Assembly: GCF_004216905.1 (NCBI RefSeq) | Contig: NZ_SGXJ01000003.1 | Location: 558,001-622,000, forward strand | Origin: Kribbella sp. VKM Ac-2569 | GTDB taxonomy: Bacteria > Actinomycetota > Actinomycetes > Propionibacteriales > Kribbellaceae | Reading direction: 5' to 3' | DNA length: 64,000 bases | In this document: positions 1-64,000 of the stretch, in pieces | Numbering within the stretch: position 1 is the stretch's first letter | How the letters are laid out: every line of letters starts with the position of its first letter | The notes under the pieces: model-generated | The model's input: only the letters and a program-made list of their open reading frames with translations | What the model was told of the DNA's origin: nothing | Databases searched by the model: none | Position numbers and translations under genes: made by a program

Positions 1-698
1 GTCGGCGGCCGGTTGCGCAGCCGGAGGAACGGGAAGAACGTGAAGATTCCCCACCAGAGCCCCGCACTGAGCAGGCTGAGGCGTACGGCCGTGCTCTGAC
101 TCAGCCCGAGCGCGTCGTGGGCGGTGACGACCGCCAGATTGACCAGGAGCAGCAGGAAGCCACCGGCGTACCCGAATGCCCAGGCGCGGGACGAGACGGC
201 GTCGCGCTGATCCGGTGGAGCGATGTCGATGAGGATCGAGTCGTACACGACCAGGGACGAGCCGAGACACAGGTTCCCCACGAACAGCAGCAGCGCACCG
301 AGTTGCCAGCGCCCGCCGTCCACGAACACCATGCAGCACGCCGCGAGGGCACCGGCCCAGGCGAACCCGCACATCAGCAGCTTCTTGTGCGACATCCGGT
401 CCGCGATCGCGCCGACCACCGGCAGGAACAGCGCCGACACCAGGGTCGCGACCGTCACGACGTAGAACGCGAGCGAGCCGGGGGAGATCCCGAGTCCGAG
501 CACGTCCAGGTTCGTGTGGCACGGCTTATCGGTCGTCCCGACGAACCCGCAGGCGGCCCTCTCCGCAACCGACGTCAGGTACGGCGCGAACAGGACGGTG
601 CCCGTGGTGGTGACGTAGCCCGAGTTGGCCCAGTCGTAGAGACTGAATCCCCAGTACTCGCGCTTGTCGACCGCCGGCGGGGCGGAGAGGAATCCCAT
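1..698 (-). CDS. MFS transporter, UMF1/Atg22-like (partial)
   Basis: The N-terminal 232 residues of a polytopic membrane protein that runs off the left edge. The start MGFLSAPPAVDKREYWGFSL is followed by DWANSGY and alternating hydrophobic helices. A loop GAIADRMSHKK after the second helix is the major facilitator motif A. The tyrosine/tryptophan-rich start and early DWANS are typical of the UMF1 (Atg22-like) branch, whose substrates in bacteria are mostly unknown. ATG at 698 is the first in-frame start, downstream of an 18-bp palindrome at 722-739. The gene follows the glycerophosphodiesterase on the same strand, 54 bp away, so the two might be co-transcribed. The substrate cannot be inferred. 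Confidence 0.85.
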   Translation of the reverse strand, partial: MGFLSAPPAVDKREYWGFSLYDWANSGYVTTTGTVLFAPYLTSVAERAACGFVGTTDKPCHTNLDVLGLGISPGSLAFYVVTVATLVSALFLPVVGAIADRMSHKKLLMCGFAWAGALAACCMVFVDGGRWQLGALLLFVGNLCLGSSLVVYDSILIDIAPPDQRDAVSSRAWAFGYAGGFLLLLVNLAVVTAHDALGLSQSTAVRLSLLSAGLWWGIFTFFPFLRLRNRPP

Positions 699-721
699 GC
701 GCGGAAGTGTGTCAGGTCCGG

Positions 722-739
722 GGTACGTCGTGACGTACC
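722..739. promoter_or_regulatory. 18-bp perfect palindrome upstream of MFS gene
   Basis: GGTACGTC-GT-GACGTACC lies between the stop of the glycerophosphodiesterase (753) and the ATG of the MFS gene (698). A nearly concentric outer repeat GAAGTGT (704-710) / ACACTTC (748-754) flanks it. It could be an operator for the transporter or a terminator of the upstream gene. There is no T-run, which favours an operator. Confidence 0.4.
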
Positions 740-752
740 GGCGGATAACACT

Positions 753-1505
753 TCAGTGCCACTGACCTCGCTCCATCAGGACATCACGCAGCAGGTCGGT
801 GCGGTCGGTGATCAGGCCGTCGACGCCGGCGTCGAGCATCCGGCGCATCGCGTGCGGGTCGTCGACCGTCCAGACGTGCACCTGCTTGCCGCGGGAGTGC
901 GCGCGCTTGATCAGACCGGGCGTGAGCACGTGGAACGCGCCGTACCCCTCGGGGATCTGCAGGCAGGCGCCGCGGGCCTTCAGCGCGAACGGCAGGAAGC
1001 GGATCAGGACGATCTCCCACTCGCCGTACCCGGTGCACAGCCGCGGCCCGAGCAGCTTGCGGATCCGGCGGACCCGCGACTGGGAGAACGACGACACACA
1101 GACCCGGTCGATCGCCTTCGCCGCCCGCAGGACCTTCGCGGCCGGCTCCAGGCCGCCCTCGGCCTTGATGTCCAGGTTGAACCGGACGTCCGGGAAGTGC
1201 TCGAGCAGCGCGTCCAGGCGGGGGATCGGCTCGTGGCCGTTGATCTTCGCCTTGCTGACCTCCGACCACGGCAGCTCCGCGATCACCCCGGTCCGGTCGG
1301 TGACCCGGTCGAGCCTGTTGTCGTGGAACGCGATCACGACGCCGTCGCTGGTCGCGTGCAGGTCGGTCTCCAGGTACCGGTACCCGAGGTCGACGGCGTG
1401 CTGGAACGCGTGCAGCGAGTTCTCGTAGCCGATGTTGTCCGGGTGCTTGGCGCCGCCTCGATGGGCCATCGCGATCGGTCCGTCATGGTCGAGGTAGGGG
1501 TACAC
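753..1505 (-). CDS. Glycerophosphodiester phosphodiesterase family protein
   Basis: A 250-residue TIM-barrel phosphodiesterase that would hydrolyse glycerophosphodiesters (deacylated phospholipids or cell-wall polymers) to glycerol-3-phosphate and an alcohol. Catalytic signatures are visible: HRG at 15-17, EN at 28-29, ExD at 46-48 and HD at 61-62. The C-terminal VHVWTVDD and GVDGLITDRTDL are the usual final strands. There is no signal peptide, so it is probably cytoplasmic. The reading frame stays open upstream to 1667, but that would overlap the divergent aminotransferase. GTG at 1505 gives the family's normal N-terminus. Only 25 bp separate it from the divergent start at 1531. Confidence 0.9.
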   Translation of the reverse strand: MYPYLDHDGPIAMAHRGGAKHPDNIGYENSLHAFQHAVDLGYRYLETDLHATSDGVVIAFHDNRLDRVTDRTGVIAELPWSEVSKAKINGHEPIPRLDALLEHFPDVRFNLDIKAEGGLEPAAKVLRAAKAIDRVCVSSFSQSRVRRIRKLLGPRLCTGYGEWEIVLIRFLPFALKARGACLQIPEGYGAFHVLTPGLIKRAHSRGKQVHVWTVDDPHAMRRMLDAGVDGLITDRTDLLRDVLMERGQWH

Positions 1506-1517
1506 CTGTGCAGTATG

Positions 1518-1523
1518 TACCGT
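1518..1523 (+). promoter_or_regulatory. -10 box of a leaderless promoter (TACCGT)
   Basis: TACCGT fits the actinobacterial -10 consensus TANNNT and ends 7 nt before the GTG at 1531, as expected for a leaderless mRNA. The divergent gene starts at 1505, so neither gene has room for a conventional 5' leader with a Shine-Dalgarno sequence. No clear -35 was identified. Confidence 0.4.
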
Positions 1524-1530
1524 TTGGGTG

Positions 1531-2664
1531 GTGACAGTACTCCGCTCCCGCCCCGATCTGTGGACTCTCGATCCCGATGTTCTGCACCTCAACCATGGCT
1601 CGTACGGCGCCGTGCCGCGCCGCACGCAGGAGGTGATGGCCGGCCTCCGCGCCGAGATGGACGCCAACCCGATGGTCTGGTTCCGAACCGTCGCCGACCG
1701 GCTGACCGCGAGCCGCCTGGCGCTGGCGGCGTACCTGGAAACCGACCCGGACGGGTTCGCGCTGGTCCCGAACGCGAGCGCCGGCGTGACCGTCGCGCTT
1801 CAGACGCTGCCGATCCCGGCCGGCAGCCGGATCGTGCTGACCGACCATGCGTACGGCGCGGTGCGGTTCGCGGCCGAGCGGTTCGGGAAGGCGCACGGCG
1901 CGGAGGTGGTGATCGTCGAGATCCCGATCGAGGCCGACGACGAGACCGTGGTCGCGCTGATCGCGGACCGCCTCGACGGCGCGTCCGTCCTGATCGTGGA
2001 CCAGATCACCTCGGGTACGGCGAAGGTGTTCCCGATCGATGCGCTGGTGGCGGCCGCCCACGAGCGCGGCGTACCGGTCGTGGTCGACGGCGCGCACGCA
2101 CCGGCATTGATCGACGCACCCGCCGCCGGCGGCGCCGACTTCTGGACCGGCAACTTCCACAAGTGGCCGGCCGCTCCACGGGCAACGGCCGGGCTCGTCG
2201 TCGCTGAGCAGTGGCGTACGGCGTCGATGCCGCTGATCGTGTCCTGGTCGGAGTACGACGAGCGGATGCCGGAACGCTTCGACATGCTCGGCACGTACGA
2301 CTACGTGCCGTGGATCGCCGCGCCGGAGTCGTTGGGGGTCCTGGCCGACCTGGACTGGCCGACGCGTCGCCCGCAGCTGACCACGTTGGTCGAGGAGGGC
2401 GCGAAGGTGCTGGCGAAGGCGCTCGGGACCGGCGTGGCCGAGGTGGCGCACCCGCCGGCGACGATGCGCCTGGTCGAGCTGCCGTCCTCGTTCGACCTCG
2501 CCGGCGGCCCCGAACTGAAGCTGTGCGTGTCCCGCGAGCTGAAGGCCGAGATCACGCTCACCGGCTTCGACGACCGTGGATTCATCCGCCTCTCGGCGCA
2601 CGCGTACAACTCGATCGCGGACTACGAGAAACTGTCGGAGGGCCTTCCTAAGGTTCTGGCGTGA
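1531..2664 (+). CDS. Aminotransferase class V-fold PLP enzyme
   Basis: A 377-residue fold-type I PLP enzyme of the class V group that includes isopenicillin-N epimerases and cysteine desulfurase-like proteins. The N-terminal LNHGSYGAVPRR, the central VDGAHAP (Asp that binds the PLP ring nitrogen) and GNFHKW with Lys211 as the Schiff-base lysine are the family hallmarks. Substrate and reaction (epimerase, lyase or transaminase) cannot be told from sequence. GTG at 1531 is preferred over the adjacent GTG at 1528 because a TACCGT -10 box lies 7 nt upstream. It overlaps the next gene by 4 bp (GTGA), implying translational coupling with the methyltransferase. Confidence 0.88.
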   Translation: MTVLRSRPDLWTLDPDVLHLNHGSYGAVPRRTQEVMAGLRAEMDANPMVWFRTVADRLTASRLALAAYLETDPDGFALVPNASAGVTVALQTLPIPAGSRIVLTDHAYGAVRFAAERFGKAHGAEVVIVEIPIEADDETVVALIADRLDGASVLIVDQITSGTAKVFPIDALVAAAHERGVPVVVDGAHAPALIDAPAAGGADFWTGNFHKWPAAPRATAGLVVAEQWRTASMPLIVSWSEYDERMPERFDMLGTYDYVPWIAAPESLGVLADLDWPTRRPQLTTLVEEGAKVLAKALGTGVAEVAHPPATMRLVELPSSFDLAGGPELKLCVSRELKAEITLTGFDDRGFIRLSAHAYNSIADYEKLSEGLPKVLA

Positions 2665-3284
2665 ACGATATTCAAGGGTCGTACAACGCCGCTGCCACCG
2701 ACTACCACGCCATTCTGAAGGACTACCACCACGCGGATCCGTTCGAGAAAGGTGCCCTCGACTACTTCCGCCAGCTGGTCCCGGACGGGCCGGTGGGAGA
2801 TCTCGGGTGCGGCACCGGGCGCATCACGACGTACCTGGCCGGCCGGGGGATGGACGTGTTCGGGGTCGATCTGACGCCGGGGATGATCGAGGTGGCCCGG
2901 AGGGAGTACCCGGAGCTGCGGTTCGAGGTCGGGTCGCTGTTCGACCTGGACCTGAAGGACGGTGAGCTGGCCGGGGCCCTCGCGTGGTATTCGCTCGTTC
3001 ACACTCCACGCGAGGACCTGCCGGCGGTGTTCGCGGAACTGTTCCGCGTGCTGCGGCCCGGCGGCCACCTCGTGCACGGCTTCAAGGTCGGCGACGGCAG
3101 CCGACATCTGACGAACGCCTACGGTCATGACATCGACCTCGAGGTCTATATGTACGACGTCGCGGACGTCGCCGGGCTGCTCGCGAGCGCCGGGTTCGCC
3201 GAGGTGGCGACCCTGACGCGCGCGGCGCTGCCCAACGAGAAGGACGCGGGCCAGGCGGCGCTCATCGTCCGTAAGCCGGAGTAG
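2661..3284 (+). CDS. Class I SAM-dependent methyltransferase
   Basis: A 207-residue soluble methyltransferase. DLGCGTGRIT is the SAM-binding motif I near residues 47-56, followed by VFGVDLTPGMIEVA (motif II acidic residue) and LRPGGHLVHGF (motif post-III). The length suits small-molecule methyltransferases of the Methyltransf_11/25 type. The GTG start shares the sequence GTGA with the stop of the upstream aminotransferase, so they form a two-gene operon. The acceptor is unknown. Confidence 0.85.
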   Translation: MNDIQGSYNAAATDYHAILKDYHHADPFEKGALDYFRQLVPDGPVGDLGCGTGRITTYLAGRGMDVFGVDLTPGMIEVARREYPELRFEVGSLFDLDLKDGELAGALAWYSLVHTPREDLPAVFAELFRVLRPGGHLVHGFKVGDGSRHLTNAYGHDIDLEVYMYDVADVAGLLASAGFAEVATLTRAALPNEKDAGQAALIVRKPE

Positions 3285-3404
3285 TCACTCGGTCGGTTCG
3301 TGCCTGGTACGCCGAGGTCGACCCGGCGTACCAGGTGCGGTCGGTGTACGCGAACGTGTTGACACCGGCGTTCAGCGGCACGTCGAGCGCCAGCCCCACA
3401 ACCG
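3285..3404 (-). pseudogene. Possible remnant of a secreted protein's C-terminus
   Basis: The minus-strand frame across roughly 3404-3285 reads LALDVPLNAGVNTFAYTDR, then TWYAGSTSAYQAR, in codons with GC-rich third positions. That looks like a genuine beta-sandwich protein tail rather than an antisense shadow. There is no start, no signal peptide and no upstream body; the frame upstream enters the repeat region. I infer a decayed C-terminal fragment of an exported protein, but the family is not identified. Confidence 0.3.
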
Positions 3405-3465
3405 ACGCCCGTGGCCAGCCCACCCAGCCCGCCCCGACACCCCCACCCCACCGCCGTCGGTGAGC

Positions 3466-3493
3466 ATCCTCCCCAAACCGGTTTGGGGAGGAT
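3466..3493. repeat. 28-bp perfect palindrome (GGGGAGGAT element)
   Basis: ATCCTCCCCAAACC is followed immediately by its exact reverse complement GGTTTGGGGAGGAT, with no loop. The arm TTTGGGGAGGAT matches the stem of two hairpin elements elsewhere in the window (16921 and 20979). It forms the start of the 73-bp tandem array. As DNA it could be extruded or bound by a dimer; as RNA it would be a strong hairpin. Confidence 0.75.
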
Positions 3494-3636
3494 CCTGAAG
3501 CGGGTTTGGGGAGCCTTTCCCCACTGATTTGGGACGTGGGCCTCCCCAAATCGGTTCGCGGAGGATCCAGAGGCGAATTTGGGGAGCCTTTCCCTACTGA
3601 TTTGGGGAATGGGCCTCCCCGAACCGGTTTGGGGGG
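3468..3636. repeat. 73-bp tandem repeat, 2.3 copies
   Basis: Three units start with CCTCCCC at 3468, 3541 and 3614, giving a period of exactly 73 bp. Each full unit holds the palindromic CCTCCCCAAAYCGGTT start, a GGAGGATCC centre, TTTGGGGAGCCTTTCC and an ACTGATTTGGG tail. The second unit has diverged by scattered substitutions and the third is cut after about 23 bp. No gene overlaps. The 3285-3777 stretch otherwise holds only the protein remnant and a G-rich spacer (3637-3777) in which I see nothing. Confidence 0.8.
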
Positions 3637-3777
3637 CGGGGTACGGCGTGGTGTTGGCTCGTTGGGTTGTTGGCGGTGGCTTGCGGGAGGTTGTCTGTGC
3701 GGGCGTGCACAAGTGAGTGCCGCAGGGGCTGGGCGATGAACCGGGGCACCGGATGAAGCTGGGTCACCGGGCCAGGG

Positions 3778-4629
3778 TCAGCCCTTGACCGCTCCGGACG
3801 TCATACCCGCCACGATCTGCCGATTGAAGAACAGGAACATGATCAGCGGCGGGATCGTGATCAGCAGGATGTCCATGAACAGCAGGTTGTACTGGGTGCT
3901 GAACTGGCCGGAGAAGTTGTAGAGGGTCAGCTGGACGGTGGCGTTCTTGTCGCCGGGCAGGAAGTACAGCGGGTTCACGAAGTCGTTGAACACGTTGACC
4001 GACTGCACCACGACGACGGTGATGATGACGGATCTGAGCAGCGGGAAGATGACCCGGAAGAACAGCCGCAACGGCCCGGCCCCGTCGATGATCGCCGCCT
4101 CGTCCAGTTCCCGCGGGATGGTCGCCACGAAGGCCCGGAACAACAGGATGCAGAACGACAGCCCGAACGCGATCTCGATCAGGATCAGCCCGGGCATGGT
4201 CTTGAACAGCCCGAGCTTCTGCAGCACCCAGATCGTCGGTACGACGGCCGGCGGGATGATGAGACCGGACAGCACCAGGAAGTTGATGAAGCCGTTCCAC
4301 TTGCTCTTCCGCCGCTGCAGCACGAACCCGGCCATGGCCGCGAGCACCACCATCCCGGCGACGCTGGCCACGGTCAGGATCGTGCTGTTGATGAACGCGA
4401 TCACCAGCATGTAGTCGCGGGCCTTGACCACGTCGACGAAGTTCTGCACGAAATGGAACTGATGCGGCCAGGCGAAGTCGAGGTCCGCGGACTGCTGCCG
4501 GTCCTTCACCGCGGTCAGCACGATGAAGGCGAACGGAATGATGAACACCACGATCGAGGACACGATCGCGACCGCACTGAGCAGGTAGCTCCGGCCCGGC
4601 CGGTGGTTGACGAGTTCGGCGGTACTCAC
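3778..4629 (-). CDS. Carbohydrate ABC transporter permease (MalG/LacG-type)
   Basis: A 283-residue inner-membrane permease of the CUT1 sugar ABC family with six predicted helices. The EAA loop near the C-terminal half reads ELDEAAIIDGAGPLRLFFRV and contacts the ATPase. GTG at 4629 overlaps the stop of the upstream permease by 4 bp, giving translational coupling. It is the last gene of the operon rhamnosidase - binding protein - permease - permease. No ATPase is encoded in the locus, so a shared MsiK-type ATPase is presumed. Confidence 0.92.
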   Translation of the reverse strand: MSTAELVNHRPGRSYLLSAVAIVSSIVVFIIPFAFIVLTAVKDRQQSADLDFAWPHQFHFVQNFVDVVKARDYMLVIAFINSTILTVASVAGMVVLAAMAGFVLQRRKSKWNGFINFLVLSGLIIPPAVVPTIWVLQKLGLFKTMPGLILIEIAFGLSFCILLFRAFVATIPRELDEAAIIDGAGPLRLFFRVIFPLLRSVIITVVVVQSVNVFNDFVNPLYFLPGDKNATVQLTLYNFSGQFSTQYNLLFMDILLITIPPLIMFLFFNRQIVAGMTSGAVKG

Positions 4630-5552
4630 ATGTCCACCTCCTTCCGGTTCAGGAACCACGACAGCGGCAGGATGATCGCGGTGACGATGACGAACAGGAT
4701 CACGTTGCCGGCCGTCGACAGGCCGTAGAACCCGGCCTGGTACTGCTTGTAGATCACCGACGAGATCACGTCCGAGGTGAACCCGGGTCCGCCGCGCGTC
4801 ATCGCCCAGATCAGCTCGAACGACCGCAGACCGCCGATCAGGGACAGGATGATCACGGTGACGGTGGCCGGCTTGCACAGCGGCAGCACGATCCGGCGGA
4901 ACGACTCCCACGATCCGGCGCCGTCCACCCGGGCGGCCTCCATGTACTCCCGCGGGATCGACACGATGCCGGCGATGTAGATCAGGGTCGCCAGCCCGAC
5001 GCCCTTCCAGACATCGACCGCGGCGATCGACATCAGCGCCCACTTCGGGTCGGTCAGCCACCCCGGGCCCTGGATGCCGAACACGCCCAGGGCGCCGTTG
5101 ATGATGCCGCGCTCGGGATTCATCAGCACCTGGAACAGCAGGCCGACGCCGACGGTGCTGACCAGCACCGGGAAGAACACGACCGACCGGAGATACCCGC
5201 GGCCGATGATCCGAGAGGTCAGCAGGACGGCGAGCAACAGACCGAGCACGACCTTCGAACCCGACGTCACCACGGCGTAGATCAAGGTGTTGGTGAAGCC
5301 CTTGACCAGCGCCGGCTCCTGGAAGAACGTGACGAAGTTGTCGAACCCGATGAACTTCGACTCGAACAGGCTCCACCGGGTCAGGCTGTAGTAGAACGAC
5401 GCGAACGTCGGGACCAGGAACAGCACGGTGTAGATCACCGCGGTCGGCAGGTAGAACCAGAACGAGTACGGCGTGTAGACCTTCCCCCCGGCCGCGGGCG
5501 CGGCCGGGGTCGAGTCAACGCGGTCCTGAGGATGGGCCGAGGTAACGGTCAT
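4626..5552 (-). CDS. Sugar ABC transporter permease (MalF/LacF-type)
   Basis: A 308-residue CUT1 permease. A proline/alanine-rich cytoplasmic tail of about 25 residues precedes FWFYLPTAVIYTVLFLVPT, the first membrane helix. The EAA motif reads EYMEAARVDGAGSWESFRRI. It starts 4 bp after the binding-protein stop and ends overlapping the second permease. With that partner it would form the heterodimeric membrane channel for a rhamnose-containing sugar, an inference from the neighbouring GH78 gene. Confidence 0.92.
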   Translation of the reverse strand: MTVTSAHPQDRVDSTPAAPAAGGKVYTPYSFWFYLPTAVIYTVLFLVPTFASFYYSLTRWSLFESKFIGFDNFVTFFQEPALVKGFTNTLIYAVVTSGSKVVLGLLLAVLLTSRIIGRGYLRSVVFFPVLVSTVGVGLLFQVLMNPERGIINGALGVFGIQGPGWLTDPKWALMSIAAVDVWKGVGLATLIYIAGIVSIPREYMEAARVDGAGSWESFRRIVLPLCKPATVTVIILSLIGGLRSFELIWAMTRGGPGFTSDVISSVIYKQYQAGFYGLSTAGNVILFVIVTAIILPLSWFLNRKEVDM

Positions 5553-5556
5553 AACC

Positions 5557-6888
5557 TCACCAACCCGCCAGCCCGAGCTGCTGGGCCTGCTTCTTGACGT
5601 CCTCGTCGTACCGGGCCGCGCCGTCCTTCGCCTTCCGGATGCCGGACCCGACCTCGACGGTGATCTGCTCCAGCGACGGGCCCTTCACCGGTGACAGGAA
5701 CTCCAGGGCGAGGCTGGACGAACCCTCCTTGTCGAGGTACGGCTGCATGTCCTTGATCGCCCGCGGTACGTCGTCCCCGAGCGTGCAGCCCTTGACCGCG
5801 TACGGACCAGTCGGTGCGCCCGCCGCGTTCTGCGACTTGCAGCCGTCCGGGCTGGCGACGAAGGCCTGGAACTTCTTTGCCGCGTCCAGCTTGGCGCCCT
5901 CGGTGGACTTGGGGATGTAGAGGCCGCCCGGCGTCCACAGCGTCAGGCCGTTCTTGCTCGCGTCGTCACCAGGCAACGCGAACAGGCCGACCGACTTGGC
6001 CGCGTCCGGGTAGGTGGCGACCATGTTCGCGACCACGCCGGACAGGATCGGGTAGTGCGCGCCCTTGCCGGTGGCAAGCATCTTCAGGCCGTCGGGCAGT
6101 TTGGCGGAGGCGAAGTCCTTGTTCTCGTAGCCGGCGTCGTGGACGGCCTCGGTGTGCTCGAAGCCCTTCACCGCGGCCGGCGACGTCGCATACTTCGCCT
6201 GGTTCTTGGTGTACTTGTCGGCGAAGTCCGGCTCGGCCGAGGAGACGTTGTGGAAGTCTCCGAGCACGAACAGCTGCGAGGTCCAGGTCTCGCCGTACGT
6301 CTGGATGACCGGTGCGACACCGCCGCCGGAGGCCTTGATCTTGGCGTTGTTGGCCATGAACTCGGCCCAGGTCTTCGGAATCTGCAGCCCGAGCTTTTCG
6401 TAGACCGGGATGCTGTAGAGGACCGCACCGCCCTGGAAGCCGCCGACGGGTGCGCCGTACACCTGGCCGTCGGCGGTCACGGTCTTCTTGAAGTTCTCGT
6501 CCAGGTCCTTGACCCACGGCTCGTCGTTGACCGAGAGCAGGTTCTTCTGCGGCGCGATCGCGTTGAACAGCGACCCGGTGTTGTAGTTGAAGATGTCGAC
6601 CATGTCGCCGGTGGACAGCCGGGTCTTGATGATGTTGTCGCCCTCGGTGCCACCCGGCCGGGTCTCCACCTTCACGGTGATGTTCGAGTTCTTCGCGTGG
6701 AAGTCCTTGGCGAGTTGCTCGGCCTCCTTCACGTCCTGGTCCTGGTTCGTGGTCAGGTACGTGATCTCGACCGCGCCGCTGCCACCGGCGTCGTCGCTGG
6801 ATCCGAGACTGCCCGCGCTGCACGCGGCAAGGGTTAGGGAACAGACAGCCAGCAGTGCGAGACCGCTGGCTCCTGGGCGGAACCTCAT
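5557..6888 (-). CDS. Extracellular sugar-binding lipoprotein
   Basis: A 443-residue family 1 solute-binding protein. The N-terminus MRFRPGASG is followed by a hydrophobic stretch ending in the lipobox LAAC, so it should be lipid-anchored outside the membrane. The mature part begins with a glycine/serine linker and VEITYLTTNQDQD. ATG at 6888 is chosen because GGAGG sits 5 nt upstream; a second ATG lies one codon earlier. It sits between the rhamnosidase and the two permeases and would deliver the ligand, probably a rhamnoside or rhamnose-containing oligosaccharide, to them. Confidence 0.92.
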   Translation of the reverse strand: MRFRPGASGLALLAVCSLTLAACSAGSLGSSDDAGGSGAVEITYLTTNQDQDVKEAEQLAKDFHAKNSNITVKVETRPGGTEGDNIIKTRLSTGDMVDIFNYNTGSLFNAIAPQKNLLSVNDEPWVKDLDENFKKTVTADGQVYGAPVGGFQGGAVLYSIPVYEKLGLQIPKTWAEFMANNAKIKASGGGVAPVIQTYGETWTSQLFVLGDFHNVSSAEPDFADKYTKNQAKYATSPAAVKGFEHTEAVHDAGYENKDFASAKLPDGLKMLATGKGAHYPILSGVVANMVATYPDAAKSVGLFALPGDDASKNGLTLWTPGGLYIPKSTEGAKLDAAKKFQAFVASPDGCKSQNAAGAPTGPYAVKGCTLGDDVPRAIKDMQPYLDKEGSSSLALEFLSPVKGPSLEQITVEVGSGIRKAKDGAARYDEDVKKQAQQLGLAGW

Positions 6889-6940
6889 CATGACCTCCAA
6901 GGGATGTACATCGCGGCAGCGGGGCGGTCGGTGAGTTGGG

Positions 6941-9718
6941 TTAGTGGGTCAGTCGTGCGTCGAGCTCGGCCTGCAGGGCCTGGGCGTCCGGGTTCTTGCG
7001 GAAGCGGCCGAGCACGGGGATCAGCTCCGCGGCCGGATTGTCGAGGTAGCGCTCCAGGCGGCCGGTGAGGTCGGTGTCGGTAGGGGCGACTCCGTCTTCG
7101 ATGGCGGCCGCGACGATCGCGGTCCAGGCCGGTGCGTTGTCGATCAGCTGGCGGATCGTGGCGTCGGCGGGCACGCCCGGCGTCTCGGCGTACGGGTCGG
7201 CGGCGGTCCACTCGTGCGTTCCGTGACCGACCTCGACCGGCTCGTCCTGTCCAGGTACGGCGACGCTGGCCTTGGATCCGACCGGCACGGTCACGGAGAG
7301 GGTGACCTGACCGTTGTCGCGGGTCCACGTCACGGCAGCCTCGCCGTACGGCGTGAGGTGCTTGGCCGAGGCCTTCGTCAGGTGCTCGGTGACGAGTGGG
7401 CGTACCTCGAAGGTCCGGTAGCCGGGATCGACCGCGGCCAGCCCGGCCACCCGGCGGTGCATCCAGTCGGCGACGGCGCCGAGGGCGTAGTGGTTGAACG
7501 ACGTCATCTCGCCGGGATTGATGCTGCCGTCGGGCAGCATGCTGTCGTAGCGTTCCCAGACCGTCGTGGCTCCCATCGTCACTGCGTACAGCCAAGACGG
7601 GCACCCTGTCTGTAGTAAGAGGCGGTATGCCAGGTCAGGATGTCCGGAATCGGCCAGCGCGTCGGAGATCAGCGGCGTTCCGACGAATCCGGTACTGATC
7701 CGGAAACTCGACGTGCGGACGAGGTCGGCGAGGCGCTCGCCGGCGCCGCGCCGCTGGGTGTCGGTCGGCAGCAGGGCCCACTGCAGGGCGAGGGCGTAGG
7801 TCGTTGCCGCGTCGCTCAGTACCCGGCCGCCGGCGGTGACGTACTCGTCGGCGAACGCCTTCCGGACGCCGTCGGCCAGAGACGCGTACTGACGGGCGAC
7901 GTCGGGCTGGCCGACGATCTCGGCGGCCTGCGCGACCACCTCGGCCGAGCGGGCCAGGTGCGCGGTCGCGACCACGTCGGCGTCGGCCTTGGCCTTGAAC
8001 GCGTTCTCCGGGGGAGCCGTCGGGTCGAGCCAGTCGCCGAACTGGAAGCCGCCGGACCAGAGCAGGTTGCTGCCGGCCAGGTCGGCCATCTTGTCGACCC
8101 ACGCGCGCATGCTCGGCAGCTGCCGGGCGAGCAGGCCGGCGTCGCCCGTGCGCTGGTAGATCACCCAGGGCACGATCGTTGCCGCGTCACCCCAAGCCGC
8201 GGTCGCCGGGTGTGCGTCCTTCAGCACATCCGGGATGACGTACGGCACGGATCCGTCCTTCTGCTGCTCTGCGGCCAGGTCGGCGAGCCAGTTGGTGAGG
8301 AAGCCGGCGGTGTCGAACAGGAACGTCGCGGTCGGCGAGAAGACCTGGATGTCACCGGTCCAGCCGAGGCGCTCGTCGCGCTGCGGGCAGTCGGTCGGTA
8401 CGTCGACGAAGTTGCCGCGCATGCCCCAGACCACGTTCTCGTGGAACTTGTTGAGCAGCTCGTCGGAGGATTCGAACCAGCCGGTGCGGCGCAGGTCCGT
8501 GCCCACGACGACGGCCACGATGTCGTCCTTCGAGAGAGCGCTCACTCCTGTTACTTCGGCGTACCGGAAGCCGTGGAAGGTGAGCGGCGAGTCGAGGGTC
8601 ACCTCGTCCGGTCCGGCGAGGATGTAGGTGTCGGTGGCCTTCGCGGTGCGGAGCGGGCGGACGCCGAGTTCGCCGTTCTCCAGGACCTCTGCGTGTCGCA
8701 GGACGATCTCGTCGCCCTCGGCCTGGCCGCGGACCGTCAGGCGGACGCGCCCGACGAGGTTCTGGCCGAAGTCGATGAGGGTCTTGCCGGCCGGGGACGT
8801 GGTGATCTCGACCGCGGGCAGGACGTCGGTGATCCGGACCGGCGGGCCGTCGGGAGCGACGAGCAGGTTCAGGTCGGCGTCGAGAACGTCCACCAGAGAG
8901 CGCTCTCCGGGTTCTCTGCGCAGGTCCGTGGTCTGGCCGTCGTACAGGTCGTCGGCGAGGACGTTGCTCTCCCGGGAGGTCCAGGTGCCGTCACTCGCGA
9001 ACGTGTGGACCTGCCCGTCCTCGGTGGTGACCTCGAGTTGCGCGAGGACGGCGAGGCGCTCGCCGTACAGCTGCTTCTGGTGCTGGAAGCCGATCCGGCC
9101 GCGGTACCAGGCGTTGCCGACGAGGAACTCGAGCGTGTTCTCACCAGGTCGAACAAGCTCGGTCACGTCGTAGGTCTGGTAGCGGAGGCGGAACTGGTAC
9201 GACGTCCAGCCGGGCGCCAGCTCCTCGTTCCCGACACGCTGCCCGTTGAGCTCGGGGATGTAGATGCCGTACGACGTCGCGTACAAGCGGGCCTTCATGA
9301 CGCCGTCGGGGAGGTCCGCGGTGCCGGCGATGAGGGGAGCGGGGGAGCCGTGCGGGTTGTTCTTCGGGCTCACGAACCGGGCGGTCCAGTCGTCCGGTGC
9401 GAGCAGACCCGCCTCGACCGATGCGGGCTCGCTCCACTCACTCCAGTCGTCATTTCCACGGACGCGGACCCGCACCTGTGCGGACTCACGCGACGCGAGC
9501 GCCGCACCCGGCCAGGGCACCAGGACCTGGTCGGGGGACTGGACGGTGAAAACTTCTGTGGTTCCGGTGGTGATCTCGACCTCGTACGCCGTCTGTGTGT
9601 AGCCGGCGTCGGCGGCCGGGACCTGCCAGGAGATCCGCGGGCTCGGGGTACCTAGGCCCACTACGGGTGCAGGCTGATGCTCGAAGCGGAGGGCGGTGGG
9701 TGCGGCGAGTTGCGACAT
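6941..9718 (-). CDS. Alpha-L-rhamnosidase, glycoside hydrolase family 78
   Basis: A 925-residue enzyme that would release L-rhamnose from plant glycosides, pectin fragments or saponins by inversion. Domain order is N-terminal beta domains (FEHQPAPVVGL, PRISWQV), a carbohydrate-binding-like jelly roll, the (alpha/alpha)6 catalytic barrel and a C-terminal beta domain. The catalytic segment is DCPQRDERLGWTGD (443-456), with Glu449 a candidate acid; GEMTSFNHYALG near the end carries the candidate base. A helical extension of about 90 residues follows the usual GH78 end. No signal peptide is seen, so it likely acts on imported oligosaccharides. ATG 9718 has GGAG 4 nt upstream. Confidence 0.93.
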   Translation of the reverse strand: MSQLAAPTALRFEHQPAPVVGLGTPSPRISWQVPAADAGYTQTAYEVEITTGTTEVFTVQSPDQVLVPWPGAALASRESAQVRVRVRGNDDWSEWSEPASVEAGLLAPDDWTARFVSPKNNPHGSPAPLIAGTADLPDGVMKARLYATSYGIYIPELNGQRVGNEELAPGWTSYQFRLRYQTYDVTELVRPGENTLEFLVGNAWYRGRIGFQHQKQLYGERLAVLAQLEVTTEDGQVHTFASDGTWTSRESNVLADDLYDGQTTDLRREPGERSLVDVLDADLNLLVAPDGPPVRITDVLPAVEITTSPAGKTLIDFGQNLVGRVRLTVRGQAEGDEIVLRHAEVLENGELGVRPLRTAKATDTYILAGPDEVTLDSPLTFHGFRYAEVTGVSALSKDDIVAVVVGTDLRRTGWFESSDELLNKFHENVVWGMRGNFVDVPTDCPQRDERLGWTGDIQVFSPTATFLFDTAGFLTNWLADLAAEQQKDGSVPYVIPDVLKDAHPATAAWGDAATIVPWVIYQRTGDAGLLARQLPSMRAWVDKMADLAGSNLLWSGGFQFGDWLDPTAPPENAFKAKADADVVATAHLARSAEVVAQAAEIVGQPDVARQYASLADGVRKAFADEYVTAGGRVLSDAATTYALALQWALLPTDTQRRGAGERLADLVRTSSFRISTGFVGTPLISDALADSGHPDLAYRLLLQTGCPSWLYAVTMGATTVWERYDSMLPDGSINPGEMTSFNHYALGAVADWMHRRVAGLAAVDPGYRTFEVRPLVTEHLTKASAKHLTPYGEAAVTWTRDNGQVTLSVTVPVGSKASVAVPGQDEPVEVGHGTHEWTAADPYAETPGVPADATIRQLIDNAPAWTAIVAAAIEDGVAPTDTDLTGRLERYLDNPAAELIPVLGRFRKNPDAQALQAELDARLTH

Positions 9719-9865
9719 GTGACTCCAACCAAGGCGCTGATCAGGACGGTCTGTGAAACGATTCATTGGGTGCTCTGACAAAACGCTCGATCTTTGGCTG
9801 ATGGACCGGCGAGGACGTTTCGCCTGTTCCCCGATCCTGCGACCGGCAGTCGCCGGCTACTAGCC

Positions 9866-9911
9866 CGATGTGCACTCGATCTAGCACGATCTGCACCTTG
9901 GCTCGTATCGT
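9866..9911. promoter_or_regulatory. Phased repeats and -10 box between AraC gene and rhamnosidase
   Basis: CGATGTGCAC (9866-9875) and CGATCTGCAC (9887-9896) are direct repeats 21 bp apart, exactly two helical turns. A third, weaker copy CGATCTAGCAC begins at 9877, so the motif recurs about every 10.5 bp on one DNA face, the usual layout for an AraC-family activator. TATCGT (9906-9911) is a -10 box ending 6 nt before the AraC ATG at 9918, implying a leaderless regulator transcript. Rhamnosidase transcription would run leftward from the same region. Confidence 0.5.
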
Positions 9912-9917
9912 GAAGCG

Positions 9918-10835
9918 ATGCCAGAGGACAGTTCCGAGATGGCCGGCGAGCCGGTGAGGACCCGCGGGACAGTGCTGCACTTCGTCGAAGGGACGGTCGT
10001 GCACGCGGGTCCGCACCTGCACGAAAAGGCGCATCCGCTGCACACGCACAGCTTCTTCGAGCTGCTGCTCGTCACAGGCGGTGAAGGCGTTCATCACAGC
10101 CTCGCCGGGCGCCAGCGGCTGCAGGCCGGCGACGCGATCCTGCTGCGTCCAGGGGTCTGGCACGAGTACGTCGATTGCGACGGGCTCGAGGTCTACAACT
10201 GCTGCTTCTCCGCCGACCTGGTTCGGCGCGAACTCGCCTGGGCACGTGAGGATCCCTTGCTGGGCTACCTGTTGTGGACCGGTCCTTTCTCGGCTCAGCG
10301 CCGCGGCATGATCGGCACCCATCTCGATCCGACGACCGTGCAGGAGGCGGTCGGCCACCTCGACGGATTGCGCCGGCTACGGAACCAGCCGCTCAGCCGG
10401 CACCGCGGCGAGATCATCGGCTGGCTGTCGTTGTATCTCAGTTGCGTCGCGCGAACCGTCGCGGAAACCGACGAACGCGGCGAGTACACCCATCCGGCCG
10501 TCGTCGACGCGATGCGGATGATGGAGGCCGACCCGGCCCGGCACTGGACGCTGACCGATCTCGCGGGGGAGTTGCACCTCGCGCCCGGGTACCTGGTCCG
10601 CCTGTTCAAGTCGGTGACCGGGCTCCCGCCGATGGCGTACCTGTCACGGCACCGCGTCGAACTCGCGGCCGACCGCCTGCTGCACACCGACCTGCCGATC
10701 AACCGGATCGGGGAGTCGGTCGGCTGGCCCGACCAGAACTACTTCGCCCGCCGCTTCAAGTCCCATTACGGGCTGTCCGCGTCGGTTTATCGGCAACGTT
10801 TCAATGGGATCCGGCTCAGCCCGTCCGGCCACTGA
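9918..10835 (+). CDS. AraC family transcriptional regulator (rhamnoside locus)
   Basis: A 305-residue regulator with an N-terminal cupin sensor (HPLHTHSFFELLLVTGGEG, QAGDAILLRPGVWHEY) and two C-terminal helix-turn-helix motifs (LTDLAGELHLAPGYLVRLFK; INRIGESVGWPDQNYFARRF). This is the RhaS/MelR architecture, in which the cupin binds a sugar. It is divergent from the rhamnosidase-importer operon across a 199-bp region with phased direct repeats, so it probably activates that operon on rhamnoside supply. The -10 box TATCGT supports ATG 9918 as a leaderless start. Its 3' end overlaps the convergent TetR gene by 20 bp. Confidence 0.9.
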   Translation: MPEDSSEMAGEPVRTRGTVLHFVEGTVVHAGPHLHEKAHPLHTHSFFELLLVTGGEGVHHSLAGRQRLQAGDAILLRPGVWHEYVDCDGLEVYNCCFSADLVRRELAWAREDPLLGYLLWTGPFSAQRRGMIGTHLDPTTVQEAVGHLDGLRRLRNQPLSRHRGEIIGWLSLYLSCVARTVAETDERGEYTHPAVVDAMRMMEADPARHWTLTDLAGELHLAPGYLVRLFKSVTGLPPMAYLSRHRVELAADRLLHTDLPINRIGESVGWPDQNYFARRFKSHYGLSASVYRQRFNGIRLSPSGH

Positions 10836-11505
10836 TCAGCAGCTCGAGGCCGTCCAGGATCCGCGCCAGGCCGAACTCCAGACCTTGATTCTCGCTGCCC
10901 GCCGACGTACGCATCGCGGTGGTCAGGTGCGGGAACCGGTCGGCCTCGGTGGCGAGGATCTCGGCGAGCGACTGCTGCATGTCCTCCTCGGTCAGTCCGG
11001 TCGTGTGCCCCGGGAAGGTCGTGGACTGCTGCGCGATGTTCCGGACATGACTCGTGATCACCAGGATCGAGTCCAGTTGCTCGCCGCCGCTCAGTCCGGT
11101 GCCGGTCAGGGCTGCGACGCCGCGCTCGATCCAGGCGAGCTCGTTCGGGCCGAGCAGACGGCGGCCGATGGTGGACTGCAGCAGCCACGGGTGCCGCGTG
11201 AACCCGTCGTACAGGTCGATCGCCCACGTGTGGAGCGCCTCGCGCCAAGGTAGGTCGGGGCGGTCCGGTGGGCCGCCCATCGCCAGGTCGCTCATCACCG
11301 CGACCAGCTCGGTCTTGCCGGGGACGTACCGGTAGAGCGCCATCTTCGTGACCGGGAGCTCGCCGGCGACGCGTTGCATCGAGACCGCGTCGAGGCCCTC
11401 GGCGTCCGCGATCGCGATCGCGACCTCGGCGATGGCGGTCAGCGTGATCGCCGGCTTCGGGCCGCGCGTCCGCGCCGGTTCCTTGCCCCAGAGCAGTTCG
11501 GTCAT
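10816..11505 (-). CDS. TetR/AcrR family transcriptional repressor
   Basis: A 229-residue repressor. Its helix-turn-helix region reads ITLTAIAEVAIAIADAEGLD, then VTKMALYRYVPGKTELVAV with the family's LYRYVPGK recognition signature. The C-terminal domain resembles the TetR_C type of tetracycline repressors. It is divergent from a flavin monooxygenase, and the 86-bp gap holds ACTGTGTC inverted repeats, the probable operator for both. The arrangement mirrors TetR-controlled monooxygenases that inactivate or sense hydrophobic compounds. The inducer is unknown. Confidence 0.88.
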   Translation of the reverse strand: MTELLWGKEPARTRGPKPAITLTAIAEVAIAIADAEGLDAVSMQRVAGELPVTKMALYRYVPGKTELVAVMSDLAMGGPPDRPDLPWREALHTWAIDLYDGFTRHPWLLQSTIGRRLLGPNELAWIERGVAALTGTGLSGGEQLDSILVITSHVRNIAQQSTTFPGHTTGLTEEDMQQSLAEILATEADRFPHLTTAMRTSAGSENQGLEFGLARILDGLELLISGRTG

Positions 11506-11529
11506 CGCCTTCCTTCCCTATCGACTTGA

Positions 11530-11571
11530 ACTGTGTCTACCATACACATTACTGTGTCCGGCAGACACAGT
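11530..11571. promoter_or_regulatory. TetR operator candidate: three ACTGTGTC half-sites
   Basis: A perfect inverted repeat ACTGTGTC-N5-GACACAGT spans 11551-11571. A third copy ACTGTGTC at 11530-11537 faces an ACACA arm at 11544-11548. The cluster lies between the TetR start (11505) and the monooxygenase start (11592), where a repressor could block both promoters. Confidence 0.65.
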
Positions 11572-11591
11572 TACTCTCGATGGAGGCGACT

Positions 11592-12773
11592 ATGAAGGTT
11601 CTGGTTTCGGGTGCGAGCGTGGCGGGCCCCTCGGTGGCGCTCTGGCTGGGCCGTGCGGGACACGACGTGACAGTGGTCGAGATCGCGCCTGCACTCAGGA
11701 AGGGCGGGTACGCGGTGGACTTCCGCGGTGAGGTGTTCAAGACCGTCCTGGAGCGCATGGGCGTGCTGGAGGACCTGCGGTCACTGCAGACCGGTGGGAA
11801 TGCGATGCGATTCGTGGACGAGTCGGGCCGGAAGCTGATGCGGCTGCCCGCCGAGTTCGCGGGCGGGGAGCTGGAGGTACTGCGGGCAGACCTGGCGCGG
11901 GTGTTGTACGAGCACAGCCGCGAGCAGGCGACGTACCGCTTCGGCGACTCGATCGCGAGCCTGCAGGAGCACGCGGACGGCGTGGACGTGCGGTTCGAGA
12001 GCGGTGTCGAGGAGACGTACGACCTGGTGATCGGCGCGGACGGGATGCATTCCGTCGTACGGCGGCTGGCGTGGCCGGCGGAGCAGGTCGTCGAGCGGCA
12101 CCTCGAGTACTACGTGGGCGGTTGGGAGGTCCCGAACACACTGGGGATCTCTGGCGACACGCTGATGTACAACGTGCCCGGGAAGCTCGCGAGCGTCGGC
12201 GCGGACCGTCGCGATCCGGCGCTGGCGCAGACGCTGTTCGTGTTCAAGTCGCCGGAGCTGGAGTACAACCGGCGGGACCTGGACGAGCAGAAGGCGATCC
12301 TGCTGGAGCAGTTCAGCGGCCTCGGCTGGCACGTCCCGGAGCTGCTCGAAGCGTTGCCAGCGGCAACGGAGCTGTACTTCGACTCGATCAGCCGGGTCCG
12401 CGTGGACCGCTGGTCGACCGACCGGATCGTGCTGCTCGGCGACGCGGGGTACGGCGCGACGTTCGGCGCGCTCGGGACCGGTACGGCGGTGGTCGGCGCC
12501 TACGTACTGGCGGGGGAGCTGGGGCAGGGCGACTTCCGGACCGCCTTCGACCGCTACGAGGAGCGGCTGCGGAAGGCCGTGTCGAAGACCCAGGACGGCA
12601 GCCGCTCGGGCCAGTTCATGGCCCCGGCGACCCGGTTCGGGATCGCGGCGCGGAACAAGATCCTCGACCGGCCGTTCTTCCTGAACCAGATGCTCAAGAT
12701 GGCCCAGAACATGAGCGAACTGGTCGAGCTGCCAACCTACTCAGCCCAGCAGGGGCAGTTTGTGCAGGAATGA
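11592..12773 (+). CDS. FAD-dependent monooxygenase
   Basis: A 393-residue class A flavoprotein hydroxylase. The Rossmann start is KVLVSGASVAGPSVALWLGR, the DG motif is DLVIGADGMHSVVRR and the GD motif is IVLLGDAGYGATFGALGTGT, which together mark NAD(P)H-dependent aromatic or polyketide hydroxylases, including Tet(X)-like drug-modifying ones. ATG at 11592 is chosen because GGAGG lies 6 nt upstream and the Rossmann fold begins at once; upstream in-frame codons lie inside the operator. The substrate is unknown. Control by the divergent TetR is inferred. Its 3' end overlaps the convergent gene by 33 bp. Confidence 0.9.
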   Translation: MKVLVSGASVAGPSVALWLGRAGHDVTVVEIAPALRKGGYAVDFRGEVFKTVLERMGVLEDLRSLQTGGNAMRFVDESGRKLMRLPAEFAGGELEVLRADLARVLYEHSREQATYRFGDSIASLQEHADGVDVRFESGVEETYDLVIGADGMHSVVRRLAWPAEQVVERHLEYYVGGWEVPNTLGISGDTLMYNVPGKLASVGADRRDPALAQTLFVFKSPELEYNRRDLDEQKAILLEQFSGLGWHVPELLEALPAATELYFDSISRVRVDRWSTDRIVLLGDAGYGATFGALGTGTAVVGAYVLAGELGQGDFRTAFDRYEERLRKAVSKTQDGSRSGQFMAPATRFGIAARNKILDRPFFLNQMLKMAQNMSELVELPTYSAQQGQFVQE

Positions 12774-13199
12774 CTCCCACGAGTCGGGCAGCCAGCCCGG
12801 CACCCCGAGCACGGCCATGTACAGCCAGATCGCGACGAGCACGCAGAGGAACAGCGCGAGGGTCCCGAGCGCCTTCAGCCAGGCGGGCTGCTTGCCGGTC
12901 CAGGCGGTGAGCGCCTTCACCCAGTCCTTGACCCGGTACAGCAGCCGCTGCGCCCACTCGAATTCGCTCGCGAGCACGGCGAGACCCGCGATGAACAACG
13001 GGATCCCACCCGGTCCCGGCAACCACCCGGTCAACGGCGCGGCAATGATCAGCAGTCCGCCGAGAACGCCCACGCCGATCCGGTAGAACATCAACTTCCG
13101 CGGATTCTCGCGAATCCGTCTCCGCCATTCCCACCGGTCGTCCGCTGCATCGAGCGTGATGTTGTGATCGGTGCGGTCGGGACTCTGTTTCTCGGCCAC
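12741..13199 (-). CDS. PGPGW-domain membrane protein (TIGR02611-like)
   Basis: A 152-residue membrane protein with a charged N-terminus and a hairpin of two close helices around WLPGPGGIPLFIAGLAVLAS, the PGPGW/TIGR02611 hallmark, then EFEWAQRLL and a third hydrophobic segment (LALFLCVLVAIWLYMAVLG). No function is established for this actinobacterial family. It ends inside the 3' end of the convergent monooxygenase gene and begins upstream as the next gene after the cell-wall hydrolase on the same strand. Confidence 0.8.
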   Translation of the reverse strand: MAEKQSPDRTDHNITLDAADDRWEWRRRIRENPRKLMFYRIGVGVLGGLLIIAAPLTGWLPGPGGIPLFIAGLAVLASEFEWAQRLLYRVKDWVKALTAWTGKQPAWLKALGTLALFLCVLVAIWLYMAVLGVPGWLPDSWESFLHKLPLLG

Positions 13200-13219
13200 G
13201 CCCCCAGACTACCGGGCGG

Positions 13220-15355
13220 CTAGGCAGCGGCCGGGTTGCCGAACTCCCAATGCCACGGCTCTTCCCGGTTACCGCCCTGATCGGCCCAGGCCGGGTGCAG
13301 CCAGCCGTACGCCGACGCATGCGACTTCATCCACTGGTATTGGGTGGTGTTGTACTTGTCGACGCCCCCACAGAGGTCGACCGCGACGCCCCAGCCGTGG
13401 TTGGACGTGCCCGGGAGCGCGGCCAGGGAGGGCTTGCGCTGGTAGAGACTGACCTGGGACGCGTACGAACGGTAGGAGTCGGTGATGCACAGTGACTTGC
13501 CGAACTGTGCACGATAGGCCGAGGCGAGCTTGAGGTACGCCGCGGCGGCGTCGCACCTGAGCATGTGACCGGACCCGAGCGCGCACAACTTGCCCGACGG
13601 AATCATGCCGTTGCTGTAGCCGCCCCACCCGGTGCTCGCGGACCCGGTGGCCAGGAACGGCATCGGGTTGACCGGGTCACCGCCGAGCCGGACCTCGAAG
13701 TGCAGGTGCGGTCCGGTGGAGTTGCCTTCGGTGCCGACGGCACCGATCTGCTGCCCGGCTGTCACTTGCTGCCCGTCGGCGACGTCGATCCGGCTCAGGT
13801 GGGCGTAGAGCGTCTCCAGCCCGTTGCCGTGGTCGATCCGCACCAGGTTGCCGGCCCAGGCGGGGTGCTCGACGCGAACGACGCCAGAGGTCACGGCGCG
13901 TACCGTCGTACCGATCGAGGCCGGGAAGTCCTGGCCGGTGTGGAATCCGGTCGACCACATGGATCCCGACTGACCGAACGGCGTACCGATCTCGTAGGTC
14001 CCGTCCGGCAGCGGCCAGGTCCAGGAACCCGAGCCGACGTCGTACGACGTGGCCGTGTTGCCGCACCGGAACGCGTACGCCTCGGACGTCGCCACCGGCG
14101 CGACCTGGGCCTTGGCCGGGGCGCCGAGCGTCGGGCGGAGCGCGGCGTACAGGTTGTCGGGGACCGTCGTGACGACGACCGAGCCTTTCGACTCGTCGGC
14201 GGCGATCATCTCGCCGTTGTCGAGCGCGATGCCGATGTGGACGAGGCCGAGGGACTTGCTGCCCATGACGAGCAGGTCGCCGGGCTGGATCTGCGCGTTC
14301 GGGACGGCCTGGTAGCCCGGGTAGACCTTGCCGACCAGATTCGGGAGGGTCGTGTACGGCTGCCACGCGACACGGGCCGCTCCGAGGCAGCCGTACGTGT
14401 CCGGGCCGGTCGCGGCAACGCCGTACGGCTTCCCGACCAGGGTGAAGGCCCGATTGACCGCCCGGATCGTCTCGGCCGACATCACGCGCACGGTTCGGCC
14501 GGCGACGGAGACCGACGCGACACCGGGGACTGCTGCACCGCGGCGGGTCAGCGGCGCCAGGCCGGTCGGCAGCGTGCGCGGATTCTTGAGTACGGCGGCC
14601 GCCGGGGGAGTGACCCTCGTGGCCGCGAACTCGGTCAGGTACGTCTGCCAGCGCGCGAGCGCCTGCTGGTTGCGCGCCACCTGGAGCTGCTTCGAGAGCG
14701 CGGAGGCGATATCGAGATCGGCGGTCTGATCGGCCATCGCCGCGGATGCGCTGGCGGCCTTGTGCTGCACCTGATTGCTGAGCTCCTGAGCCTTGGCGGC
14801 GGCCTCGTTCGCGGCGGCGCGCTTCGTGGTTGCGTCCGCCTTGAACCGGTTGGACTGCGCCTCGGCCGCCATGGCCTTGTTGTACTGCGACACCTGGGTG
14901 CTGCCGAGTTGGGTGATCGCGGTCTGCCGGTCGGCGATCTCCTGGAGGTTCTCGGCGATCGGGGCGAGCGACCAGAGCATCGACTCGGTACCCATCACGG
15001 TCGGGATGCCCAGCTGGTACGCCTGCGCGGTGATCACGCCGAGCCGGCGACGCTCCTCGTCGGACAGGCCCTTGGAAGCAGCCGCACTGGCTTCCGCCTT
15101 CTTGGCGGCCGCCTCGGCGGCCTGCGCCTCTTTCAGCGCCTTCGTGTAGGCGATCGTCGCCTTGGCGAAGTCGGCCTGGACGGCGGCGGCTTCGGCCTGG
15201 AGCTGCTCGAGCGAGCGGTTGACGTCGGTGACGGAGGCAGGCGGCGGCTCAGTTGCGGACGGCGACGGGTCGGCGTACGCAGCCGGGACGGCAACCGCCG
15301 CCAGCAACGTGCCGAGTGCCGCCAGCCGCAGCCCTCGGCGTCTGCCCAGATCCAT
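13220..15355 (-). CDS. Secreted cell-wall hydrolase: NlpC/P60-like + M23 + M15 domains
   Basis: A 711-residue exported protein. A signal peptide ([20 protein letters not shown], cut after AYA) is followed by an alanine-rich coiled coil to about residue 230, as in RipA/PcsB-type hydrolases. Next come an NlpC/P60-like region with Cys323 in [11 protein letters not shown] and [16 protein letters not shown] (His), an M23 LytM domain ([18 protein letters not shown]) and a C-terminal VanY/M15 carboxypeptidase ([29 protein letters not shown]). The metal-binding residues of both peptidases are present. It would cut peptide crosslinks and stem termini of peptidoglycan. GGGGGA precedes ATG 15355. Confidence 0.88.
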
Positions 15356-15505
15356 CGGTCCCCCATGCGAATCGCCTCACGCGCGAGCCCAGCGTAGGCG
15401 TCGTACGGTTCGTGCGGAACCCTCGTGCACACACCGTGACCATTCGGGCGACATGAGGCGGGCCACAGTTGCCGCCTCGGCGTCGGATCGGCTGGTGGGA
15501 CCTAT

Positions 15506-15511
15506 TAAAGT
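15506..15511 (+). promoter_or_regulatory. -10 box of leaderless lpd promoter (TAAAGT)
   Basis: TAAAGT ends 7 nt before the ATG at 15519, so the transcript would start at or next to the start codon. No convincing -35 is seen at 16-18 bp. Confidence 0.45.
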
Positions 15512-15518
15512 TCACTGC

Positions 15519-16916
15519 ATGGCCTCGCACTTTGACGTTGTTGTCCTCGGCGCCGGTCCCGGTGGGTACGTCGCGGCGATCCGCGCCGCCCAGCTCGGGC
15601 TCAAGACCGCCATCATCGAGAAGAAGTACTGGGGCGGTGTCTGCCTGAACGTGGGCTGTATCCCGTCCAAGGCGCTGCTGCGGAACGCCGAGCTGTCGCA
15701 CATCTTCCGGACGGAGGCGAAGACCTTCGGCATCAGCGGCGAGGTGACCTTCGATTTCCCGACCGCGGTGCAGCGCAGCCGGAAGGTCGCGGACGGCCGG
15801 GTCAAGGGCGTCCACTTCCTGATGAAGAAGAACAACATCACCGAGTTCGACGGCTGGGGCTCGTTCACCGACGCCAACACCCTCGACGTGACGCTGAACG
15901 ACGGCTCGTCGGAGACCGTCACGTTCGGCTCCTGCATCGTGGCGACCGGCGCGACCACCAAGCTGCTGCCGGGCACGCAGCTGAGTGAGCGCGTGGTGAC
16001 CTACGAGGAGCAGATCCTCACCGAGGACCTGCCCGGGTCGATCGTGATCGCCGGCGCGGGTGCGATCGGTGTCGAGTTCGCGTACGTGCTGGCGAACTAC
16101 GGCGTGAAGGTGACGATCGTCGAGTTCCTGGACCGGATGGTGCCGCTGGAGGACCCGGAGGTCTCCAAGGAACTGGCGCGGGCCTACAAGAAGCTCGGCG
16201 TCGACGTCCTGACGTCCACCCGCGTCGACTCGATCGACGACTCCGGCGCCACGGTCAAGGTCACCGTGACCGGCAAGGACGGCGTACAGAAGACGATCGA
16301 GGCCGACAAGGTCATGCAGGCGATCGGCTTCCAGCCGCGCGTCGACGGCTACGGCCTGGACAAGATCGGCGTACAGCTCACCGAGCGCGGCGCGATCAAC
16401 GTCGACGGCTTCTGCCGGACCAACGTGCCGAACATCTTCGCGATCGGCGACGTGACCGCGAAGCTGATGCTCGCGCACGCGGCCGAGGCGATGGGCGTGA
16501 TCGCGGCCGAGACGATCGCGGGCCACGAGACGATGGAGCTCGACTACGCGATGATCCCGCGGGCGACGTTCTGCCAGCCGCAGATCGCCAGCTTCGGGTA
16601 CACCGAGGAAGAGGCCCGCAAGCTCGGCCACGACGTGAAGGTCGCCAAGTTCCCGTTCACCGCGAACGGCAAGGCGCACGGCCTCGGCGACCCGACCGGC
16701 TTCGTCAAGGTGATCAGCGACAGCAAGTACGGCGAACTTCTCGGCGCGCACCTGATCGGCCCCGAGGTCACCGAGCTCCTGCCCGAGCTGACCCTGGCCC
16801 AGAAGTGGGACCTGACCACCAAGGAACTGGCCCGCAACGTCCACGCCCACCCGACGCTGAGCGAAGCCCTCCAAGAAGCCTTCCACGGCCTCGAAGGCCA
16901 CATGATCAACTTCTAG
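15519..16916 (+). CDS. lpdA: Dihydrolipoyl dehydrogenase
   Basis: A 465-residue flavoprotein, the E3 component that reoxidises dihydrolipoamide in pyruvate/2-oxoglutarate dehydrogenase complexes. FAD motif [20 protein letters not shown], redox disulfide [15 protein letters not shown] motif [19 protein letters not shown], second FAD motif NIFAIGDVT and the C-terminal base HAHPTLSE are all intact, so it should be catalytically competent. The ORF is open far upstream, but ATG 15519 matches the family N-terminus and has a -10 box TAAAGT 7 nt away. It is monocistronic and ends at a 15-bp-stem hairpin shared with the convergent ridA. Confidence 0.95.
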
Positions 16917-16920
16917 CCGG

Positions 16921-16966
16921 ATTGGGGAGGATTTCGTGCCGTTCTGGGTATGAAATCCTCCCCAAT
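16921..16966. repeat. Hairpin repeat element A (15-bp perfect stem)
   Basis: ATTGGGGAGGATTTC (16921-16935) pairs perfectly with GAAATCCTCCCCAAT (16952-16966) around a 16-nt loop, GTGCCGTTCTGGGTAT. It fills the 54 bp between the convergent lpdA and ridA stops, so it may act as a bidirectional terminator. The same stem and nearly the same loop recur at 20979-21022, so this is a dispersed element and not just a terminator. Confidence 0.8.
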
Positions 16967-16970
16967 CGAC

Positions 16971-17372
16971 TCAGGCGACGGCGGTTGCCTCTAGTTCTAC
17001 TAGTTGGCTCGGGATCGCTAGGCGGGTGACGCCTAGCATCGTGGTGGTGGGCGTGACTCCGGCCGCTGCTAGACGGCCGGCCAGTACGCCGTAGTGGGGG
17101 AACAGCAGGTCGACGTCTGTCGTGTAGACGTTGAGTCGGACGAGGTTCGTGAGGGACATACCGGCCTCGGTGAGTACTGCCTCCAGGTTGTCCAGGCTCA
17201 GCGCCAGCTGTGCGGGCAGGTCCCCGTCGTACTGGGGTTTGCCGTCGGCGTCCATCGCGGTCTGCCCGGAGCAGTACAGCGTTCGAGTGTGTCCGGAGAC
17301 CAGTTCGCCTTGGTTGAAGCCCAGCTCCAGGGACCACGGCACCGGGTTGACTGCGGTTCGTTCAATCGTCAT
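16971..17372 (-). CDS. RidA family protein
   Basis: A 133-residue member of the YjgF/YER057c/UK114 family, which hydrolyses reactive enamine/imine intermediates such as 2-aminoacrylate. Recognisable elements are LYCSGQTAMDADGKPQYDGD, LDNLEAVLTEAGMSLTNLVR and the C-terminal PSQLVELEATAVA. The archetypal catalytic Arg is not clearly aligned, so the enamine-deaminase role is probable rather than certain. It is divergent from a WYL-type regulator 54 bp away, which may control it. GGAAGG lies upstream of ATG 17372. Confidence 0.88.
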   Translation of the reverse strand: MTIERTAVNPVPWSLELGFNQGELVSGHTRTLYCSGQTAMDADGKPQYDGDLPAQLALSLDNLEAVLTEAGMSLTNLVRLNVYTTDVDLLFPHYGVLAGRLAAAGVTPTTTMLGVTRLAIPSQLVELEATAVA

Positions 17373-17413
17373 GCCGGCGAGCCTTCCAAGAAATCACGAC
17401 ACCCTTCGTCAGG

Positions 17414-17419
17414 TATTGT
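17414..17419 (+). promoter_or_regulatory. -10 box of leaderless WYL regulator promoter (TATTGT)
   Basis: TATTGT ends 7 nt before the GTG at 17427, fixing that codon as the likely leaderless start. The region also holds the divergent ridA promoter. Confidence 0.45.
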
Positions 17420-17426
17420 TTTCGGG

Positions 17427-18428
17427 GTGCGCGCCGACCGATTGGTCTCGCTGGTGTTGCTGCTACGTCAACGCGGCCGGATGACCGCGGACGTGCTCGC
17501 CCGCGAGCTGGAGGTGTCGACCCGCACTGTGCTGCGGGACATCGAGGCGCTGTCCGCGGCGGGTGTTCCCGTGTACGCCGAACGCGGGCGGCACGGCGGG
17601 TTCGCGTTGCTACCGGGGTTCCGCACCGAGCTCACCGGGCTGAATCACGACGAGGCGCTGGCGTTGCTGACCGCCGGCCCGGGACGCGGTGAGCAGGTCT
17701 TCGGCCTCAGCTCCGCTCTTGCCTCGGCCATGCGCAAGGTGGTCGACGCACTTCCCGAGAGTCATCGGACCATCGCGAGCGAGGCAGCCCAGCGAATCCT
17801 CGTCGACCCCGAGACAGATCTACTCTCGCGCCGGCTGATCACCAAAGAGGTGCCCGACGCCACGATGCTCGAGGTCCGCCGCGCGGTGCTGGCAGGCCAC
17901 AAGCTGCGCATCCTGTACGCCGCCACCGACCAGGAACCGCAGTGGCGCACAGTGGACCCGATCGGCCTGGTCACCGTCCGCGACCGGGGCTACCTGCTGG
18001 CTCGAAGATCCGGCGAGGACCGCACGTACCGACTCTCGCGAATGCAGGCCGCCGAAGAACTCCCCGAACCGGCCGAGCGCCCGAGCCAGGTCGACCTGAA
18101 CCGCATCTGGCGCGACCGCTCCGCCCAGTTCCTCTCCGACGGCCACCTCACCGTGCTGGTCCGGGTAAACCCAGCACGCCGCGAAGACCTACTGAACGCG
18201 GCCGTCGCCGTCCGAGCCGAAGGCCCTGATTCCGATTCCGACGGCTGGCTCCGCCTCGAACTGACCTTCCAAGACTCGTGGCACGCCGAATGGGCCCTCT
18301 GGCAACTCGGCGCCAACGCGGAAGCCCTTACACCCCACTCCCTCCGCACTGCCCTCCACAACCGATCCACCACAATGGCCGCCCGCTACGAGTCACCGAT
18401 CGACATCCCGAATATCCCTTATGGATAA
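17427..18428 (+). CDS. HTH-WYL domain transcriptional regulator
   Basis: A 333-residue regulator with an N-terminal winged helix (RLVSLVLLLRQRGRMTADVL, then STRTVLRDIEALSAAGVPVYA) and the WYL sensor (LRILYAATDQEPQWRTVDPI, GYLLARRSGEDRTYRLSRM), followed by a WCX-type C-terminal region. WYL domains bind nucleic acid or small ligands and often act as repressor sensors. GTG 17427 is selected from the DeoR-type start and the TATTGT box 7 nt upstream. It is divergent from ridA, its probable target. The final codons lie in a 20-bp palindrome. Confidence 0.88.
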   Translation: MRADRLVSLVLLLRQRGRMTADVLARELEVSTRTVLRDIEALSAAGVPVYAERGRHGGFALLPGFRTELTGLNHDEALALLTAGPGRGEQVFGLSSALASAMRKVVDALPESHRTIASEAAQRILVDPETDLLSRRLITKEVPDATMLEVRRAVLAGHKLRILYAATDQEPQWRTVDPIGLVTVRDRGYLLARRSGEDRTYRLSRMQAAEELPEPAERPSQVDLNRIWRDRSAQFLSDGHLTVLVRVNPARREDLLNAAVAVRAEGPDSDSDGWLRLELTFQDSWHAEWALWQLGANAEALTPHSLRTALHNRSTTMAARYESPIDIPNIPYG

Positions 18429-18436
18429 GGGATTTT
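18414..18436 (+). terminator. Palindrome over WYL gene stop, followed by T-run
   Basis: ATCCCTTAT-GG-ATAAGGGAT (18414-18433) is a perfect inverted repeat that includes the TAA stop at 18426-18428 and is followed by TTTT. It resembles an intrinsic terminator of modest GC content and is unusually AT-rich for this genome. An operator for the downstream promoter is the alternative. Confidence 0.4.
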
Positions 18437-18450
18437 GACCTCGTCTCGAT

Positions 18451-18479
18451 TTGGATGAGACTGATTCGTGATCTAGAAT
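18451..18479 (+). promoter_or_regulatory. Strong promoter of the DUF222-HNH gene
   Basis: -35 TTGGAT (18451-18456), a 17-bp spacer and -10 TAGAAT (18474-18479), followed 7 nt later by ATG 18487. This is close to the sigma-70-type consensus and points to a leaderless mRNA. Confidence 0.6.
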
Positions 18480-18486
18480 AGAACAC

Positions 18487-20277
18487 ATGTTCGAAGAGGA
18501 TCTGGAGGAACTCGACACCGCGGACCTGTTGGCCGCGGCGTCGGAGTTCGGCCGGGTCCAGGACCGGGCTGGGGTGCGTGTGCTGGAGGCTGCGCTGGTC
18601 TTTGCCGATCGCAACGGGGAGGTGTACCGCGAGCCGCGTCCGGGCTACGAACAGATCCATGTGTACGGCGGTGACGGCTGTCCCGGCGTCGCGGAGTTCG
18701 CACCGATCGAGTTCGGCGCGGTGATGCGGATGTCGAGCGGTGCGGCTGCCGCGCTCATCGGCGAAGCGCTCGCGCTGCGGCACCGGCTGCCCAGAATCTG
18801 GGCCGCCGTACTGGCCGGAAACGCCGTCGCGTGGCGGGCCCGCAAGATCGCCCACGCCTGCCTGTCACTGTCGCTGGAGGCGGCCGCGATCGTCGACCGG
18901 CGCGTGGTCGGGATTGTCGACACCGTCACGCCCGGTGCGTTGAAGAAGATCGTCACTGCGGCGCTGTGGGAGGCCGACCCCGAGGCAGCCAAAGCCCAGG
19001 CAGAAGCAGCCGCACGGACCCGAGGCGTATTCGTCGCCCCGTCCGACGATCAGGGCACGAAACGGATCTGGGTCCGCGCCGCGGCCGGTGATGTGATCCG
19101 CTTCGACGCGACGATCAACGACCTCGCCCGCGCACTGAAGATCCTCGGTGACACCGACGACCTGGACCAGCGGCGCGCGAAGGCGATCGGCTGGATCTCC
19201 GACCCCGCAGCGGCCCATCAGCTCTTGGAGGTCGCCCGCTACCTCGCCCGGATCCAGCCTGCGGACACCGAGCCGACCGATACCCAATCCACCGAGACAC
19301 AGCGCACCAGCGTCCAGCCTGCCCGCACCCAGCCCACGCTCACCGAACCGACTGATGCCCAGTCCGCCGCTATCCAGCCGACCCACGCCGCCGCACCCTG
19401 CGGACCAGTGGAGCCCGGCGCGGACACTGTCCCGTCGGACACGTCCGAGGTCAGCCCGCCGGCGCCGGGCCGAGACGATCCCGCTGAGGAGACGGCCCCG
19501 GAGGACTGTGCCGACTCGGACGATTGGGGCGACTCGGAGTTCGGCAGCAGCCCGGAAGGCTGGGGTGAGGGCGAACGGGATGTGGCGGGTGGCGGGGCTG
19601 TGGCTGCTGCGGTGGACGTGGCGGATCCGAACAGCCGGCAGGGCGAGGACGCGTTCACGCGGCGGATGTTGGCGGGTGAACTGCCTGCGCGGCTGGCCGC
19701 GATCAAGCAAGAGGCTCACAGCAACGGCCTCGGCGCCGGGAGCGGGCGGCGGAACCGTCACACCCTGTACGTGCATCTGACCGGTCGGACGCTTGCTACC
19801 GGCAACGGCGTACTGCGGGTCGAAGAACTTGGACCGCTGCTGGCCAGCCAGTTGACCGAGCTTCTCGGCCATGACCAGATCATCGTGAAGCCTGTGATCG
19901 ATCTTCAGGACGACGTCAGCGTGCACGCCTACGAGATCCCCGACCGGATCCGCGAACAGGTGAGACTCCGGCACCCGGTGGACATGTTCCCGTACAGCGG
20001 CGCCGAGGCCACCACCCGGATGGATCAAGACCACATCACGCCCTACGACCGCGCCGGCCCACCGGGACAAACCAGCCCCGACAACCTCATACCGCTAGGC
20101 CGACTCCACCACCGCGCGAAGACCTTCGGCGGCTGGCGTAGCCGACGTCTGCCCACCGGAGCCGTCGACTGGATCAGCCCCCACGGGTTCCGGTTCGTCG
20201 TCGACCACACCGGCACCCACCCGGTCCCGCCCGCCTCCACCGCGACCGAATTCGACGTGGCGAGTCTTCTGGGGTGA
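18487..20277 (+). CDS. DUF222 / HNH endonuclease (13E12-type repeat family)
   Basis: A 596-residue protein. Residues about 10-270 form the alpha-helical DUF222 region. Residues about 258-300 hold a low-complexity linker of repeated Thr-Pro-Thr-Asp-X-Gln-like units, and an acidic stretch follows to about 390. The C-terminus carries an HNH nuclease motif from residue 514 (DQDHITPYDRAGPPGQ, SPDNLIPLGRLHHRAKTFGGW). The family is multicopy in actinobacteria and includes the REP13E12 repeats of Mycobacterium. Its biological role is not established. A near-consensus promoter gives a leaderless ATG start. A 69-bp fragment similar to its 3' end lies 0.8 kb downstream, evidence of local duplication or recombination. 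Confidence 0.88.
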   Translation: MFEEDLEELDTADLLAAASEFGRVQDRAGVRVLEAALVFADRNGEVYREPRPGYEQIHVYGGDGCPGVAEFAPIEFGAVMRMSSGAAAALIGEALALRHRLPRIWAAVLAGNAVAWRARKIAHACLSLSLEAAAIVDRRVVGIVDTVTPGALKKIVTAALWEADPEAAKAQAEAAARTRGVFVAPSDDQGTKRIWVRAAAGDVIRFDATINDLARALKILGDTDDLDQRRAKAIGWISDPAAAHQLLEVARYLARIQPADTEPTDTQSTETQRTSVQPARTQPTLTEPTDAQSAAIQPTHAAAPCGPVEPGADTVPSDTSEVSPPAPGRDDPAEETAPEDCADSDDWGDSEFGSSPEGWGEGERDVAGGGAVAAAVDVADPNSRQGEDAFTRRMLAGELPARLAAIKQEAHSNGLGAGSGRRNRHTLYVHLTGRTLATGNGVLRVEELGPLLASQLTELLGHDQIIVKPVIDLQDDVSVHAYEIPDRIREQVRLRHPVDMFPYSGAEATTRMDQDHITPYDRAGPPGQTSPDNLIPLGRLHHRAKTFGGWRSRRLPTGAVDWISPHGFRFVVDHTGTHPVPPASTATEFDVASLLG

Positions 20278-20362
20278 GGATGTGCCGGCCGACGGCGCTC
20301 CCTTGATTGAAGGAGCCGAGTCCAGCAGGCAGCGCCAGCCGGGTCAGTTCAATCGTCGCGGT

Positions 20363-20755
20363 TCAGCCACTCCCTTGGGGAAGCGATCGAGCTGCGCGAT
20401 GGCCCGCGTCAACCCGCGACTGCACCGGGCGGAGGCGGCTGGGGGCCACGTCTGGCGGTGCTGGGTCCCTGCCGGCCGGGGCTTTCAGCTCTCGCATGGA
20501 GGCGATCTGGAAGGACCATCGTTGTGCGAAGTGACTCGCGTTGGCGAGCCGACGTTCTATCGCGATCAGCTCGTCGAGGTGCTGGGGATCACCTGAGTCC
20601 ATGCTGTCGTTGGCCTGCCGTCGCCAACCTTCGGATGCGACAGCTTCGCGCTCCCACCGCTCCATGTAGTCCGAGCGCTCCTCCTCGCTCAATGTGAGGA
20701 ACTCGGACACCGGCCGAGTCGCGTCCTGGCCCCTGAGCAACCACCGGGAGTGCAT
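20363..20755 (-). CDS. Hypothetical protein in decayed interval
   Basis: A 130-residue hydrophilic frame beginning MHSRWLLRGQDATRPVSEFL, then TLSEEERSDYMERWEREAVA and DPQHLDELIAIERRLANASH. The charged, helix-like composition looks protein-like for the first 90 residues; the last 40 are Arg/Pro-rich and may be a frameshifted tail. No family is recognised. Codon bias is weaker than in neighbours. It lies in the 820-bp interval between the HNH gene and trmO that also holds a repeat element and an HNH fragment, so it may itself be a remnant. Confidence 0.35.
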   Translation of the reverse strand: MHSRWLLRGQDATRPVSEFLTLSEEERSDYMERWEREAVASEGWRRQANDSMDSGDPQHLDELIAIERRLANASHFAQRWSFQIASMRELKAPAGRDPAPPDVAPSRLRPVQSRVDAGHRAARSLPQGSG

Positions 20756-20978
20756 GACCCCGTTTCGCTCGGTCTGAGCCGCCTCTGCCTCATCCACAAA
20801 CGCGACAAGCGGTCCGCAGTGCGTTGAGTCGAGCCGCCGCCTTGCGAGTGCCCGGATCCGGGTACATGGCCTAGATCACCGTTTCGTTGCCAGGGTTCAC
20901 AGCTCATGCCGCAGGGGAGCGAGCGGACGAAGAACGCAGCTGATAATGCGCTGGGTGTACATCATCTGCGAGCCCGGG

Positions 20979-21022
20979 TTGGGGAGGGTTTTGTGCCGAT
21001 CTGGGTACAGGATCCTCCCCAA
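20979..21022. repeat. Hairpin repeat element B
   Basis: TTGGGGAGGGTTTTGT (20979-20994) pairs with ACAGGATCCTCCCCAA (21007-21022), with three G-U wobbles when read as RNA, around the loop GCCGATCTGGGT. Compared with element A the stem core TTGGGGAGG and the loop core GTGCCG-W-TCTGGGTA are both conserved, so the two are copies of one element. It abuts the broken HNH fragment that starts 11 bp later. Confidence 0.75.
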
Positions 21023-21032
21023 GTCCGGAGCA

Positions 21033-21101
21033 GCCGACTGGACCAGAGCCGATGGATTCCGGTTCGTCGACCACACCGGCACCCATGGACGGCAGTTTTA
21101 G
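21033..21101 (+). pseudogene. Fragment of DUF222-HNH gene 3' end
   Basis: The + frame reads ADWTRADGFRFVDHTGTH, then GRQF and a stop. It aligns with the C-terminal AVDWISPHGFRFVVDHTGTH of the gene at 18487-20277 (DNA 20161-20220). The DNA is nearly identical apart from a few substitutions and two 3-bp losses in GTC/TCG runs, both in frame. No body, promoter or start accompanies it. It is a duplicated tail left by recombination or by loss of a second copy. Confidence 0.7.
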
Positions 21102-21511
21102 CGTTCGTGGATGTCGCCCAGGACGGGCTTGACGTCGATGACTGGTGTGCCGTTGAGGGCTTCCAGGTTGTTCACGTGGATGCGGAGGTCATCGACGGCC
21201 AGGACGGTGACTCGGTGGAGGCCGAGGGGGTTGGGGCGGTCGGGGGAGCGGGTGCTGAAGACGCCTGTTGCCGGGCGGGACATGTCGCCTCGCGGGTGGA
21301 CCGCCTGTACGGCGCGGTCGGCCCGGTCGAACCAGGTGATCAGGATGAGTTCGTCGCCGGCCGTGATGTCGGCGAGGGCAGCGCGGACCGACTCGTCGAA
21401 GACCACCCACGCGTCGGGAGCGCCTTCGTCGCCCTGGCGGGGAGCGTCGGCACGGTCGCGCAGACTGGACTCGACCCGGGCGATCGGGTGCACGACGAAG
21501 GCGGCAGTCAT
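21098..21511 (-). CDS. tRNA (N6-threonylcarbamoyladenosine37-N6)-methyltransferase TrmO-like
   Basis: A 137-residue TsaA/UPF0066 protein. HPIARVESSL is the usual first strand; DRPNPLGLHRVTVL corresponds to the conserved DGRPNP-GL motif, and TPVIDVKPVL to the LDIKPY motif. The family uses SAM to N6-methylate t6A37 in ANN-decoding tRNAs. At 137 residues it is a minimal version without the C-terminal extension of the E. coli enzyme. ATG 21511 overlaps the stop of the phosphoesterase by 4 bp. The stop touches the HNH fragment. Confidence 0.82.
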   Translation of the reverse strand: MTAAFVVHPIARVESSLRDRADAPRQGDEGAPDAWVVFDESVRAALADITAGDELILITWFDRADRAVQAVHPRGDMSRPATGVFSTRSPDRPNPLGLHRVTVLAVDDLRIHVNNLEALNGTPVIDVKPVLGDIHER

Positions 21512-22263
21512 CGCGGAAACCGGTAGACGGTTTGGAGGGGTTCGCCGGGGACGTGGACGTGGAGGGCGAAGCCGGGTTCGGTGGTGGGGTCGACCAGTGA
21601 TCCGGTTGGGCTGGCGGGTTCGAAGGGGAGGGGGACCGATGAGCGAATGCCGGGGGCCACGCGGAGGGGGATGCCGGCGAAGGTTGCTGTGATGGCGTTG
21701 TGGACGTGGCCTGCGAACAGCGCGGTGACCGGTTTGTCCTGGAGCACGGCGGCGAAGGGTTCGCGGGTGCGGAGCATCCACTGGTCCATCGTTGGGTGAT
21801 GCAGGTTGAACGGTGGCTGGTGGAACGCGACGAACAACGGTCCGTCGAATGGTTCCCGCAGTACGCCGTCCAGCCAGGCCAGCGACTCCTCCGGCAGCAG
21901 CCCGTGGTTCTCGCCGGGGACCGTCGTGTCGAGCAGGACGAAACGTGCCTCCCCGACCTCGCGAACCTGGTGCACCGGATGCCCGTCACCCGGCGCGTCG
22001 ACGTACGACGAGAGCCCGGCGCGGAACGGCGTACTCACATCGTGGTTGCCCGGCAGAACGAGCACCGGCACAGGCAACTCGAGCTCCGCCGCTAGCTCGG
22101 CGTACTCGGATTCCAGCCCGTGATCGGCAAGATCGCCGGTGACCAGGACGACGTCGACCGGACGGCGGAACTCTCGCAGGTACGACGTGATTCGCCGGAG
22201 CCGCGATCGCGCCTCCTCCGAGCCGTCGAGATGCGGGTCACTGAGGTGCGCGATCACGTACAT
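21508..22263 (-). CDS. Metallophosphoesterase (CpdA-like)
   Basis: A 251-residue calcineurin-type phosphoesterase. The five metal-binding blocks are all visible: SDPHL (Asp9, His11), VTGDLADHG, LPGNHDVS, FVAFHQPP and FAGHVHN. This is the arrangement of class III cyclic-nucleotide phosphodiesterases such as CpdA, so hydrolysis of cAMP or another phosphodiester in the cytoplasm is plausible but unproven. It is translationally coupled to trmO by a 4-bp overlap and starts 10 bp after the PstS-like gene's stop, suggesting a three-gene transcription unit. Confidence 0.88.
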   Translation of the reverse strand: MYVIAHLSDPHLDGSEEARSRLRRITSYLREFRRPVDVVLVTGDLADHGLESEYAELAAELELPVPVLVLPGNHDVSTPFRAGLSSYVDAPGDGHPVHQVREVGEARFVLLDTTVPGENHGLLPEESLAWLDGVLREPFDGPLFVAFHQPPFNLHHPTMDQWMLRTREPFAAVLQDKPVTALFAGHVHNAITATFAGIPLRVAPGIRSSVPLPFEPASPTGSLVDPTTEPGFALHVHVPGEPLQTVYRFPR

Positions 22264-22273
22264 GGGCAGCAGG

Positions 22274-23791
22274 TTAGCCGCAGAACCCCGGTGGTAGCGC
22301 GCCGCAGGGGACCAGGCCGCCGCGCTCGAGGACCGGCCTGGCCTGGGTCGAGCGGACGTAGTCGAGGAATGCGGCGGTCAGCGACTTCGCGTCGGGTGCC
22401 TGGTACGTGTACGCGTGCTCGACCTCCCAGAACTTGTACGACCGGTCCGCCACCTTCGACGTGTCCGGTACGACGTTGTCGATGGTGACCGCGGCGAGCT
22501 CCGGGAACTTCCGTGCCGTGCCGAGTTCGGCGTACCCGATCGCGCCGTCGATCTCGTTCACCCGGGTCAGCAACTCGACCGTCGTACCGACCTCGCACCG
22601 GTGGTACTTCGCCACCGCCGCGTCGTCGTCGCGACGGCAGTCGTCCGAGGTGATCCCGAGTTCCTGATCGCCGCCGAGGACCTTCTCGCGGAACACGAGC
22701 CGCGAACCGGAGTCCGGCCCGACGCGGCTGACCATCCGGATCGGCAGGTCCTTGCCGCCGAGCTGGTTCCAGTTGGTGATCTTGCCGGTGTAGATCTTGC
22801 GCAGCTCGTCCGTGGTCAGGTTCGTGACGTCGGCCGCCCGGTTGACGACGACCGCGAACACCACCACCGCGACCGCCTCACCGTTGAGGTTGGGGGCGTC
22901 CTCGGCCGGCCCGTCGGACATCGCGATCACCTCGCTCGCCGCGGCCGCGTCCTTCGCGCCCAGGTCCTTCAGATCGCCCACGCCGCGCCGGCTGCCGTTC
23001 GCCGCAATCGTGATGTCCGCCTGCGAGCAGTCCTTCGCATACGCGCTGCGAAGCTCGGTCATCGTCGGCTCAACCGCGGTCGACCCGATCACCCGCAGCT
23101 GTCCCGACGCGCAGTTGTCCGGCGGCTGCAGTACGTCGACGAGGAAGAACGCGACCAGCGCGCCGACCAGCACGAGCGTCGTCGCGCCGAACATCAACGT
23201 ACGGCGACCTGGTCCGCGTGGCCGTGGCTCGTGGTAGACGCCACCGTTCGCCCCGCCGGCCAGGTAGCCCGAGTGCGTGACGTCCTTGCCCTTCCCCGAC
23301 AGCACGAGCAGGAACTTGAAGTGGTCGCCGCGGTTGATCGCCAGCTTCGGCACGGTGAGCGTGTCGGTGTCGACGTACTCGTCGGGGGTCATCTCGGCCT
23401 CGATCAGGCCGCCCAGCGTGTCCGGGTGCGACTCGACCACCTTCATCCGGACGACCTTGCGATCCGGGAACGAGAACTTCACCAGGCCCTGCATGTCGCG
23501 CGCCTCGATGTCGGTGCCGGCGTTGTCGAGCCGGAGCAGCACGATGCTGGGGTCCTGGACGACCTTGCCCTGGTGCACGACCTCGATGTCGACCATCTCC
23601 CGGGCGCGGTTCTGCCGGGGGTGCACCCCGATCTGGGCGTCCACCTGAACGCGGTAGACGAGCCGTTTGCGCCGCCAGAGGTAGCGGTCGAGCAGCCACA
23701 CGATCGACGTACCGATGAGCGATACGAGGGCGATGACCGTGCCGAGATCGATGCTGCCGAGCCCTGAGTAATCGAGCAACTCTGTCCTCAC
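22274..23791 (-). CDS. Membrane-anchored protein with PstS-like ligand-binding domain
   Basis: A 505-residue protein. An N-terminal helix (IDLGTVIALVSLIGTSIVWL) is followed by a roughly 150-residue soluble domain, an arginine-rich linker, a second helix (TLMFGATTLVLVGALVAFFL) and a periplasmic-binding domain starting LRVIGSTAVEPTM. The latter has phosphate-binding-protein traits: ITIAANGSRRGV, DLPIRMVSRVGPDSGSRLVF and GAIGYAELG. It is not a lipoprotein and no Pst permeases are nearby, so it is more likely a sensor or scaffold than an importer component. GTG 23791 is the first start; no strong Shine-Dalgarno sequence is seen. Confidence 0.75.
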   Translation of the reverse strand: MRTELLDYSGLGSIDLGTVIALVSLIGTSIVWLLDRYLWRRKRLVYRVQVDAQIGVHPRQNRAREMVDIEVVHQGKVVQDPSIVLLRLDNAGTDIEARDMQGLVKFSFPDRKVVRMKVVESHPDTLGGLIEAEMTPDEYVDTDTLTVPKLAINRGDHFKFLLVLSGKGKDVTHSGYLAGGANGGVYHEPRPRGPGRRTLMFGATTLVLVGALVAFFLVDVLQPPDNCASGQLRVIGSTAVEPTMTELRSAYAKDCSQADITIAANGSRRGVGDLKDLGAKDAAAASEVIAMSDGPAEDAPNLNGEAVAVVVFAVVVNRAADVTNLTTDELRKIYTGKITNWNQLGGKDLPIRMVSRVGPDSGSRLVFREKVLGGDQELGITSDDCRRDDDAAVAKYHRCEVGTTVELLTRVNEIDGAIGYAELGTARKFPELAAVTIDNVVPDTSKVADRSYKFWEVEHAYTYQAPDAKSLTAAFLDYVRSTQARPVLERGGLVPCGALPPGFCG

Positions 23792-23900
23792 TTCTACGGG
23801 TACCGGACGCTAGTCGCCGGTGGTGAACGCCTCCTTACGTTGCGATGACGCGCCGGGTGGAGACTTGGCCGGTTCGGGCTGCTCTGGGAGATTGGTCGGC

Positions 23901-25259
23901 ATGGCTGAACAGGTGGATGTCGTCGTGGTGGGGCTCGGGGTCGGCGGGGAGGAGACAGCTGGGAGGCTGGCGCAAGCGGGGCTGCGGGTGGTCGGGATCG
24001 AATCCCGGCTGGTCGGCGGTGAGTGCCCGTACTACGGGTGCATCCCGAGCAAGATGATGATCCGGGCCGCGAACCTGATCGCCGAGACCCGTCGCGTCGA
24101 CGGCATCGCAGGTTCGGCGACCGTGCAGCCGGACTGGACGCCGGTCGCGAAGCGGATCCGCGAGGAGGCGACCGACACCTGGAACGACCAGGTCGCCGTC
24201 GACCGGCTGGTGAACAAGGGCGCGACCGTGATCAAGGACGTCGCCACCGTCACCGGGCCGAACACGGTCCGCGCCGGCGACACCGAGTACGAGGCGGCCC
24301 GCGGCATCGTGATCGCGACCGGGACGGTGCCGTCCGTCCCACCGATCGATGGCCTGGCCGGTACGCCGTACTGGACGAATCGCGAGGCGATCGAGGTCGA
24401 GACGCTGCCCGAGTCGCTCGTCGTCCTCGGCGGCGGCGCGATCGGCATGGAGTTGGCGCAGGTGTTCGCCCGCTTCGGCGTACAGATCACCGTCGTCGAA
24501 GGTGCTCCCGAGGTGCTGTCGATGGAGGAACCTGAGTCGGGCGTGCTGGCACGCGAGGCGCTGGAGCGCGACGGCGTGACGTTCCGCCTCGGGGCACACG
24601 CGCAGCAGGTCGGGTACGCCGACGGCACGTTCACCGTCACGCTCGCGGACGGGGCGACGGCGAGCGGCGAGAAGTTGCTGGTGGCAACCGGTCGGCGGGT
24701 GGCGACCGCGGAGCTGGGCCTGGACAAGCTCGGTCTGGACCCGTCGGCGCGGCGGGTCGAGGTCGACGAGCACGTCCGCGCGGGCGACAAGGTCTGGGCG
24801 GTCGGCGACGTCACCGGGGTCGGCGCGTTCACCCACAACGCCATGTACCAGGCCGACATCGCGGTCCGCGACATTCTGCAAGAGGCGGACGCGCCGACCG
24901 CGAGCTACCACGCGATGCCGCGGGTCACGTTCACCGATCCGGAGATCGGTGCGGTCGGGCTGACCGAGAAGCAGGCGCGGGATGCGGGGCTGAATGTGCG
25001 GACCGGGTCGACCCCGATCCCGGCCTCGACGCGTGGCTGGATCCACAAGGCCGGCAACGAGGGCTTCATCAAGGTCGTCATGGACGCCGACCGCGGCGTG
25101 CTGGTCGGCGCGACGAGCGCGGGCCCGACGGGTGGCGAGGTGCTCAGCGCGCTGGCGGTCGCGGTGCACGCCGCCGTACCGGTGAACACGCTGCGTCAGA
25201 TGATCTACGCGTATCCGACTTTCCACCGTGCGATCAGTGAGGCGCTGAAGGAGCTGTGA
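23901..25259 (+). CDS. Pyridine nucleotide-disulfide oxidoreductase (FAD)
   Basis: A 452-residue paralogue of the lipoamide dehydrogenase/mercuric reductase family. FAD motif VVVVGLGVGGEETAGRLAQA, redox disulfide GECPYYGCIPSK, NAD motif VLGGGAIGMELAQVFARFG and VWAVGDVTG are intact. The C-terminal His-Glu dyad that lipoamide dehydrogenases use (HPxxxE) is replaced: the segment reads YAYPTFHRAISEAL. That points to a substrate other than dihydrolipoamide, as in LpdA-type quinone reductases of mycobacteria. ATG 23901 has GGGAG 10 nt upstream. It is divergent from the PstS-like gene. Confidence 0.88.
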   Translation: MAEQVDVVVVGLGVGGEETAGRLAQAGLRVVGIESRLVGGECPYYGCIPSKMMIRAANLIAETRRVDGIAGSATVQPDWTPVAKRIREEATDTWNDQVAVDRLVNKGATVIKDVATVTGPNTVRAGDTEYEAARGIVIATGTVPSVPPIDGLAGTPYWTNREAIEVETLPESLVVLGGGAIGMELAQVFARFGVQITVVEGAPEVLSMEEPESGVLAREALERDGVTFRLGAHAQQVGYADGTFTVTLADGATASGEKLLVATGRRVATAELGLDKLGLDPSARRVEVDEHVRAGDKVWAVGDVTGVGAFTHNAMYQADIAVRDILQEADAPTASYHAMPRVTFTDPEIGAVGLTEKQARDAGLNVRTGSTPIPASTRGWIHKAGNEGFIKVVMDADRGVLVGATSAGPTGGEVLSALAVAVHAAVPVNTLRQMIYAYPTFHRAISEALKEL

Positions 25260-25264
25260 GACTT

Positions 25265-25298
25265 CTTGTTGCGATTCGGTCGCAACAAGAACCAGAAT
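25265..25298 (+). promoter_or_regulatory. Nur-box-like operator and promoter of the cbiMQO operon
   Basis: CTTGTTGCGA-TTCGG-TCGCAACAAG (25265-25289) is a perfect 10-bp inverted repeat. Its core TTGC-N9-GCAA fits the recalled consensus of the nickel-responsive Fur-family regulator Nur (TTGCAA-N5-TTGCAA). TTGCGA (25269-25274) can serve as -35 and CAGAAT (25293-25298) as -10 at 18-bp spacing, with GTG 25305 six nt further on. A bound repressor would sit on the -35. Confidence 0.55.
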
Positions 25299-25304
25299 GA
25301 GCGC

Positions 25305-26324
25305 GTGCATGTCCCTGACGGTTTCTTCGACGCGCCCACGTCCGTCGCCACCGGTCTGATTGCGGCCGGGGCGGTCGGCTTCAGCCTGCAGCGGGCGAAT
25401 CGTGAGCTCCGCGAGACCGGTCCGGCGCTGGCCGGGCTGACCGCGGCGTTCGTGTTCGCGGTGCAGATGGTGAACTTCCCGGTCGGCGCGGGTACCAGCG
25501 GTCACCTGCTCGGAGGCGCGCTCGCGGCTGCGCTGGTCGGGCCGTGGACCGCCGTGCTGGTGATGTCGACGGTGCTCCTGGTGCAGGGGCTGTTGTTCGC
25601 CGACGGCGGGCTGACGGCGCTGGGTACGAACATCACGTTGATGGGCCTGATCACAGTGCTCGTGGGTTATTTCCTAACCCGGGCGCTGCTGAAGGTGCTG
25701 CCGCGCCGGGTCGGCAGCGTCGTACCGGCGGCGACCGTCGGCGCGCTGGTGTCGGTGCCGGTCGCGGCCCTGGCGTTCACCGGGCTGTACTCGATCGGCG
25801 GCGCGGTCGATATCCCGATCGGCAAACTCGCGACGGCGATGGTCGGCTGGCACGTCCTGGTCGGGATCGGCGAGGCGGTGATCACCGCGGCCGTGCTGAG
25901 CGCGGTCGTGGCGACTCGGCCGGACCTCGTGTACGCCGCTCGGCACCTGCAGCAGGACCTGGTCCTGGTCGATGCCGACGGCAACACTTCCACGGTGTCG
26001 CCGGACAGGCCGATCGCCGCCAAGCCGGCCGGCCGATCGCTCGGTGTGGGGATTGCGGTGACGCTCCTCGTGGCGGGCGGGTTGAGCCTGTTCGCGAGCG
26101 CGCATCCGGACGGGCTGGAGTTCGTCGGCGCCAAGCTCGGGTTCGAGGGCGCGGCGAAGAACTCGGCGGTCGCGGGCAGTCCGCTGGCCGACTACGGCGT
26201 ACATGGGATCGGCAACGCACAGGTGTCCGGCGCGCTGGCCGGGATCATCGGCGTACTGGTGACGATCGTCGTCGGCCTTGCGATTGCGAAGCTCGCCTCT
26301 CTGCGGGCAAACAAGGCGTCATGA
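25305..26324 (+). CDS. cbiM: ECF-type nickel/cobalt transporter S component, CbiM with fused CbiN-like tail
   Basis: A 339-residue polytopic membrane protein that captures Co2+ or Ni2+. The N-terminus must be processed to MHVPDGFF because the Met1-His2 pair coordinates the metal in this family; this sets the start at GTG 25305 rather than the open frame upstream. GTSGHLLGGALAAALVGPWT carries further metal ligands. The last 100 residues (a helix, a periplasmic loop SAHPDGLEFVGAKLGF with SPLADYGV, and a final helix) correspond to CbiN/PDGLE. It is first in an operon with EcfT and EcfA, joined by 4-bp overlaps. Confidence 0.92.
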   Translation: MHVPDGFFDAPTSVATGLIAAGAVGFSLQRANRELRETGPALAGLTAAFVFAVQMVNFPVGAGTSGHLLGGALAAALVGPWTAVLVMSTVLLVQGLLFADGGLTALGTNITLMGLITVLVGYFLTRALLKVLPRRVGSVVPAATVGALVSVPVAALAFTGLYSIGGAVDIPIGKLATAMVGWHVLVGIGEAVITAAVLSAVVATRPDLVYAARHLQQDLVLVDADGNTSTVSPDRPIAAKPAGRSLGVGIAVTLLVAGGLSLFASAHPDGLEFVGAKLGFEGAAKNSAVAGSPLADYGVHGIGNAQVSGALAGIIGVLVTIVVGLAIAKLASLRANKAS

Positions 26325-27079
26325 GTGGGGACGGCCTGCTCGTCGCGGTGGACAGTCCGGTCCATCGCGTCCCGGCGCAGGTGAAGCTGGTCGCGCTGTT
26401 CGTGTTCGTGCTCGCGGTCGTCTCCACGCCGGCCGCGATCTTCTGGGCGTTCGGCCTGTACGCCGTGATGCTCGTCGCGGCCGTGGCCGTGGCGAAGTTG
26501 CCGGCGACCGTGGTGTCGCGGCGGCTCGCGGTCGAGACGCCCTTCATCGTCTTCGCGTTGTTGCTGCCGTTCGTCGCGACCGGCCCGCAGGTCGACGTAC
26601 TCGGGCTGCACCTGTCGCAGTCGGGTGTGCTCGGCGCTTGGAACGTGCTGGCGAAGGGGACGCTCGGCGTGATCGCGGCGATCCTGTTGTCGGCGACGAC
26701 GGCGCCGCGCGACCTGCTGGCCGGGCTCGAGCGGCTGCGACTGCCGGCGACTCTCGTGGCGATCCTGTCGTTCATGGTTCGGTACCTGAGTGTCGTGTCG
26801 GACGACCTGCACCGGATGCGAGTCGCTCGGGAATCCCGCGGGTACACGGGTGGCCGGGTCGGTCATCTGAAGGCGGTCGCCGGGGGAGTGGGCGCGCTGT
26901 TCGTGCGGAGTTTCGAGCGTGGTGAGCGCGTCCATCTGGCGATGCGCTCGCGTGGATACACCGGACGAATGCCGCTGCTCAGCGTCTCGGGCGCGACCCG
27001 GGCGCAGTGGTTCGAGGGTTTGGCGATCTCCCTGGCCGCGGTGACGATCGCGGTCGCGGCTAGGGTGGTGAGCTTGTGA
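26321..27079 (+). CDS. cbiQ: ECF transporter T component, CbiQ
   Basis: A 252-residue membrane coupling protein of the group I ECF importer. After hydrophobic helices it has RVARESRGYTGGRVGH and HLAMRSRGYTGRMP, the two Ala-Arg-Gly-type coupling helices that grip the ATPases. ATG 26321 overlaps the cbiM stop (ATGA), and its own stop overlaps cbiO. Together the three genes make a complete CbiMNQO transporter. Confidence 0.92.
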   Translation: MSGDGLLVAVDSPVHRVPAQVKLVALFVFVLAVVSTPAAIFWAFGLYAVMLVAAVAVAKLPATVVSRRLAVETPFIVFALLLPFVATGPQVDVLGLHLSQSGVLGAWNVLAKGTLGVIAAILLSATTAPRDLLAGLERLRLPATLVAILSFMVRYLSVVSDDLHRMRVARESRGYTGGRVGHLKAVAGGVGALFVRSFERGERVHLAMRSRGYTGRMPLLSVSGATRAQWFEGLAISLAAVTIAVAARVVSL

Positions 27080-27849
27080 GCGGTCCTGCGATTCAGGTCG
27101 AGCGGCTGGTGTTCGCCTATCCCGACGGGCGGCAGGCGCTGTTCGGTGTCGACTTCACCGTGGAGCGCGGTGAACGGGTCGCGCTGCTCGGTCCGAACGG
27201 CGCCGGTAAGACCACGCTCGTACTGCATCTCAACGGCATCCTGGGGTCGGTCGCCGGTGGAACCGGGAGCGGCCGCATCCAGATCGGCGGCACCGGGCTG
27301 CACCGGGAGCACCTGACCGAGATCCGGCGCAAGGTCGGTCTGGTCTTCCAGGACCCGGACGACCAGCTGTTCATGCCAACGGTCCGCGACGACGTGGCGT
27401 TCGGTCCCGCCAACCTCGGTTTGCGCGGCTCGGAGCTCGACGATCGCGTCCACGAGGCGCTCGTCCAGGTCGGCATGCAGGACCAAGCCGACCTCGCCCC
27501 GCACCACCTGTCGTTCGGTCAGCGTCGTCGGGTCGCCGTCGCCACGGTCCTCGCGATGCGTCCCGAAGTACTGGTCCTCGATGAGCCGTCGAGCAACCTC
27601 GATCCCGCCGCCCGCCGCGAGCTCGCGGACATCCTCGCCGGACTCGACGTCACGCTGCTGATGATCACCCACGACCTGCCGTACGCGCTGCAGCTGTGCG
27701 AGCGGAGCCTGTTGATGGACGGCGGCCGGATCGTGGCCGACGGCAAGACCCGCGACCTGCTCGGCGACGCCGACCTGATGGCCGCGCACCGTCTCGAGCT
27801 GCCGTACGGTTTCGACCCCCTCTCCGTCCCCGGTCCGGAGCGTTCCTAA
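27076..27849 (+). CDS. cbiO: ECF transporter ATPase, CbiO
   Basis: A 257-residue ABC ATPase. Walker A GPNGAGKTTL, Q-loop VGLVFQDPDDQLF, signature LSFGQRRRVAVATVL, Walker B VLVLDEPSSNLD and switch TLLMITHDLPYA are all present; the signature LSFGQ replaces LSGGQ. It energises CbiMQ as a homodimer. It is the last gene of the operon, with GTG overlapping the cbiQ stop by 4 bp. Confidence 0.93.
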   Translation: MSGPAIQVERLVFAYPDGRQALFGVDFTVERGERVALLGPNGAGKTTLVLHLNGILGSVAGGTGSGRIQIGGTGLHREHLTEIRRKVGLVFQDPDDQLFMPTVRDDVAFGPANLGLRGSELDDRVHEALVQVGMQDQADLAPHHLSFGQRRRVAVATVLAMRPEVLVLDEPSSNLDPAARRELADILAGLDVTLLMITHDLPYALQLCERSLLMDGGRIVADGKTRDLLGDADLMAAHRLELPYGFDPLSVPGPERS

Positions 27850-27860
27850 AGGTGCTAGTT

Positions 27861-27873
27861 GGTGACAGTCACC
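27861..27873. promoter_or_regulatory. Palindrome downstream of cbiO
   Basis: GGTGAC-A-GTCACC is a perfect 6-bp inverted repeat 12 bp after the cbiO stop. A looser GGTGAA-TTT-GTTACC follows at 27884-27898. They could be operators of the SGNH hydrolase gene or a weak terminator. No T-run follows. Confidence 0.3.
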
Positions 27874-27988
27874 TGGAATCCACGGTGAATTTGTTACCAA
27901 GCCCTTGTGTGTTACTGGCGGGTCGGGGGAAGGTGACGTTGAGTACTTCAGTCGCTACCTCCCGCTCAGGCAAAGGCGGTCCGCCCCC

Positions 27989-28774
27989 ATGAAGTCATTC
28001 GCCAGTTTGCTCACTGCCGCGGCCCTCGGTGCCGCGATGCTGCTCAGCCCGGGTGTCGCGCAGGCCGCGGCGCCGAACTACGTCGCACTCGGCGACTCGT
28101 ACGCCTCCGGTGTCGGGACCCGCTCCTACATCGAGAGCAGCGGGTCCTGCCAGCGCTCCACGAAGGCGTACGCGTACATCGACGCCGGCCGGATCGGCGC
28201 GAACCTCACGTTCGTGGCATGCTCCGGCGCCAGGGTCGCCGATGTCACCGCGAATCAGCTGCCGTCGGTGACGAGATCGACCAACATCGTCTCCGTCCAG
28301 GTCGGCGGCAACGATGCCGGCTTCTCGTCGGTGATCACCGAGTGCGCGAAGCCGTCCTGGCTCGCCGACTGCACCGGTGCGGTCGCGAACGCGCAGTCGA
28401 TCATCAACAACACGCTCCCCGGCCGGCTCAACACGCTGTACTCGTCGATCCGCAGCCGGGCATCGTCGGCGAAGGTCGTCGTGGTCGGGTACCCGCGCCT
28501 GTTCAACGGCACCGACTGCAACGCCGGCACCTTCTTCAGCCCGGACGAGATGACCAGGCTGAACGCGACCGCCGACCTGCTGAACTCGAAGGTCTCGGCC
28601 TCGGCGAGCGCGGCCGGTTTCACGTTCGTGGACCCGACGTCGATCTTCATCGGGCACGCGGTCTGCGGCAGCCCGGAGTGGATCAACGGGCTGTCCAACC
28701 CGGTCAGCGAGTCCTACCACCCGAACGTGACCGGTCAGGCGTCGTACGCCGGCCTCGTCCAACCCGCCCTCTGA
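27989..28774 (+). CDS. Secreted SGNH/GDSL hydrolase
   Basis: A 261-residue exported esterase or lipase. The signal peptide MKSFASLLTAAALGAAMLLS ends at AQA-AAP. SGNH blocks follow: VALGDSYASGVG (Ser), FVACSGARVADV (Gly), VQVGGNDAGFSS (Asn) and SYHPNVTGQASYA (His). Conserved cysteines suggest disulfides as in Streptomyces SEST-type esterases. ATG 27989 starts the signal peptide directly. The gene stands alone between the metal importer and the glycosylase. Confidence 0.9.
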   Translation: MKSFASLLTAAALGAAMLLSPGVAQAAAPNYVALGDSYASGVGTRSYIESSGSCQRSTKAYAYIDAGRIGANLTFVACSGARVADVTANQLPSVTRSTNIVSVQVGGNDAGFSSVITECAKPSWLADCTGAVANAQSIINNTLPGRLNTLYSSIRSRASSAKVVVVGYPRLFNGTDCNAGTFFSPDEMTRLNATADLLNSKVSASASAAGFTFVDPTSIFIGHAVCGSPEWINGLSNPVSESYHPNVTGQASYAGLVQPAL

Positions 28775-28832
28775 TCACAGGCTCCTCGTATTTCGGGATG
28801 CGCTCCCGCCTGGTTCGTGGTGTCATGCAGGG

Positions 28833-29837
28833 GTGGCGCGGAGGTCTGTGGACTGGTTACTGGCCGCCAGGATGCAGGCCAACTGCCTCGCGCGTCCGGT
28901 GAACGAGGCCGGCCCCGGAGGGGTGGCCGACGTCGTACGCCGGGCGGGGGGACTCCAGGCCCAGACCTGGCGAGGAGCGTCGTACGCCGTCCGCGCCCGA
29001 TCGACCGCGACAACGCTCGCCGACGTCGCGACCGCCCAGGAAACCGACCGCTCCGTGATCCGCGGCTGGTTCATGCGCGGCACCCTCCAACTCGTCGCGA
29101 CCGAGGACGCCGGCCCGCTGCTCGGCCTGCTCGGCCCGAAACTGATCAAGGACACCGAACGCCGGTACGGCGAACTCGGCCTGCCGGACCGCATCCGCGC
29201 CGAGGCCGCCGACGTACTCGAGGAGTGCCTGCTGACCCACGGTCCGTGCAACCGCGCCGAACTGGCCGACGTACTGCTGCGCGCCGGGCTGATCGCGGAG
29301 CCGAAAGGGCAGGCGGTGTACGCGCTCATCCGGTACACGGGCATGCTCGGACGGCTCTGCTACGGACCCGGCGAAACCTGGGTAGCTGTTCGCGACTGGC
29401 TGGGCAAGCCGCTGGTCCTCGAAGGCGACCCCGAGGATCTGGCCCGCCGCTACCTGACCGCCTACGGCCCAGCCACCGCACGCGACTTCGCGACCTGGTC
29501 GGGCCTGCCGGTCCCGCTCGCCCGCCGAGCCGTGGAGGCGGTGGCCACGACGTCCTTCGAGATCGAGACCACCGAACTCCACGCCGTCGAGGACCTGCCC
29601 GGATGCCACGACGTACGCCTGGTGGGCGAGTTCGACACCTATCTACTCGGCTATCAGAACCGCCACTTCGACCTACCGACCTCGATCTTCCCCGGCGGTG
29701 GCATGCTGCGTCCCGCAGTCGTGCAAGCCGGCCGCCCGATCGGCACCTGGCAGCACGCCACCCTCGAGGTCGACCTCTTCGAACCAGCGGACCTGACCCA
29801 GGAACTCGCCGACCTCGCCCGCTTCTCAGGCCACTGA
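28833..29837 (+). CDS. Winged-helix DNA glycosylase of the AlkZ/YcaQ family
   Basis: A 334-residue HTH_42 (DUF1006) protein. Near the N-terminus it has GGLQAQTWRGASYAVRAR, in which Gln42 and Gln44 form the Q-phi-Q catalytic motif described for Streptomyces AlkZ, which excises bulky alkyl adducts and unhooks interstrand crosslinks. SVIRGWFMRGTLQLVATED is the usual following helix-strand block. GTG 28833 gives this standard start; GTG 28848 with GGAGG 3 nt upstream is an alternative. It converges on the short UvrA gene with a 12-bp overlap, so two DNA-repair genes sit side by side. Confidence 0.85.
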   Translation: MARRSVDWLLAARMQANCLARPVNEAGPGGVADVVRRAGGLQAQTWRGASYAVRARSTATTLADVATAQETDRSVIRGWFMRGTLQLVATEDAGPLLGLLGPKLIKDTERRYGELGLPDRIRAEAADVLEECLLTHGPCNRAELADVLLRAGLIAEPKGQAVYALIRYTGMLGRLCYGPGETWVAVRDWLGKPLVLEGDPEDLARRYLTAYGPATARDFATWSGLPVPLARRAVEAVATTSFEIETTELHAVEDLPGCHDVRLVGEFDTYLLGYQNRHFDLPTSIFPGGGMLRPAVVQAGRPIGTWQHATLEVDLFEPADLTQELADLARFSGH

Positions 29838-32087
29838 CACGTACTCGCGGAGATGCTCCGCAGTGATGGTCGGGCTGCTTTCCACCAGGTCAGCGGGCGT
29901 CCCGGTGAAGACGACCTGACCGCCGTCGTGGCCGGCTCCCGGGCCGATGTCGATGAGCCAGTCGGCATGCGCCATCACCGCTTGGTGATGCTCGATCACG
30001 ATGACCGTGTTGCCTTGATCGACGAGGGTGCCGAGCATGCCGAGGAGCTTGTCGACGTCGGCGAGGTGCAGTCCGGTCGTCGGCTCGTCGAGGATGTAGA
30101 TCGACCCGGTCCGGCCCATGTTGATCGCCAGCTTGAGCCGCTGACGTTCACCACCCGACAGCGTGGTCAGCGGCTGCCCGAGCCCGATGTACCCCAGCCC
30201 GACCGTCGCGAGCCGATCCAGGATCGTCCGCGCCGTACCGGTCCCGAAGAACTCCCGCGCCTCGGCCACCGTCATCCGCAGCACTTCGCTGATGTTCTTG
30301 CCACGCAGCCGATACTCGAGCACCTCGGCCGTGAACCGGGCGCCGTTGCAGTCCTCGCACACCGACGCGACCTCGGCCATCATCGCGAGGTCCGTGTACA
30401 CCAGCCCGATGCCCTTGCAGGTCGGACAGGCACCGACCGAGTTCGCGCTGAACAACCCGGGCTTCACCTTGTTGGCCTTGGCGAACGCCGCGCGAATGGG
30501 ATCCAGCAGTCCTGTGTACGTCGCCGGATTGCTCCGCTTCGACCCGCGGATCGGTTCCTGACCCGCGATGATCACGCCGTCCCGCCCCGCCAGCGAGCCG
30601 TGGATCAGCGAACTCTTCCCGGAACCCGCGACCCCGGTCACCACCGTGAGCACGCCGAGCGGAACGTCCACACTCACATCCCGCAGATTGTGCAGCGACG
30701 CATGCTCGATCGCGATCTTCCCGGTTGGCCGCCGTACGTCGTCCCGCACGGTCACCCGGTGATCGAGGTACTGCCCGGTGAGCGTGCCGGACGTCTTCAA
30801 ACCGTCCACGTCGCCGGCGTAGCAGAGCCGCCCGCCGGACAGGCCAGCGCCCGGGCCGAGATCGACGACGTGATCGGCGATCCGGATCGTCTCCGGCTTG
30901 TGCTCGACGACCAGCACCGTGTTGCCCTTGTCCCGCAGTTGCAGCAGCAGGTCGTTCATCTGCTGGATGTCGTGCGGATGCAGGCCGACCGTCGGCTCGT
31001 CGAACACATAGGTGACATCGCTCAGGCTGGACCCGAGATGGCGCACCAACTTCACCCGCTGTGCCTCACCGCCGGACAGCGTCGACGACTCGCGATCCAG
31101 GCTCAGGTACCCGAGCCCGATCGTCACGAAGGATTCGAGCAAATGCCGGAGCCCGTCCAGCATCGGCCCGACCCCAGAATGCTTGACCCCGGCAACGAAC
31201 TCGGCCAGATCGCTGATCTGCATCGCCGAACACTCACCGATCGTTCGCCCGTCCACGGTCACACTCCGGGCCGCTGCGTTGAGCCGTACGCCGCCGCACT
31301 CCGTGCACGTCTCCTGCCGGATCGCGCGCTCGGCGAACGCCCGAGCGTGACTCTGCATCGACTGCGGATCTTTGCTCAGGTACTGCCGTTTCAGCTTGCT
31401 GATGAGCCCTTCGAAGGTCAGGTTGCTCTTCCCGACCCGGATCTTCATCGGCTCCTGGTGCAGGAACTGCTGCCAGGCCTCGGCCGGATAGTCCTTCAGC
31501 GGCAGGTCCGGGTCGAACAGGCCCGACTGGGCCATCAGTTGCCAGTGCCAACTGTCGATCGAGTACCCGGGCGCCTTGATGGGCCCTTGGTTGAGGGTCT
31601 TCTCGCGATCCACGAGCTCGTCGAGATTGAACTCAGTGGTCCGCCCGAGCCCCTCGCACACCGGGCACATACCTTCGGCCCGGTTGAAGCTGAAGACCGA
31701 GGGCGGCCCGGCGTACGGCGTACCGGCGCGGCTGAACAACACCCGCAGCATGGTGTGGGCGTCGGTTGCCGTACCGACGGTGGAGCGGGCGTTGGCGCCG
31801 ATCCGTTCCTGGTCGACGATGATCGCGGCGGACAGGTTCCGCAGCGCGTCCACGTCCGGCCGGCCGAGGCTCGGCATGAAGTTCTGCACGAACGCGGTGT
31901 AGGTCTCGTTGATGAGCCGCTGGGACTCGGCGGCGATGGTGTCGAAGACGAGTGAGGACTTGCCGGAACCGGAGACTCCGGTGAAGACGGTGAGCCGGCG
32001 TTTCGGGATGTCGAGCGAGACGCCGCTGAGGTTGTTCTCGCGGGCGCCGCGCACCTGGATGACGTCGTGACTGTCAGCAGGAAGCAT
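29826..32087 (-). CDS. Short UvrA-like excinuclease ABC ATPase
   Basis: A 753-residue tandem ABC ATPase, about 200 residues shorter than canonical UvrA. Walker A motifs GVSGSGKSS and GVAGSGKSS, signatures LSGGEAQRV and LSGGERQRL, and four CxxC pairs (CPVC, CTEC, CPTC, CEDC) for zinc are present. This size class lacks the UvrB-binding insertion and includes drug self-resistance or DNA-damage-tolerance proteins found with antibiotic clusters. It would bind damaged or intercalated DNA. ATG 32087 lies just downstream of the palindrome TTCAATG-N4-CATTGAA, and a MarR gene lies 80 bp upstream on the same strand. Confidence 0.9.
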   Translation of the reverse strand: MLPADSHDVIQVRGARENNLSGVSLDIPKRRLTVFTGVSGSGKSSLVFDTIAAESQRLINETYTAFVQNFMPSLGRPDVDALRNLSAAIIVDQERIGANARSTVGTATDAHTMLRVLFSRAGTPYAGPPSVFSFNRAEGMCPVCEGLGRTTEFNLDELVDREKTLNQGPIKAPGYSIDSWHWQLMAQSGLFDPDLPLKDYPAEAWQQFLHQEPMKIRVGKSNLTFEGLISKLKRQYLSKDPQSMQSHARAFAERAIRQETCTECGGVRLNAAARSVTVDGRTIGECSAMQISDLAEFVAGVKHSGVGPMLDGLRHLLESFVTIGLGYLSLDRESSTLSGGEAQRVKLVRHLGSSLSDVTYVFDEPTVGLHPHDIQQMNDLLLQLRDKGNTVLVVEHKPETIRIADHVVDLGPGAGLSGGRLCYAGDVDGLKTSGTLTGQYLDHRVTVRDDVRRPTGKIAIEHASLHNLRDVSVDVPLGVLTVVTGVAGSGKSSLIHGSLAGRDGVIIAGQEPIRGSKRSNPATYTGLLDPIRAAFAKANKVKPGLFSANSVGACPTCKGIGLVYTDLAMMAEVASVCEDCNGARFTAEVLEYRLRGKNISEVLRMTVAEAREFFGTGTARTILDRLATVGLGYIGLGQPLTTLSGGERQRLKLAINMGRTGSIYILDEPTTGLHLADVDKLLGMLGTLVDQGNTVIVIEHHQAVMAHADWLIDIGPGAGHDGGQVVFTGTPADLVESSPTITAEHLREYVSVA

Positions 32088-32089
32088 CC

Positions 32090-32107
32090 TTCAATGGTCT
32101 CATTGAA
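32090..32107. promoter_or_regulatory. 18-bp palindromic operator at the UvrA-like gene start
   Basis: TTCAATG-GTCT-CATTGAA begins 3 bp upstream of the ATG at 32087. A bound dimer would cover the start region. The adjacent MarR regulator is the obvious candidate, but its other site at 32717 has a different sequence, so another repressor is possible. A small hairpin CCAGCC-N5-GGCTGG at 32135-32151 may end the MarR transcript. Confidence 0.45.
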
Positions 32108-32167
32108 CCGCCCATACGAACTTGGCTCCGCTTCCCAGCCAGGCGGGCTGGAAAAGTCTCAACACCG

Positions 32168-32713
32168 TCAGGAAGGTTTGCGAGCGACCCGGGCGACCTC
32201 GTCGAGCAGACCCTGGAGCTGGCCCGCGAGCTGGGTGCGCGCGGTGGGGGAGAGCGACGCGACCAGCTCGGATTCGCGCGTGAGCACCTGGTCGACCGTC
32301 CGCTCGATCAGGTCGTGGCCGGCTTCGGTGAGCGTGACGACGACCGCGCGACTCCCGTCGTCCGCGGACCGCCGTGTGACCAGCCCGCCGGCTTCGGCGC
32401 GGGCGACCCGCTGCGAGATCGCGCCGGCGGTGACGAGCGTACGGCGGGACAGCTCGCGCGTACCGAGCTCGTACGGCGTGCCCGCGCGCCGCAGCACGCT
32501 GAGCAGATCGAGCGTCGCGGGATCCACGCCCGCGTCCGCGAGTACACGGCGCCGGTCGTCGGCGAACAGCTTCGCCAGCCGCCACAGAGGAGTGACGATC
32601 TCGATCGAGTCCGTCGGCGTACCCGGGCGTTCGCGCTGCCAGGCGCGAGCGATCTCGGCGGCGGGGTACGGGCTCGGCGCATCGAGCGGGTAGTAGTCGG
32701 TCACGGGACCCAT
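32168..32713 (-). CDS. MarR family transcriptional regulator
   Basis: A 181-residue winged-helix regulator. Its DNA-binding core is ELSRRTLVTAGAISQRVARA, then EAGGLVTRRSADDGSRAVVV, the MarR wing with DxRxxxV-like spacing (DDGSRAVVVTLTEAG). ATG 32713 is chosen because the 32-bp operator begins 4 bp upstream. It is divergent from an SDR gene, which it probably represses along with itself. The downstream UvrA-like gene may belong to the same regulon. The ligand is unknown. Confidence 0.88.
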   Translation of the reverse strand: MGPVTDYYPLDAPSPYPAAEIARAWQRERPGTPTDSIEIVTPLWRLAKLFADDRRRVLADAGVDPATLDLLSVLRRAGTPYELGTRELSRRTLVTAGAISQRVARAEAGGLVTRRSADDGSRAVVVTLTEAGHDLIERTVDQVLTRESELVASLSPTARTQLAGQLQGLLDEVARVARKPS

Positions 32714-32716
32714 GTT

Positions 32717-32748
32717 ACGTTTAGGTCTAAACATTTAGAGCTAAACGT
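32717..32748. promoter_or_regulatory. MarR operator candidate, 32-bp near-perfect palindrome
   Basis: The outer arms ACGTTTAG (32717-32724) and CTAAACGT (32741-32748) and inner arms TCTAAA (32726-32731) and TTTAGA (32734-32739) share the same centre. Only the positions 32725/32740 and the central CA break symmetry. It sits between the MarR start (32713) and the SDR start (32761) and is strikingly AT-rich for this genome, as expected for an operator over two promoters. Confidence 0.7.
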
Positions 32749-32760
32749 GAGGATTTCAGG

Positions 32761-33468
32761 ATGAGGACGATCGTGGTGACCGGGGGAGCAACCGGGATCG
32801 GGCGGGCGACCGCGGAGCGGTTCCGCGCGGACGGTGACGACGTGGTGATCACCGGCCGGCGCGCCGACGTACTCGAGAAGACTGCCGCGGATCTCGGAGC
32901 CAGGGGAGTGGTGTGCGATGCGACCGACCCGGCGCAGGTCGAGCGGCTGCTGGACGAACTGCCCGAGCGGGTCGATGTCCTGGTCAACAACGCCGGCGGC
33001 AACACCGACTTCGGCCGGCCCGACGGCGATCTCGCGCAGTTGAAGGCGAACTGGCTGGCGAACCTCGACGCCAACCTGATCAGCGCAGTACTCACGACAA
33101 CCGCCCTCGCACCCCGGTTGACCACCGCCGTCGTCCATCTGGGTTCGATCGCGGGCGCCCGCGGGGCCGGTTCGTACGGCGCCTCGAAGGCCGCGCTGGC
33201 GATGTGGAACGTCGACGCGGCGACCGAGCTCGGGGCCAGGGGAGTGACCTCCAATGTCGTCGCGCCAGGCTTCACCGCGGAGACCGAGTTCTTCCAGGGC
33301 CGGCTCACCGGCGACCGCCGCGAGACTTTGCTCCAGGCAACGCTGACCAAACGCGAAGGCCAGGTCGATGACATCGCCGGCACCATCCACTTCCTGGCCT
33401 CACCCGCCGGCCGCCACATCAGCGGTCAGGTCCTGCACGTGAACGGCGGAGCGCTCATTACGCGCTGA
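32761..33468 (+). CDS. SDR family oxidoreductase
   Basis: A 235-residue classical short-chain dehydrogenase. TGGATGIG is the cofactor glycine motif, NNAGG the structural motif, and Ser (LGSIAG), Tyr and Lys (YGASKAA) the catalytic residues. The C-terminus GQVLHVNGGALITR is typical. GRRAD after the second strand suggests NADP preference. ATG 32761 has GAGG 8 nt upstream. It is divergent from MarR across the palindromic operator, so expression is presumably induced by the MarR ligand. The substrate is unknown. Confidence 0.9.
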   Translation: MRTIVVTGGATGIGRATAERFRADGDDVVITGRRADVLEKTAADLGARGVVCDATDPAQVERLLDELPERVDVLVNNAGGNTDFGRPDGDLAQLKANWLANLDANLISAVLTTTALAPRLTTAVVHLGSIAGARGAGSYGASKAALAMWNVDAATELGARGVTSNVVAPGFTAETEFFQGRLTGDRRETLLQATLTKREGQVDDIAGTIHFLASPAGRHISGQVLHVNGGALITR

Positions 33469-33471
33469 TGC

Positions 33472-33498
33472 GTGACAACGTGTGCCAGGTGTGACAAT
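33472..33498 (+). promoter_or_regulatory. LacI-gene promoter with GTGACAA direct repeats
   Basis: GTGACA (33472-33477) and GACAAT (33493-33498) can act as -35 and -10 with a short 15-bp spacer. GACAAT ends 7 nt before ATG 33506. GTGACAA occurs twice, at 33472 and 33491, which may be autoregulatory binding sites. Confidence 0.35.
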
Positions 33499-33505
33499 GG
33501 GCGGC

Positions 33506-34555
33506 ATGCGTCCCACCGTCAAAGATGTCGCCAAGCTCGCCGGGGTGTCGCCGAAGACGGTGTCGAACGTGATCAACGGCGTCGTGTTCGTGCGCCCCGA
33601 GACCCGGGCCCGGGTGGAGAGCGCGCTCGCCGAGCTCGACTATGTGCCGAACATGAGCGCACGTGGCCTGCGCAACGGCCGTTCCGGCATGATCGCGCTG
33701 GCGCTGCCCGACCTGCTCCGGCCGTACTCCGCGGAGATCGTCCACCTGGTCGTCGAGCTCGCCCACGAGCGCGGCTGGGGTGTGCAGATCGAGCAGACCG
33801 CGGCGGAGCCCAAGCGCGAGTTCGAGCTGCTCTCGAAGGCCCGTGCGTACCTGGTGGACGGCCTGATCCTGAACCCGGTGAACCTCGACGACAGCGCGGT
33901 GATGACGGCCGGTCCGCTGCCGCCCCTCGTGCTGATCGGTGACGTCGATCAGGACGTGGTGAGCCAGGTCGCGATCGACAACGTCGCGGCCGCACGGGAC
34001 CTGACGAAACACCTGCTGGCGCAGGGCTGCCGCCGAATCGCGGCCGTCGGTACGCCGGAGATCCCTCGCGGCTCGAGCGGCGCCGGAGTCCTCGGCGGAT
34101 CGGCCCAATCCCCGGGTACGGCGGCGTCGCGGCTGCGGACCGCGGGGTATCGCCAGGCGCTCGAGGAGGCCGGCGTACCGATCGATCCGAGCCTGGAGAT
34201 CAGCCTCGACCGCTGGCGGCCCGAGGGCGCCGCGACTGTGGTGGGGAAGTACCTGGCCGAGCACGAGTTGCCGGACGCGTTCTTCTGCTTCACCGACACG
34301 TTGGCCTCCGGCACCTTGTCCGCACTGTGGAGCGCGGGTATCGACGTGCCGAAGCAGACGCTGGTGGCCGGGTTCGACAACATCCTCGACAGTCAGTTCA
34401 TGATCCCGCCGCTGACCACGATCGCCTTCGACCGGCGGGAGTTCGTCGCCGCGGCCCTCGACCTGCTCGCCGAGCGGATGGCGGACAAGGGTGCGCCGCC
34501 ACGCAGGGTGATGATCCCGCACCGCGTGGTCGAGCGCGCCAGTACCGCACGCTAA
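33506..34555 (+). CDS. LacI family transcriptional regulator
   Basis: A 349-residue repressor with the LacI helix-turn-helix and hinge helix (TVKDVAKLAGVSPKTVSNVI, then YVPNMSARGLRNGRSG) and a sugar-binding core ending in VAGFDNILDSQFMIPPLTTI. An upstream ATG at 33497 is possible, but the GACAAT box 7 nt before 33506 favours a leaderless start there. It precedes a binding lipoprotein and two permeases on the same strand and should repress them until its sugar is present. Confidence 0.9.
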   Translation: MRPTVKDVAKLAGVSPKTVSNVINGVVFVRPETRARVESALAELDYVPNMSARGLRNGRSGMIALALPDLLRPYSAEIVHLVVELAHERGWGVQIEQTAAEPKREFELLSKARAYLVDGLILNPVNLDDSAVMTAGPLPPLVLIGDVDQDVVSQVAIDNVAAARDLTKHLLAQGCRRIAAVGTPEIPRGSSGAGVLGGSAQSPGTAASRLRTAGYRQALEEAGVPIDPSLEISLDRWRPEGAATVVGKYLAEHELPDAFFCFTDTLASGTLSALWSAGIDVPKQTLVAGFDNILDSQFMIPPLTTIAFDRREFVAAALDLLAERMADKGAPPRRVMIPHRVVERASTAR

Positions 34556-34643
34556 CCGATACGTTTCCACAAAATCCCACATCGGAGTCTTGTGCCGGTC
34601 ATTCTAACGATGTAATTTTCGGTCCGCCCCCGAAGGAGACCGA

Positions 34644-35936
34644 ATGAGTGAAGATTTCTCCCGGCGCAGCCTGCTCAAGGCAGCAGCGGCGCTGGCCGGT
34701 AGTGGGTTGCTTGTCGGCTGCGCGCCCGGTGCGTCGCGTTCGACGACCAACCTGAACTACTGGCACCTTTTGACCGGCGGTGACGGCACGGTGATGGCAG
34801 GCCTGGTGGACGCCGTCAACGCCGCGAACCTCGGCTTTCGCACGACCCAGACCGTGTTGGCATGGGGTCCGCCGTACTACACGAAGCTCGCGATGGCATC
34901 GGCCGGCGGCCGCGCTCCGGACGTGGCGATCATGCACGCGTCCCGGATCGCCGGCTACGCGCCGGGCGGCCTGCTCGAGCCGTGGGATCTCGACCTGCTC
35001 GCCGAGGCCGGCCTCAGCAAGGAAGACTTCCCGGCCCGCGTGTGGGAGAAGTGTCAGTACGACGGGAAGCTCTACGCGATCGCGCTCGACACACACCCGT
35101 TCGTGCTCTACTACAACACCGATCACGCCGAGAAGGCCGGTGTCACGGAGGCTCTGCACTCCCTGAAGAGCCCGGAGGAGTTCACCGAGGTCGCGACCAA
35201 GCTGCAGAAGGTCACCGGGAAGCACGGCCTGTCGTACGGCTACCTCGGTGACGGCGCGCAGATGTGGCGACTCTGGTACACGCTCTACAAGCAGACCGGT
35301 GCCGACATGAAGCTCGTGCCCGGTCAGCCGGCCGAGGTCGACAAGGACGCCGCGGTCAAGACGCTGACCTTCGTCCAGTCGTTGCTCAACGACACGATCG
35401 CCTCGCGCAGCGGCGACGGCGGTACGGCGACCAGCGAGTTCCTGCACAGCGAGAGCGGCATGTTCTTCGGCGGCGTCTGGGAGCTCCCGGTGCTGAAGGA
35501 AGCGAAGCTGCCCGTCGACGCGGTGCCGATCCCGACCATGTTCGGGACGCAGGCGGCGTACGCCGACTCGCACACGTTCGTGCTGCCGCGGCAGTCGAAG
35601 GTGTCGCCGGAGCGGCGTAAGCACGTCTACACGATGGTGGCCGAGCTGCTGAAGCGGTCGGTGAAGTGGGCCGATGGTGGCCATATCCCGGCGTACCAGC
35701 CGGTCGCGACGAGCGCGGAGTACCAGGCGCTGAAGCCGCAGTCGAACTACGCGGGCATCCCGGCGTACGTGAACTACGACCCTGACGTGTGGTTCAGCGG
35801 CGCGGGCAGCGACTTCCAGAACTACTTCGCCGAGAACGTGCAGAACGTGTTCCTCGGCAGTGGTGATCCAGCGGCCGGGTTCGACGGTTTCGTCGCCCGG
35901 CTGAACAAGCTGCTCGACCGTCCGCAACCGGTGTGA
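34644..35936 (+). CDS. Extracellular sugar-binding lipoprotein (Tat-type signal)
   Basis: A 430-residue family 1 solute-binding protein. The N-terminus has a twin-arginine motif SRRSLLK followed by a hydrophobic stretch and the lipobox LVGC, so it is probably a Tat-exported lipoprotein. NLNYWHLLTGGDGTVMAGLV opens the mature domain, and LYAIALDTHPFVLYYNTD is the usual hinge region. AAGGAG lies 6 nt before ATG 34644. It would feed the two permeases directly downstream. The ligand is unknown; no sugar hydrolase is linked. Confidence 0.92.
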   Translation: MSEDFSRRSLLKAAAALAGSGLLVGCAPGASRSTTNLNYWHLLTGGDGTVMAGLVDAVNAANLGFRTTQTVLAWGPPYYTKLAMASAGGRAPDVAIMHASRIAGYAPGGLLEPWDLDLLAEAGLSKEDFPARVWEKCQYDGKLYAIALDTHPFVLYYNTDHAEKAGVTEALHSLKSPEEFTEVATKLQKVTGKHGLSYGYLGDGAQMWRLWYTLYKQTGADMKLVPGQPAEVDKDAAVKTLTFVQSLLNDTIASRSGDGGTATSEFLHSESGMFFGGVWELPVLKEAKLPVDAVPIPTMFGTQAAYADSHTFVLPRQSKVSPERRKHVYTMVAELLKRSVKWADGGHIPAYQPVATSAEYQALKPQSNYAGIPAYVNYDPDVWFSGAGSDFQNYFAENVQNVFLGSGDPAAGFDGFVARLNKLLDRPQPV

Positions 35937-35950
35937 GAGGAGAAGCACAG

Positions 35951-36886
35951 ATGTCTACTGCTATCGACACTCCGCCGGTGACGACGGAGGAGGTCACCGC
36001 TCAGGGCAAGGCTCGGGCGAAGCGTGGGGAGACCCTCGCCGGGTGGGCCTTCGCGGCCCCGTTCGCCGTACTGTTCGTGCTCTTTCTGGTGGTGCCGGCG
36101 GTGTACGGCCTGTACCTCAGCTTCACCGGCGAGACGCTGACTGGTGCGGGGAGCGGACTGGTTGGTTTCTCCAACTACGTGGAAGCGTTGCGCGACCCGG
36201 ACATGTGGAAGTCGCTCGGGAACACCGTGTGGTTCACGGCGCTGAGCACGATCCCGCTCATCGTCCTGTCACTCGCGCTGGCGTTGCTCGTGAACCTCGG
36301 CCTGCCGGGGCGCTGGTTGTGGCGGCTGTCGTTCTTCCTGCCGTACCTGCTCGCGTCGACCGTCGTCGTGATGTTCTGGAGCTGGATGTACAACCCGAAG
36401 CTCGGGTTGATCAACGGCGTGCTGGCGAAGTTCGGAGCCGAGCCCATCGCGTGGCTGCAGGATCCGAGGGTCGCGATGATCTCGGTCGTGATCACCACGC
36501 TGTGGTGGACGATCGGGTTCAACTTCCTGCTCTATCTCGCGGCGCTGCAGAACATTCCCGAGCAGCAGTTCGAGGCCGCGGCGCTCGACGGCGCGGGTAA
36601 GTGGCGGCAGCTGTTCTCGATCGTGATCCCGCAGCTGGCGCCGACCACGGCACTGCTCGTCACGCTGCAGATCCTCGCGTCGCTGAAGGTGTTCGACCAG
36701 ATCTACATGCTGACCAACGGCGGTCCGGCCGGAGAGACGCGGTCGATCGTGCAGTACATCTACGAGTCCGGATTCACCGGCTACCGGTTCGGCTACTCGT
36801 CGGCCATCTCGTACCTGTTCTTCGCGCTCATCGTCCTGGTGTCGCTGGCGCAGTACAAGCTGATCAACCGCAGGAGCGCCGCATGA
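35951..36886 (+). CDS. Sugar ABC transporter permease (MalF-type)
   Basis: A 311-residue CUT1 permease with a 30-residue cytoplasmic tail, six helices and the EAA loop EQQFEAAALDGAGKWRQLFS. AGGAG precedes ATG 35951, which is 14 bp after the binding-protein stop. The stop overlaps the next permease by 4 bp, as is usual for equal expression of the two channel halves. Confidence 0.92.
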   Translation: MSTAIDTPPVTTEEVTAQGKARAKRGETLAGWAFAAPFAVLFVLFLVVPAVYGLYLSFTGETLTGAGSGLVGFSNYVEALRDPDMWKSLGNTVWFTALSTIPLIVLSLALALLVNLGLPGRWLWRLSFFLPYLLASTVVVMFWSWMYNPKLGLINGVLAKFGAEPIAWLQDPRVAMISVVITTLWWTIGFNFLLYLAALQNIPEQQFEAAALDGAGKWRQLFSIVIPQLAPTTALLVTLQILASLKVFDQIYMLTNGGPAGETRSIVQYIYESGFTGYRFGYSSAISYLFFALIVLVSLAQYKLINRRSAA

Positions 36887-37764
36887 GCACCTACACCCTC
36901 AGCCGTGGGATCAAACAAACGCACAAGCCAGGCGAAAACCCCTGGAGCGTGTCCAGAATGGCCGCGCTGCTCGTCCTTGCGGTCCTGGCCGTAACCTGGC
37001 TGGTGCCGTTCGCGTGGGCGGTGCTCACGTCGCTGAAGAGCGAGGCGGACGCCGGTGCGTCGCAGATCACGCTGAACCCGCCCGACGGGCTCAGCTTCGA
37101 GGCCTACCGCAAGGTGCTGTCCGCGGGCGACATCCCGTCCTGGGCGTGGAACAGCCTGATCACCTCGGTGGCGATCACCTTCATCACGGTCGCCACGTCG
37201 GCGCTGGCGGGCTACGCGTTCTCGCGGGTGAACTTCAAGGGCAAGCGATTGTTGTACGCCGCGATCATCGCGGCGATCATCATCCCGCCGCAGCTGCTGA
37301 TCGTGCCGCTGTTCCGGCAGATGCTCGCGTTCAACCTGGTCGACACGTACTGGGGCATCATCCTGCCGCAGGCGTTCGCGCCCGCGATGGTCCTGATTCT
37401 CAAGCGTTTCTTCGACCAGATCCCGGTCGAGCTGGAGGACGCGGCGCGGGTCGACGGCGCCGGGCGGCTGCGGGTGTTCTGGTCCGTCGTACTGCCGTTG
37501 TCGCGGCCGATCCTCGCCGCGGTGGCGATCTTCGTGTTCATCGGGGCGTGGAACAACTTCCTGTGGCCGTTCATCGTGACCACGGACGCGGACCTGATGA
37601 CGTTGCCGGTCGGCCTGCAGACGGTGAAGAGCGCTTATGGGCTGCAATACGCGCAGAACATGGCCTCCGCGATCCTGGCCGCGCTGCCGCTGGTCGTGGT
37701 GTTCCTGTTCTTCCAGCGCCAGATCATCAAGGGCATTGCTACCACCGGCTTCGGTGGTCAGTAG
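36883..37764 (+). CDS. Carbohydrate ABC transporter permease (MalG-type)
   Basis: A 293-residue CUT1 permease. The EAA loop reads VELEDAARVDGAGRLRVFWS, and the C-terminus ends FFQRQIIKGIATTGFGGQ in MalG style. ATG 36883 overlaps the previous stop (ATGA). No ATPase follows, so this importer too must use a shared ATPase encoded elsewhere. Confidence 0.92.
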   Translation: MSTYTLSRGIKQTHKPGENPWSVSRMAALLVLAVLAVTWLVPFAWAVLTSLKSEADAGASQITLNPPDGLSFEAYRKVLSAGDIPSWAWNSLITSVAITFITVATSALAGYAFSRVNFKGKRLLYAAIIAAIIIPPQLLIVPLFRQMLAFNLVDTYWGIILPQAFAPAMVLILKRFFDQIPVELEDAARVDGAGRLRVFWSVVLPLSRPILAAVAIFVFIGAWNNFLWPFIVTTDADLMTLPVGLQTVKSAYGLQYAQNMASAILAALPLVVVFLFFQRQIIKGIATTGFGGQ

Positions 37765-37974
37765 CGCTTTCCTGGACGGCGATTCCGGTACTCGGGATTC
37801 CGGTCACGATCCCTTGAAAACACCGTCACTCTCAGCGAGGGTTGCCTGATCACTTCCGCGTCGTTTCCGGGTGCGGGAAGGACGGGGGAGTGTGCGGCCG
37901 TGCCGTGAGGACGAGGTGTTCGGTGCGACCGCAACCGCCATCACTCGGGGGCAGTACCCAGAGAAGGGGGAAGT

Positions 37975-38301
37975 GTGTCAGCGATGAGTAGGCTCGCCGA
38001 GCAGTGCCGTGATGTGAGGAGTCACGGCAACGCGGGACTCGGGCGGGCTTCGATCCAACCGGCGGTGTGTACCGGCATCCACGAGGTGAGCTCGTCGATT
38101 CCGTCGGTGCGTCCGCGACGCGTGGCGATGCTCAGACTGAGCAACGGAATGACGACCACGCTACGACTCGGCGACGGTGCCCAGGCGCCGGCGCCCGGCA
38201 CTACTGTCTACGTCCAAGGTGGCCGGGGCATGGGTGATCAACCTGCCTCAGGTGGGGTCATCCTCGCGTCGAGCGAGCCAGTTCGGGCGTCGAGAGTCTG
38301 A
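37975..38301 (+). CDS. Doubtful small hypothetical ORF in a 608-bp intergenic region
   Basis: GTG 37975 follows AGAAGGGGGAA, a plausible ribosome-binding site, and opens a 108-codon frame beginning MSAMSRLAEQCRDVRSHGNA. Third-position GC is lower than in real neighbours and no domain is recognised, so it may not be translated. The rest of the 37765-38372 interval (importer end to YCII gene) shows no other coding frame; it is G/C-rich spacer in which I see no convincing RNA fold. Confidence 0.2.
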   Translation: MSAMSRLAEQCRDVRSHGNAGLGRASIQPAVCTGIHEVSSSIPSVRPRRVAMLRLSNGMTTTLRLGDGAQAPAPGTTVYVQGGRGMGDQPASGGVILASSEPVRASRV

Positions 38302-38372
38302 GTCAGTGACTCGCCGGTCTCAGGTGTCCAACGCCCAGCTGAGGCCGGCAAGTCCCTGGACAGCACAGCCAG

Positions 38373-38723
38373 CTAGCTCTCCATCGGGTCGGTGAACTCC
38401 CGGATCTCGATGGGTGAGTATCTTGCCTCCGGCAGCCGCGCGGCGATCTCCGTCGCGCGGTCCAGACTGCAGTCGACGATGTAGTAGCCCGCCAGGACTT
38501 CCTTGGCCTCCGTGAACGGCCCGTCGGTGACCGCGGCCACGCCGTCGTTCACCTTCACCACGCGCGCGTTCAGGGTGGTGAGCCCGATGCCGTCGACGAG
38601 TTCACCGTTCGCCTTCAGCTCCTCCGAGAGCACGCGGTGCTGGTCCAGCACCTGCTCGATACCTTCGGCGTGCAACGTGTCCCAGGTGTCGTCGTTCCCG
38701 TAGATCAGCAGCATGTATTTCAT
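38373..38723 (-). CDS. YCII-related domain protein (DGPF family)
   Basis: A 116-residue single-domain dimeric ferredoxin-like protein. MKYMLLIYGND is the first strand, and VTDGPFTEAKEVLAGYYIVD is the DGPF-type YCII signature. Members are often encoded with ECF sigma factors or as stand-alone proteins of unknown function. GGAGG lies 6 nt before ATG 38723. The upstream neighbour on the same strand is the carboxymuconolactone decarboxylase-like gene, 72 bp away. Confidence 0.85.
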   Translation of the reverse strand: MKYMLLIYGNDDTWDTLHAEGIEQVLDQHRVLSEELKANGELVDGIGLTTLNARVVKVNDGVAAVTDGPFTEAKEVLAGYYIVDCSLDRATEIAARLPEARYSPIEIREFTDPMES

Positions 38724-38795
38724 CGCTTGCCTCCATTCACCCGGGTACGTCGGAGCCCCGGACATCTTCTCGACATCCGGGGCCCAGCGTAGTGA

Positions 38796-39251
38796 CTACC
38801 AGGTGGCGCCGGCCGGAGCCCGCACCGTGGTGTTGAGGCGGTTGAACAGGTTGGTGAGCCCGATCATCAGGATGATCGCCGACAGTTCCTTCTCGTCGAA
38901 GTGGTCGGCGGCGGCGCTCCAGATCTCGTCGGTGACCGCCGTCGGGTTGTCGGCCAGCCGGGTCGCGGCCTCGGTCATCTCGAGCGCGGCCCGCTCGGCG
39001 TCGGTGAACAGGTCGGAGTCGCGCCACGCGGCGACCTGGTGCAGCCGCTCGTCGGTCTCGCCGTTCTTCAGCGCCGACTTGACGCCGCCGAACACGCATG
39101 GCGAGCAGCCGTTGATCTGACTCGCGCGCAGGTGCACGAGTTCGAGCGTCGTGCCGTCGGTCCCGGACTGCCCGATCGCCTTGTAGATGTTCTGGATGCC
39201 CTTCGTGGCGTCGGGCAGAACCATTGCGGGGTTGGTCATCCGTGCTTGCAT
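38796..39251 (-). CDS. Carboxymuconolactone decarboxylase/AhpD-like protein
   Basis: A 151-residue all-helical CMD-domain protein. LRASQINGCSPCVFGGVKSA holds the CxxC pair typical of AhpD-like peroxidase partners, but the His that normally follows four residues after the second Cys is a Gly here, so the proton relay is altered. The C-terminal ILMIGLTNLFNRLNTTVRAP is typical. A role in alkylhydroperoxide or thiol-disulfide chemistry is possible but weakened by the missing His. GGAG lies 8 nt before ATG 39251. Confidence 0.82.
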   Translation of the reverse strand: MQARMTNPAMVLPDATKGIQNIYKAIGQSGTDGTTLELVHLRASQINGCSPCVFGGVKSALKNGETDERLHQVAAWRDSDLFTDAERAALEMTEAATRLADNPTAVTDEIWSAAADHFDEKELSAIILMIGLTNLFNRLNTTVRAPAGATW

Positions 39252-39284
39252 GGGAGGTTCTCCAAAAGCTGTGGTCTGTTGATT

Positions 39285-40067
39285 TCACTCCCTTGACGGA
39301 TGCTGCGCGGCCGATGTGACAGCGAACCGCAGATCTCTTTCGAGCCGGGTCTCCACGGGTACGGCGGGATCGGAGTACTGACCCGTCAGGCAGATCGGGC
39401 CGCTGTAGTTGAGCTGCCGCAGCGTCGCGAACACGGCCGGCCAGTCGGACAACCCGTCCTCGGCCTCGACGAAGTTCGTCTTCCAGCCGCCGTCCGCGCG
39501 GACATAGTGGACGTTCTTCAGGTTCACGATGCCCAGCCGGTCCGCGCCGAGCTCCAGCGTCACCGCGGGATGATCACCGGCGAGCGCGTCGTGCGCCGCG
39601 TCCCACACGAGCTTGAACCGATCGGGCAGCCCGTCGAGCAACTGCAGTACGCCGAGCGTCGACGAGACATATCGCCCGTGATGCGGTTGCACTCCGACCT
39701 GTACGTCGTACCGCTCGGTGAGTTCTGCGGCTTGTTCGAGCAGCTCGCGGTTGCGTCGTACGGAGGCGGCGTACCCGTCGGGGCCGAGGTCAGCCATGAT
39801 CCGGATCATCGGCACGCCGGACTCCGCGCACGCGGCGAACACCTGCTCGGACAGGTCGCTCGCGACGCTGATGGGTTCGATGCCCTCGGCCCGTAACTGG
39901 GCGGTGAACTTCGGCAGCTCGGCCTCGGCGGTCGCCGGTGTCACGTACGCCGTGTCGCGCACCGGGACCTCGGCGCCGGCGAATCCGAGTCCGGAGATCA
40001 GCCGGCCGAGCTCGTCACCGGGCAACCCGATCCACGGTTTGGTGAAGACGGACCACAGATAGGTCAT
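39285..40067 (-). CDS. Sugar phosphate isomerase/epimerase family (TIM barrel)
   Basis: A 260-residue AP endonuclease 2-type TIM barrel. Metal-site elements include GVQPHHGRYVSST, KLVWDAAHDAL (Asp, His) and IVNLKNVHYVRAD, with a C-terminal strand SGPICLTGQYSD. Such enzymes isomerise or epimerise ketoses and inositol derivatives. It is the last gene of a six-gene operon with an importer, an enolase-superfamily enzyme and a hydroxyacid dehydrogenase, so it probably takes part in degrading the imported compound. ATG 40067 lies 2 bp after the permease stop, with GGAGG upstream. Confidence 0.85.
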   Translation of the reverse strand: MTYLWSVFTKPWIGLPGDELGRLISGLGFAGAEVPVRDTAYVTPATAEAELPKFTAQLRAEGIEPISVASDLSEQVFAACAESGVPMIRIMADLGPDGYAASVRRNRELLEQAAELTERYDVQVGVQPHHGRYVSSTLGVLQLLDGLPDRFKLVWDAAHDALAGDHPAVTLELGADRLGIVNLKNVHYVRADGGWKTNFVEAEDGLSDWPAVFATLRQLNYSGPICLTGQYSDPAVPVETRLERDLRFAVTSAAQHPSRE

Positions 40068-40069
40068 GT

Positions 40070-40894
40070 TCAACGGCCTCCCAGCCCACTCATGGTGATT
40101 CCTCGGATGAACCAGCGTTGCGTGAGGAAGAACAGGACGATCAGGGGCACGGTGGTGACCGTGGCCGCCATCAGCAGCAGGTTCCACTGGGTGCCGTTGG
40201 TGTCCTGGAACACCTGCAGGCCGACCGAGGCGGTCCGGGTGGCGTCGCTGTTGGAGATCACCAACGGCCACAGCAAGTTGTTCCACTGCCCGATGAACTT
40301 GAAGACCGCCAGCGTCGCGATTGCCGGCACCGCGAGCGGCACGATGACGCGGACGAACGCCTGCCACCGGTTGGCACCGTCCAGCCGGGCGGCCTCCTCG
40401 TAGTCGCGCGGGATGCCGAGGAAGAACTGCCGCAGCAGGAACACGCCGATCGCGGTGAACGCGTGCGGCAGGATCATGCCCGGCCAGGTGTCGATCCCGT
40501 GCAGCTTCGCGACCAGCACGAACTGCGGGATCAGCGTGACCTGCGACGGGATCATCAGGGTCGCGAGGTAGATGCCGAACAGCCAGCTCCGGCCGGGGAA
40601 GTTCAGCCGAGCGAAGGCGTACGCCGCGAGCGCCGCGGTGACCGTTTCGAGGAGCGTCGTACCGGCGGCGAAGTAGATCGTGTTCAGCAGGTACTTGCCG
40701 AGCGGGACGAGCTCGAACGCGCGGGTCAGGTTCTCGGGATGCCAGCTGCTCGGCCAGAACGACGGCTTCGCGGCCATCGACTCGCCGTCGGACTGGAACG
40801 CGACGAGCACCATCATGACGACCGGCACCAGCGTGATCGCCGTGACCAGGAAGCAGGTGAAGACCACGAGTTTGCGGCGGATCTCAGTTGTCAT
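40070..40894 (-). CDS. Carbohydrate ABC transporter permease (MalG-type)
   Basis: A 274-residue CUT1 permease whose EAA loop reads DYEEAARLDGANRWQAFVRV and whose C-terminus is LTQRWFIRGITMSGLGGR. ATG 40894 lies 11 bp inside the end of the preceding permease gene. With its partner it forms the channel of the third sugar importer of the window. Confidence 0.92.
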   Translation of the reverse strand: MTTEIRRKLVVFTCFLVTAITLVPVVMMVLVAFQSDGESMAAKPSFWPSSWHPENLTRAFELVPLGKYLLNTIYFAAGTTLLETVTAALAAYAFARLNFPGRSWLFGIYLATLMIPSQVTLIPQFVLVAKLHGIDTWPGMILPHAFTAIGVFLLRQFFLGIPRDYEEAARLDGANRWQAFVRVIVPLAVPAIATLAVFKFIGQWNNLLWPLVISNSDATRTASVGLQVFQDTNGTQWNLLLMAATVTTVPLIVLFFLTQRWFIRGITMSGLGGR

Positions 40895-41831
40895 AATGCA
40901 CCAACTTCCGCTGGAACATGAACTGCGTGGCGGTGATCAGGACGATGAAGGCGAACAGGACCAGCGACTGCGCGGCGGCGTACCCCTGGTCGTAGTTCTC
41001 GAAGCCGGTCCGGTAGATGTACATGACCAGCGTGGTGGTGCGGGTGCCCGGGCCGCCGTTCGTCATGATCAGCGCCTGGTCGAAGACCTGGAACGATCCG
41101 ATCACCGACGTGACGATCACGAAGAACAGTGCGGGGGACAGCATCGGCAGTGTGATGTGCCGGAAGCTCTTCCACGGCGACGTACCGTCCACGCGGCCCG
41201 CTTCGTACAGCTGCTGCGGGATCGCCTGGAGGCCGGCGAGGAAGACGACCATGCCGAAGCCGAAGCTCTTCCAGACGCTCATCAGGATCAGCGCGGGCAT
41301 CGCCCAGGTGTCGGAGATGAGCCACGCCGGCCCGTTGATGCCGAACCATCCGAGCACGGCGTTCACCAGGCCGTCGTGCGGGATGTAGAGCCAGATCCAG
41401 ACGAACGCGACCGCGACCGTGATGGTTGCGTACGGCAACAGCAGGAGGCTTCGGAAGACCGCGATCCGCTTCAGACCCTGGTTGAGCAGCAGCGCGAGGA
41501 GCAGGCTGACCAGGATCGTCAGTGGGACGCTCACCAGGGTGAAGTACGCCGTACTGCCGAGCGCCGACCAGAACGTCGGATCGGGGCCGAGGCGGGCGAA
41601 GTTGTGCAGGCCGGCCCAGGTGGGTGCGCTGAACAGGTTCCAGTTCAGCAGCGAGATGACGCCTGCGGCGACGACCGGTCCGGCGGTGAAGATCAGGAAG
41701 CCGACCAGGCTGGGCAGGATGAAGAGCCAGGCGGTGAGCGCTTCCCGGCTGCGCCAGCGTGGCGGCGGGGCCTGCCTCGCGGGTGCCGGTGCGGTGGTGA
41801 CGGGTGCGGTGTCTGCCGTGGAAATGGCCAT
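40884..41831 (-). CDS. Sugar ABC transporter permease (MalF-type)
   Basis: A 315-residue CUT1 permease. A Pro/Ala-rich cytoplasmic tail precedes SREALTAWLFILPSLVGFLI, and the EAA loop is QQLYEAGRVDGTSPWKSFRH. ATG 41831 is chosen, with AAGGGG 8 nt upstream; GTG 41840, overlapping the binding-protein stop by 4 bp, is a plausible alternative. Confidence 0.9.
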   Translation of the reverse strand: MAISTADTAPVTTAPAPARQAPPPRWRSREALTAWLFILPSLVGFLIFTAGPVVAAGVISLLNWNLFSAPTWAGLHNFARLGPDPTFWSALGSTAYFTLVSVPLTILVSLLLALLLNQGLKRIAVFRSLLLLPYATITVAVAFVWIWLYIPHDGLVNAVLGWFGINGPAWLISDTWAMPALILMSVWKSFGFGMVVFLAGLQAIPQQLYEAGRVDGTSPWKSFRHITLPMLSPALFFVIVTSVIGSFQVFDQALIMTNGGPGTRTTTLVMYIYRTGFENYDQGYAAAQSLVLFAFIVLITATQFMFQRKLVHYDN

Positions 41832-41836
41832 TGCGC

Positions 41837-43156
41837 TCACCCCTTCCTGGCCGTGGCTTGGCGGACGGTGTCGAGATGCTGCCGCATCAGTACGTCGAGA
41901 CGCGGCGTCAGCCCGTTGATAGCTTCCGGTACGCCGACCTGGCCGAGGAACGTGCGTGGGAGATCCTGACCGAGCAGCTGCTTGACCTGGTTCCAGTTCG
42001 TGGTGACGTCGAACGCGTGGCCACCGGCGACCTTGCCGGCCAGGATGTCCTGGACGATCCCGAGGTTGTCGGGCGGTGGCCGGAACGCACTCCCGGCGCT
42101 GAGCCGGGCCGGGTTGTTGCGGCCGGCCTTGGCGTAGATGTCGAGCGCGCCTGTGCTGGTGAGCGTCTTGAGCAGCTTCCACGCGAGGTCGAGCTCGGCG
42201 CCCTCACGTACCCCCGATGGAATGGCGAAGCTGGATCCCGAGACGCGCGGCGTACTTCCGTTGGCGCCGGCCGGGAACGGGATGATGTCCCAGTCGAACT
42301 TGGCCTTCCGGGCGTTCACCACCTGCCAAGGCCCGTTCTGCATGAACGCGACGTTGCCCTGCATGAAGTTGGACAGTGAGCTCTCGGTGACCAGGTTCTT
42401 GATCGGCGGCGTGACCTTGTCCTTCACGAACAGGTCGATGACGAACTGCAGCGCCTCCATCGCCTCGGGATCACCGAGCGCACTGCGGCTCGCGTCGGCG
42501 CTCATCACGTTGCCGCCGGCGCAATAGATCCACGACACCAGGTCGTCGATGGCCGGCGCGCAGGTGAAGCCGTACTGCTCACCGGGTTTGGTGAGCTGCT
42601 TGGCGAGGTCGCGGAACGTTGCCCAGGACATCGGTTCGGTCCGGGACGGCAGCGGGATGCCCTGCTTCTTCAGCAGGTCCTTGTTGTAGTACATGACGGT
42701 CGGCGCGACGTCGAAGCCGATCGCGTACGTCTTGCCGTTGAAGCCCGAGATCTTCCGGCTGGTCTCGTAGAAGTCGTCGAGCTTGAAATCGGGATCCGCG
42801 GCGATCAGGTCGTCGAGCTGCCGGTGCGCGCCGCGGGCGGCGTACGTCGGGATCAGGGTGCCGTTGAGCGCGGTGACCAGGCTCGCCGTACCGCTGACGA
42901 GTTGCAGGTCGAGTTTGGTCGGGTAGCCGCTCGACGGGGTCAGGGTGGCGACCGACTTCACGCCGAGCTGCTGCTCGACGTACTTGCCGAAGTCTTCCCA
43001 CACCTTCTTCTCGGCGGCGCTGCTCGACCACATCGCCCAGGTGGCGGCGCCGGCCGGTGGCCCCGAGGAACAGCCGGCCGCGAGCGCGATGCCGGCCAGA
43101 CCGCCGAGCTGGAGCACGCTGCGGCGGGTCAGGTTGGTACTCATGGTTCTCATCAC
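41837..43156 (-). CDS. Extracellular sugar-binding lipoprotein (Tat-like signal)
   Basis: A 439-residue family 1 solute-binding protein. LTRRSVLQLGG resembles a twin-arginine signal and leads to the lipobox LAAGC. The mature region opens ATWAMWSSSAAEKKVWEDFG. GTG 43156 has GAGGAG 6 nt upstream; ATG 43153 is nearly equivalent. It begins 10 bp after the enolase-superfamily gene and precedes two permeases. The neighbouring catabolic genes suggest a sugar, sugar acid or polyol ligand. Confidence 0.9.
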   Translation of the reverse strand: MMRTMSTNLTRRSVLQLGGLAGIALAAGCSSGPPAGAATWAMWSSSAAEKKVWEDFGKYVEQQLGVKSVATLTPSSGYPTKLDLQLVSGTASLVTALNGTLIPTYAARGAHRQLDDLIAADPDFKLDDFYETSRKISGFNGKTYAIGFDVAPTVMYYNKDLLKKQGIPLPSRTEPMSWATFRDLAKQLTKPGEQYGFTCAPAIDDLVSWIYCAGGNVMSADASRSALGDPEAMEALQFVIDLFVKDKVTPPIKNLVTESSLSNFMQGNVAFMQNGPWQVVNARKAKFDWDIIPFPAGANGSTPRVSGSSFAIPSGVREGAELDLAWKLLKTLTSTGALDIYAKAGRNNPARLSAGSAFRPPPDNLGIVQDILAGKVAGGHAFDVTTNWNQVKQLLGQDLPRTFLGQVGVPEAINGLTPRLDVLMRQHLDTVRQATARKG

Positions 43157-43166
43157 CTGGTTCTCC

Positions 43167-44309
43167 TCACCGGTAGAGCAGGTCGATCGACTCGGCGCGG
43201 ATGCGCTCCTCGTCGACCTCGACGCCCAATCCAGGGGCGGTGGGGACCGTTGCGACGGCCTTGGTGATGCTCAGCCCGTCCACGTACAGATCGGTCAGCA
43301 GCTCCGGCCCGTTGAGCTCGGCGGGCAGGGCGAGCTCGAGCTGACTGAACACGTGCAGCGCGGCGGCGAACGCGACTCCGCAGTCGGTCAGGCCGCTGGC
43401 GAGCAATTCCACGCCGACCGCCAGCGCTGTCTGGGCGGTCTTGAGGGCGTTCCGCAGACCGCCCGATTTGCAGACCTTGACCACGACCAGGTCCGCGGCG
43501 TTGAGGCGGATCGCGCGGGCGAGGTCCTGCGCGGAGAAGCTGCCCTCGTCGATCGCTACCGGGAGGTCGATGAGCTCGCGAACACGCTGCATGGCGAGTG
43601 TGTCGGTGCTCGGGACGGGTTGCTCGACGCAGTGGATCGTGCGGATGTGCGCTGTCCGGTCGCGGAGTTGTTTGAGTGCGGCCGGGCGGTACGACTGGTT
43701 GGCGTCCAGCCACAGGGGCTTGCCGTCGGCAACTTCCGCGACGGTCTCGATCGCGGCCGTGTCCGCGTCCAGGTCGCCGCCGATCTTGACCTTGTACGCC
43801 GCATAGTCCGACGACTGGAGAGCGTGTTGGCGGACCGTTTCCTGGTCGCCGACCCCGATCGCGGAGCAGAGCGGGATCTCGTCGTAGATCTTGCCGCCGA
43901 GCAGCGCATGCACTGGGACACCGGCCAGCTTGCCGGCCGCGTCGTGCATCGCGACGTCGACGGCGGCGCGGGCGAACGGGAAGCCGTTGGAGACGGCGGG
44001 GCTGAGGCGTTTGGCGGCGCGCTGGTGGAACAGTTCGACGTCGAACGGCGTGAGTTCGAGCAGGATCGGGGCGAGGTGGCGGCGGATGACGACTGCCATC
44101 GTCTCGGCGGTCTCGTAGCTCCAGCTGGGGAGTGCTCTCTGCTCTCCCCAGCCGACCACGCCGTCCTCGGTCGTGAGCTTCACGAAGATCACTGCGCCGG
44201 CCTGGTCCGGGGCGGCGTCGGGGGAGCCGACGGCACCGCTGCCGAGCACGAACCGGCGCGCGAACGGCACCGCAACCGCAAAGACCTCAACCTGGGTGAT
44301 GCGGGACAT
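43167..44309 (-). CDS. Enolase-superfamily (mandelate racemase/muconate lactonizing) enzyme
   Basis: A 380-residue enzyme that abstracts a proton alpha to a carboxylate. The acid-base lysine motif YKVKIG, metal ligands in LDANQ, VEQP and AIDEG, and the opposite lysine in VVVKVCKSGG place it in the muconate-lactonizing/dipeptide-epimerase-like subgroup with Lys on both faces. Reactions there include cycloisomerisation, epimerisation and acid-sugar dehydration. Its place in a sugar operon favours a sugar-acid dehydratase or cycloisomerase, but that is inference. ATG 44309 has GAGAGGA 9 nt upstream. Confidence 0.88.
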   Translation of the reverse strand: MSRITQVEVFAVAVPFARRFVLGSGAVGSPDAAPDQAGAVIFVKLTTEDGVVGWGEQRALPSWSYETAETMAVVIRRHLAPILLELTPFDVELFHQRAAKRLSPAVSNGFPFARAAVDVAMHDAAGKLAGVPVHALLGGKIYDEIPLCSAIGVGDQETVRQHALQSSDYAAYKVKIGGDLDADTAAIETVAEVADGKPLWLDANQSYRPAALKQLRDRTAHIRTIHCVEQPVPSTDTLAMQRVRELIDLPVAIDEGSFSAQDLARAIRLNAADLVVVKVCKSGGLRNALKTAQTALAVGVELLASGLTDCGVAFAAALHVFSQLELALPAELNGPELLTDLYVDGLSITKAVATVPTAPGLGVEVDEERIRAESIDLLYR

Positions 44310-44331
44310 GATGATCAGTCCTCTCAGCCGG

Positions 44332-45357
44332 TCAGGCGGCGATCGACCAGAGGGTGGGGTCGACGAAGCTGGGGCCTCGGGTGCCGTTGTCGAGCCACTG
44401 GAGGGCGTCCCGCAGCACGTAGCCGGCGAGCTTGAGGTGACCCTCGGCCGTGTCGCCGGCGATGTGCGGGGTGAGCAGCAGGTTCTCCGCTCGGAGAGCG
44501 CTCTCGGCCAGTTCCGGCGGCTCCGGGTCGTAGACGTCGAGCGCCGCGTAGATCCTTCCGGAGACGGCGTGTTCCAGCAGAGCCTGCTGATCGATCGCCG
44601 GACCGCGCGAGGAGTTGACCACGACCGCGCCGTCCGGAAGCCGCTCGATGAGCTCACGGGAGATCATGCCCTTCGTCTCAGGCACGTTCGGCACGTGGAT
44701 CGTCAAGAAGGCGCTCTCGGACGTTTCCGGCAGGTCGGCCAGACGAACCCCGAGTTCCGCAGCGCGTTCGGCACTCAGGTAGGGGTCGTACACGACCACG
44801 TCGCAGCCGAACGGCTTGAGCAGCGTGATCAGCGCACGCGCCGTACTGCTCGCGCCGATGATCCCGACCTTCGCGCCGGCCAACTCATGTCCGCGGTACT
44901 CGGTCTGCTTCCACCCGCCACCGCGGACAGCACCGTCGAACCGGGGTAGTCGCCGAGCCAGCGTGAGCATCGACGCCAGGCAGTACTCACCGACCGACCA
45001 CGCGATCCGCGGGCCTGCCGAGAACACCCCGACGCCCTGGTCGAGGATGACCGGATCGATCAGGTTCTTCACGGTGCCCGCGGCGTGCGCGACAACCTTC
45101 GGACCGTTGCCGTCGGCCCACAGTTCCTTGTCGAGGTGCGGCGTACCCCAGCTGGTCAGGAGCACGTCGGCGCCTTCGGCGAGCACCGGTACGGCGGCCG
45201 GGTCGAGTGCCGGCGGCTTCGCGAGCGAGCCGGGGCCCTTGGTGTGGTCGGCGGTTGCCCAGACCACGTCGAAGCGGTCCTCGAGCAGGCGGCGGGTCTC
45301 CGGGTCGATCACGTCGGCGGCGCGTTCGGGGGAGAAGAGGGCAGCGAGTTTCGGCAC
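44332..45357 (-). CDS. D-2-hydroxyacid dehydrogenase family protein
   Basis: A 341-residue NAD-dependent oxidoreductase. The Rossmann motif is altered: VGIIGASSTARALITLLKPF has GASSTA where GxGxxG is usual. The substrate Arg (VVNSSRGPAID), Glu (DVYDPEPPE) and His (LLTPHIAGDT) are in place. It would reduce a 2-keto acid or oxidise a 2-hydroxy acid from the imported compound. It is first in the six-gene operon and divergent from the LysR regulator. GTG 45357 has GAAGGAG 8 nt upstream. Confidence 0.88.
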   Translation of the reverse strand: MPKLAALFSPERAADVIDPETRRLLEDRFDVVWATADHTKGPGSLAKPPALDPAAVPVLAEGADVLLTSWGTPHLDKELWADGNGPKVVAHAAGTVKNLIDPVILDQGVGVFSAGPRIAWSVGEYCLASMLTLARRLPRFDGAVRGGGWKQTEYRGHELAGAKVGIIGASSTARALITLLKPFGCDVVVYDPYLSAERAAELGVRLADLPETSESAFLTIHVPNVPETKGMISRELIERLPDGAVVVNSSRGPAIDQQALLEHAVSGRIYAALDVYDPEPPELAESALRAENLLLTPHIAGDTAEGHLKLAGYVLRDALQWLDNGTRGPSFVDPTLWSIAA

Positions 45358-45411
45358 CGTGTCGGCTCCTTCGGTGGTCGGTGCTCCGACGGTAGGCGCT
45401 TTCCGTTATGC

Positions 45412-45446
45412 CGGTCCAAGCCCATTTACGTATGGACCGATACCGT
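45412..45446. promoter_or_regulatory. LysR-gene promoter and inverted repeat
   Basis: CGGTCC (45412-45417) and GGACCG (45434-45439) form an inverted repeat with 16 bp between arms in the divergent region, a candidate LysR-type binding site. TACCGT (45441-45446) is a -10 box ending 6 nt before ATG 45453, giving a leaderless regulator mRNA; the repeat overlaps the position where -35 contacts would be made. Confidence 0.45.
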
Positions 45447-45452
45447 GCTTGC

Positions 45453-46352
45453 ATGGCAGCCATGGACCTGTCGCTCCAGCAACTCCGTGGATTCGTCGCC
45501 GTCGCCGAGGAACTGCACTACGGCCGGGCCGCCCAGCGCCTGAACCTGACCCAGCCGCCGTTGACCCGCCAGATCCAGGGCCTCGAGCGCACCCTCAATG
45601 TCCGCCTCTTCGATCGCACCGGCCGCGGCGTCCGGCTGACCGCGGCCGGGGGAGTGTTCCTCGAGCACGCTCGCCGAGTGCTAGCACTGCTAGAAGTCGC
45701 ACCCGAGGCGACCCGGCGAGCCGCCGACGGGACGACCGGGACGCTCCGTCTCGCCTTCACCGCGATCGGCGCGTACGCCGTACTCGCCGACTTCCTGACC
45801 ATGGTTGGGAAACGAACGCCGGGGGTCACGGCCGAGCTGACCGAACTGGTGAGTCCGGCACAGTTCGAGGCGCTGGCGAACCTGGAGATCGACGTCGGCC
45901 TCGTGCGCCCACCGATCCCGGCGCAGTTCGAGTCGTTGCTGGTGCACTCGGAGGACCTGGTCCTCGCGGTACCTGTCTCGCATCCACTGGCACTCGGCGC
46001 CGGGGCAGTGTCGCTCGTGGACGTGACCGACGACTACATCGGATACAGCCCGGAGGGATCGCAGTACCTGCACGACATCTGCGCGGCCATGATCGGCATG
46101 GATCGCTACGCGGTCAGCCAGCTGGCTTCGCAGGTGCCCACGATGCTCGCGCTGGTCCGCGCCGGGCTCGGCTGTGCGTTGATCCCCCGCTCGATCATGG
46201 CGATGGGTGTCGAAGGCGTCCGCTACCGCGAATTGGATGCGGCCGACGCGCACTCGGTCACCCTGCACGCGTGCTGGAGCCCCGACAACCCCAACCCGGC
46301 CCTGCAACGCCTGGCCGAGTCCCTGCGGCTGGACCCGCACCTCACGACTTGA
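45453..46352 (+). CDS. LysR family transcriptional regulator
   Basis: A 299-residue regulator. The winged helix MDLSLQQLRGFVAVAEELHY, then GRAAQRLNLTQPPLTRQIQG, is classical, and the C-terminal type 2 periplasmic-binding fold senses a small molecule. It is divergent from the hydroxyacid dehydrogenase operon by 95 bp, so it likely activates it in response to a pathway metabolite. The TACCGT box 6 nt upstream selects ATG 45453 over the later ATG at 45462. Confidence 0.9.
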   Translation: MAAMDLSLQQLRGFVAVAEELHYGRAAQRLNLTQPPLTRQIQGLERTLNVRLFDRTGRGVRLTAAGGVFLEHARRVLALLEVAPEATRRAADGTTGTLRLAFTAIGAYAVLADFLTMVGKRTPGVTAELTELVSPAQFEALANLEIDVGLVRPPIPAQFESLLVHSEDLVLAVPVSHPLALGAGAVSLVDVTDDYIGYSPEGSQYLHDICAAMIGMDRYAVSQLASQVPTMLALVRAGLGCALIPRSIMAMGVEGVRYRELDAADAHSVTLHACWSPDNPNPALQRLAESLRLDPHLTT

Positions 46353-46379
46353 CCTAGAGCGAACTCTAATTCGTAGGCT
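46349..46379 (+). promoter_or_regulatory. Repressible promoter: operator between -35 and -10
   Basis: -35 TTGACC (46349-46354, overlapping the LysR stop) and -10 TAGGCT (46374-46379) are 19 bp apart. Within the spacer lies TAGAG-CGAA-CTCTA (46355-46368), a perfect palindrome resembling TetR- or MarR-type operators. ATG 46387 follows the -10 by 7 nt, so the mRNA should be leaderless. Confidence 0.5.
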
Positions 46380-46386
46380 CGATGAC

Positions 46387-47331
46387 ATGAGTGCACAACA
46401 CAAGATCGGCTCGGGTTTCGGGCACGACAGCACCGCGGACGACGTACTCGCCGGGATCGACCTGACCGGCAAGCTCGCGATCGTCACCGGTGGATATTCC
46501 GGTCTCGGTCTGGAGACCACCAAGGCGCTGGCGAAGGCCGGCGCGCACGTCGTCGTACCGGCCCGGCGGCCGGACGCGGCGCGGGAAGTTCTCGGCGATC
46601 TGGCCGAGGTCGATGAACTGGACCTCGGTGACCTGAAGAGTGTCGACGCGTTCGCAGAGCGGTTCCTGGCGTCGGGGCGGTCGGTGGACATCGTGATCGA
46701 CAACGCGGGGATCATGGCCTCGCCGGAGACGCGGGTCGGGCCGGGGTGGGAGGCGCAGTTCGCGACCAACCACCTCGGACACTTCGCGCTGATCAACCGG
46801 CTGTGGTCGGCGCTCGCGGCCGACGGCGGGGCGCGGGTCGTGTCGGTGTCGTCGACCGGGCACCGGCGGTCGGACATCCGGTGGGACGACCTCGAGTTCC
46901 GGCTGGGGTACGACAAGTGGGAGGCGTACGGTCAGGCGAAGACGGCCAACGTGCTGTTCGCCGTACAGCTCGATGCTCTCGGCAAGGATTCCGGCGTACG
47001 GGCGTTCGCGCTGCATCCTGGCGGGATCCTGACCCCGCTGCAGCGGCACCTGGAGAAGCAGGAGATGGTCGACTTCGGCTGGATCGACGAGGACGGCAAC
47101 GCACTGAACCCGGCGTTCAAGAGCCCGGGGCAGGGCGCGGCGACGCAGGTGTGGGCGGCGACGTCTCCGCAGCTCGAGGGGCTCGGCGGTGTGTTCCTCG
47201 AGGACTGCGAGGTCGCCGAGGTGTCGCCGGACGACGCGCCGGGAGTCCGGCCGTACGCGATCGATCCCGCGTCGGCGGAGCGGTTGTGGACGGTGTCGGC
47301 GCAGCTCACCGGAGTGAACGCGTTCGGGTAA
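46387..47331 (+). CDS. SDR family oxidoreductase (retinol dehydrogenase-like)
   Basis: A 314-residue extended short-chain dehydrogenase. TGGYSGLG is the cofactor loop, VIDNAGIMA the NAG motif, VSVSSTGH holds the catalytic Ser, and YGQAKTAN the Tyr and Lys. The 20-residue N-terminal tail and 314-residue length match the oxidoreductase group related to retinol and protochlorophyllide reductases. It stands alone behind a promoter with a palindromic operator; no regulator gene is adjacent apart from the LysR gene, whose sites look different. The substrate is unknown. Confidence 0.88.
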   Translation: MSAQHKIGSGFGHDSTADDVLAGIDLTGKLAIVTGGYSGLGLETTKALAKAGAHVVVPARRPDAAREVLGDLAEVDELDLGDLKSVDAFAERFLASGRSVDIVIDNAGIMASPETRVGPGWEAQFATNHLGHFALINRLWSALAADGGARVVSVSSTGHRRSDIRWDDLEFRLGYDKWEAYGQAKTANVLFAVQLDALGKDSGVRAFALHPGGILTPLQRHLEKQEMVDFGWIDEDGNALNPAFKSPGQGAATQVWAATSPQLEGLGGVFLEDCEVAEVSPDDAPGVRPYAIDPASAERLWTVSAQLTGVNAFG

Positions 47332-47358
47332 GCTGACGCGGTCTCGTATCGGGGTTCC

Positions 47359-48174
47359 ATGTCTGTTTCTTCTGCTCTTGAGCTCGGCGCCGTTGTCGAG
47401 CGGTTGCGTGCGTCCGGATGTGTGTTCGCCGAGGACGAGGCGGCCTTGATCTTCGAGACCGCGCGCGATGCGGCCGAGCTCGGCGCGATGGTCGACCAGC
47501 GGGTCGCCGGGTCGCCGTTGGAGTACGTCGTCGGCTGGGCCTCGTTCCGCGGGCTGCGCATCGCCGTTGATCCGGGGGTGTTCATCCCGCGTCGTCGTAC
47601 CGAGTTCTTGGTGGCCGAAGCGCTGCGGGTCGCCGTCGCGGGCTCGGTCGTGCTGGACCTCGGCTGCGGCTCCGGTGCCTTGGGTGCCGCGGTCGCGGCC
47701 GACTGCGAGGTGTCGCTGTACGCCGCTGACATCGAGTTGGCCGCGGTGCGAAGCGCACGCCGGAATGTGGAGCCGTGGGGCGGGACCGTGTATCAGGGCG
47801 ACCTGTACGCGGCGTTGCCGGAGCGGTTGCGCGGTGAGGTCGACGTACTGCTGGCGAACGTTCCGTACGTTCCGACCGACGAGATCCGGCTACTCCCACC
47901 GGAGGCCCGTTTGTACGAGCCGCACGTCACGCTGGATGGGGGACCGGACGGCCTCGCGACCCTGCGCCGCGTGGTTGCCGGCGCAGGGGAGTGGCTCAAG
48001 CCCGGCGGTCATCTGTTCGTCGAGATGAGCGACCACCAGGCACCGCTCGCGCGGGCGGTGATGATCGAACACGGCCTGGACGCCGAGATCACCACGGATG
48101 ACGGTCTCGGCGCCAACGTCGTACACGGCATCAAACCCGACGCTGTACGTGGAGTAGGTACTCCCGGCGGTTGA
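47359..48174 (+). CDS. PrmC-related SAM methyltransferase (TIGR03704-like)
   Basis: A 271-residue relative of PrmC/HemK. After an N-terminal helical segment it has SPLEYVVGWASFRGLRIAVD, then PGVFIPRRRTEFLV (PrmC-type start), VLDLGCGSGALGAAVA (motif I) and VDVLLANVPYVPTDE, where the N-P-P-Y catalytic motif is NVPY. That variant defines a PrmC-related actinobacterial family whose substrate is not established; canonical PrmC methylates the GGQ glutamine of release factors. Its 3' end overlaps the convergent ribosomal-protection GTPase by 44 bp, another translation-linked gene. Confidence 0.82.
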   Translation: MSVSSALELGAVVERLRASGCVFAEDEAALIFETARDAAELGAMVDQRVAGSPLEYVVGWASFRGLRIAVDPGVFIPRRRTEFLVAEALRVAVAGSVVLDLGCGSGALGAAVAADCEVSLYAADIELAAVRSARRNVEPWGGTVYQGDLYAALPERLRGEVDVLLANVPYVPTDEIRLLPPEARLYEPHVTLDGGPDGLATLRRVVAGAGEWLKPGGHLFVEMSDHQAPLARAVMIEHGLDAEITTDDGLGANVVHGIKPDAVRGVGTPGG

Positions 48175-50095
48175 GGGGGTCGTGGTCGGTGCGCGGGCGT
48201 TCCGGGACGGGGCCGGTCACCGGATGGTAGCGCTCGAACGCCGACTCCAGGACGCCCTCGCCGCGGGTGAGGGCGGGGAGCTGCTGCTCGAGTTCGTACA
48301 CGGCTGCCGCGGGAATTTCTCCTTCCAGGGTTGAGGTTTCCGCGGCCAGCGCCGGGACCTGCGGGATCGCCCGGAGCCGGGCGAGGGCCGCGAGTACGGC
48401 GCGGGTCGTGTCGGTCGGGATCTCCAGACGGAAGCGGTGCATCGGCTCGTGCACCGTCGTACCCGCTTCCTGGAGTGCGGTCATCAGGACCAGCGGGGTG
48501 AGGAACCGGAAATCGCCGGCCGTGCTGGACATGCTCTTGTCGAACACGGCGTGGGCGTGACTCTGGCGGGCGGAATATCCCGAGTGCGTCATCACCACTC
48601 GGGCGTCGGGGATCTGCCAGCCGTGGATGCCCTGGTGCAGGGTTTCGCGGACGGTTTCCTCGACGGCCTTGATGAACGCGTACGGCATCGAGCCGAGTTC
48701 GACCTCCAGTTCGAAGGTGACGCCGGCGTTGACCGGTGCCGCTTCGACGCGGAGCCCGACGGTGGCGAGGAACGGGTTCGCGTCCTTCTTGTTGAACTCG
48801 ACCGCCTGCCCGGTTCCGGCGATCCGCTCGATGCAGATCGTGGTGGTCTCGCGGAAGTCGACCTCGATCCCGAAGTCGGTGGCCAGCGTGGACTCGATGA
48901 CCTCCTTCTGCACCTCGCCGTACAGGGAGACGTAGGTTTCCTGGCGCAGGTCGTCCTGGCGGAGGTTGATCAGCGGGTCCTGCTCCGCCAGTTGGGTGAG
49001 CGCGACGCGGAGGTTGCCCTTGTCCGAGCGCTTCCTCGGAGTGATGACCGTTTCGAGCGTGGGTGGGGAGAACGATTGTGCGGAAACAACGTGCCGTTCC
49101 GTGGCGGAAATGTTCCGGAGATCGGTCAGGGTGTCGCCGATGCGGATTTCCGCGAGTCCCCAGAAGCGGCCGATCTGGCCGGCGCGGATCGTCGCCGCGG
49201 GACCTTCGCCGACGACCTCGAGCGCGGTGATCTTCCCGTCCGCGTCGCCGTACCGCACGCGCTCACGCACCTGGGTCGTTCCGGAGAACATCCGCACGTA
49301 CGCGATCTTCTCGCCGGCCGGTCCGCGTTCGACCTTGAACACCGTGCCGTCGAGCGGTACGCCGGTGGTGCGGGCGCGGGGGAGCAGTTCCCGGATGCCG
49401 TCGGCGAGTGCGTCCGTGCCCGCGCCGGTGATCGCCGATCCGAAGTACACCGGGTGGACGATCGCCTGGTGCGTCTGGGTGATGAGTGCCTCGTGCAACG
49501 ACAGCGGTTTGTTGTCGACGTACCGCTGCAGGAGCGCGTCGTCGTGCCGGGTGAGGACCTCCAGAAGGGCGTCCTCCTGCACGATCGGCTTGAACGTCGC
49601 CTCGGGCGTGCCGAGGTACGCCGCCTCGCCCATCGGGACGATCTCCCGGGTGAGTTTCGCGGCGATCTGCCGCAGTACGCCGTCGTACTGCGCGCCGGGG
49701 CGGTCGAGTTTGTTGACGAAGATCAGGGTGGGGATGCGCAGGCGTTGCAGGGTGCGCATGAGTACGCGCGTCTGCGCCTGGACCCCCTCCACCGCCGAGA
49801 TGACCAGGACCGCGCCGTCGAGCACGCTCAGCGCGCGCTCCACCTCGGCGATGAAGTCCGGGTGCCCCGGGGTGTCGATCAGGTTGATGCCGACGTCACC
49901 GATCGTGAACGCGGCGACGGCGGACTTGATCGTGATCCCGCGCTGCCGTTCGAGCGCGAGCGAGTCGGTCTGGGTGTTCCCGTCGTCGACGCTGCCGACC
50001 TCGTCGATGACTCCGGCGGCGTACAGCAGCCGCTCGGTCAGGCTGGTCTTTCCGGCGTCAACATGCGCCAGGATCCCAAGATTCAGTACTTCCAC
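48131..50095 (-). CDS. Ribosomal-protection GTPase (Tet(M)/OtrA-like, EF-G paralogue)
   Basis: A 654-residue translational GTPase of the tetracycline ribosomal-protection family. G1 HVDAGKTSLTE, G2 RGITIKS, G3 DTPGHPDF and G4 NKLD are intact, followed by domains II-V in EF-G order. Family members dislodge tetracyclines from the 30S decoding site. The domain IV loop that does this in Tet(M) (YSPVST) reads DKSMSSTAGDF around 519-528, losing the Tyr and Pro, so drug range is uncertain. GTG 50095 has AAGGA 11 nt upstream, directly beside one arm of an inverted repeat. A 33-codon leader ORF overlaps the start. Confidence 0.88.
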   Translation of the reverse strand: MEVLNLGILAHVDAGKTSLTERLLYAAGVIDEVGSVDDGNTQTDSLALERQRGITIKSAVAAFTIGDVGINLIDTPGHPDFIAEVERALSVLDGAVLVISAVEGVQAQTRVLMRTLQRLRIPTLIFVNKLDRPGAQYDGVLRQIAAKLTREIVPMGEAAYLGTPEATFKPIVQEDALLEVLTRHDDALLQRYVDNKPLSLHEALITQTHQAIVHPVYFGSAITGAGTDALADGIRELLPRARTTGVPLDGTVFKVERGPAGEKIAYVRMFSGTTQVRERVRYGDADGKITALEVVGEGPAATIRAGQIGRFWGLAEIRIGDTLTDLRNISATERHVVSAQSFSPPTLETVITPRKRSDKGNLRVALTQLAEQDPLINLRQDDLRQETYVSLYGEVQKEVIESTLATDFGIEVDFRETTTICIERIAGTGQAVEFNKKDANPFLATVGLRVEAAPVNAGVTFELEVELGSMPYAFIKAVEETVRETLHQGIHGWQIPDARVVMTHSGYSARQSHAHAVFDKSMSSTAGDFRFLTPLVLMTALQEAGTTVHEPMHRFRLEIPTDTTRAVLAALARLRAIPQVPALAAETSTLEGEIPAAAVYELEQQLPALTRGEGVLESAFERYHPVTGPVPERPRTDHDPLNRREYLLHVQRRV

Positions 50096-50159
50096 GCCGC
50101 TTCATGTCCTTAGAACAGGTGCCATCGGTCTCCGCAACAGCCATGAAGCGAGGTCGCAT
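50058..50159 (-). CDS. Leader peptide ORF of the ribosomal-protection gene
   Basis: A 33-codon ORF (starts MRPRFMAVAETDG, ends DPGAC) with a near-ideal Shine-Dalgarno sequence AAAGGAG (50166-50172) 6 nt before ATG 50159. It reads through the GTPase ribosome-binding site and start in another frame, stopping 38 nt inside that gene. The downstream gene's own site is weaker and more distant. Together with the flanking inverted repeat, this is the layout of translational or transcriptional attenuation by ribosome stalling, as known for Tet(M) and macrolide-resistance genes. Expression is inferred, not shown. Confidence 0.6.
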   Translation of the reverse strand: MRPRFMAVAETDGTCSKDMKRRGSTESWDPGAC

Positions 50160-50188
50160 GACGGACTCCTTTACAAGACACCTGTTCT
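50112..50188 (-). promoter_or_regulatory. Attenuator-like inverted repeat enclosing leader start
   Basis: In the minus-strand RNA, AGAACAGGTG (50188-50179) pairs perfectly with CACCTGTTCT (50121-50112). The loop contains the leader Shine-Dalgarno sequence and first codons. The 3' arm lies inside leader codons and ends one base from AAGGA (50111-50107), the GTPase ribosome-binding site. A ribosome on the leader would melt the stem. A -10-like TAGTTT (50235-50230) would place the RNA start near 50223. Confidence 0.6.
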
Positions 50189-50260
50189 TCAGTACGCCCC
50201 GAGTACACCAACCCTTTGCACGTCGGAACAAACTATTTAGCCCCCGCCTACACCGACCCG

Positions 50261-50266
50261 TAGGCT
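50261..50266 (+). promoter_or_regulatory. -10 box of leaderless APH-like gene (TAGGCT)
   Basis: TAGGCT ends 7 nt before ATG 50274. The divergent leader transcript of the GTPase starts about 40 bp to the left, so both promoters are packed in one AT-richer segment. Confidence 0.45.
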
Positions 50267-50273
50267 GACTCAG

Positions 50274-51032
50274 ATGCTCGATCCCATCGCCCTGGCGACA
50301 CCGCACGTGGGTGCCGTCGTCCGTGCGACTCCGGTGAACGGCTTCGTCGGCAACGAGACCTTCCGCCTGGAAACGCGTGCCGGCGTCTACTACCTGAAGG
50401 CTGGCGCGACGGTCGCCGAAGAGGCAGTCGCGTGTCAGCTCGCGCGGACGGTCGGCGTACCTGCGCCGGAGGTGATCGCGTCGTCTCCTCTGATCACGCG
50501 GGAGCTTCCTGGCCGGCCGCTCGCGGCGGACTCGCCGGACCTCGGCGCGGTGGTGCGGATGGTCGGGGAGGGCATGCGGCGCGTGCACACGATCGTCGAC
50601 CCGACGGCGTCCTGGGGAGATCGGCTGCGGGGTGTGCTGGACGGGTTGGACGTGTTGCCGGATCGCCTCGCGGCGCGCCTCCGGGAGGTGGCGCCCGAGT
50701 TCATCGAGAGTGTTGCGGGCGTGACGCCTGCCTTGCTGCACGGGGATCTGCATCTGCGGCACGTGTACGCCGAGGGTGCCGAGTTGACCGGGATCCTCGA
50801 CTGGGGCGACACGACGTACGGCGATCCGCTGTTCGACCTCGCCCGGTTGTCCATGGCTGGGCCGGAGGTGACGACAGCGTTCCTGACGGGGTACGGCGAC
50901 GTCGACGCACCGCCCCGGATGCTGTCGATGTACCGCGTGCTGTGGTCGCTGATCGCGGTGCAGGCGGAGCACGCGGCGGGTGGGGACTGGATTCAGCCGC
51001 ACCTTGACGTGATCGCGCGCGAGCTCAGTTGA
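50274..51032 (+). CDS. Aminoglycoside phosphotransferase (APH)-family kinase
   Basis: A 252-residue small-molecule kinase of the APH/choline-kinase fold. The catalytic loop HGDLHLRH begins at His156, with Asp158 as base; the usual magnesium-binding Asn is His163. ILDWGD (174-179) supplies the second metal Asp. Family members phosphorylate aminoglycosides, viomycin-like peptides, homoserine or sugars. The Asn-to-His change occurs in several APH-like groups. Its divergent pairing with a ribosomal-protection gene makes an antibiotic target attractive but unproven. It overlaps the convergent UMP-kinase gene by 8 bp. Confidence 0.82.
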   Translation: MLDPIALATPHVGAVVRATPVNGFVGNETFRLETRAGVYYLKAGATVAEEAVACQLARTVGVPAPEVIASSPLITRELPGRPLAADSPDLGAVVRMVGEGMRRVHTIVDPTASWGDRLRGVLDGLDVLPDRLAARLREVAPEFIESVAGVTPALLHGDLHLRHVYAEGAELTGILDWGDTTYGDPLFDLARLSMAGPEVTTAFLTGYGDVDAPPRMLSMYRVLWSLIAVQAEHAAGGDWIQPHLDVIARELS

Positions 51033-51732
51033 TGAGGGTGCCCAAGGGGGTGCCGTTGAGGATGGCGGAGGCGGCGCCGGGGCGGTCGATGTCGAAGACG
51101 TGGAGGGGGAGGTGGTGGTCGCGGGCGAGGATGAAGGCGGTTTGGTCCATCACGCCGAGGCCGCGGTCGATGACCTCGGCGTACGACAGATGATCGAACC
51201 GCCGGGCGTCGGGGTGCTTGTTCGGGTCGGCGTCGTACACCCCGTCGGTGCCGTTCTTGGCGACCAGTAGCGCATCCGCCTCCAGTTCGACGGCACGCTG
51301 CACCGACGGGTAGTCCGTGGTGGTGAACGGCTGCCCGTTGCCACAGGCAAGCAGCACGATCGAGCCCTTCTCCAGGTGCCGGAGCGCGCGCAGCCGGATG
51401 TACGGCTCGGCCAGGTTGTCGATCGGGATCGCGGTCATCAGCCGTACGCCGTGCGCACCGAGCGCCGCGAGCCGTCCGCGCAGGAGCACCGCGTTGATGA
51501 CGGTGCCGAGCATGCCGATGTTGTCCGCCTCGACCCGGTCGATGCCCCAGTCGTCCGCCCGGTTGCCCCGGAAAACGTTCCCGCCGCCGACGACGACCGC
51601 GACCTGGACGCCGGTGGCGCGCAGCGCGATCACCTCGGTCGCGAGATGGGTGAGCCGGTCGCTGGCGAAACCGAACTCGTTCGGGCCGGCGATCGCCTGG
51701 CCGGACAGCTTGAGGACGAGCCTGCGGTACAT
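51025..51732 (-). CDS. UMP kinase (PyrH) paralogue
   Basis: A 235-residue amino acid kinase-fold protein. RRLVLKLSGQAIAG (phosphate loop with Lys), VVVGGGNVFRG, ADNIGMLGTVINAVLLRGRL and AKNGTDGVYDADPNK are all PyrH signatures, so UMP phosphorylation is likely. It is not next to tsf and frr, where the housekeeping pyrH of actinobacteria sits, and begins QAIAGPNEFGF without the usual extended N-terminus, so I read it as a second copy. GGAG lies 5 nt before ATG 51732. Why a nucleotide kinase sits next to resistance-like genes is unclear. Confidence 0.85.
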   Translation of the reverse strand: MYRRLVLKLSGQAIAGPNEFGFASDRLTHLATEVIALRATGVQVAVVVGGGNVFRGNRADDWGIDRVEADNIGMLGTVINAVLLRGRLAALGAHGVRLMTAIPIDNLAEPYIRLRALRHLEKGSIVLLACGNGQPFTTTDYPSVQRAVELEADALLVAKNGTDGVYDADPNKHPDARRFDHLSYAEVIDRGLGVMDQTAFILARDHHLPLHVFDIDRPGAASAILNGTPLGTLIN

Positions 51733-51837
51733 GCCGCTCCGTTCTGAAGGCGGGAGGCACGTCCGAACACGGCGTACCGACAGCAGATCTATCACGGGCC
51801 GGTTCCGCTGTGCGCCGCGGTCTGTAAAGCTGACGGT

Positions 51838-52626
51838 GTGACCGAGTTCAAGGCGCAGAATCTGACCGGGGCACGATTCGAGGAGTCGACGCTCCGGGAC
51901 GCGGTGTTCCAGGACGTCGATCTCAGCGGCTCGTACTTCGACGACGTGGACCTGAGCGGTACGACGATTCGCAACGCGCGACTGGTCGACGTGTCGCTCG
52001 ACGGCGACATCAGCAACCTGACGGTCTGGGGTATCGACGTCGTACCGCTGGTCGACGCGGAGCTCAACCGCCTGTACCCGGGCCGCGAGCGAATGCGTCC
52101 GACCGACGCCGACGGCTACCGCGAAGCGTGGGACCTGCTCGAACAGCTGTGGTCGGAGACCGTCACGAAGGCCCGCCGGTTGCCGCCTGAGTTGCTGCAC
52201 GAGTCGGTGGACGGCGAGTGGTCGTTCATCGAGACGCTCCGCCATCTCGTGTTCGCCACTGACGCCTGGGTACGTCGTGCCGTCCTCGGCGTGCCCGAGC
52301 CGTGGCACCCCTTGGACCTGCCTCACGACGAGATGCACGACACCCCACCCGTGCCACGCGACCGCGGTGCTCGGCCGTCGCTCGACGAGGTGCTCGAACT
52401 GCGGACGGATCGGATGACGACAGTACGGTCGTTGCTCGCGGACCTCACCGACGACCAGCTGACCGAGCAGACGATGCCCGTCCCGGGGCCTGGCTACCCG
52501 GCGTCCGAGAGCTATCTGGTCCGCAGGTGTCTCGGCACGATCCTCGGCGAGGAGTTCGAGCACCGCCGGTACGCCGAGCGCGATCTCGCGACCCTGAAGG
52601 CGAGAACTGTCGGTGCGGAGTCCTAG
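51838..52626 (+). CDS. Pentapeptide-repeat / DinB-like fusion protein
   Basis: A 262-residue protein in two parts. Residues about 5-65 have five-residue periodicity (FKAQNLTGARFEESTLRDAV, FQDVDLSGSYFDDVDLSGTT), the pentapeptide-repeat beta-helix. Residues about 90-255 are a DinB_2-type four-helix bundle with the conserved HESVDGEWSFIETLRHLVFA and a late EEFEHRRYAERDL. DinB domains bind a metal through His residues and include thiol S-transferases. GTG 51838 is the first start. It is followed closely by the VOC gene (9-bp gap). Confidence 0.8.
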   Translation: MTEFKAQNLTGARFEESTLRDAVFQDVDLSGSYFDDVDLSGTTIRNARLVDVSLDGDISNLTVWGIDVVPLVDAELNRLYPGRERMRPTDADGYREAWDLLEQLWSETVTKARRLPPELLHESVDGEWSFIETLRHLVFATDAWVRRAVLGVPEPWHPLDLPHDEMHDTPPVPRDRGARPSLDEVLELRTDRMTTVRSLLADLTDDQLTEQTMPVPGPGYPASESYLVRRCLGTILGEEFEHRRYAERDLATLKARTVGAES

Positions 52627-52635
52627 CCTCGGTTC

Positions 52636-53226
52636 ATGGTGCCCGAGACTGGATTGCAGGACTGGCGGAAGCTTGCGCAGAAGCTGCACGCGAGGTTCTT
52701 GATCGATGCGTATGCGGACGGCGTGCGCTTCGTGGCGGCAGTGGGGGAGGCCAGTCAGGACGTCGTACCTGAGGTGCGGCTCAGTGCGTCCTTCGTGGAC
52801 GTTGCGACCCGGGACGCGGAGCTTGCGGGACGGATCAGTGCGATCGCGGCGGAGCAGGGTCTGACCGCCGACCCGACGGCCGTGGCGCAGCTCGAGATCG
52901 GGTTGGACACGGCGGATCTGGTCGAGCTCGGTCCGTTCTGGGCCGCGGTGCTCACCGGCAGCACTGAAGCCTTCACGGACAACGACATCTTCGACCCCAC
53001 GGGCCGCATCGCCAACCTGTGGTTCCAGGGCACGACACCGCACGAGACGCCTCGCCAGCGGTTCCATCTCGACCTCTGGTTGCCGCCGGAGGTCGTGCCG
53101 GGGCGGATCGAGGCGGCACTCGCTGCGGGCGGCAAGGTGACGTACGACGAGGAGGCGCCGGCGTTCATCGTGCTCGCGGATCCCCAGGGCAACAAGGTCT
53201 GTCTGTGTACGTCGGAGAGCCGCTGA
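52636..53226 (+). CDS. Two-domain protein: pterin dehydratase-like + VOC (glyoxalase-like)
   Basis: A 196-residue protein. Residues 1-95 (WRKLAQKLHARFLIDAYADG, DVVPEVRLSASFVDVATRD) resemble pterin-4a-carbinolamine dehydratase but lack its catalytic His cluster. Residues 105-196 are a glyoxalase_6-type VOC domain (LDTADLVELGPFWAAVLTGS, QRFHLDLWLPPE, LADPQGNKVCLC). The pair recurs in actinobacteria without known function. It lies 9 bp after the DinB-like gene, so the two are probably co-transcribed. Confidence 0.8.
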   Translation: MVPETGLQDWRKLAQKLHARFLIDAYADGVRFVAAVGEASQDVVPEVRLSASFVDVATRDAELAGRISAIAAEQGLTADPTAVAQLEIGLDTADLVELGPFWAAVLTGSTEAFTDNDIFDPTGRIANLWFQGTTPHETPRQRFHLDLWLPPEVVPGRIEAALAAGGKVTYDEEAPAFIVLADPQGNKVCLCTSESR

Positions 53227-53268
53227 AACGGGAGCCCTAAATCGGGAGCGCGGTACGGCGTGCTCTGC

Positions 53269-53274
53269 TACGGT
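53269..53274 (+). promoter_or_regulatory. -10 box ahead of the small upstream ORF (TACGGT)
   Basis: TACGGT fits TANNNT and would start transcription near 53281, immediately before the hairpin and small ORF. No obvious -35. Confidence 0.35.
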
Positions 53275-53284
53275 CGTGCTGATC

Positions 53285-53340
53285 CGAGGAGGTGTGTGAT
53301 GGCTTGCAAGGTTATCCGGTTCCGCGCCATTCCCTCCTCG
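53285..53340 (+). promoter_or_regulatory. Leader hairpin sequestering the uORF ribosome-binding site
   Basis: CGAGGAGG (53285-53292), which is the Shine-Dalgarno sequence of the small ORF, is the exact reverse complement of CCTCCTCG (53333-53340). Further in, ATGGC (53299-53303), the start codon itself, pairs with GCCAT (53326-53330). One hairpin can therefore hide both the ribosome-binding site and the start codon, and the 3' arms lie within the ORF's own codons. The RNA would be self-regulating or respond to something that opens the hairpin. Confidence 0.55.
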
Positions 53341-53355
53341 ACTGCTGCCCGCTGA
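53299..53355 (+). CDS. 18-codon upstream ORF (leader peptide candidate)
   Basis: ATG 53299 follows GAGGAGG by 6 nt, one of the strongest ribosome-binding sites in the window, and encodes MACKVIRFRAIPSSTAAR before TGA. It lies in the 240-bp gap before the Rsm22-like gene, 111 nt upstream of that start. Basic and serine-rich, it resembles no known leader that I can name. Translation is inferred from the ribosome-binding site and the paired hairpin. Confidence 0.5.
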   Translation: MACKVIRFRAIPSSTAAR

Positions 53356-53466
53356 CCAGCTGACAGCTCTTCCCGGACCGATTGGTGCGTCGCGGCGTCT
53401 GGCCGCGGATCACGTGCGCCCTCGTACAGGGGCCGCACTCCGTGCCGATCGAACCGGAGATCCCTC

Positions 53467-54411
53467 ATGTCCTCCGTGGACATTCAGCTGCATGCTGCCC
53501 TCGCGCGCGCCGTCGCCGGCGTGCCGCATCACGAACTCCGCGGCCGCGTAGCCGCGCTCTCACACCGCTACCGCACCGAACAGGTCGCCGACACCGCCCC
53601 AGGAATGCGCGACGCGCTCGACGCGCTCGCGTACGCCGTCGTACGGATGCCGGCCACCTTCCGCGCCCTCCAGACCGCGCTCTCGACCGTGGAACACCAG
53701 CCCACCACCCATGTAGACATCGGCGGCGGAACCGGCGCCGCCGCCTGGGCCGTCGCCGCACTCTGGCCGTCCGTCACCACCGAGGTCGTCGAACGCCAAC
53801 CCGCCGCGGTCCGCCTCGGCCGGCAACTTGCCGCAGGCAACTTCGCGCAAGACTGGCGCTGGACGACCGCCGACCTCCGCGACTGGACCTCACCGACCAC
53901 GGTCGACCTCATGACGATCGGCTATGTCCTGAACGAGCTGACCGAGGAGACCCGGAGCGACCTGATCCGGTCCGCCGCCCGGTCGGCGAAGACGATCGTC
54001 GTCGTCGAACCGGGCACCCCGGGCGGCCACCGCCGTACCCTCGGCGCTCGTGAGCTCCTGATCGCCCAGGGATTCACGATCGCGGCGCCCTGTCCGCATC
54101 AGGGACCGTGTCCGGTCGACTGGTGTCACTTCGCTGCGCGCCTCCCGCGCACCGAACTGCACCGGGCGCTGAAGGACGGCACCCGCAACTACGAGGACGA
54201 GAAGTTCGCGTACGTCGTCGCCACCCGGTGCCCGGTTCGCCCTGCCGCGGCGCGAGTGCTGACCCGGCCGATCCGTCGCAAGGGCCAGGTCGTTCTCGAC
54301 CTCTGCACAGCTTCCGGTACGGCGGAGCGGGTCGTCGTACCGAAGTCCTCTCCGTCGTACCGGAGCGCTCGCGGCGCGGGGTGGGGTGACGAGGCTCCGA
54401 TGATCAGGTGA
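53467..54411 (+). CDS. Rsm22-like ribosomal-protein/rRNA methyltransferase family
   Basis: A 314-residue SAM-dependent methyltransferase. HVDIGGGTGAAAWAVAALWP is motif I, DLMTIGYVLNELTEE the central strand, and CPHQGPCPVDWCHFAARLPR the cysteine-rich signature of the Rsm22 family (mitochondrial small-subunit assembly factors and bacterial homologues, where the Cys may bind an iron-sulfur cluster). The bacterial substrate is not established; a role at the small ribosomal subunit is the family expectation. ATG 53467 has GGAG 8 nt upstream. It is preceded by a leader ORF and hairpin. Confidence 0.85.
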   Translation: MSSVDIQLHAALARAVAGVPHHELRGRVAALSHRYRTEQVADTAPGMRDALDALAYAVVRMPATFRALQTALSTVEHQPTTHVDIGGGTGAAAWAVAALWPSVTTEVVERQPAAVRLGRQLAAGNFAQDWRWTTADLRDWTSPTTVDLMTIGYVLNELTEETRSDLIRSAARSAKTIVVVEPGTPGGHRRTLGARELLIAQGFTIAAPCPHQGPCPVDWCHFAARLPRTELHRALKDGTRNYEDEKFAYVVATRCPVRPAAARVLTRPIRRKGQVVLDLCTASGTAERVVVPKSSPSYRSARGAGWGDEAPMIR

Positions 54412-54724
54412 TGACGAGCCGGGTGATCCGTCCGTCGATCAGGGTGAAGGTGAAGTCCAGGTCGGCGGTGCCGCCTGGGAAGTCGCCTTCGAGGTGATGG
54501 GTCGCGACGTAGGTCTGTTCGTCGATCTGCCGGGCGCTGGTGAGTTCGGTCGTGTAGCTGTATTCGCTGGCCGAGCTCGCCAGCCAGGCGCGGATCTCGT
54601 CGTGGCCGCGATAGGACTTGCCGTCATCGGTGACCTCGGCGTCGTCGGCGTACCAGCGCATCGCCGCTGGGACGTTCCGGGTGACGTGGCTGATCAGGTA
54701 TTTGGTGATCGTGTCAGGCAACAT
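54404..54724 (-). CDS. SnoaL-like / NTF2-fold protein
   Basis: A 106-residue cone-shaped NTF2-like protein. ITKYLISHVTRNVPAAMRWY, then YADDAEVTDDGKSYRGHDEI, is the typical start with a pocket Asp, and DLDFTFTLIDGRITRLVIT the final sheet. Members are polyketide cyclases, dehydratases or small-ligand binders; no catalytic assignment is possible. ATG 54724 fits the domain start. It converges on the Rsm22-like gene (8-bp overlap) and is divergent from the MerR gene. Confidence 0.78.
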   Translation of the reverse strand: MLPDTITKYLISHVTRNVPAAMRWYADDAEVTDDGKSYRGHDEIRAWLASSASEYSYTTELTSARQIDEQTYVATHHLEGDFPGGTADLDFTFTLIDGRITRLVIT

Positions 54725-54766
54725 GGCTTTGATGTTGCGGCCTCTCGGCGGGGGAGACGCAAGGAG

Positions 54767-54797
54767 TTGACTCTCTCCCCGGGAGAGGGTGCAGGCT
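54767..54797 (+). promoter_or_regulatory. MerR-type promoter with 19-bp spacer and palindrome
   Basis: -35 TTGACT (54767-54772) and -10 CAGGCT (54792-54797) are separated by 19 bp, the over-long spacing that MerR-family activators correct by untwisting DNA. The palindrome CTCTCCC-C-GGGAGAG (54773-54787) fills the spacer next to the -35. GTG 54805 follows the -10 by 7 nt. This is most simply the autoregulated promoter of the MerR gene. Confidence 0.6.
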
Positions 54798-54804
54798 GAG
54801 CGTC

Positions 54805-55605
54805 GTGCGAAGCGGACTGACAATCGGCGAGTTCGCGCGGGCGACGCATCTGAGTGTTCGCACGCTGCGGCGGTACCACGAGAGCGGGTTGCTCGAGCCC
54901 GCGGCGGTGGACCCGTCGAGCGGCTACCGGTACTACGCCGTCGAGCAGATCCCGTCCGCTCAGGTCATCCACCGGCTGCGCGAGCTCGACGTACCGCTGG
55001 CAGAGGTCGGCAAGATCATCGCCACCGACGACCCGGACCGGCGCGCGGACCTCGTCGCGGTCCATCTCGAACGGCTGCAAGAGACGCTCGAACGGACCCG
55101 AGCGGCCGTGACCTCCTTACAACGGCTGCTCAGACCCGCTCCAGGTGACCTCGAGGTCGAGCTCCGCTCGGAGCCCGCCGCGTTGGTCGCCGGCATCACC
55201 GACATCCTGAGCCTGGACGAGGTTCTCCCGTGGTACGACGGTGCGATGGCCGAGCTCGACGCTGCCGTCGCCCAGCCGGCCGGTCCGCCCGGCGGGCACT
55301 ACGACAACGAACTGTTCGCCGAGGGCCGCGGGACCGTTCTCGTCTACTACCCCGTCGCCGAGGCGCCGTCGCACGGCCGGGTGCGCCCGGTCGAGCTACC
55401 CGCCGTCGAGCTCGCAGCGACGATTCACCACGGACCCCACGACGACATCGACGTCACCTACGGCCGGCTCGCGACCTGGGTGCACGAGCACGCCCTGGCC
55501 GTTGCAGGACCAGTGCAGGAGACATACTCGGTCGGCCCGCGAGACGACCCGGATCCGGCGGCCTGGCGCACCGGCATCGCGTGGCCTGTCTTCCGCGTCA
55601 GCTGA
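54805..55605 (+). CDS. MerR family regulator with GyrI-like effector domain
   Basis: A 266-residue BmrR-type activator. LTIGEFARATHLSVRTLRRY, then HESGLLEPAAVDPSSGYRYY, is the winged helix, followed by a dimerisation coiled coil (LERLQETLERTRAAVTSLQR) and a C-terminal GyrI-like ligand pocket ending ETYSVGPRDDPDPAAWRTGI. Such proteins sense bulky hydrophobic drugs. No transporter is adjacent; its likely known target is its own promoter, which has the 19-bp spacer. The leaderless GTG 54805 follows from the promoter position. Confidence 0.9.
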   Translation: MRSGLTIGEFARATHLSVRTLRRYHESGLLEPAAVDPSSGYRYYAVEQIPSAQVIHRLRELDVPLAEVGKIIATDDPDRRADLVAVHLERLQETLERTRAAVTSLQRLLRPAPGDLEVELRSEPAALVAGITDILSLDEVLPWYDGAMAELDAAVAQPAGPPGGHYDNELFAEGRGTVLVYYPVAEAPSHGRVRPVELPAVELAATIHHGPHDDIDVTYGRLATWVHEHALAVAGPVQETYSVGPRDDPDPAAWRTGIAWPVFRVS

Positions 55606-55611
55606 GCGGTC

Positions 55612-56373
55612 TCAGAGTTCGTAGCCGCCGGAGGCTTCCACGGTCTGGGCGGTGATCCAGCTGGCGTCGGGGGAGCCGAGGAACGCGATCACCTTGCCGA
55701 GGTCGTCGGACTCGCCGATCCGGCCGAGCGCGGTGCGTTCGGCGATCGGCGGGATCAGCTCGGGGTGCTGGGCGAACGCGTCGTCGCCCAGACGGGTCCG
55801 GGTCACGCCGGGTGCGACGGCGTTGACCCGGATCCTGCGGGTGCTGAGCTCCTTCGCGAGGTAGCGAGTGAGCACGATCTGCGCGCCCTTCACGCTCGCG
55901 TAGACCGAGTACCCGGGCGACGGGCGTGCTGACTCGAGTGCCGACGTACTCGTTGTGTAGACGATTGAGCCGTGGTCGGCGATCAGCGTGAGAAGGGTCT
56001 GGGTGAGGAAGTACGGGCCTTTGAGGTGGACGTTGACCATCTGGTCGAACAGATCCGCGGTCGTGTCCTCGAACATCACCGGAGGTTGCCCGACGCCGGC
56101 GTTGCTGACGAGGAAGTCGAACGACGTGCGGTCCCATCGCCGCAGTACGTCGGTCAGCGTGGCGCGGAACTCGGTGAACGTGTCGGGGCGGGCGATGTCC
56201 AGCGGTAGCGCGACCGCCGTACCGCCGTCCTTCTCGATTCGCTCGACCGTCTCCAGGCCGCGTTCGCGACTGCCGCGATAGGTGAGGACGACGGCGGTGC
56301 CGCGTTTCGCGAGCTCGAACGCCGCGGCCTGGCCGATGCCGGAACTCCCGCCGGTGATCACAGCTACATGCAT
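55612..56373 (-). CDS. SDR family oxidoreductase (3-ketoacyl-ACP reductase-like)
   Basis: A 253-residue short-chain dehydrogenase. TGGSSGIG cofactor loop, VSNAGVG, Ser in YTTSTSA, and YSVYASVKGAQ with Tyr and Lys are in place; the C-terminus AQTVEASGGYEL is usual. ATG 56373 begins MHVAVITGG. Upstream, CTACTGGT and ACCAGTAG form an inverted repeat (56389-56420), and an AraC regulator ends 70 bp away on the same strand. The substrate is unknown. Confidence 0.88.
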   Translation of the reverse strand: MHVAVITGGSSGIGQAAAFELAKRGTAVVLTYRGSRERGLETVERIEKDGGTAVALPLDIARPDTFTEFRATLTDVLRRWDRTSFDFLVSNAGVGQPPVMFEDTTADLFDQMVNVHLKGPYFLTQTLLTLIADHGSIVYTTSTSALESARPSPGYSVYASVKGAQIVLTRYLAKELSTRRIRVNAVAPGVTRTRLGDDAFAQHPELIPPIAERTALGRIGESDDLGKVIAFLGSPDASWITAQTVEASGGYEL

Positions 56374-56388
56374 GATCGTGCACAACTC

Positions 56389-56420
56389 CTACTGGTCAGG
56401 AACAGGTACCTCACCAGTAG
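56389..56420. promoter_or_regulatory. Inverted repeat CTACTGGT/ACCAGTAG upstream of SDR gene
   Basis: Perfect 8-bp arms at 56389-56396 and 56413-56420 with a 16-bp centre, 16 bp upstream of ATG 56373. It is a candidate operator for the AraC gene directly upstream. The extended arm ACCAGTAGAC recurs at 58129-58138 just before the hydrolase start, although there it lies inside the end of the ASCH-VOC coding region. Confidence 0.45.
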
Positions 56421-56442
56421 ACGTTTGATTGCAGGGGGAGGG

Positions 56443-57318
56443 TTAGACCGATGCTCGCGATGACTTGCCTGATCCTGCTCGATCGCGGCTCGGCGGCATA
56501 CCGAACTCGCGCCGGTACTCGCGGCTGAACTGGGACGGGCTGTCGTAGCCGACGGCGTACCCGGCACTCGTCACGTCCTCGCCGAGGCCAACCACGCGCA
56601 GCCGCGCCTCCTGCAGGCGGATCTTCTTCTGGTACTGGATCGGGGTCAGCTCGGTCACGGTACGGAAGTGCCGGTGGAACGCCGACGTACTCATGCCGGC
56701 CATCGCCGCGAGATCCTCGACCCGGAACGGCTCGGTGTAGTGGTCGCGGATCCAGCGGATGACGCGCGCGACATGCGACAGGCTGCTGTCGGCGAGGCCG
56801 ATGTCGCGTACGGCGGCGCCTTGCGGACTCCGGAGCAGGCGCCAGAGGATCTCGCGCTGGACGAGCGGCGCCAGCACGGGCGCGTCCTCAGGTTCGTCGA
56901 CCAAGCGCAGCAGGCGGATGACCGCGTCGACCAGCTCCGTCGACGCGCGGCTCACGGTCAGACCGCGGACGGGTCCGCCTGGCTTCTCGGCCGCGTCGAG
57001 CAGAAGCTCCGCGATGACCTCCGGCTTCAATTCGAGACCGACACCGAGGCACGGCGCGGCGGGCGATGCCTCGACGAAGTGGCCCGTGACGGGCAGATCG
57101 ACCGATACGACGAGGTAGTCGCCGGCGCCGTACTCGAAGATCTGCTCTCCGAGCGCCAGCCGTTTCCGCCCTTGCGCCACCAGCGCGAACGTCGGCGAGG
57201 CCAGGCTGGACGTTGGCGGGGTCGGCGCCGTGACCACCGACAGCAGGAGCCCGTCGACAGCGCCTTCACGCCCGATCGCCTTCACGATCAGTTCGCGCAA
57301 CTCCGCCAGCGCATCCAT
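56443..57318 (-). CDS. AraC family transcriptional regulator
   Basis: A 291-residue regulator of the group with an AraC_N (PF06719-type) sensor, which opens with two helices then FALVAQGRKRLALGEQIFEY and GAGDYLVVSVDLPVTGHFVE. The C-terminal DNA-binding domain is FRVEDLAAMAGMSTSAFHRH, then TSAGYAVGYDSPSQFSREYR. This type often controls adjacent oxidoreductase genes, and an SDR follows it here. It starts 9 bp after the hydrolase stop, suggesting a hydrolase-regulator-SDR unit. No strong Shine-Dalgarno sequence was seen at ATG 57318. Confidence 0.88.
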   Translation of the reverse strand: MDALAELRELIVKAIGREGAVDGLLLSVVTAPTPPTSSLASPTFALVAQGRKRLALGEQIFEYGAGDYLVVSVDLPVTGHFVEASPAAPCLGVGLELKPEVIAELLLDAAEKPGGPVRGLTVSRASTELVDAVIRLLRLVDEPEDAPVLAPLVQREILWRLLRSPQGAAVRDIGLADSSLSHVARVIRWIRDHYTEPFRVEDLAAMAGMSTSAFHRHFRTVTELTPIQYQKKIRLQEARLRVVGLGEDVTSAGYAVGYDSPSQFSREYRREFGMPPSRDRAGSGKSSRASV

Positions 57319-57327
57319 TGCGAGTGA

Positions 57328-58119
57328 TCAGGCGTCGAGGAAGGTGGTGACGGTGTCGAGGACCAGGGGAGTGCGGGCGAGACCGGTGAAGTGCGTCGTA
57401 CCGGGGAAGACGGCCAGCTGCGAAGCCGGGACACCGACGAAGTCGCCGTTGACGTCGCCGCCGCGGAGCTGATGGAAACGGACGACGTGCTCGAGCTTCA
57501 CCGCGTCCGAGTCGCCGAACGTCAGCAGCGTGGGCGCCTCGATGCCACGGATGTCGTCGTCGCTCCATCCGGACATGCCGCGGTCGTAGCTGCCGAGCTT
57601 GTCGAGCAGCGTCTGCAGGTGCTCGTGATCGGGGTGCGGCGACTTCGCCAGGTAGTCGGCCTCCATCGGCGTACCGGCGATCATCTCCACCTTCATCGCG
57701 CCGACCGCCTCCGCGTTCTCCTCACGGTCGCCGGACGGGTTGAACGAGACCGACGAGATGACCGCCTTCCGGACCAGCTCCGGGTACTCGATCGCGAGGT
57801 ACAGCGCGACCGCGCCGCCGACGCTGAACCCGAACAGGTCAGCCCTCGGTACGTCGAGGCGCGCGAGCAGCGTCACCACGTCCGAGGCCAGCTCCGCCGT
57901 ACCGAGTGGGCGGTCGATGTCGTTCGTGTAGCCGTGTCCCTGGAAGTCGGCGGCGATGACCTTCCGCCCGGCCGACAACCCATCGAGCAGTTCGCCGAAC
58001 TGCAGGTCGATGTTGAACAGTCCGCCGTGCAGCAGCACCAACGGCGTACCGCCCTCGCCGTGCACCTCGTAGTACATGCGCAGGCCGTTGACGTCGGCGT
58101 ACCCAGTCTGCTTGCTCAC
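57328..58119 (-). CDS. Alpha/beta hydrolase
   Basis: A 263-residue soluble alpha/beta hydrolase. VLLHGGLFN is the oxyanion HG motif, GFSVGG the nucleophile elbow (Ser), LLTFGDSDAV the acid strand (Asp) and PGTTHFTGL the catalytic His. It could be an esterase, lactonase or C-C hydrolase. GTG 58119 has GGAG 5 nt upstream and overlaps the ASCH-VOC stop by 4 bp. The short gap to the AraC gene downstream suggests one transcript. Confidence 0.88.
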   Translation of the reverse strand: MSKQTGYADVNGLRMYYEVHGEGGTPLVLLHGGLFNIDLQFGELLDGLSAGRKVIAADFQGHGYTNDIDRPLGTAELASDVVTLLARLDVPRADLFGFSVGGAVALYLAIEYPELVRKAVISSVSFNPSGDREENAEAVGAMKVEMIAGTPMEADYLAKSPHPDHEHLQTLLDKLGSYDRGMSGWSDDDIRGIEAPTLLTFGDSDAVKLEHVVRFHQLRGGDVNGDFVGVPASQLAVFPGTTHFTGLARTPLVLDTVTTFLDA

Positions 58120-58844
58120 AGCTCTCCTACCAGTAGACAAAACGGATGCCCCGCCGGATCCGCCAGGACGAAGAGGGGCTCGCCTTCGTCGGCGGTCCGG
58201 TCGTACAAAAGCCTTGCACCGAGTTCCTCGGCCCGCTGCCGATGCCGATGGAGTTCGTCCACCGACAGTACGGCGTAGTCGAGGTGCATCTGCATCGGCA
58301 CGTCGGGCGACGGCCACGTGGATGGCGTCAACTCATCCACCTGCTGGATCGCCAGCTGACGATTCCCTTCCTCGTCAACGAGCACGAGCCAACTGGCATC
58401 ATCCGCCGTACCGTCCGCCGGCGGCTCGTCTCCCGGCCGGTACCGCAGACCAAGCAGCACCCGATAGAACTCAGCCAGCCCGCGCCCATCGGTCGTGTCG
58501 AGCGCGGTGTGCATCCGGCGCGGGTAGGTCGAAACGACGTCGAACCGGACGATGACGAGCTCGTCGCTCGGCTGCAGCTCCGGGTAATAGTCGTGGAGTC
58601 CCGGCAGTACGTCGGCCGCGGTCGCGAAGCCGTCCTCGCGTGCCTCGTCGTCGGTCACGCTGTCGACGCGCTTGGCGACCGTCGACACGATCCGCCCGGG
58701 GATGCGGACCTCCTCGTCGAACTCGAACACCAGAGATGCCGGACCGACCTCGACGGGGTCGTTGAAGCGCATGGTGATCCGCTTCGTACCGGCACGCACT
58801 GCGTCGAGGTGCGTGGCGCGGAAGCGGAGCTCCTGGAGGCTCAT
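58116..58844 (-). CDS. ASCH domain fused to VOC (glyoxalase-like) domain
   Basis: A 242-residue two-domain protein. Residues 1-100 have the ASCH pattern: FRATHLDAVRAGTKRITMRF with the G-x-K-x-x-T-x-R core, and PGRIVSTVAKRVDSVTDDEA. ASCH domains bind RNA or modified nucleosides. Residues 105-242 are a VOC domain (GLAEFYRVLLGLRYRPGDEP, MQMHLDYAVLSVDELHRH, FVLADPAGHPFCLLVGEL). ATG 58844 starts the ASCH fold directly. The joint function is unknown. It is coupled by a 4-bp overlap to the hydrolase. Confidence 0.8.
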   Translation of the reverse strand: MSLQELRFRATHLDAVRAGTKRITMRFNDPVEVGPASLVFEFDEEVRIPGRIVSTVAKRVDSVTDDEAREDGFATAADVLPGLHDYYPELQPSDELVIVRFDVVSTYPRRMHTALDTTDGRGLAEFYRVLLGLRYRPGDEPPADGTADDASWLVLVDEEGNRQLAIQQVDELTPSTWPSPDVPMQMHLDYAVLSVDELHRHRQRAEELGARLLYDRTADEGEPLFVLADPAGHPFCLLVGEL

Positions 58845-58855
58845 GCCGACCGAGC

Positions 58856-59791
58856 CTACGTGCTGCGGAACGAACGTCGGTAGGTGTTTGGGGGGACGCC
58901 GACGACGCGTTGGAAGTGGCGGCGGAGGGTGGTGGCCGTTCCGAGGCCGGTGGCGGTGGCAACCTTTTCGATTCCGTCGTCGGTGGACTCGAGGAGTTGC
59001 TGGGCTCGGCGGACGCGTTGGGTCAGGAGCCATTGGAGTGGCGTCTGGCCTGTGACTGATCGGAACTGCCGGCCGAGGTGTCGCGGGCTGGTGTTGGCGC
59101 GTTTGGCCAGGTCCGTGACGGTCAACGGCTGGTCCAGACGCTCCTGCGCCCAGGCCAGCAGCTGCGCGAGCGAGTGATCGCCGTTGACCTGCACCGGCGT
59201 CGCCACGAACTGCGCCTGCCCACCAGCCCGATGCGGCGGTACGACGAGGCGCCGGGCGACCGTGTTCGCGATCGTCGCACCGTGGTCGAGATGGATCAGG
59301 TGCAGACACAGGTCGACCGCGGCCGCCTTCCCCGCCGCCGTCAGCACGTTGCCGTTGTCCGTGTAAAGCACGTCCGGATCGACGACAGCCTCCGGATAGC
59401 GCGCGCTCAGTACGTCGGTGTGCGCCCAGTGCGTGGTGGCGCGCCGTCCGTCGAGCAGCCCGGCCGCACCGAGCACGAACGCGCCGGTGCACAACGACGC
59501 GATCCGCGCCCCGGCCTCGTACGCCACCCGCACCGCATCCGCCAGTTCACCCGACACCGGCTCGTCGACATCCGCGAGCGCCGGCACCAGTACGGTGTCC
59601 GCTCGCGCGATCGCGTCGAGCGGCTCGGTCGGCTCGACCACGAACGGCCCGACCTGTACCGGCCCCGGCCCGCACAGGCGCACGTCGTACCACTCGTCGA
59701 CCCCGAGCGGTGGATTGCCGAAGATCTCGTACGCGATCCCGAGCTCGAAATGGAGCAGGTGTCCGGCGGTGGCGAGCGCGACGGTGTGCAT
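58856..59791 (-). CDS. GlxA-type regulator (DJ-1/PfpI domain + AraC HTH)
   Basis: A 311-residue regulator. The N-terminal amidotransferase-like domain has IASLCTGAFVLGAAGLLDGR with the nucleophile-elbow Cys, then TTHWAHTDVLSARYPEAVVD, as in GlxA/ArgR-type regulators of choline and arginine use. The C-terminal AraC domain is LTVTDLAKRANTSPRHLGRQ, then EKVATATGLGTATTLRRHFQ. ATG 59791 is supported by TACACT 7 nt upstream (leaderless). It is divergent from a saccharopine dehydrogenase-like gene, a possible target. Confidence 0.9.
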   Translation of the reverse strand: MHTVALATAGHLLHFELGIAYEIFGNPPLGVDEWYDVRLCGPGPVQVGPFVVEPTEPLDAIARADTVLVPALADVDEPVSGELADAVRVAYEAGARIASLCTGAFVLGAAGLLDGRRATTHWAHTDVLSARYPEAVVDPDVLYTDNGNVLTAAGKAAAVDLCLHLIHLDHGATIANTVARRLVVPPHRAGGQAQFVATPVQVNGDHSLAQLLAWAQERLDQPLTVTDLAKRANTSPRHLGRQFRSVTGQTPLQWLLTQRVRRAQQLLESTDDGIEKVATATGLGTATTLRRHFQRVVGVPPNTYRRSFRST

Positions 59792-59798
59792 GTCCGAA

Positions 59799-59804
59799 AG
59801 TGTA
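59799..59804 (-). promoter_or_regulatory. -10 box of leaderless GlxA-type gene (TACACT)
   Basis: On the minus strand TACACT ends 7 nt before ATG 59791. Confidence 0.4.
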
Positions 59805-59862
59805 CGGATGGTGTCGTTCCGGACTCTCACGCCGGTCTGTGGAGACCGGCGAGACTCGTCCC

Positions 59863-60849
59863 ATGAACGCAATCGTGGTGTACGGCGCCACCGGTCACAC
59901 CGGCCGCTTCGTCGTCGAGGAACTCCTCCGGCAGAACCTTCCCACCGCTGTCTCCGGACGCAACGCGGCGGCCCTCACTGCTCAGTGGGGTGACCTCGAC
60001 ATCCGCCCGGCTGCAGTCGACGACCCGCACGCCCTCGACCTGGCTCTGAAGAACGCGGCAGCCGTGATCAACGCCGCCGGGCCGTTCGCCACCACCGCCG
60101 ACCCCATCATCGACGCGGCCGCCCGCGCGGGAATCCCGTACGTCGACGTCGCGGCCGAGCTCGAGGCCAATGTGTCGACCTTCGCCAGAGCGAGCGCTCT
60201 CCCCGTGATCCCGGCGATGGCGTTCTACGGCGGACTCGGCGACCTGCTGACGACGGCGGCGTTGGGGGAGCGGACCAGCGCCGACGAGGTGCATGTGGCT
60301 TACGGGCTGAGTAGTTGGCATCCCACGCCGGGAACGCGTGCCGCCGGTGAGATTTCGCACGACCGGCGGAACGGTCAGCGCGTGCGGTTCAGCGGCGGTC
60401 GCCTGCAGTACCACCAGGACCAGCCGGTCCAGGAGGACTGGATGTTCCCGGATCCGCTCGGCCGGCGCCGCGTGATCTCCGAGTTCACGATGGCCGACGT
60501 GATCACGATCCCGACGCACATCGCCGTTCCCGAGGTTCGCACGTACATGACGCTCGAGGCCGCCGGTGATCTCGCGGACTCGGAAACGCCGGCGCCCGCG
60601 GCCGTCGACGAGCAAGGCCGGTCGGACCAGACGTTCGTGGTGGATGTCCGGGTGCGGACCGGCGGCGAGGAGCGGCGGGCGACGGCGACCGGGCAGGACA
60701 TCTACGCGATCTCGGCGCCGCTCGCGGTTGGCGCGGTACGCCGGATCCTCGCCGGTGAGACGCGTTCGTCCGGGGTGGCGTCGGCGGGCGCGATGTTCGA
60801 CGCGGTCGACTTCCTCAAGGATTTACCGCTGACACTAGACCTGCCGTAA
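59863..60849 (+). CDS. Saccharopine dehydrogenase-like NAD(P)-binding protein
   Basis: A 328-residue soluble oxidoreductase. VVYGATGHTGRFVVEELLRQ is an extended-SDR/saccharopine-type Rossmann start, followed by AAVINAAGPFATTADPIIDA and GIPYVDVAAELE, features of the saccharopine dehydrogenase NADP family (trans-acting enoyl reductase-like). No membrane segment is evident. ATG 59863 begins the fold. It is divergent from a GlxA-type regulator 71 bp away. Substrate unknown. Confidence 0.85.
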   Translation: MNAIVVYGATGHTGRFVVEELLRQNLPTAVSGRNAAALTAQWGDLDIRPAAVDDPHALDLALKNAAAVINAAGPFATTADPIIDAAARAGIPYVDVAAELEANVSTFARASALPVIPAMAFYGGLGDLLTTAALGERTSADEVHVAYGLSSWHPTPGTRAAGEISHDRRNGQRVRFSGGRLQYHQDQPVQEDWMFPDPLGRRRVISEFTMADVITIPTHIAVPEVRTYMTLEAAGDLADSETPAPAAVDEQGRSDQTFVVDVRVRTGGEERRATATGQDIYAISAPLAVGAVRRILAGETRSSGVASAGAMFDAVDFLKDLPLTLDLP

Positions 60850-60914
60850 ATCGCTTTCCTGCGGGAGAATGTTGCGTTCTTCGACGCCGCCCTTGAAGAG
60901 CTGGAGGCCGCCTC

Positions 60915-62522
60915 ATGCCCGACATCTCCCCGCCCCACAGCAAAGTCCTTCGCCGTGACTTTCTGCGTCTGACGGCCGCCGGTGCAGTCGCGGGAACGGC
61001 GGGGAGCACTCTCTCCGCGTTGCCGGCGTACGCCGCTGACATCGACTACACTGCGCGTAAGACGTTCGACGACTGGGATCGGCTGTTTCGGGAGGGCGGG
61101 CCTGGGCAGCCGGATCAGCCGAACGACAACACGAACCGGGACGGCCGGTCCGGCATGCTCGCCTGGAGTCAGTCGTATGTGCTGCTCGGACTGGTCCGCA
61201 TGTACGAGAAGTACCGCGACACCTACTACCTGGACCGCCTCATCGACAACGTCGACCAGGTCCTCGCGGTCCGCGACAGCGAACGCGGTGTCACGGACTA
61301 CCGCGGTCTCTCGCTCCCCGCCTGGCGAGCCGACCACCCGTACACGACCGGCTACGCAACCCTTGCCGACAGCAACGGTCAGCCGCTGCTCGACCTCCGC
61401 GAGGCTCTGTCGTACGCCGAGGACACCACGGTCACCGTCACCGCCGGGACCCGTCCTGACACGTTCACCGTCCAGCTCGTCAACACGTTCGTGAACCGCA
61501 CGGTCACGCTCTCCGACCTCTCACTGGATCCGGCGAGCCCCGACTACGCCATGAGCCGCATCTACGCGGCAGCCCCCGGACCGCTCCAGCTCACGGCAGC
61601 CGATCGACGGCCGACTCCGCGCGCGGGCGACCTACCGCGGCTGGGCACCTACGAGATGCACTGCAACCCGGTGATCTTCGCCGTTCACACCGGGATGATC
61701 ACGTACCCGATCGCGAGTTTCGTCCGGCTGGTCGCCGGCTCCCCGGTTCTCAGCCGGCGCTACCAGCGAAAGGCGGCCGAGTACCTCATGGCCTGCCGCG
61801 AAGCGGTCGCCTTGCACGACTGGGAGTACGAGAGCGACCAGGACGGCGGTCACCTGATCTGGCCGAAAGGACAGCCGCTCGCGTACGACGGATGTGAGCA
61901 GCCGATCAACCAGTCGGTCGGTCTCGGGCAGACGCTGGTCGAGCTCGCGCTGGCAACCGGAGAGAGTGGTTACCGGCGGAAGGTCGCCGCGATGGGTCGG
62001 ATGCTGGCCGGCCAGCTCACGGTGGATGCGGGTGACGCCTGTCAGTGGCATTACTGGCCTGCGGGTGGCCGGATTTACGAGGGGTTCGCGAAGACGGGAA
62101 ACCCGGAGAGCGATGTCTCGATTTTCACGCCGTCGGGTGGGCCGGCGCGGCAGTTCGAGGACATCAGCCACGGTGCGATCGACGTCGAGTTCGCCGTCCG
62201 GGCCTTCCGGGCGCGGCTCGCGTTCACCGGCCTGGACATGGAGCGGCTCGCGCGCACGTTTACCCAGAATGTCGCGACGACGGACGCCGACGGTCTCCCC
62301 GCCGTACACACGACTGTCGGTGGCACAGCGATCGGCGCCGCTTCGGTCGCGCACCAGGCACCGCGTTGGATGCAGGTGAGCCCGTGGGACCCCAACGTCC
62401 ATGCACACTGTCTCGCCCTCTACAACCGCTACCAACCGACACCGGAGCGCGACGGTCAGCAAGCGATCGGGTTCGGCTGGCTACTAGCGAACGTCGCGTA
62501 CCTCAACTGGGGCGCTCGATGA
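60915..62522 (+). CDS. Tat-exported protein, probable (alpha/alpha)6-barrel
   Basis: A 535-residue exported protein. The signal LRRDFLRLTAAGAVAGTAGS is twin-arginine type (R-R-D-F-L) with a probable cut after AYA. The mature part alternates helix-like segments (MLAWSQSYVLLGLVRMYEKY, QSVGLGQTLVELALATGESG, FAVRAFRARLAFTGLDMERL) and Trp/Tyr-rich turns (WHYWPAGGRIYEGF), suggesting a six-hairpin glycosidase or uronyl epimerase-like toroid. I cannot name the family. GGAGG lies 7 nt before ATG 60915. It stands alone and may act on extracellular polysaccharide. Confidence 0.75.
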   Translation: MPDISPPHSKVLRRDFLRLTAAGAVAGTAGSTLSALPAYAADIDYTARKTFDDWDRLFREGGPGQPDQPNDNTNRDGRSGMLAWSQSYVLLGLVRMYEKYRDTYYLDRLIDNVDQVLAVRDSERGVTDYRGLSLPAWRADHPYTTGYATLADSNGQPLLDLREALSYAEDTTVTVTAGTRPDTFTVQLVNTFVNRTVTLSDLSLDPASPDYAMSRIYAAAPGPLQLTAADRRPTPRAGDLPRLGTYEMHCNPVIFAVHTGMITYPIASFVRLVAGSPVLSRRYQRKAAEYLMACREAVALHDWEYESDQDGGHLIWPKGQPLAYDGCEQPINQSVGLGQTLVELALATGESGYRRKVAAMGRMLAGQLTVDAGDACQWHYWPAGGRIYEGFAKTGNPESDVSIFTPSGGPARQFEDISHGAIDVEFAVRAFRARLAFTGLDMERLARTFTQNVATTDADGLPAVHTTVGGTAIGAASVAHQAPRWMQVSPWDPNVHAHCLALYNRYQPTPERDGQQAIGFGWLLANVAYLNWGAR

Positions 62523-62547
62523 GCACTACGTACTTGATGGTGTGACC

Positions 62548-62553
62548 TAGTCT
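62548..62553 (+). promoter_or_regulatory. -10 box of leaderless EEP-family gene (TAGTCT)
   Basis: TAGTCT ends 6 nt before GTG 62560. Confidence 0.4.
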
Positions 62554-62559
62554 GGTGGC

Positions 62560-63555
62560 GTGGAGGGGGATCCGCTGCTCCGGCGGTCCGTGGGGATCGT
62601 GATCGCCGGATTGTTGCCATGGGCATGGTTCGTGCTGCGCGACTGGCTTGGCGTCGTCACCGATGTCATTGCGATCGTGCTGCCACTGGCTGTGCTCGTC
62701 ACGGCCGTCGTCAGCCTCGTCGTCGCAGGTCTGCTGGTCGCCCCTGGCCCGCGTGCCATGATGCGCCGCCGGTGGGGGCGGGTGGCGGTCGCGTTCGCTG
62801 TGTCGACGCTGCTGGTCGGGATCGTCGCCACGTTCGGGCCGTGGGTCCCGCACGGCACCGGCACCGTGGACAAGAGTCGCGCCGTGCGGATCGCCGCCGC
62901 CAACATCGGCAGCGGTGAGCTCGACGGCGCGGACAACCTGCTCGCGCTCAAGGCCGACGTACTCGTCGTCTCCGAGATCGGACCGCCGCTGACGGAGCGG
63001 TTGTCGGAGTCGTACCCGGAGCACGTCGCCGTCTGGAAAGGCCCGGCGATCGGCGTGTTCAGCCGCTGGCCGCTGACGGTCCTCGAGTCGCCCGACGCGG
63101 ATCTGCCCGGGTTCGTGGTCCGGGTCCATGCACCGTCGGGCGAGTTCGACCTGATCGCGGTGCACGTGCCGCGACCGTGGTGGAAGTCGAGCGGGCCGAC
63201 GGACACCTCGTCGACGGACAAGGGGACGCCGTACGAGACGACCGTCGCAGGGCATCACCGGCTGATCGAACAGATCGCCGCCCGCGCAGCACGCGACGAC
63301 CGCCCCGTCGTGGTGGCCGGTGACCTGAACACCACGGACCGCGGGCGCGACTACCGGGTCCTCACCGAACACCTCAACGACGCGATGCTCGACAACTGGG
63401 GCCGCCCGTCGCAGATCGCGAAGTGGTCGCCGCTGCTGATCCGCATCGACCACCTGTTCGTGAAGCCCGGCTGGTGCTCCGACGACAACGACTGGTATCC
63501 GATCCCCGCGTCGGACCATCATGGTCTGGTCTCGACGATCGGACCCTGCGCATGA
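62560..63555 (+). CDS. Membrane-anchored endonuclease/exonuclease/phosphatase family protein
   Basis: A 331-residue protein with three N-terminal helices (SVGIVIAGLLPWAWFVLRDW, then TDVIAIVLPLAVLVTAVVSL and VAVAFAVSTLLVGIVATFGP) followed by an EEP domain outside the membrane: IAAANIGSG (Asn), VVSEIG (Glu), LIAVHVPRP (His), VVAGDLNTT (Asp, Asn), RIDHLFVK (Asp, His) and PASDHHGLVSTI (Asp, His). The metal-dependent phosphodiesterase residues are complete. Substrates of this actinobacterial group are unknown, possibly phospholipid or phosphodiester. GTG 62560 is set by TAGTCT 6 nt upstream. It overlaps the next gene by 4 bp. Confidence 0.87.
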   Translation: MEGDPLLRRSVGIVIAGLLPWAWFVLRDWLGVVTDVIAIVLPLAVLVTAVVSLVVAGLLVAPGPRAMMRRRWGRVAVAFAVSTLLVGIVATFGPWVPHGTGTVDKSRAVRIAAANIGSGELDGADNLLALKADVLVVSEIGPPLTERLSESYPEHVAVWKGPAIGVFSRWPLTVLESPDADLPGFVVRVHAPSGEFDLIAVHVPRPWWKSSGPTDTSSTDKGTPYETTVAGHHRLIEQIAARAARDDRPVVVAGDLNTTDRGRDYRVLTEHLNDAMLDNWGRPSQIAKWSPLLIRIDHLFVKPGWCSDDNDWYPIPASDHHGLVSTIGPCA

Positions 63556-64000
63556 CGACCGAACTCGACCAACTGGTGGCGACCCTCGAAGGCCTGCGCG
63601 CCGGCGTGCTGAAGAAGCTTGCCGGCCTCAGCGAGACCGACGCGCGCCGCAGCACTGTCGACTCCGGCACGAACGTCGCCGGCCTGATCCAGCACCTGAC
63701 CTTCGTCGAGTCGCTGTGGTTCGAGGAGGTCGTCGCAGGCGGTACGGCGACCCGCGGCAATCGCACGATGCGGGTCGAACCCAGCCTCTCGCTCAGGTCG
63801 CTCCGCGCCGAGTACAAGGCTGCCTGCGCCGCCTCCAACGAGATCATCGCGAAGCTCGCCGACCCCGACGCCCCGGTGACCCGCAACGGCAAGACGCACA
63901 ATCTCCGCTGGGCGATCCTCGCCGTGATCGGCGAGACCTCCCGGCACGCCGGCCACGCCGACATCATCCGCGAACAGCTCGACGGCACCACCGGCCGCTG
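63552..64000 (+). CDS. DinB family protein (DUF664-type), runs off the end
   Basis: 149 codons of a DinB-like four-helix bundle: TTELDQLVATLEGLRAGVLK, VAGLIQHLTFVESLWFEEVV (first metal His) and GETSRHAGHADIIREQLDG with the late His pair. The window ends with TG in the stop-codon position, so the gene is probably complete but for its last base. ATG 63552 overlaps the EEP gene stop (ATGA). Family members bind a metal and include mycothiol-dependent transferases; no reaction is assigned here. Confidence 0.85.
   Translation, partial: MTTELDQLVATLEGLRAGVLKKLAGLSETDARRSTVDSGTNVAGLIQHLTFVESLWFEEVVAGGTATRGNRTMRVEPSLSLRSLRAEYKAACAASNEIIAKLADPDAPVTRNGKTHNLRWAILAVIGETSRHAGHADIIREQLDGTTGR

Follow-up and report, generated by a model that had tools for sequence, protein, structure and literature searches.

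Why should the gene for a putative ribosome-protection GTPase be preceded by a short open reading frame (ORF) that runs across its start in another frame? The question is raised by a locus on the minus strand of a 64,000-nucleotide stretch of the Kribbella sp. VKM Ac-2569 genome, which we refer to as the window. The features at the center of the question are:

48131..50095, minus: putative Otr(A)-like ribosome-protection GTPase, 654 aa, GTG start
50159..50058, minus: leader ORF, 33 codons plus TGA stop, product MRPRFMAVAETDGTCSKDMKRRGSTESWDPGAC
50060-50058, minus: leader stop TGA, made by the GTPase codons GTT GAC
50172-50166, minus: leader Shine-Dalgarno sequence (SD) AAAGGAG, 6 nt ahead of the ATG
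50111-50107, minus: GTPase SD AAGGA

A conserved leader at Otr(A)-like genes

A sequence-only reading of this region had described a 33-codon minus-strand ORF with AAAGGAG 6 nt before its ATG, an overlap of this leader with the GTPase start in a different frame and a perfect 10-bp inverted repeat whose 3' arm abuts AAGGA. All three are present in the sequence (the leader ends at 50058 and the GTPase GTG lies at 50095). The same reading called the product a ribosomal-protection GTPase, which, as a putative assignment, is right at the family level. Otr(A) is the top NCBIfam match, yet below its cut-off (715.5 bits vs 900); together with tet_protect (680.6 bits vs a cut-off of 775) it makes up the best hits. 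TetO and TetM are the nearest solved relatives, EF-G being further off. The same genome encodes a second such GTPase, 55% identical (G000:C2:661291-663177). The family around this paralogue (paralogue B, L037-L056) has an MR leader of other sequence, mostly with a TTG start, and a different, weaker RNA fold, and keeps the rule for the leader stop described below.

The GTPase gene and a PrmC-related methyltransferase gene (47359-48174, plus) overlap tail to tail at 48131-48174. On the other side, a weak aminoglycoside-phosphotransferase-like gene (50274-51032, plus; 32.9 bits, far under the cut-off) is divergent from the GTPase promoter region. Rfam gave 0 matches at gathering score within the window.

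To see the leader in relatives, homologues were chosen solely on protein similarity. A search of 58 relatives supplied 30 loci (20 of its 95 listed matches being left out), the same match list supplied 40 further upstream regions, and 394 genomes of the class supplied 29 (leaving out a partial match in G599). To these 99 loci we added 20 more divergent ones, giving 119 homology-selected loci; a later comparison dropped proteins shorter than 560 aa. The leader ORF, whose conservation in upstream regions of relatives had been proposed as a check, is present in 30/30 best orthologues. A leader start of the sought kind occurs in 99/99 loci, as ATGCG or GTGCG in 98 and as ATGACA in one, in a search that took only TGCG-type starts (and ATGACAG). 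When the start codon was left open, ATGCG or GTGCG began 19 of 20 leaders (12/13 divergent ones with a P-loop stop and 7/7 from plasmids). The distance from leader start to GTPase start is mostly 64 nt; other values are 58, 61, 67 and 85, all in one frame, and two loci have 65 nt.

The leader frame itself is kept open: over nt 4-64 it is stop-free in 110/110 distinct sequences of the 64-nt type, whereas the other two frames contain a stop in 103/110 and 19/110. Searching named genomes for the leader pattern matched at least 118 stretches, of which 80 were made into loci, and among the matches listed a GTPase directly follows the leader in 77/80. These loci come from Streptomyces, Kribbella, Nonomuraea, Glycomyces, Micromonospora, Actinoplanes, Amycolatopsis and other genera. 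An exact-DNA search with the leader in 396 genomes of the phylum returned the own locus and three stray matches; the DNA diverges, and that sample holds few close genomes. Judged by these comparisons, the leader is a real, conserved and frame-maintained ORF, far more widespread than supposed, and a conserved upstream ORF with its own SD is what a leader-based attenuator calls for. It precedes putative Otr(A)-like GTPases in Kribbella, Streptomyces and numerous further actinobacteria, and on a small number of plasmids from rhizobia and Paenibacillus.

We also considered whether the leader serves other genes. With 77 of the 80 listed pattern loci having the GTPase, this was not retained as a general feature, and L155 looks like a chance match. 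A Deltaproteobacteria MAG has this type of leader ahead of a short MFS-like ORF that gave no Pfam hit (L158 3297-4061, minus); that contig may be misbinned or rearranged.

The leader stop within the P-loop codons

The earlier account of the control region had the leader right and missed where it ends: the stop is fixed in the P-loop codons of the GTPase. An out-of-frame overlap with the GTPase start together with a stop within the P-loop codons is found at 110/119 homology-selected loci (97/99 in the first set and 13/20 among the divergent loci). Among the matches listed from the pattern search, the same holds for 74 of 75 readable loci, the exception (L176) having a leader frameshift; two of the 77 lacked a readable P-loop. 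The stop is supplied by the motif H-V-D-A-G-K, either through GTT GAC (TGA) or, otherwise, through GGT AAG (TAA), and lies 35-44 nt inside the GTPase gene. Of the nine exceptional homology-selected loci, three have overlapping leaders that stop later than the P-loop (L092, L094, L251), three have leaders that end ahead of it (L238, L255, L256), and in three a leader was not found (L252-L254). Six homologues thus lack an overlapping P-loop leader; five of them use GGC for the P-loop glycine, and one (L252) uses GGT.

The two ways of making the stop replace each other. Where the Val/Ile codon is not GTT/ATT, the glycine codon is GGT in 73/75 loci; where it is GTT/ATT, the glycine codon is not GGT in 23/24. 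Over the 99 loci this linkage has a Fisher p of 4e-19, uncorrected for kinship. Elsewhere in these genes GGT makes up 9.9% of glycine codons and GTT 2.1% of valine codons. On a tree of 143 proteins (rows more than 90% identical with equal label thinned, and 40 added loci partly picked for their known valine codon), at least 16 changes of the valine state are counted. Nine pairs on this tree are supported and independent; on average, 8.5 of them show the glycine codon changing in the same direction, and none shows the reverse (p 0.004); a smaller tree with four supported pairs gave p 0.125. On this phylogenetic evidence, the valine and glycine codons of the P-loop are switched together along the tree.

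Could leader and stop simply be by-products of codon bias in the GTPase P-loop? The six other translational GTPase genes of this genome, which we take to be such from their motifs, have GGC three times, GGT two times and GGG once as the P-loop glycine codon, so GGT at that place is found in 2/6, and L252 has GGT with no leader found. An accident is nonetheless hardly credible given the swap between GTT and GGT over independent changes, the GGC in 5/6 homologues that have no overlapping P-loop leader, and the presence of an SD and an open frame ahead of the GTPase. A stop at a fixed place soon past the GTPase start would also suit a positive leader, coupled by termination and reinitiation, such that ribosomes finishing in the P-loop codons move backward and initiate on the GTPase. 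However, a stop 35-44 nt downstream of the start is far for going backward to reinitiate, and the SD-hiding stem described below is not needed for such coupling, which we consider unlikely.

Two crossing RNA stems

Two pairs of complementary arms lie between the promoter region and the GTPase start:

50188-50179, minus: stem 1 (the repeat of the sequence-only reading), 5' arm AGAACAGGTG, a Kribbella addition
50121-50112, minus: stem 1, 3' arm CACCTGTTCT, abutting AAGGA
50150-50142, minus: stem 2 (the conserved stem), 5' arm CGCTTCATG, leader codons 4-6
50106-50098, minus: stem 2, 3' arm CATGAAGCG, between GTPase SD and start

Stem 1 is not easily obtained by chance: in 200 shuffles of the 183-base region, ten perfect pairs arose in none and nine in four. 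When its arms were sought in relatives, as had been proposed, at least seven consecutive pairs were kept in 16/26 distinct Kribbella sequences, in contrast to 1/37 from other genera, the remaining 36 lacking them. Stem 1 was therefore rejected as a general sequestering element: it is specific to a lineage, and it crosses stem 2, so its formation would work against the block instead of producing it. The element over the GTPase start that is kept across families is stem 2.

Several results point to stem 2. When every 7-bp helix was compared over 63 distinct leaders, the best one joined nt 15-21 (leader codons 5-7) to nt 51-57 (GTPase SD and spacer); in most relatives stem 2 also covers the GGA of the GTPase SD. 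In the gapless alignment A1, stem 2 is paired in 96.8% of cells and slid versions in at most 50.4%. Cells changed on both sides number 15 vs 3.2 by shuffling, whereas the count of double-change pairs and that of further pair types in A1 were both within the range of shuffles; most of the unambiguous double changes (CATG to CGGG with CATG to CTCG) belong to a single clade. RNAalifold returns the same stem. With a fixed window for the SD duplex, the duplex is stronger than 95% of those with shuffled 5' arms in 64/74 loci of the main type, 4/18 of paralogue B and 2/12 of other types. Pairing of leader codons with the SD region of the resistance gene, as expected of an attenuator, is present in the main type and weak in paralogue B and the others. 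In several divergent types other sequence is folded over the SD, as seen by eye in whole-region folds. Comparative folding thus identifies stem 2, not stem 1, as the widely conserved RNA element.

Does the peptide matter as well? In the leader loop (codons 8-16), entropy at third positions is 1.20, against 1.47 and 1.46 at first and second positions; with third positions not more variable, peptide-level selection is not seen. A conserved start MR and conserved stretches such as FMS and KDM could be taken to mean that the ORF encodes a small protein with a function of its own and is not a regulatory leader. Yet the conserved residues coincide with the stem arms, and the loop codons behave as just described, making this alternative very improbable. 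Peptide-specific stalling as a general trigger (for example at Arg-X-Arg in MRPRF) is likewise not favored, as only codon 2 (CGN) is constant outside the stem arms, and the search of the 99 loci, having taken only TGCG-type starts, does not count as evidence for that constancy. Loop codons free of peptide-level constraint fit a general sensor of slow ribosomes.

We next modeled a ribosome on leader codons 1-6. In 37 non-Kribbella sequences, this brings the probability of stem 2 down from 0.85 to 0-0.22. Mean SD accessibility goes up from 0.30 to 0.37-0.49, with an increase in 30-35 of the 37. With the ribosome at codon 4, the SD gain over all 63 sequences is 0.16 (54/63 rise) vs 0.05 with the 5' arm shuffled. 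In the 26 Kribbella sequences mean SD access is nearly flat (0.47 to 0.45-0.51). In the window itself stem 1 wins at equilibrium, stem 2 has a probability of 0.10 and there is almost no gain on stalling, so equilibrium folding as proof of a switch fails for this sequence. We take stem 1 of Kribbella for an anti-sequester that would form as long as the leader start is occupied by a stalled ribosome; alternatively, the two stems may combine into a pseudoknot.

Proposed attenuation and known systems

The earlier account, sound on the leader, also missed a candidate WhiB7/WblC-type promoter upstream. The candidate promoter consists of:

50240-50202, minus: WhiB7/WblC-type promoter, after the motif published in PMC7157823, with mismatches
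50240-50235, minus: box CTAAAT, off GAAAWY in its first two bases
50231-50226, minus: -35 element TTGTTC, with an 18-nt spacer to the -10
50207-50202, minus: -10 element TGTACT, off TANNNT at base 2

WblC promoters of S. coelicolor, as laid out in PMC7157823, have GAAAWY, 3 nt, TKGMNN, 16-19 nt and TANNNT; the window layout, CTAAAT-N3-TTGTTC-N18-TGTACT, fits this spacing and core with mismatches. A relaxed WblC pattern fits 49/99 homologous loci (shuffled mean 0.0) and, among the matches listed, 22/77 pattern loci (shuffled mean 0.05); it is absent from 50/99 loci, the own paralogue included. A scan for sigma-70 promoters found nothing. From the motif, the transcript is predicted to start at about 50195, upstream of the first arm of stem 1 and so not downstream of 50159, as a transcribed leader had been said to require. 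The same source reports that S. coelicolor tetM (SCO0783) is bound and activated by WblC, which would place the window-type unit and wblC in the same regulon.

Taken together, these observations are best explained by a conserved translational attenuator under a WhiB7/WblC-type promoter, an explanation we hold to be probable. The ORF, its frame and stop, the stem and the promoter motif, with their conservation, can be read directly from the compared sequences. Under translation stress, mRNA would be made from the WhiB7/WblC-type promoter, and the leader, having a good SD, would be translated. On ribosome-free RNA, stem 2 would hide the GTPase SD and the start would be shut, since leader codons 5-7 pair with the SD and spacer. 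Moving leader ribosomes would cover the start as well, because the leader crosses it out of frame, and would leave at the P-loop stop 35-44 nt inside the gene. A drug-stalled ribosome at the leader start or first codons would remove the 5' arm from stem 2 and halt this traffic; with the arm taken out and the traffic stopped, the GTPase would be made. We infer leader translation, stalling and induction, with tetracycline as one trigger. Ribosomes arrested by tetracycline at the start of a uORF extend as far as +16 to +18 (PMC12121999), and here this edge falls within stem 2. The sequence-only reading had proposed that ribosomes slowed on the leader switch on protection; since the leader is conserved in frame and its codons base-pair across the GTPase SD, attenuation through ribosomes slowed on the leader stands as the best reading, without the repeat that had been named as its element.

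Alternatively, stalling in the leader could prevent an intrinsic or Rho-dependent terminator, as in wblC itself or topAI. In the same organisms, wblC and genes of the ABCF type rely on a uORF-driven form of such transcription attenuation (PMC11550727 and PMC12421871), and Rho acts in topAI (PMC12121999). However, scanning 49900-50400 gave no terminator-like site, intrinsic terminators of the wblC type between leader and gene included, and the overlap of the leader with the gene start leaves no room for one. We therefore regard transcription attenuation as quite improbable; Rho-dependent termination inside the gene could add to the translational attenuator.

How far does the translational attenuator extend? 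All 4/4 actinobacterial plasmid homologues have the leader with the P-loop stop, in 3/4 rhizobial plasmid homologues (L310, L311, L312) an MR leader overlaps the gene and runs on to a later stop, and a Paenibacillus plasmid gene (L316) has the leader with a GTT GAC stop. By the same rule, an overlapping leader was not found for tetB(P) or tet(O/W/32/O), one record each. To our knowledge, WhiB7 is not expected outside actinobacteria, rhizobial and Paenibacillus hosts included, so the attenuator may stand there without a WhiB7-type promoter. In Nocardia aurea (L120 434-2267, minus), the leader together with the 16 opening codons of the GTPase has been joined in frame to an ABC exporter of 590 aa, and a promoter-like stretch lies upstream too, as judged by eye. 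The retained GTPase part ends directly after the leader stop, pointing to this stop as the end of the functional unit. A full ribosome-protection GTPase was not seen in this genome (best match 2e-38), and in 118 genomes of its genus a single further homologue of the exporter reaches E <=1e-100 (42%, with the alignment beginning at residue 24).

A more specific proposition is that the P-loop is dual-coded: its synonymous positions would carry the stop of an overlapping repressive leader, leader translation would itself be the repressor, through ribosome traffic over the GTPase start and the SD-hiding stem, and the stretch from promoter to stop would form a portable cassette, captured whole by at least one ABC exporter gene. 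To our mind the chances of this proposition are evenly balanced. A dual-coded P-loop would be a clean case of overlapping selection on synonymous sites, and the MR leader with the GTT/GGT P-loop rule would give a genomic signature for inducible protection genes. Ribosome-protection GTPases are common in antibiotic-producing actinobacteria, and the literature covered credits their induction to WblC transcription. If the proposed attenuator is real, a translational layer would explain the silence of the GTPase until ribosomes slow, through a drug sensor that works without peptide-specific stalling.

In the portion of the full-text literature covered, which includes few subscription papers and preprints, no overlapping leader is described for genes of the Otr(A)/TetM type. 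Eukaryotic stress genes (ATF4) have overlapping uORFs, and the proposed likeness is that leader translation would itself be repressive. The ermC leader is separate from its gene and its stall is peptide- and drug-specific, whereas the window-type leader overlaps the gene and peptide constraint is not seen. The tet(M) leader is also separate and acts on transcription, again in contrast to the overlapping leader of the window type. What ermC would share is that a stalled leader ribosome exposes the resistance-gene SD (PMC6685928), and what tet(M)/tet(W) share is a leader ahead of a ribosome-protection gene; PMC3350403 gives the role of the tet(W) leader as unknown.

The whiB7/wblC uORF is likewise an actinobacterial uORF sensing slowed translation, but it uses a Rho-independent terminator (PMC11550727), whereas the window leader overlaps its gene and no terminator-like site was found around it. 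In E. coli, codons of the toiL uORF of topAI-yjhQ likewise base-pair with the SD of the gene that follows, and this SD becomes free when tetracycline halts a ribosome at the beginning of the uORF (PMC12121999). This system differs in gene and phylum, and a uORF stop in catalytic codons of the next gene is not described in the consulted text of that paper. The system of the window differs further in having a WhiB7-type promoter and, in Kribbella, two crossing stems.
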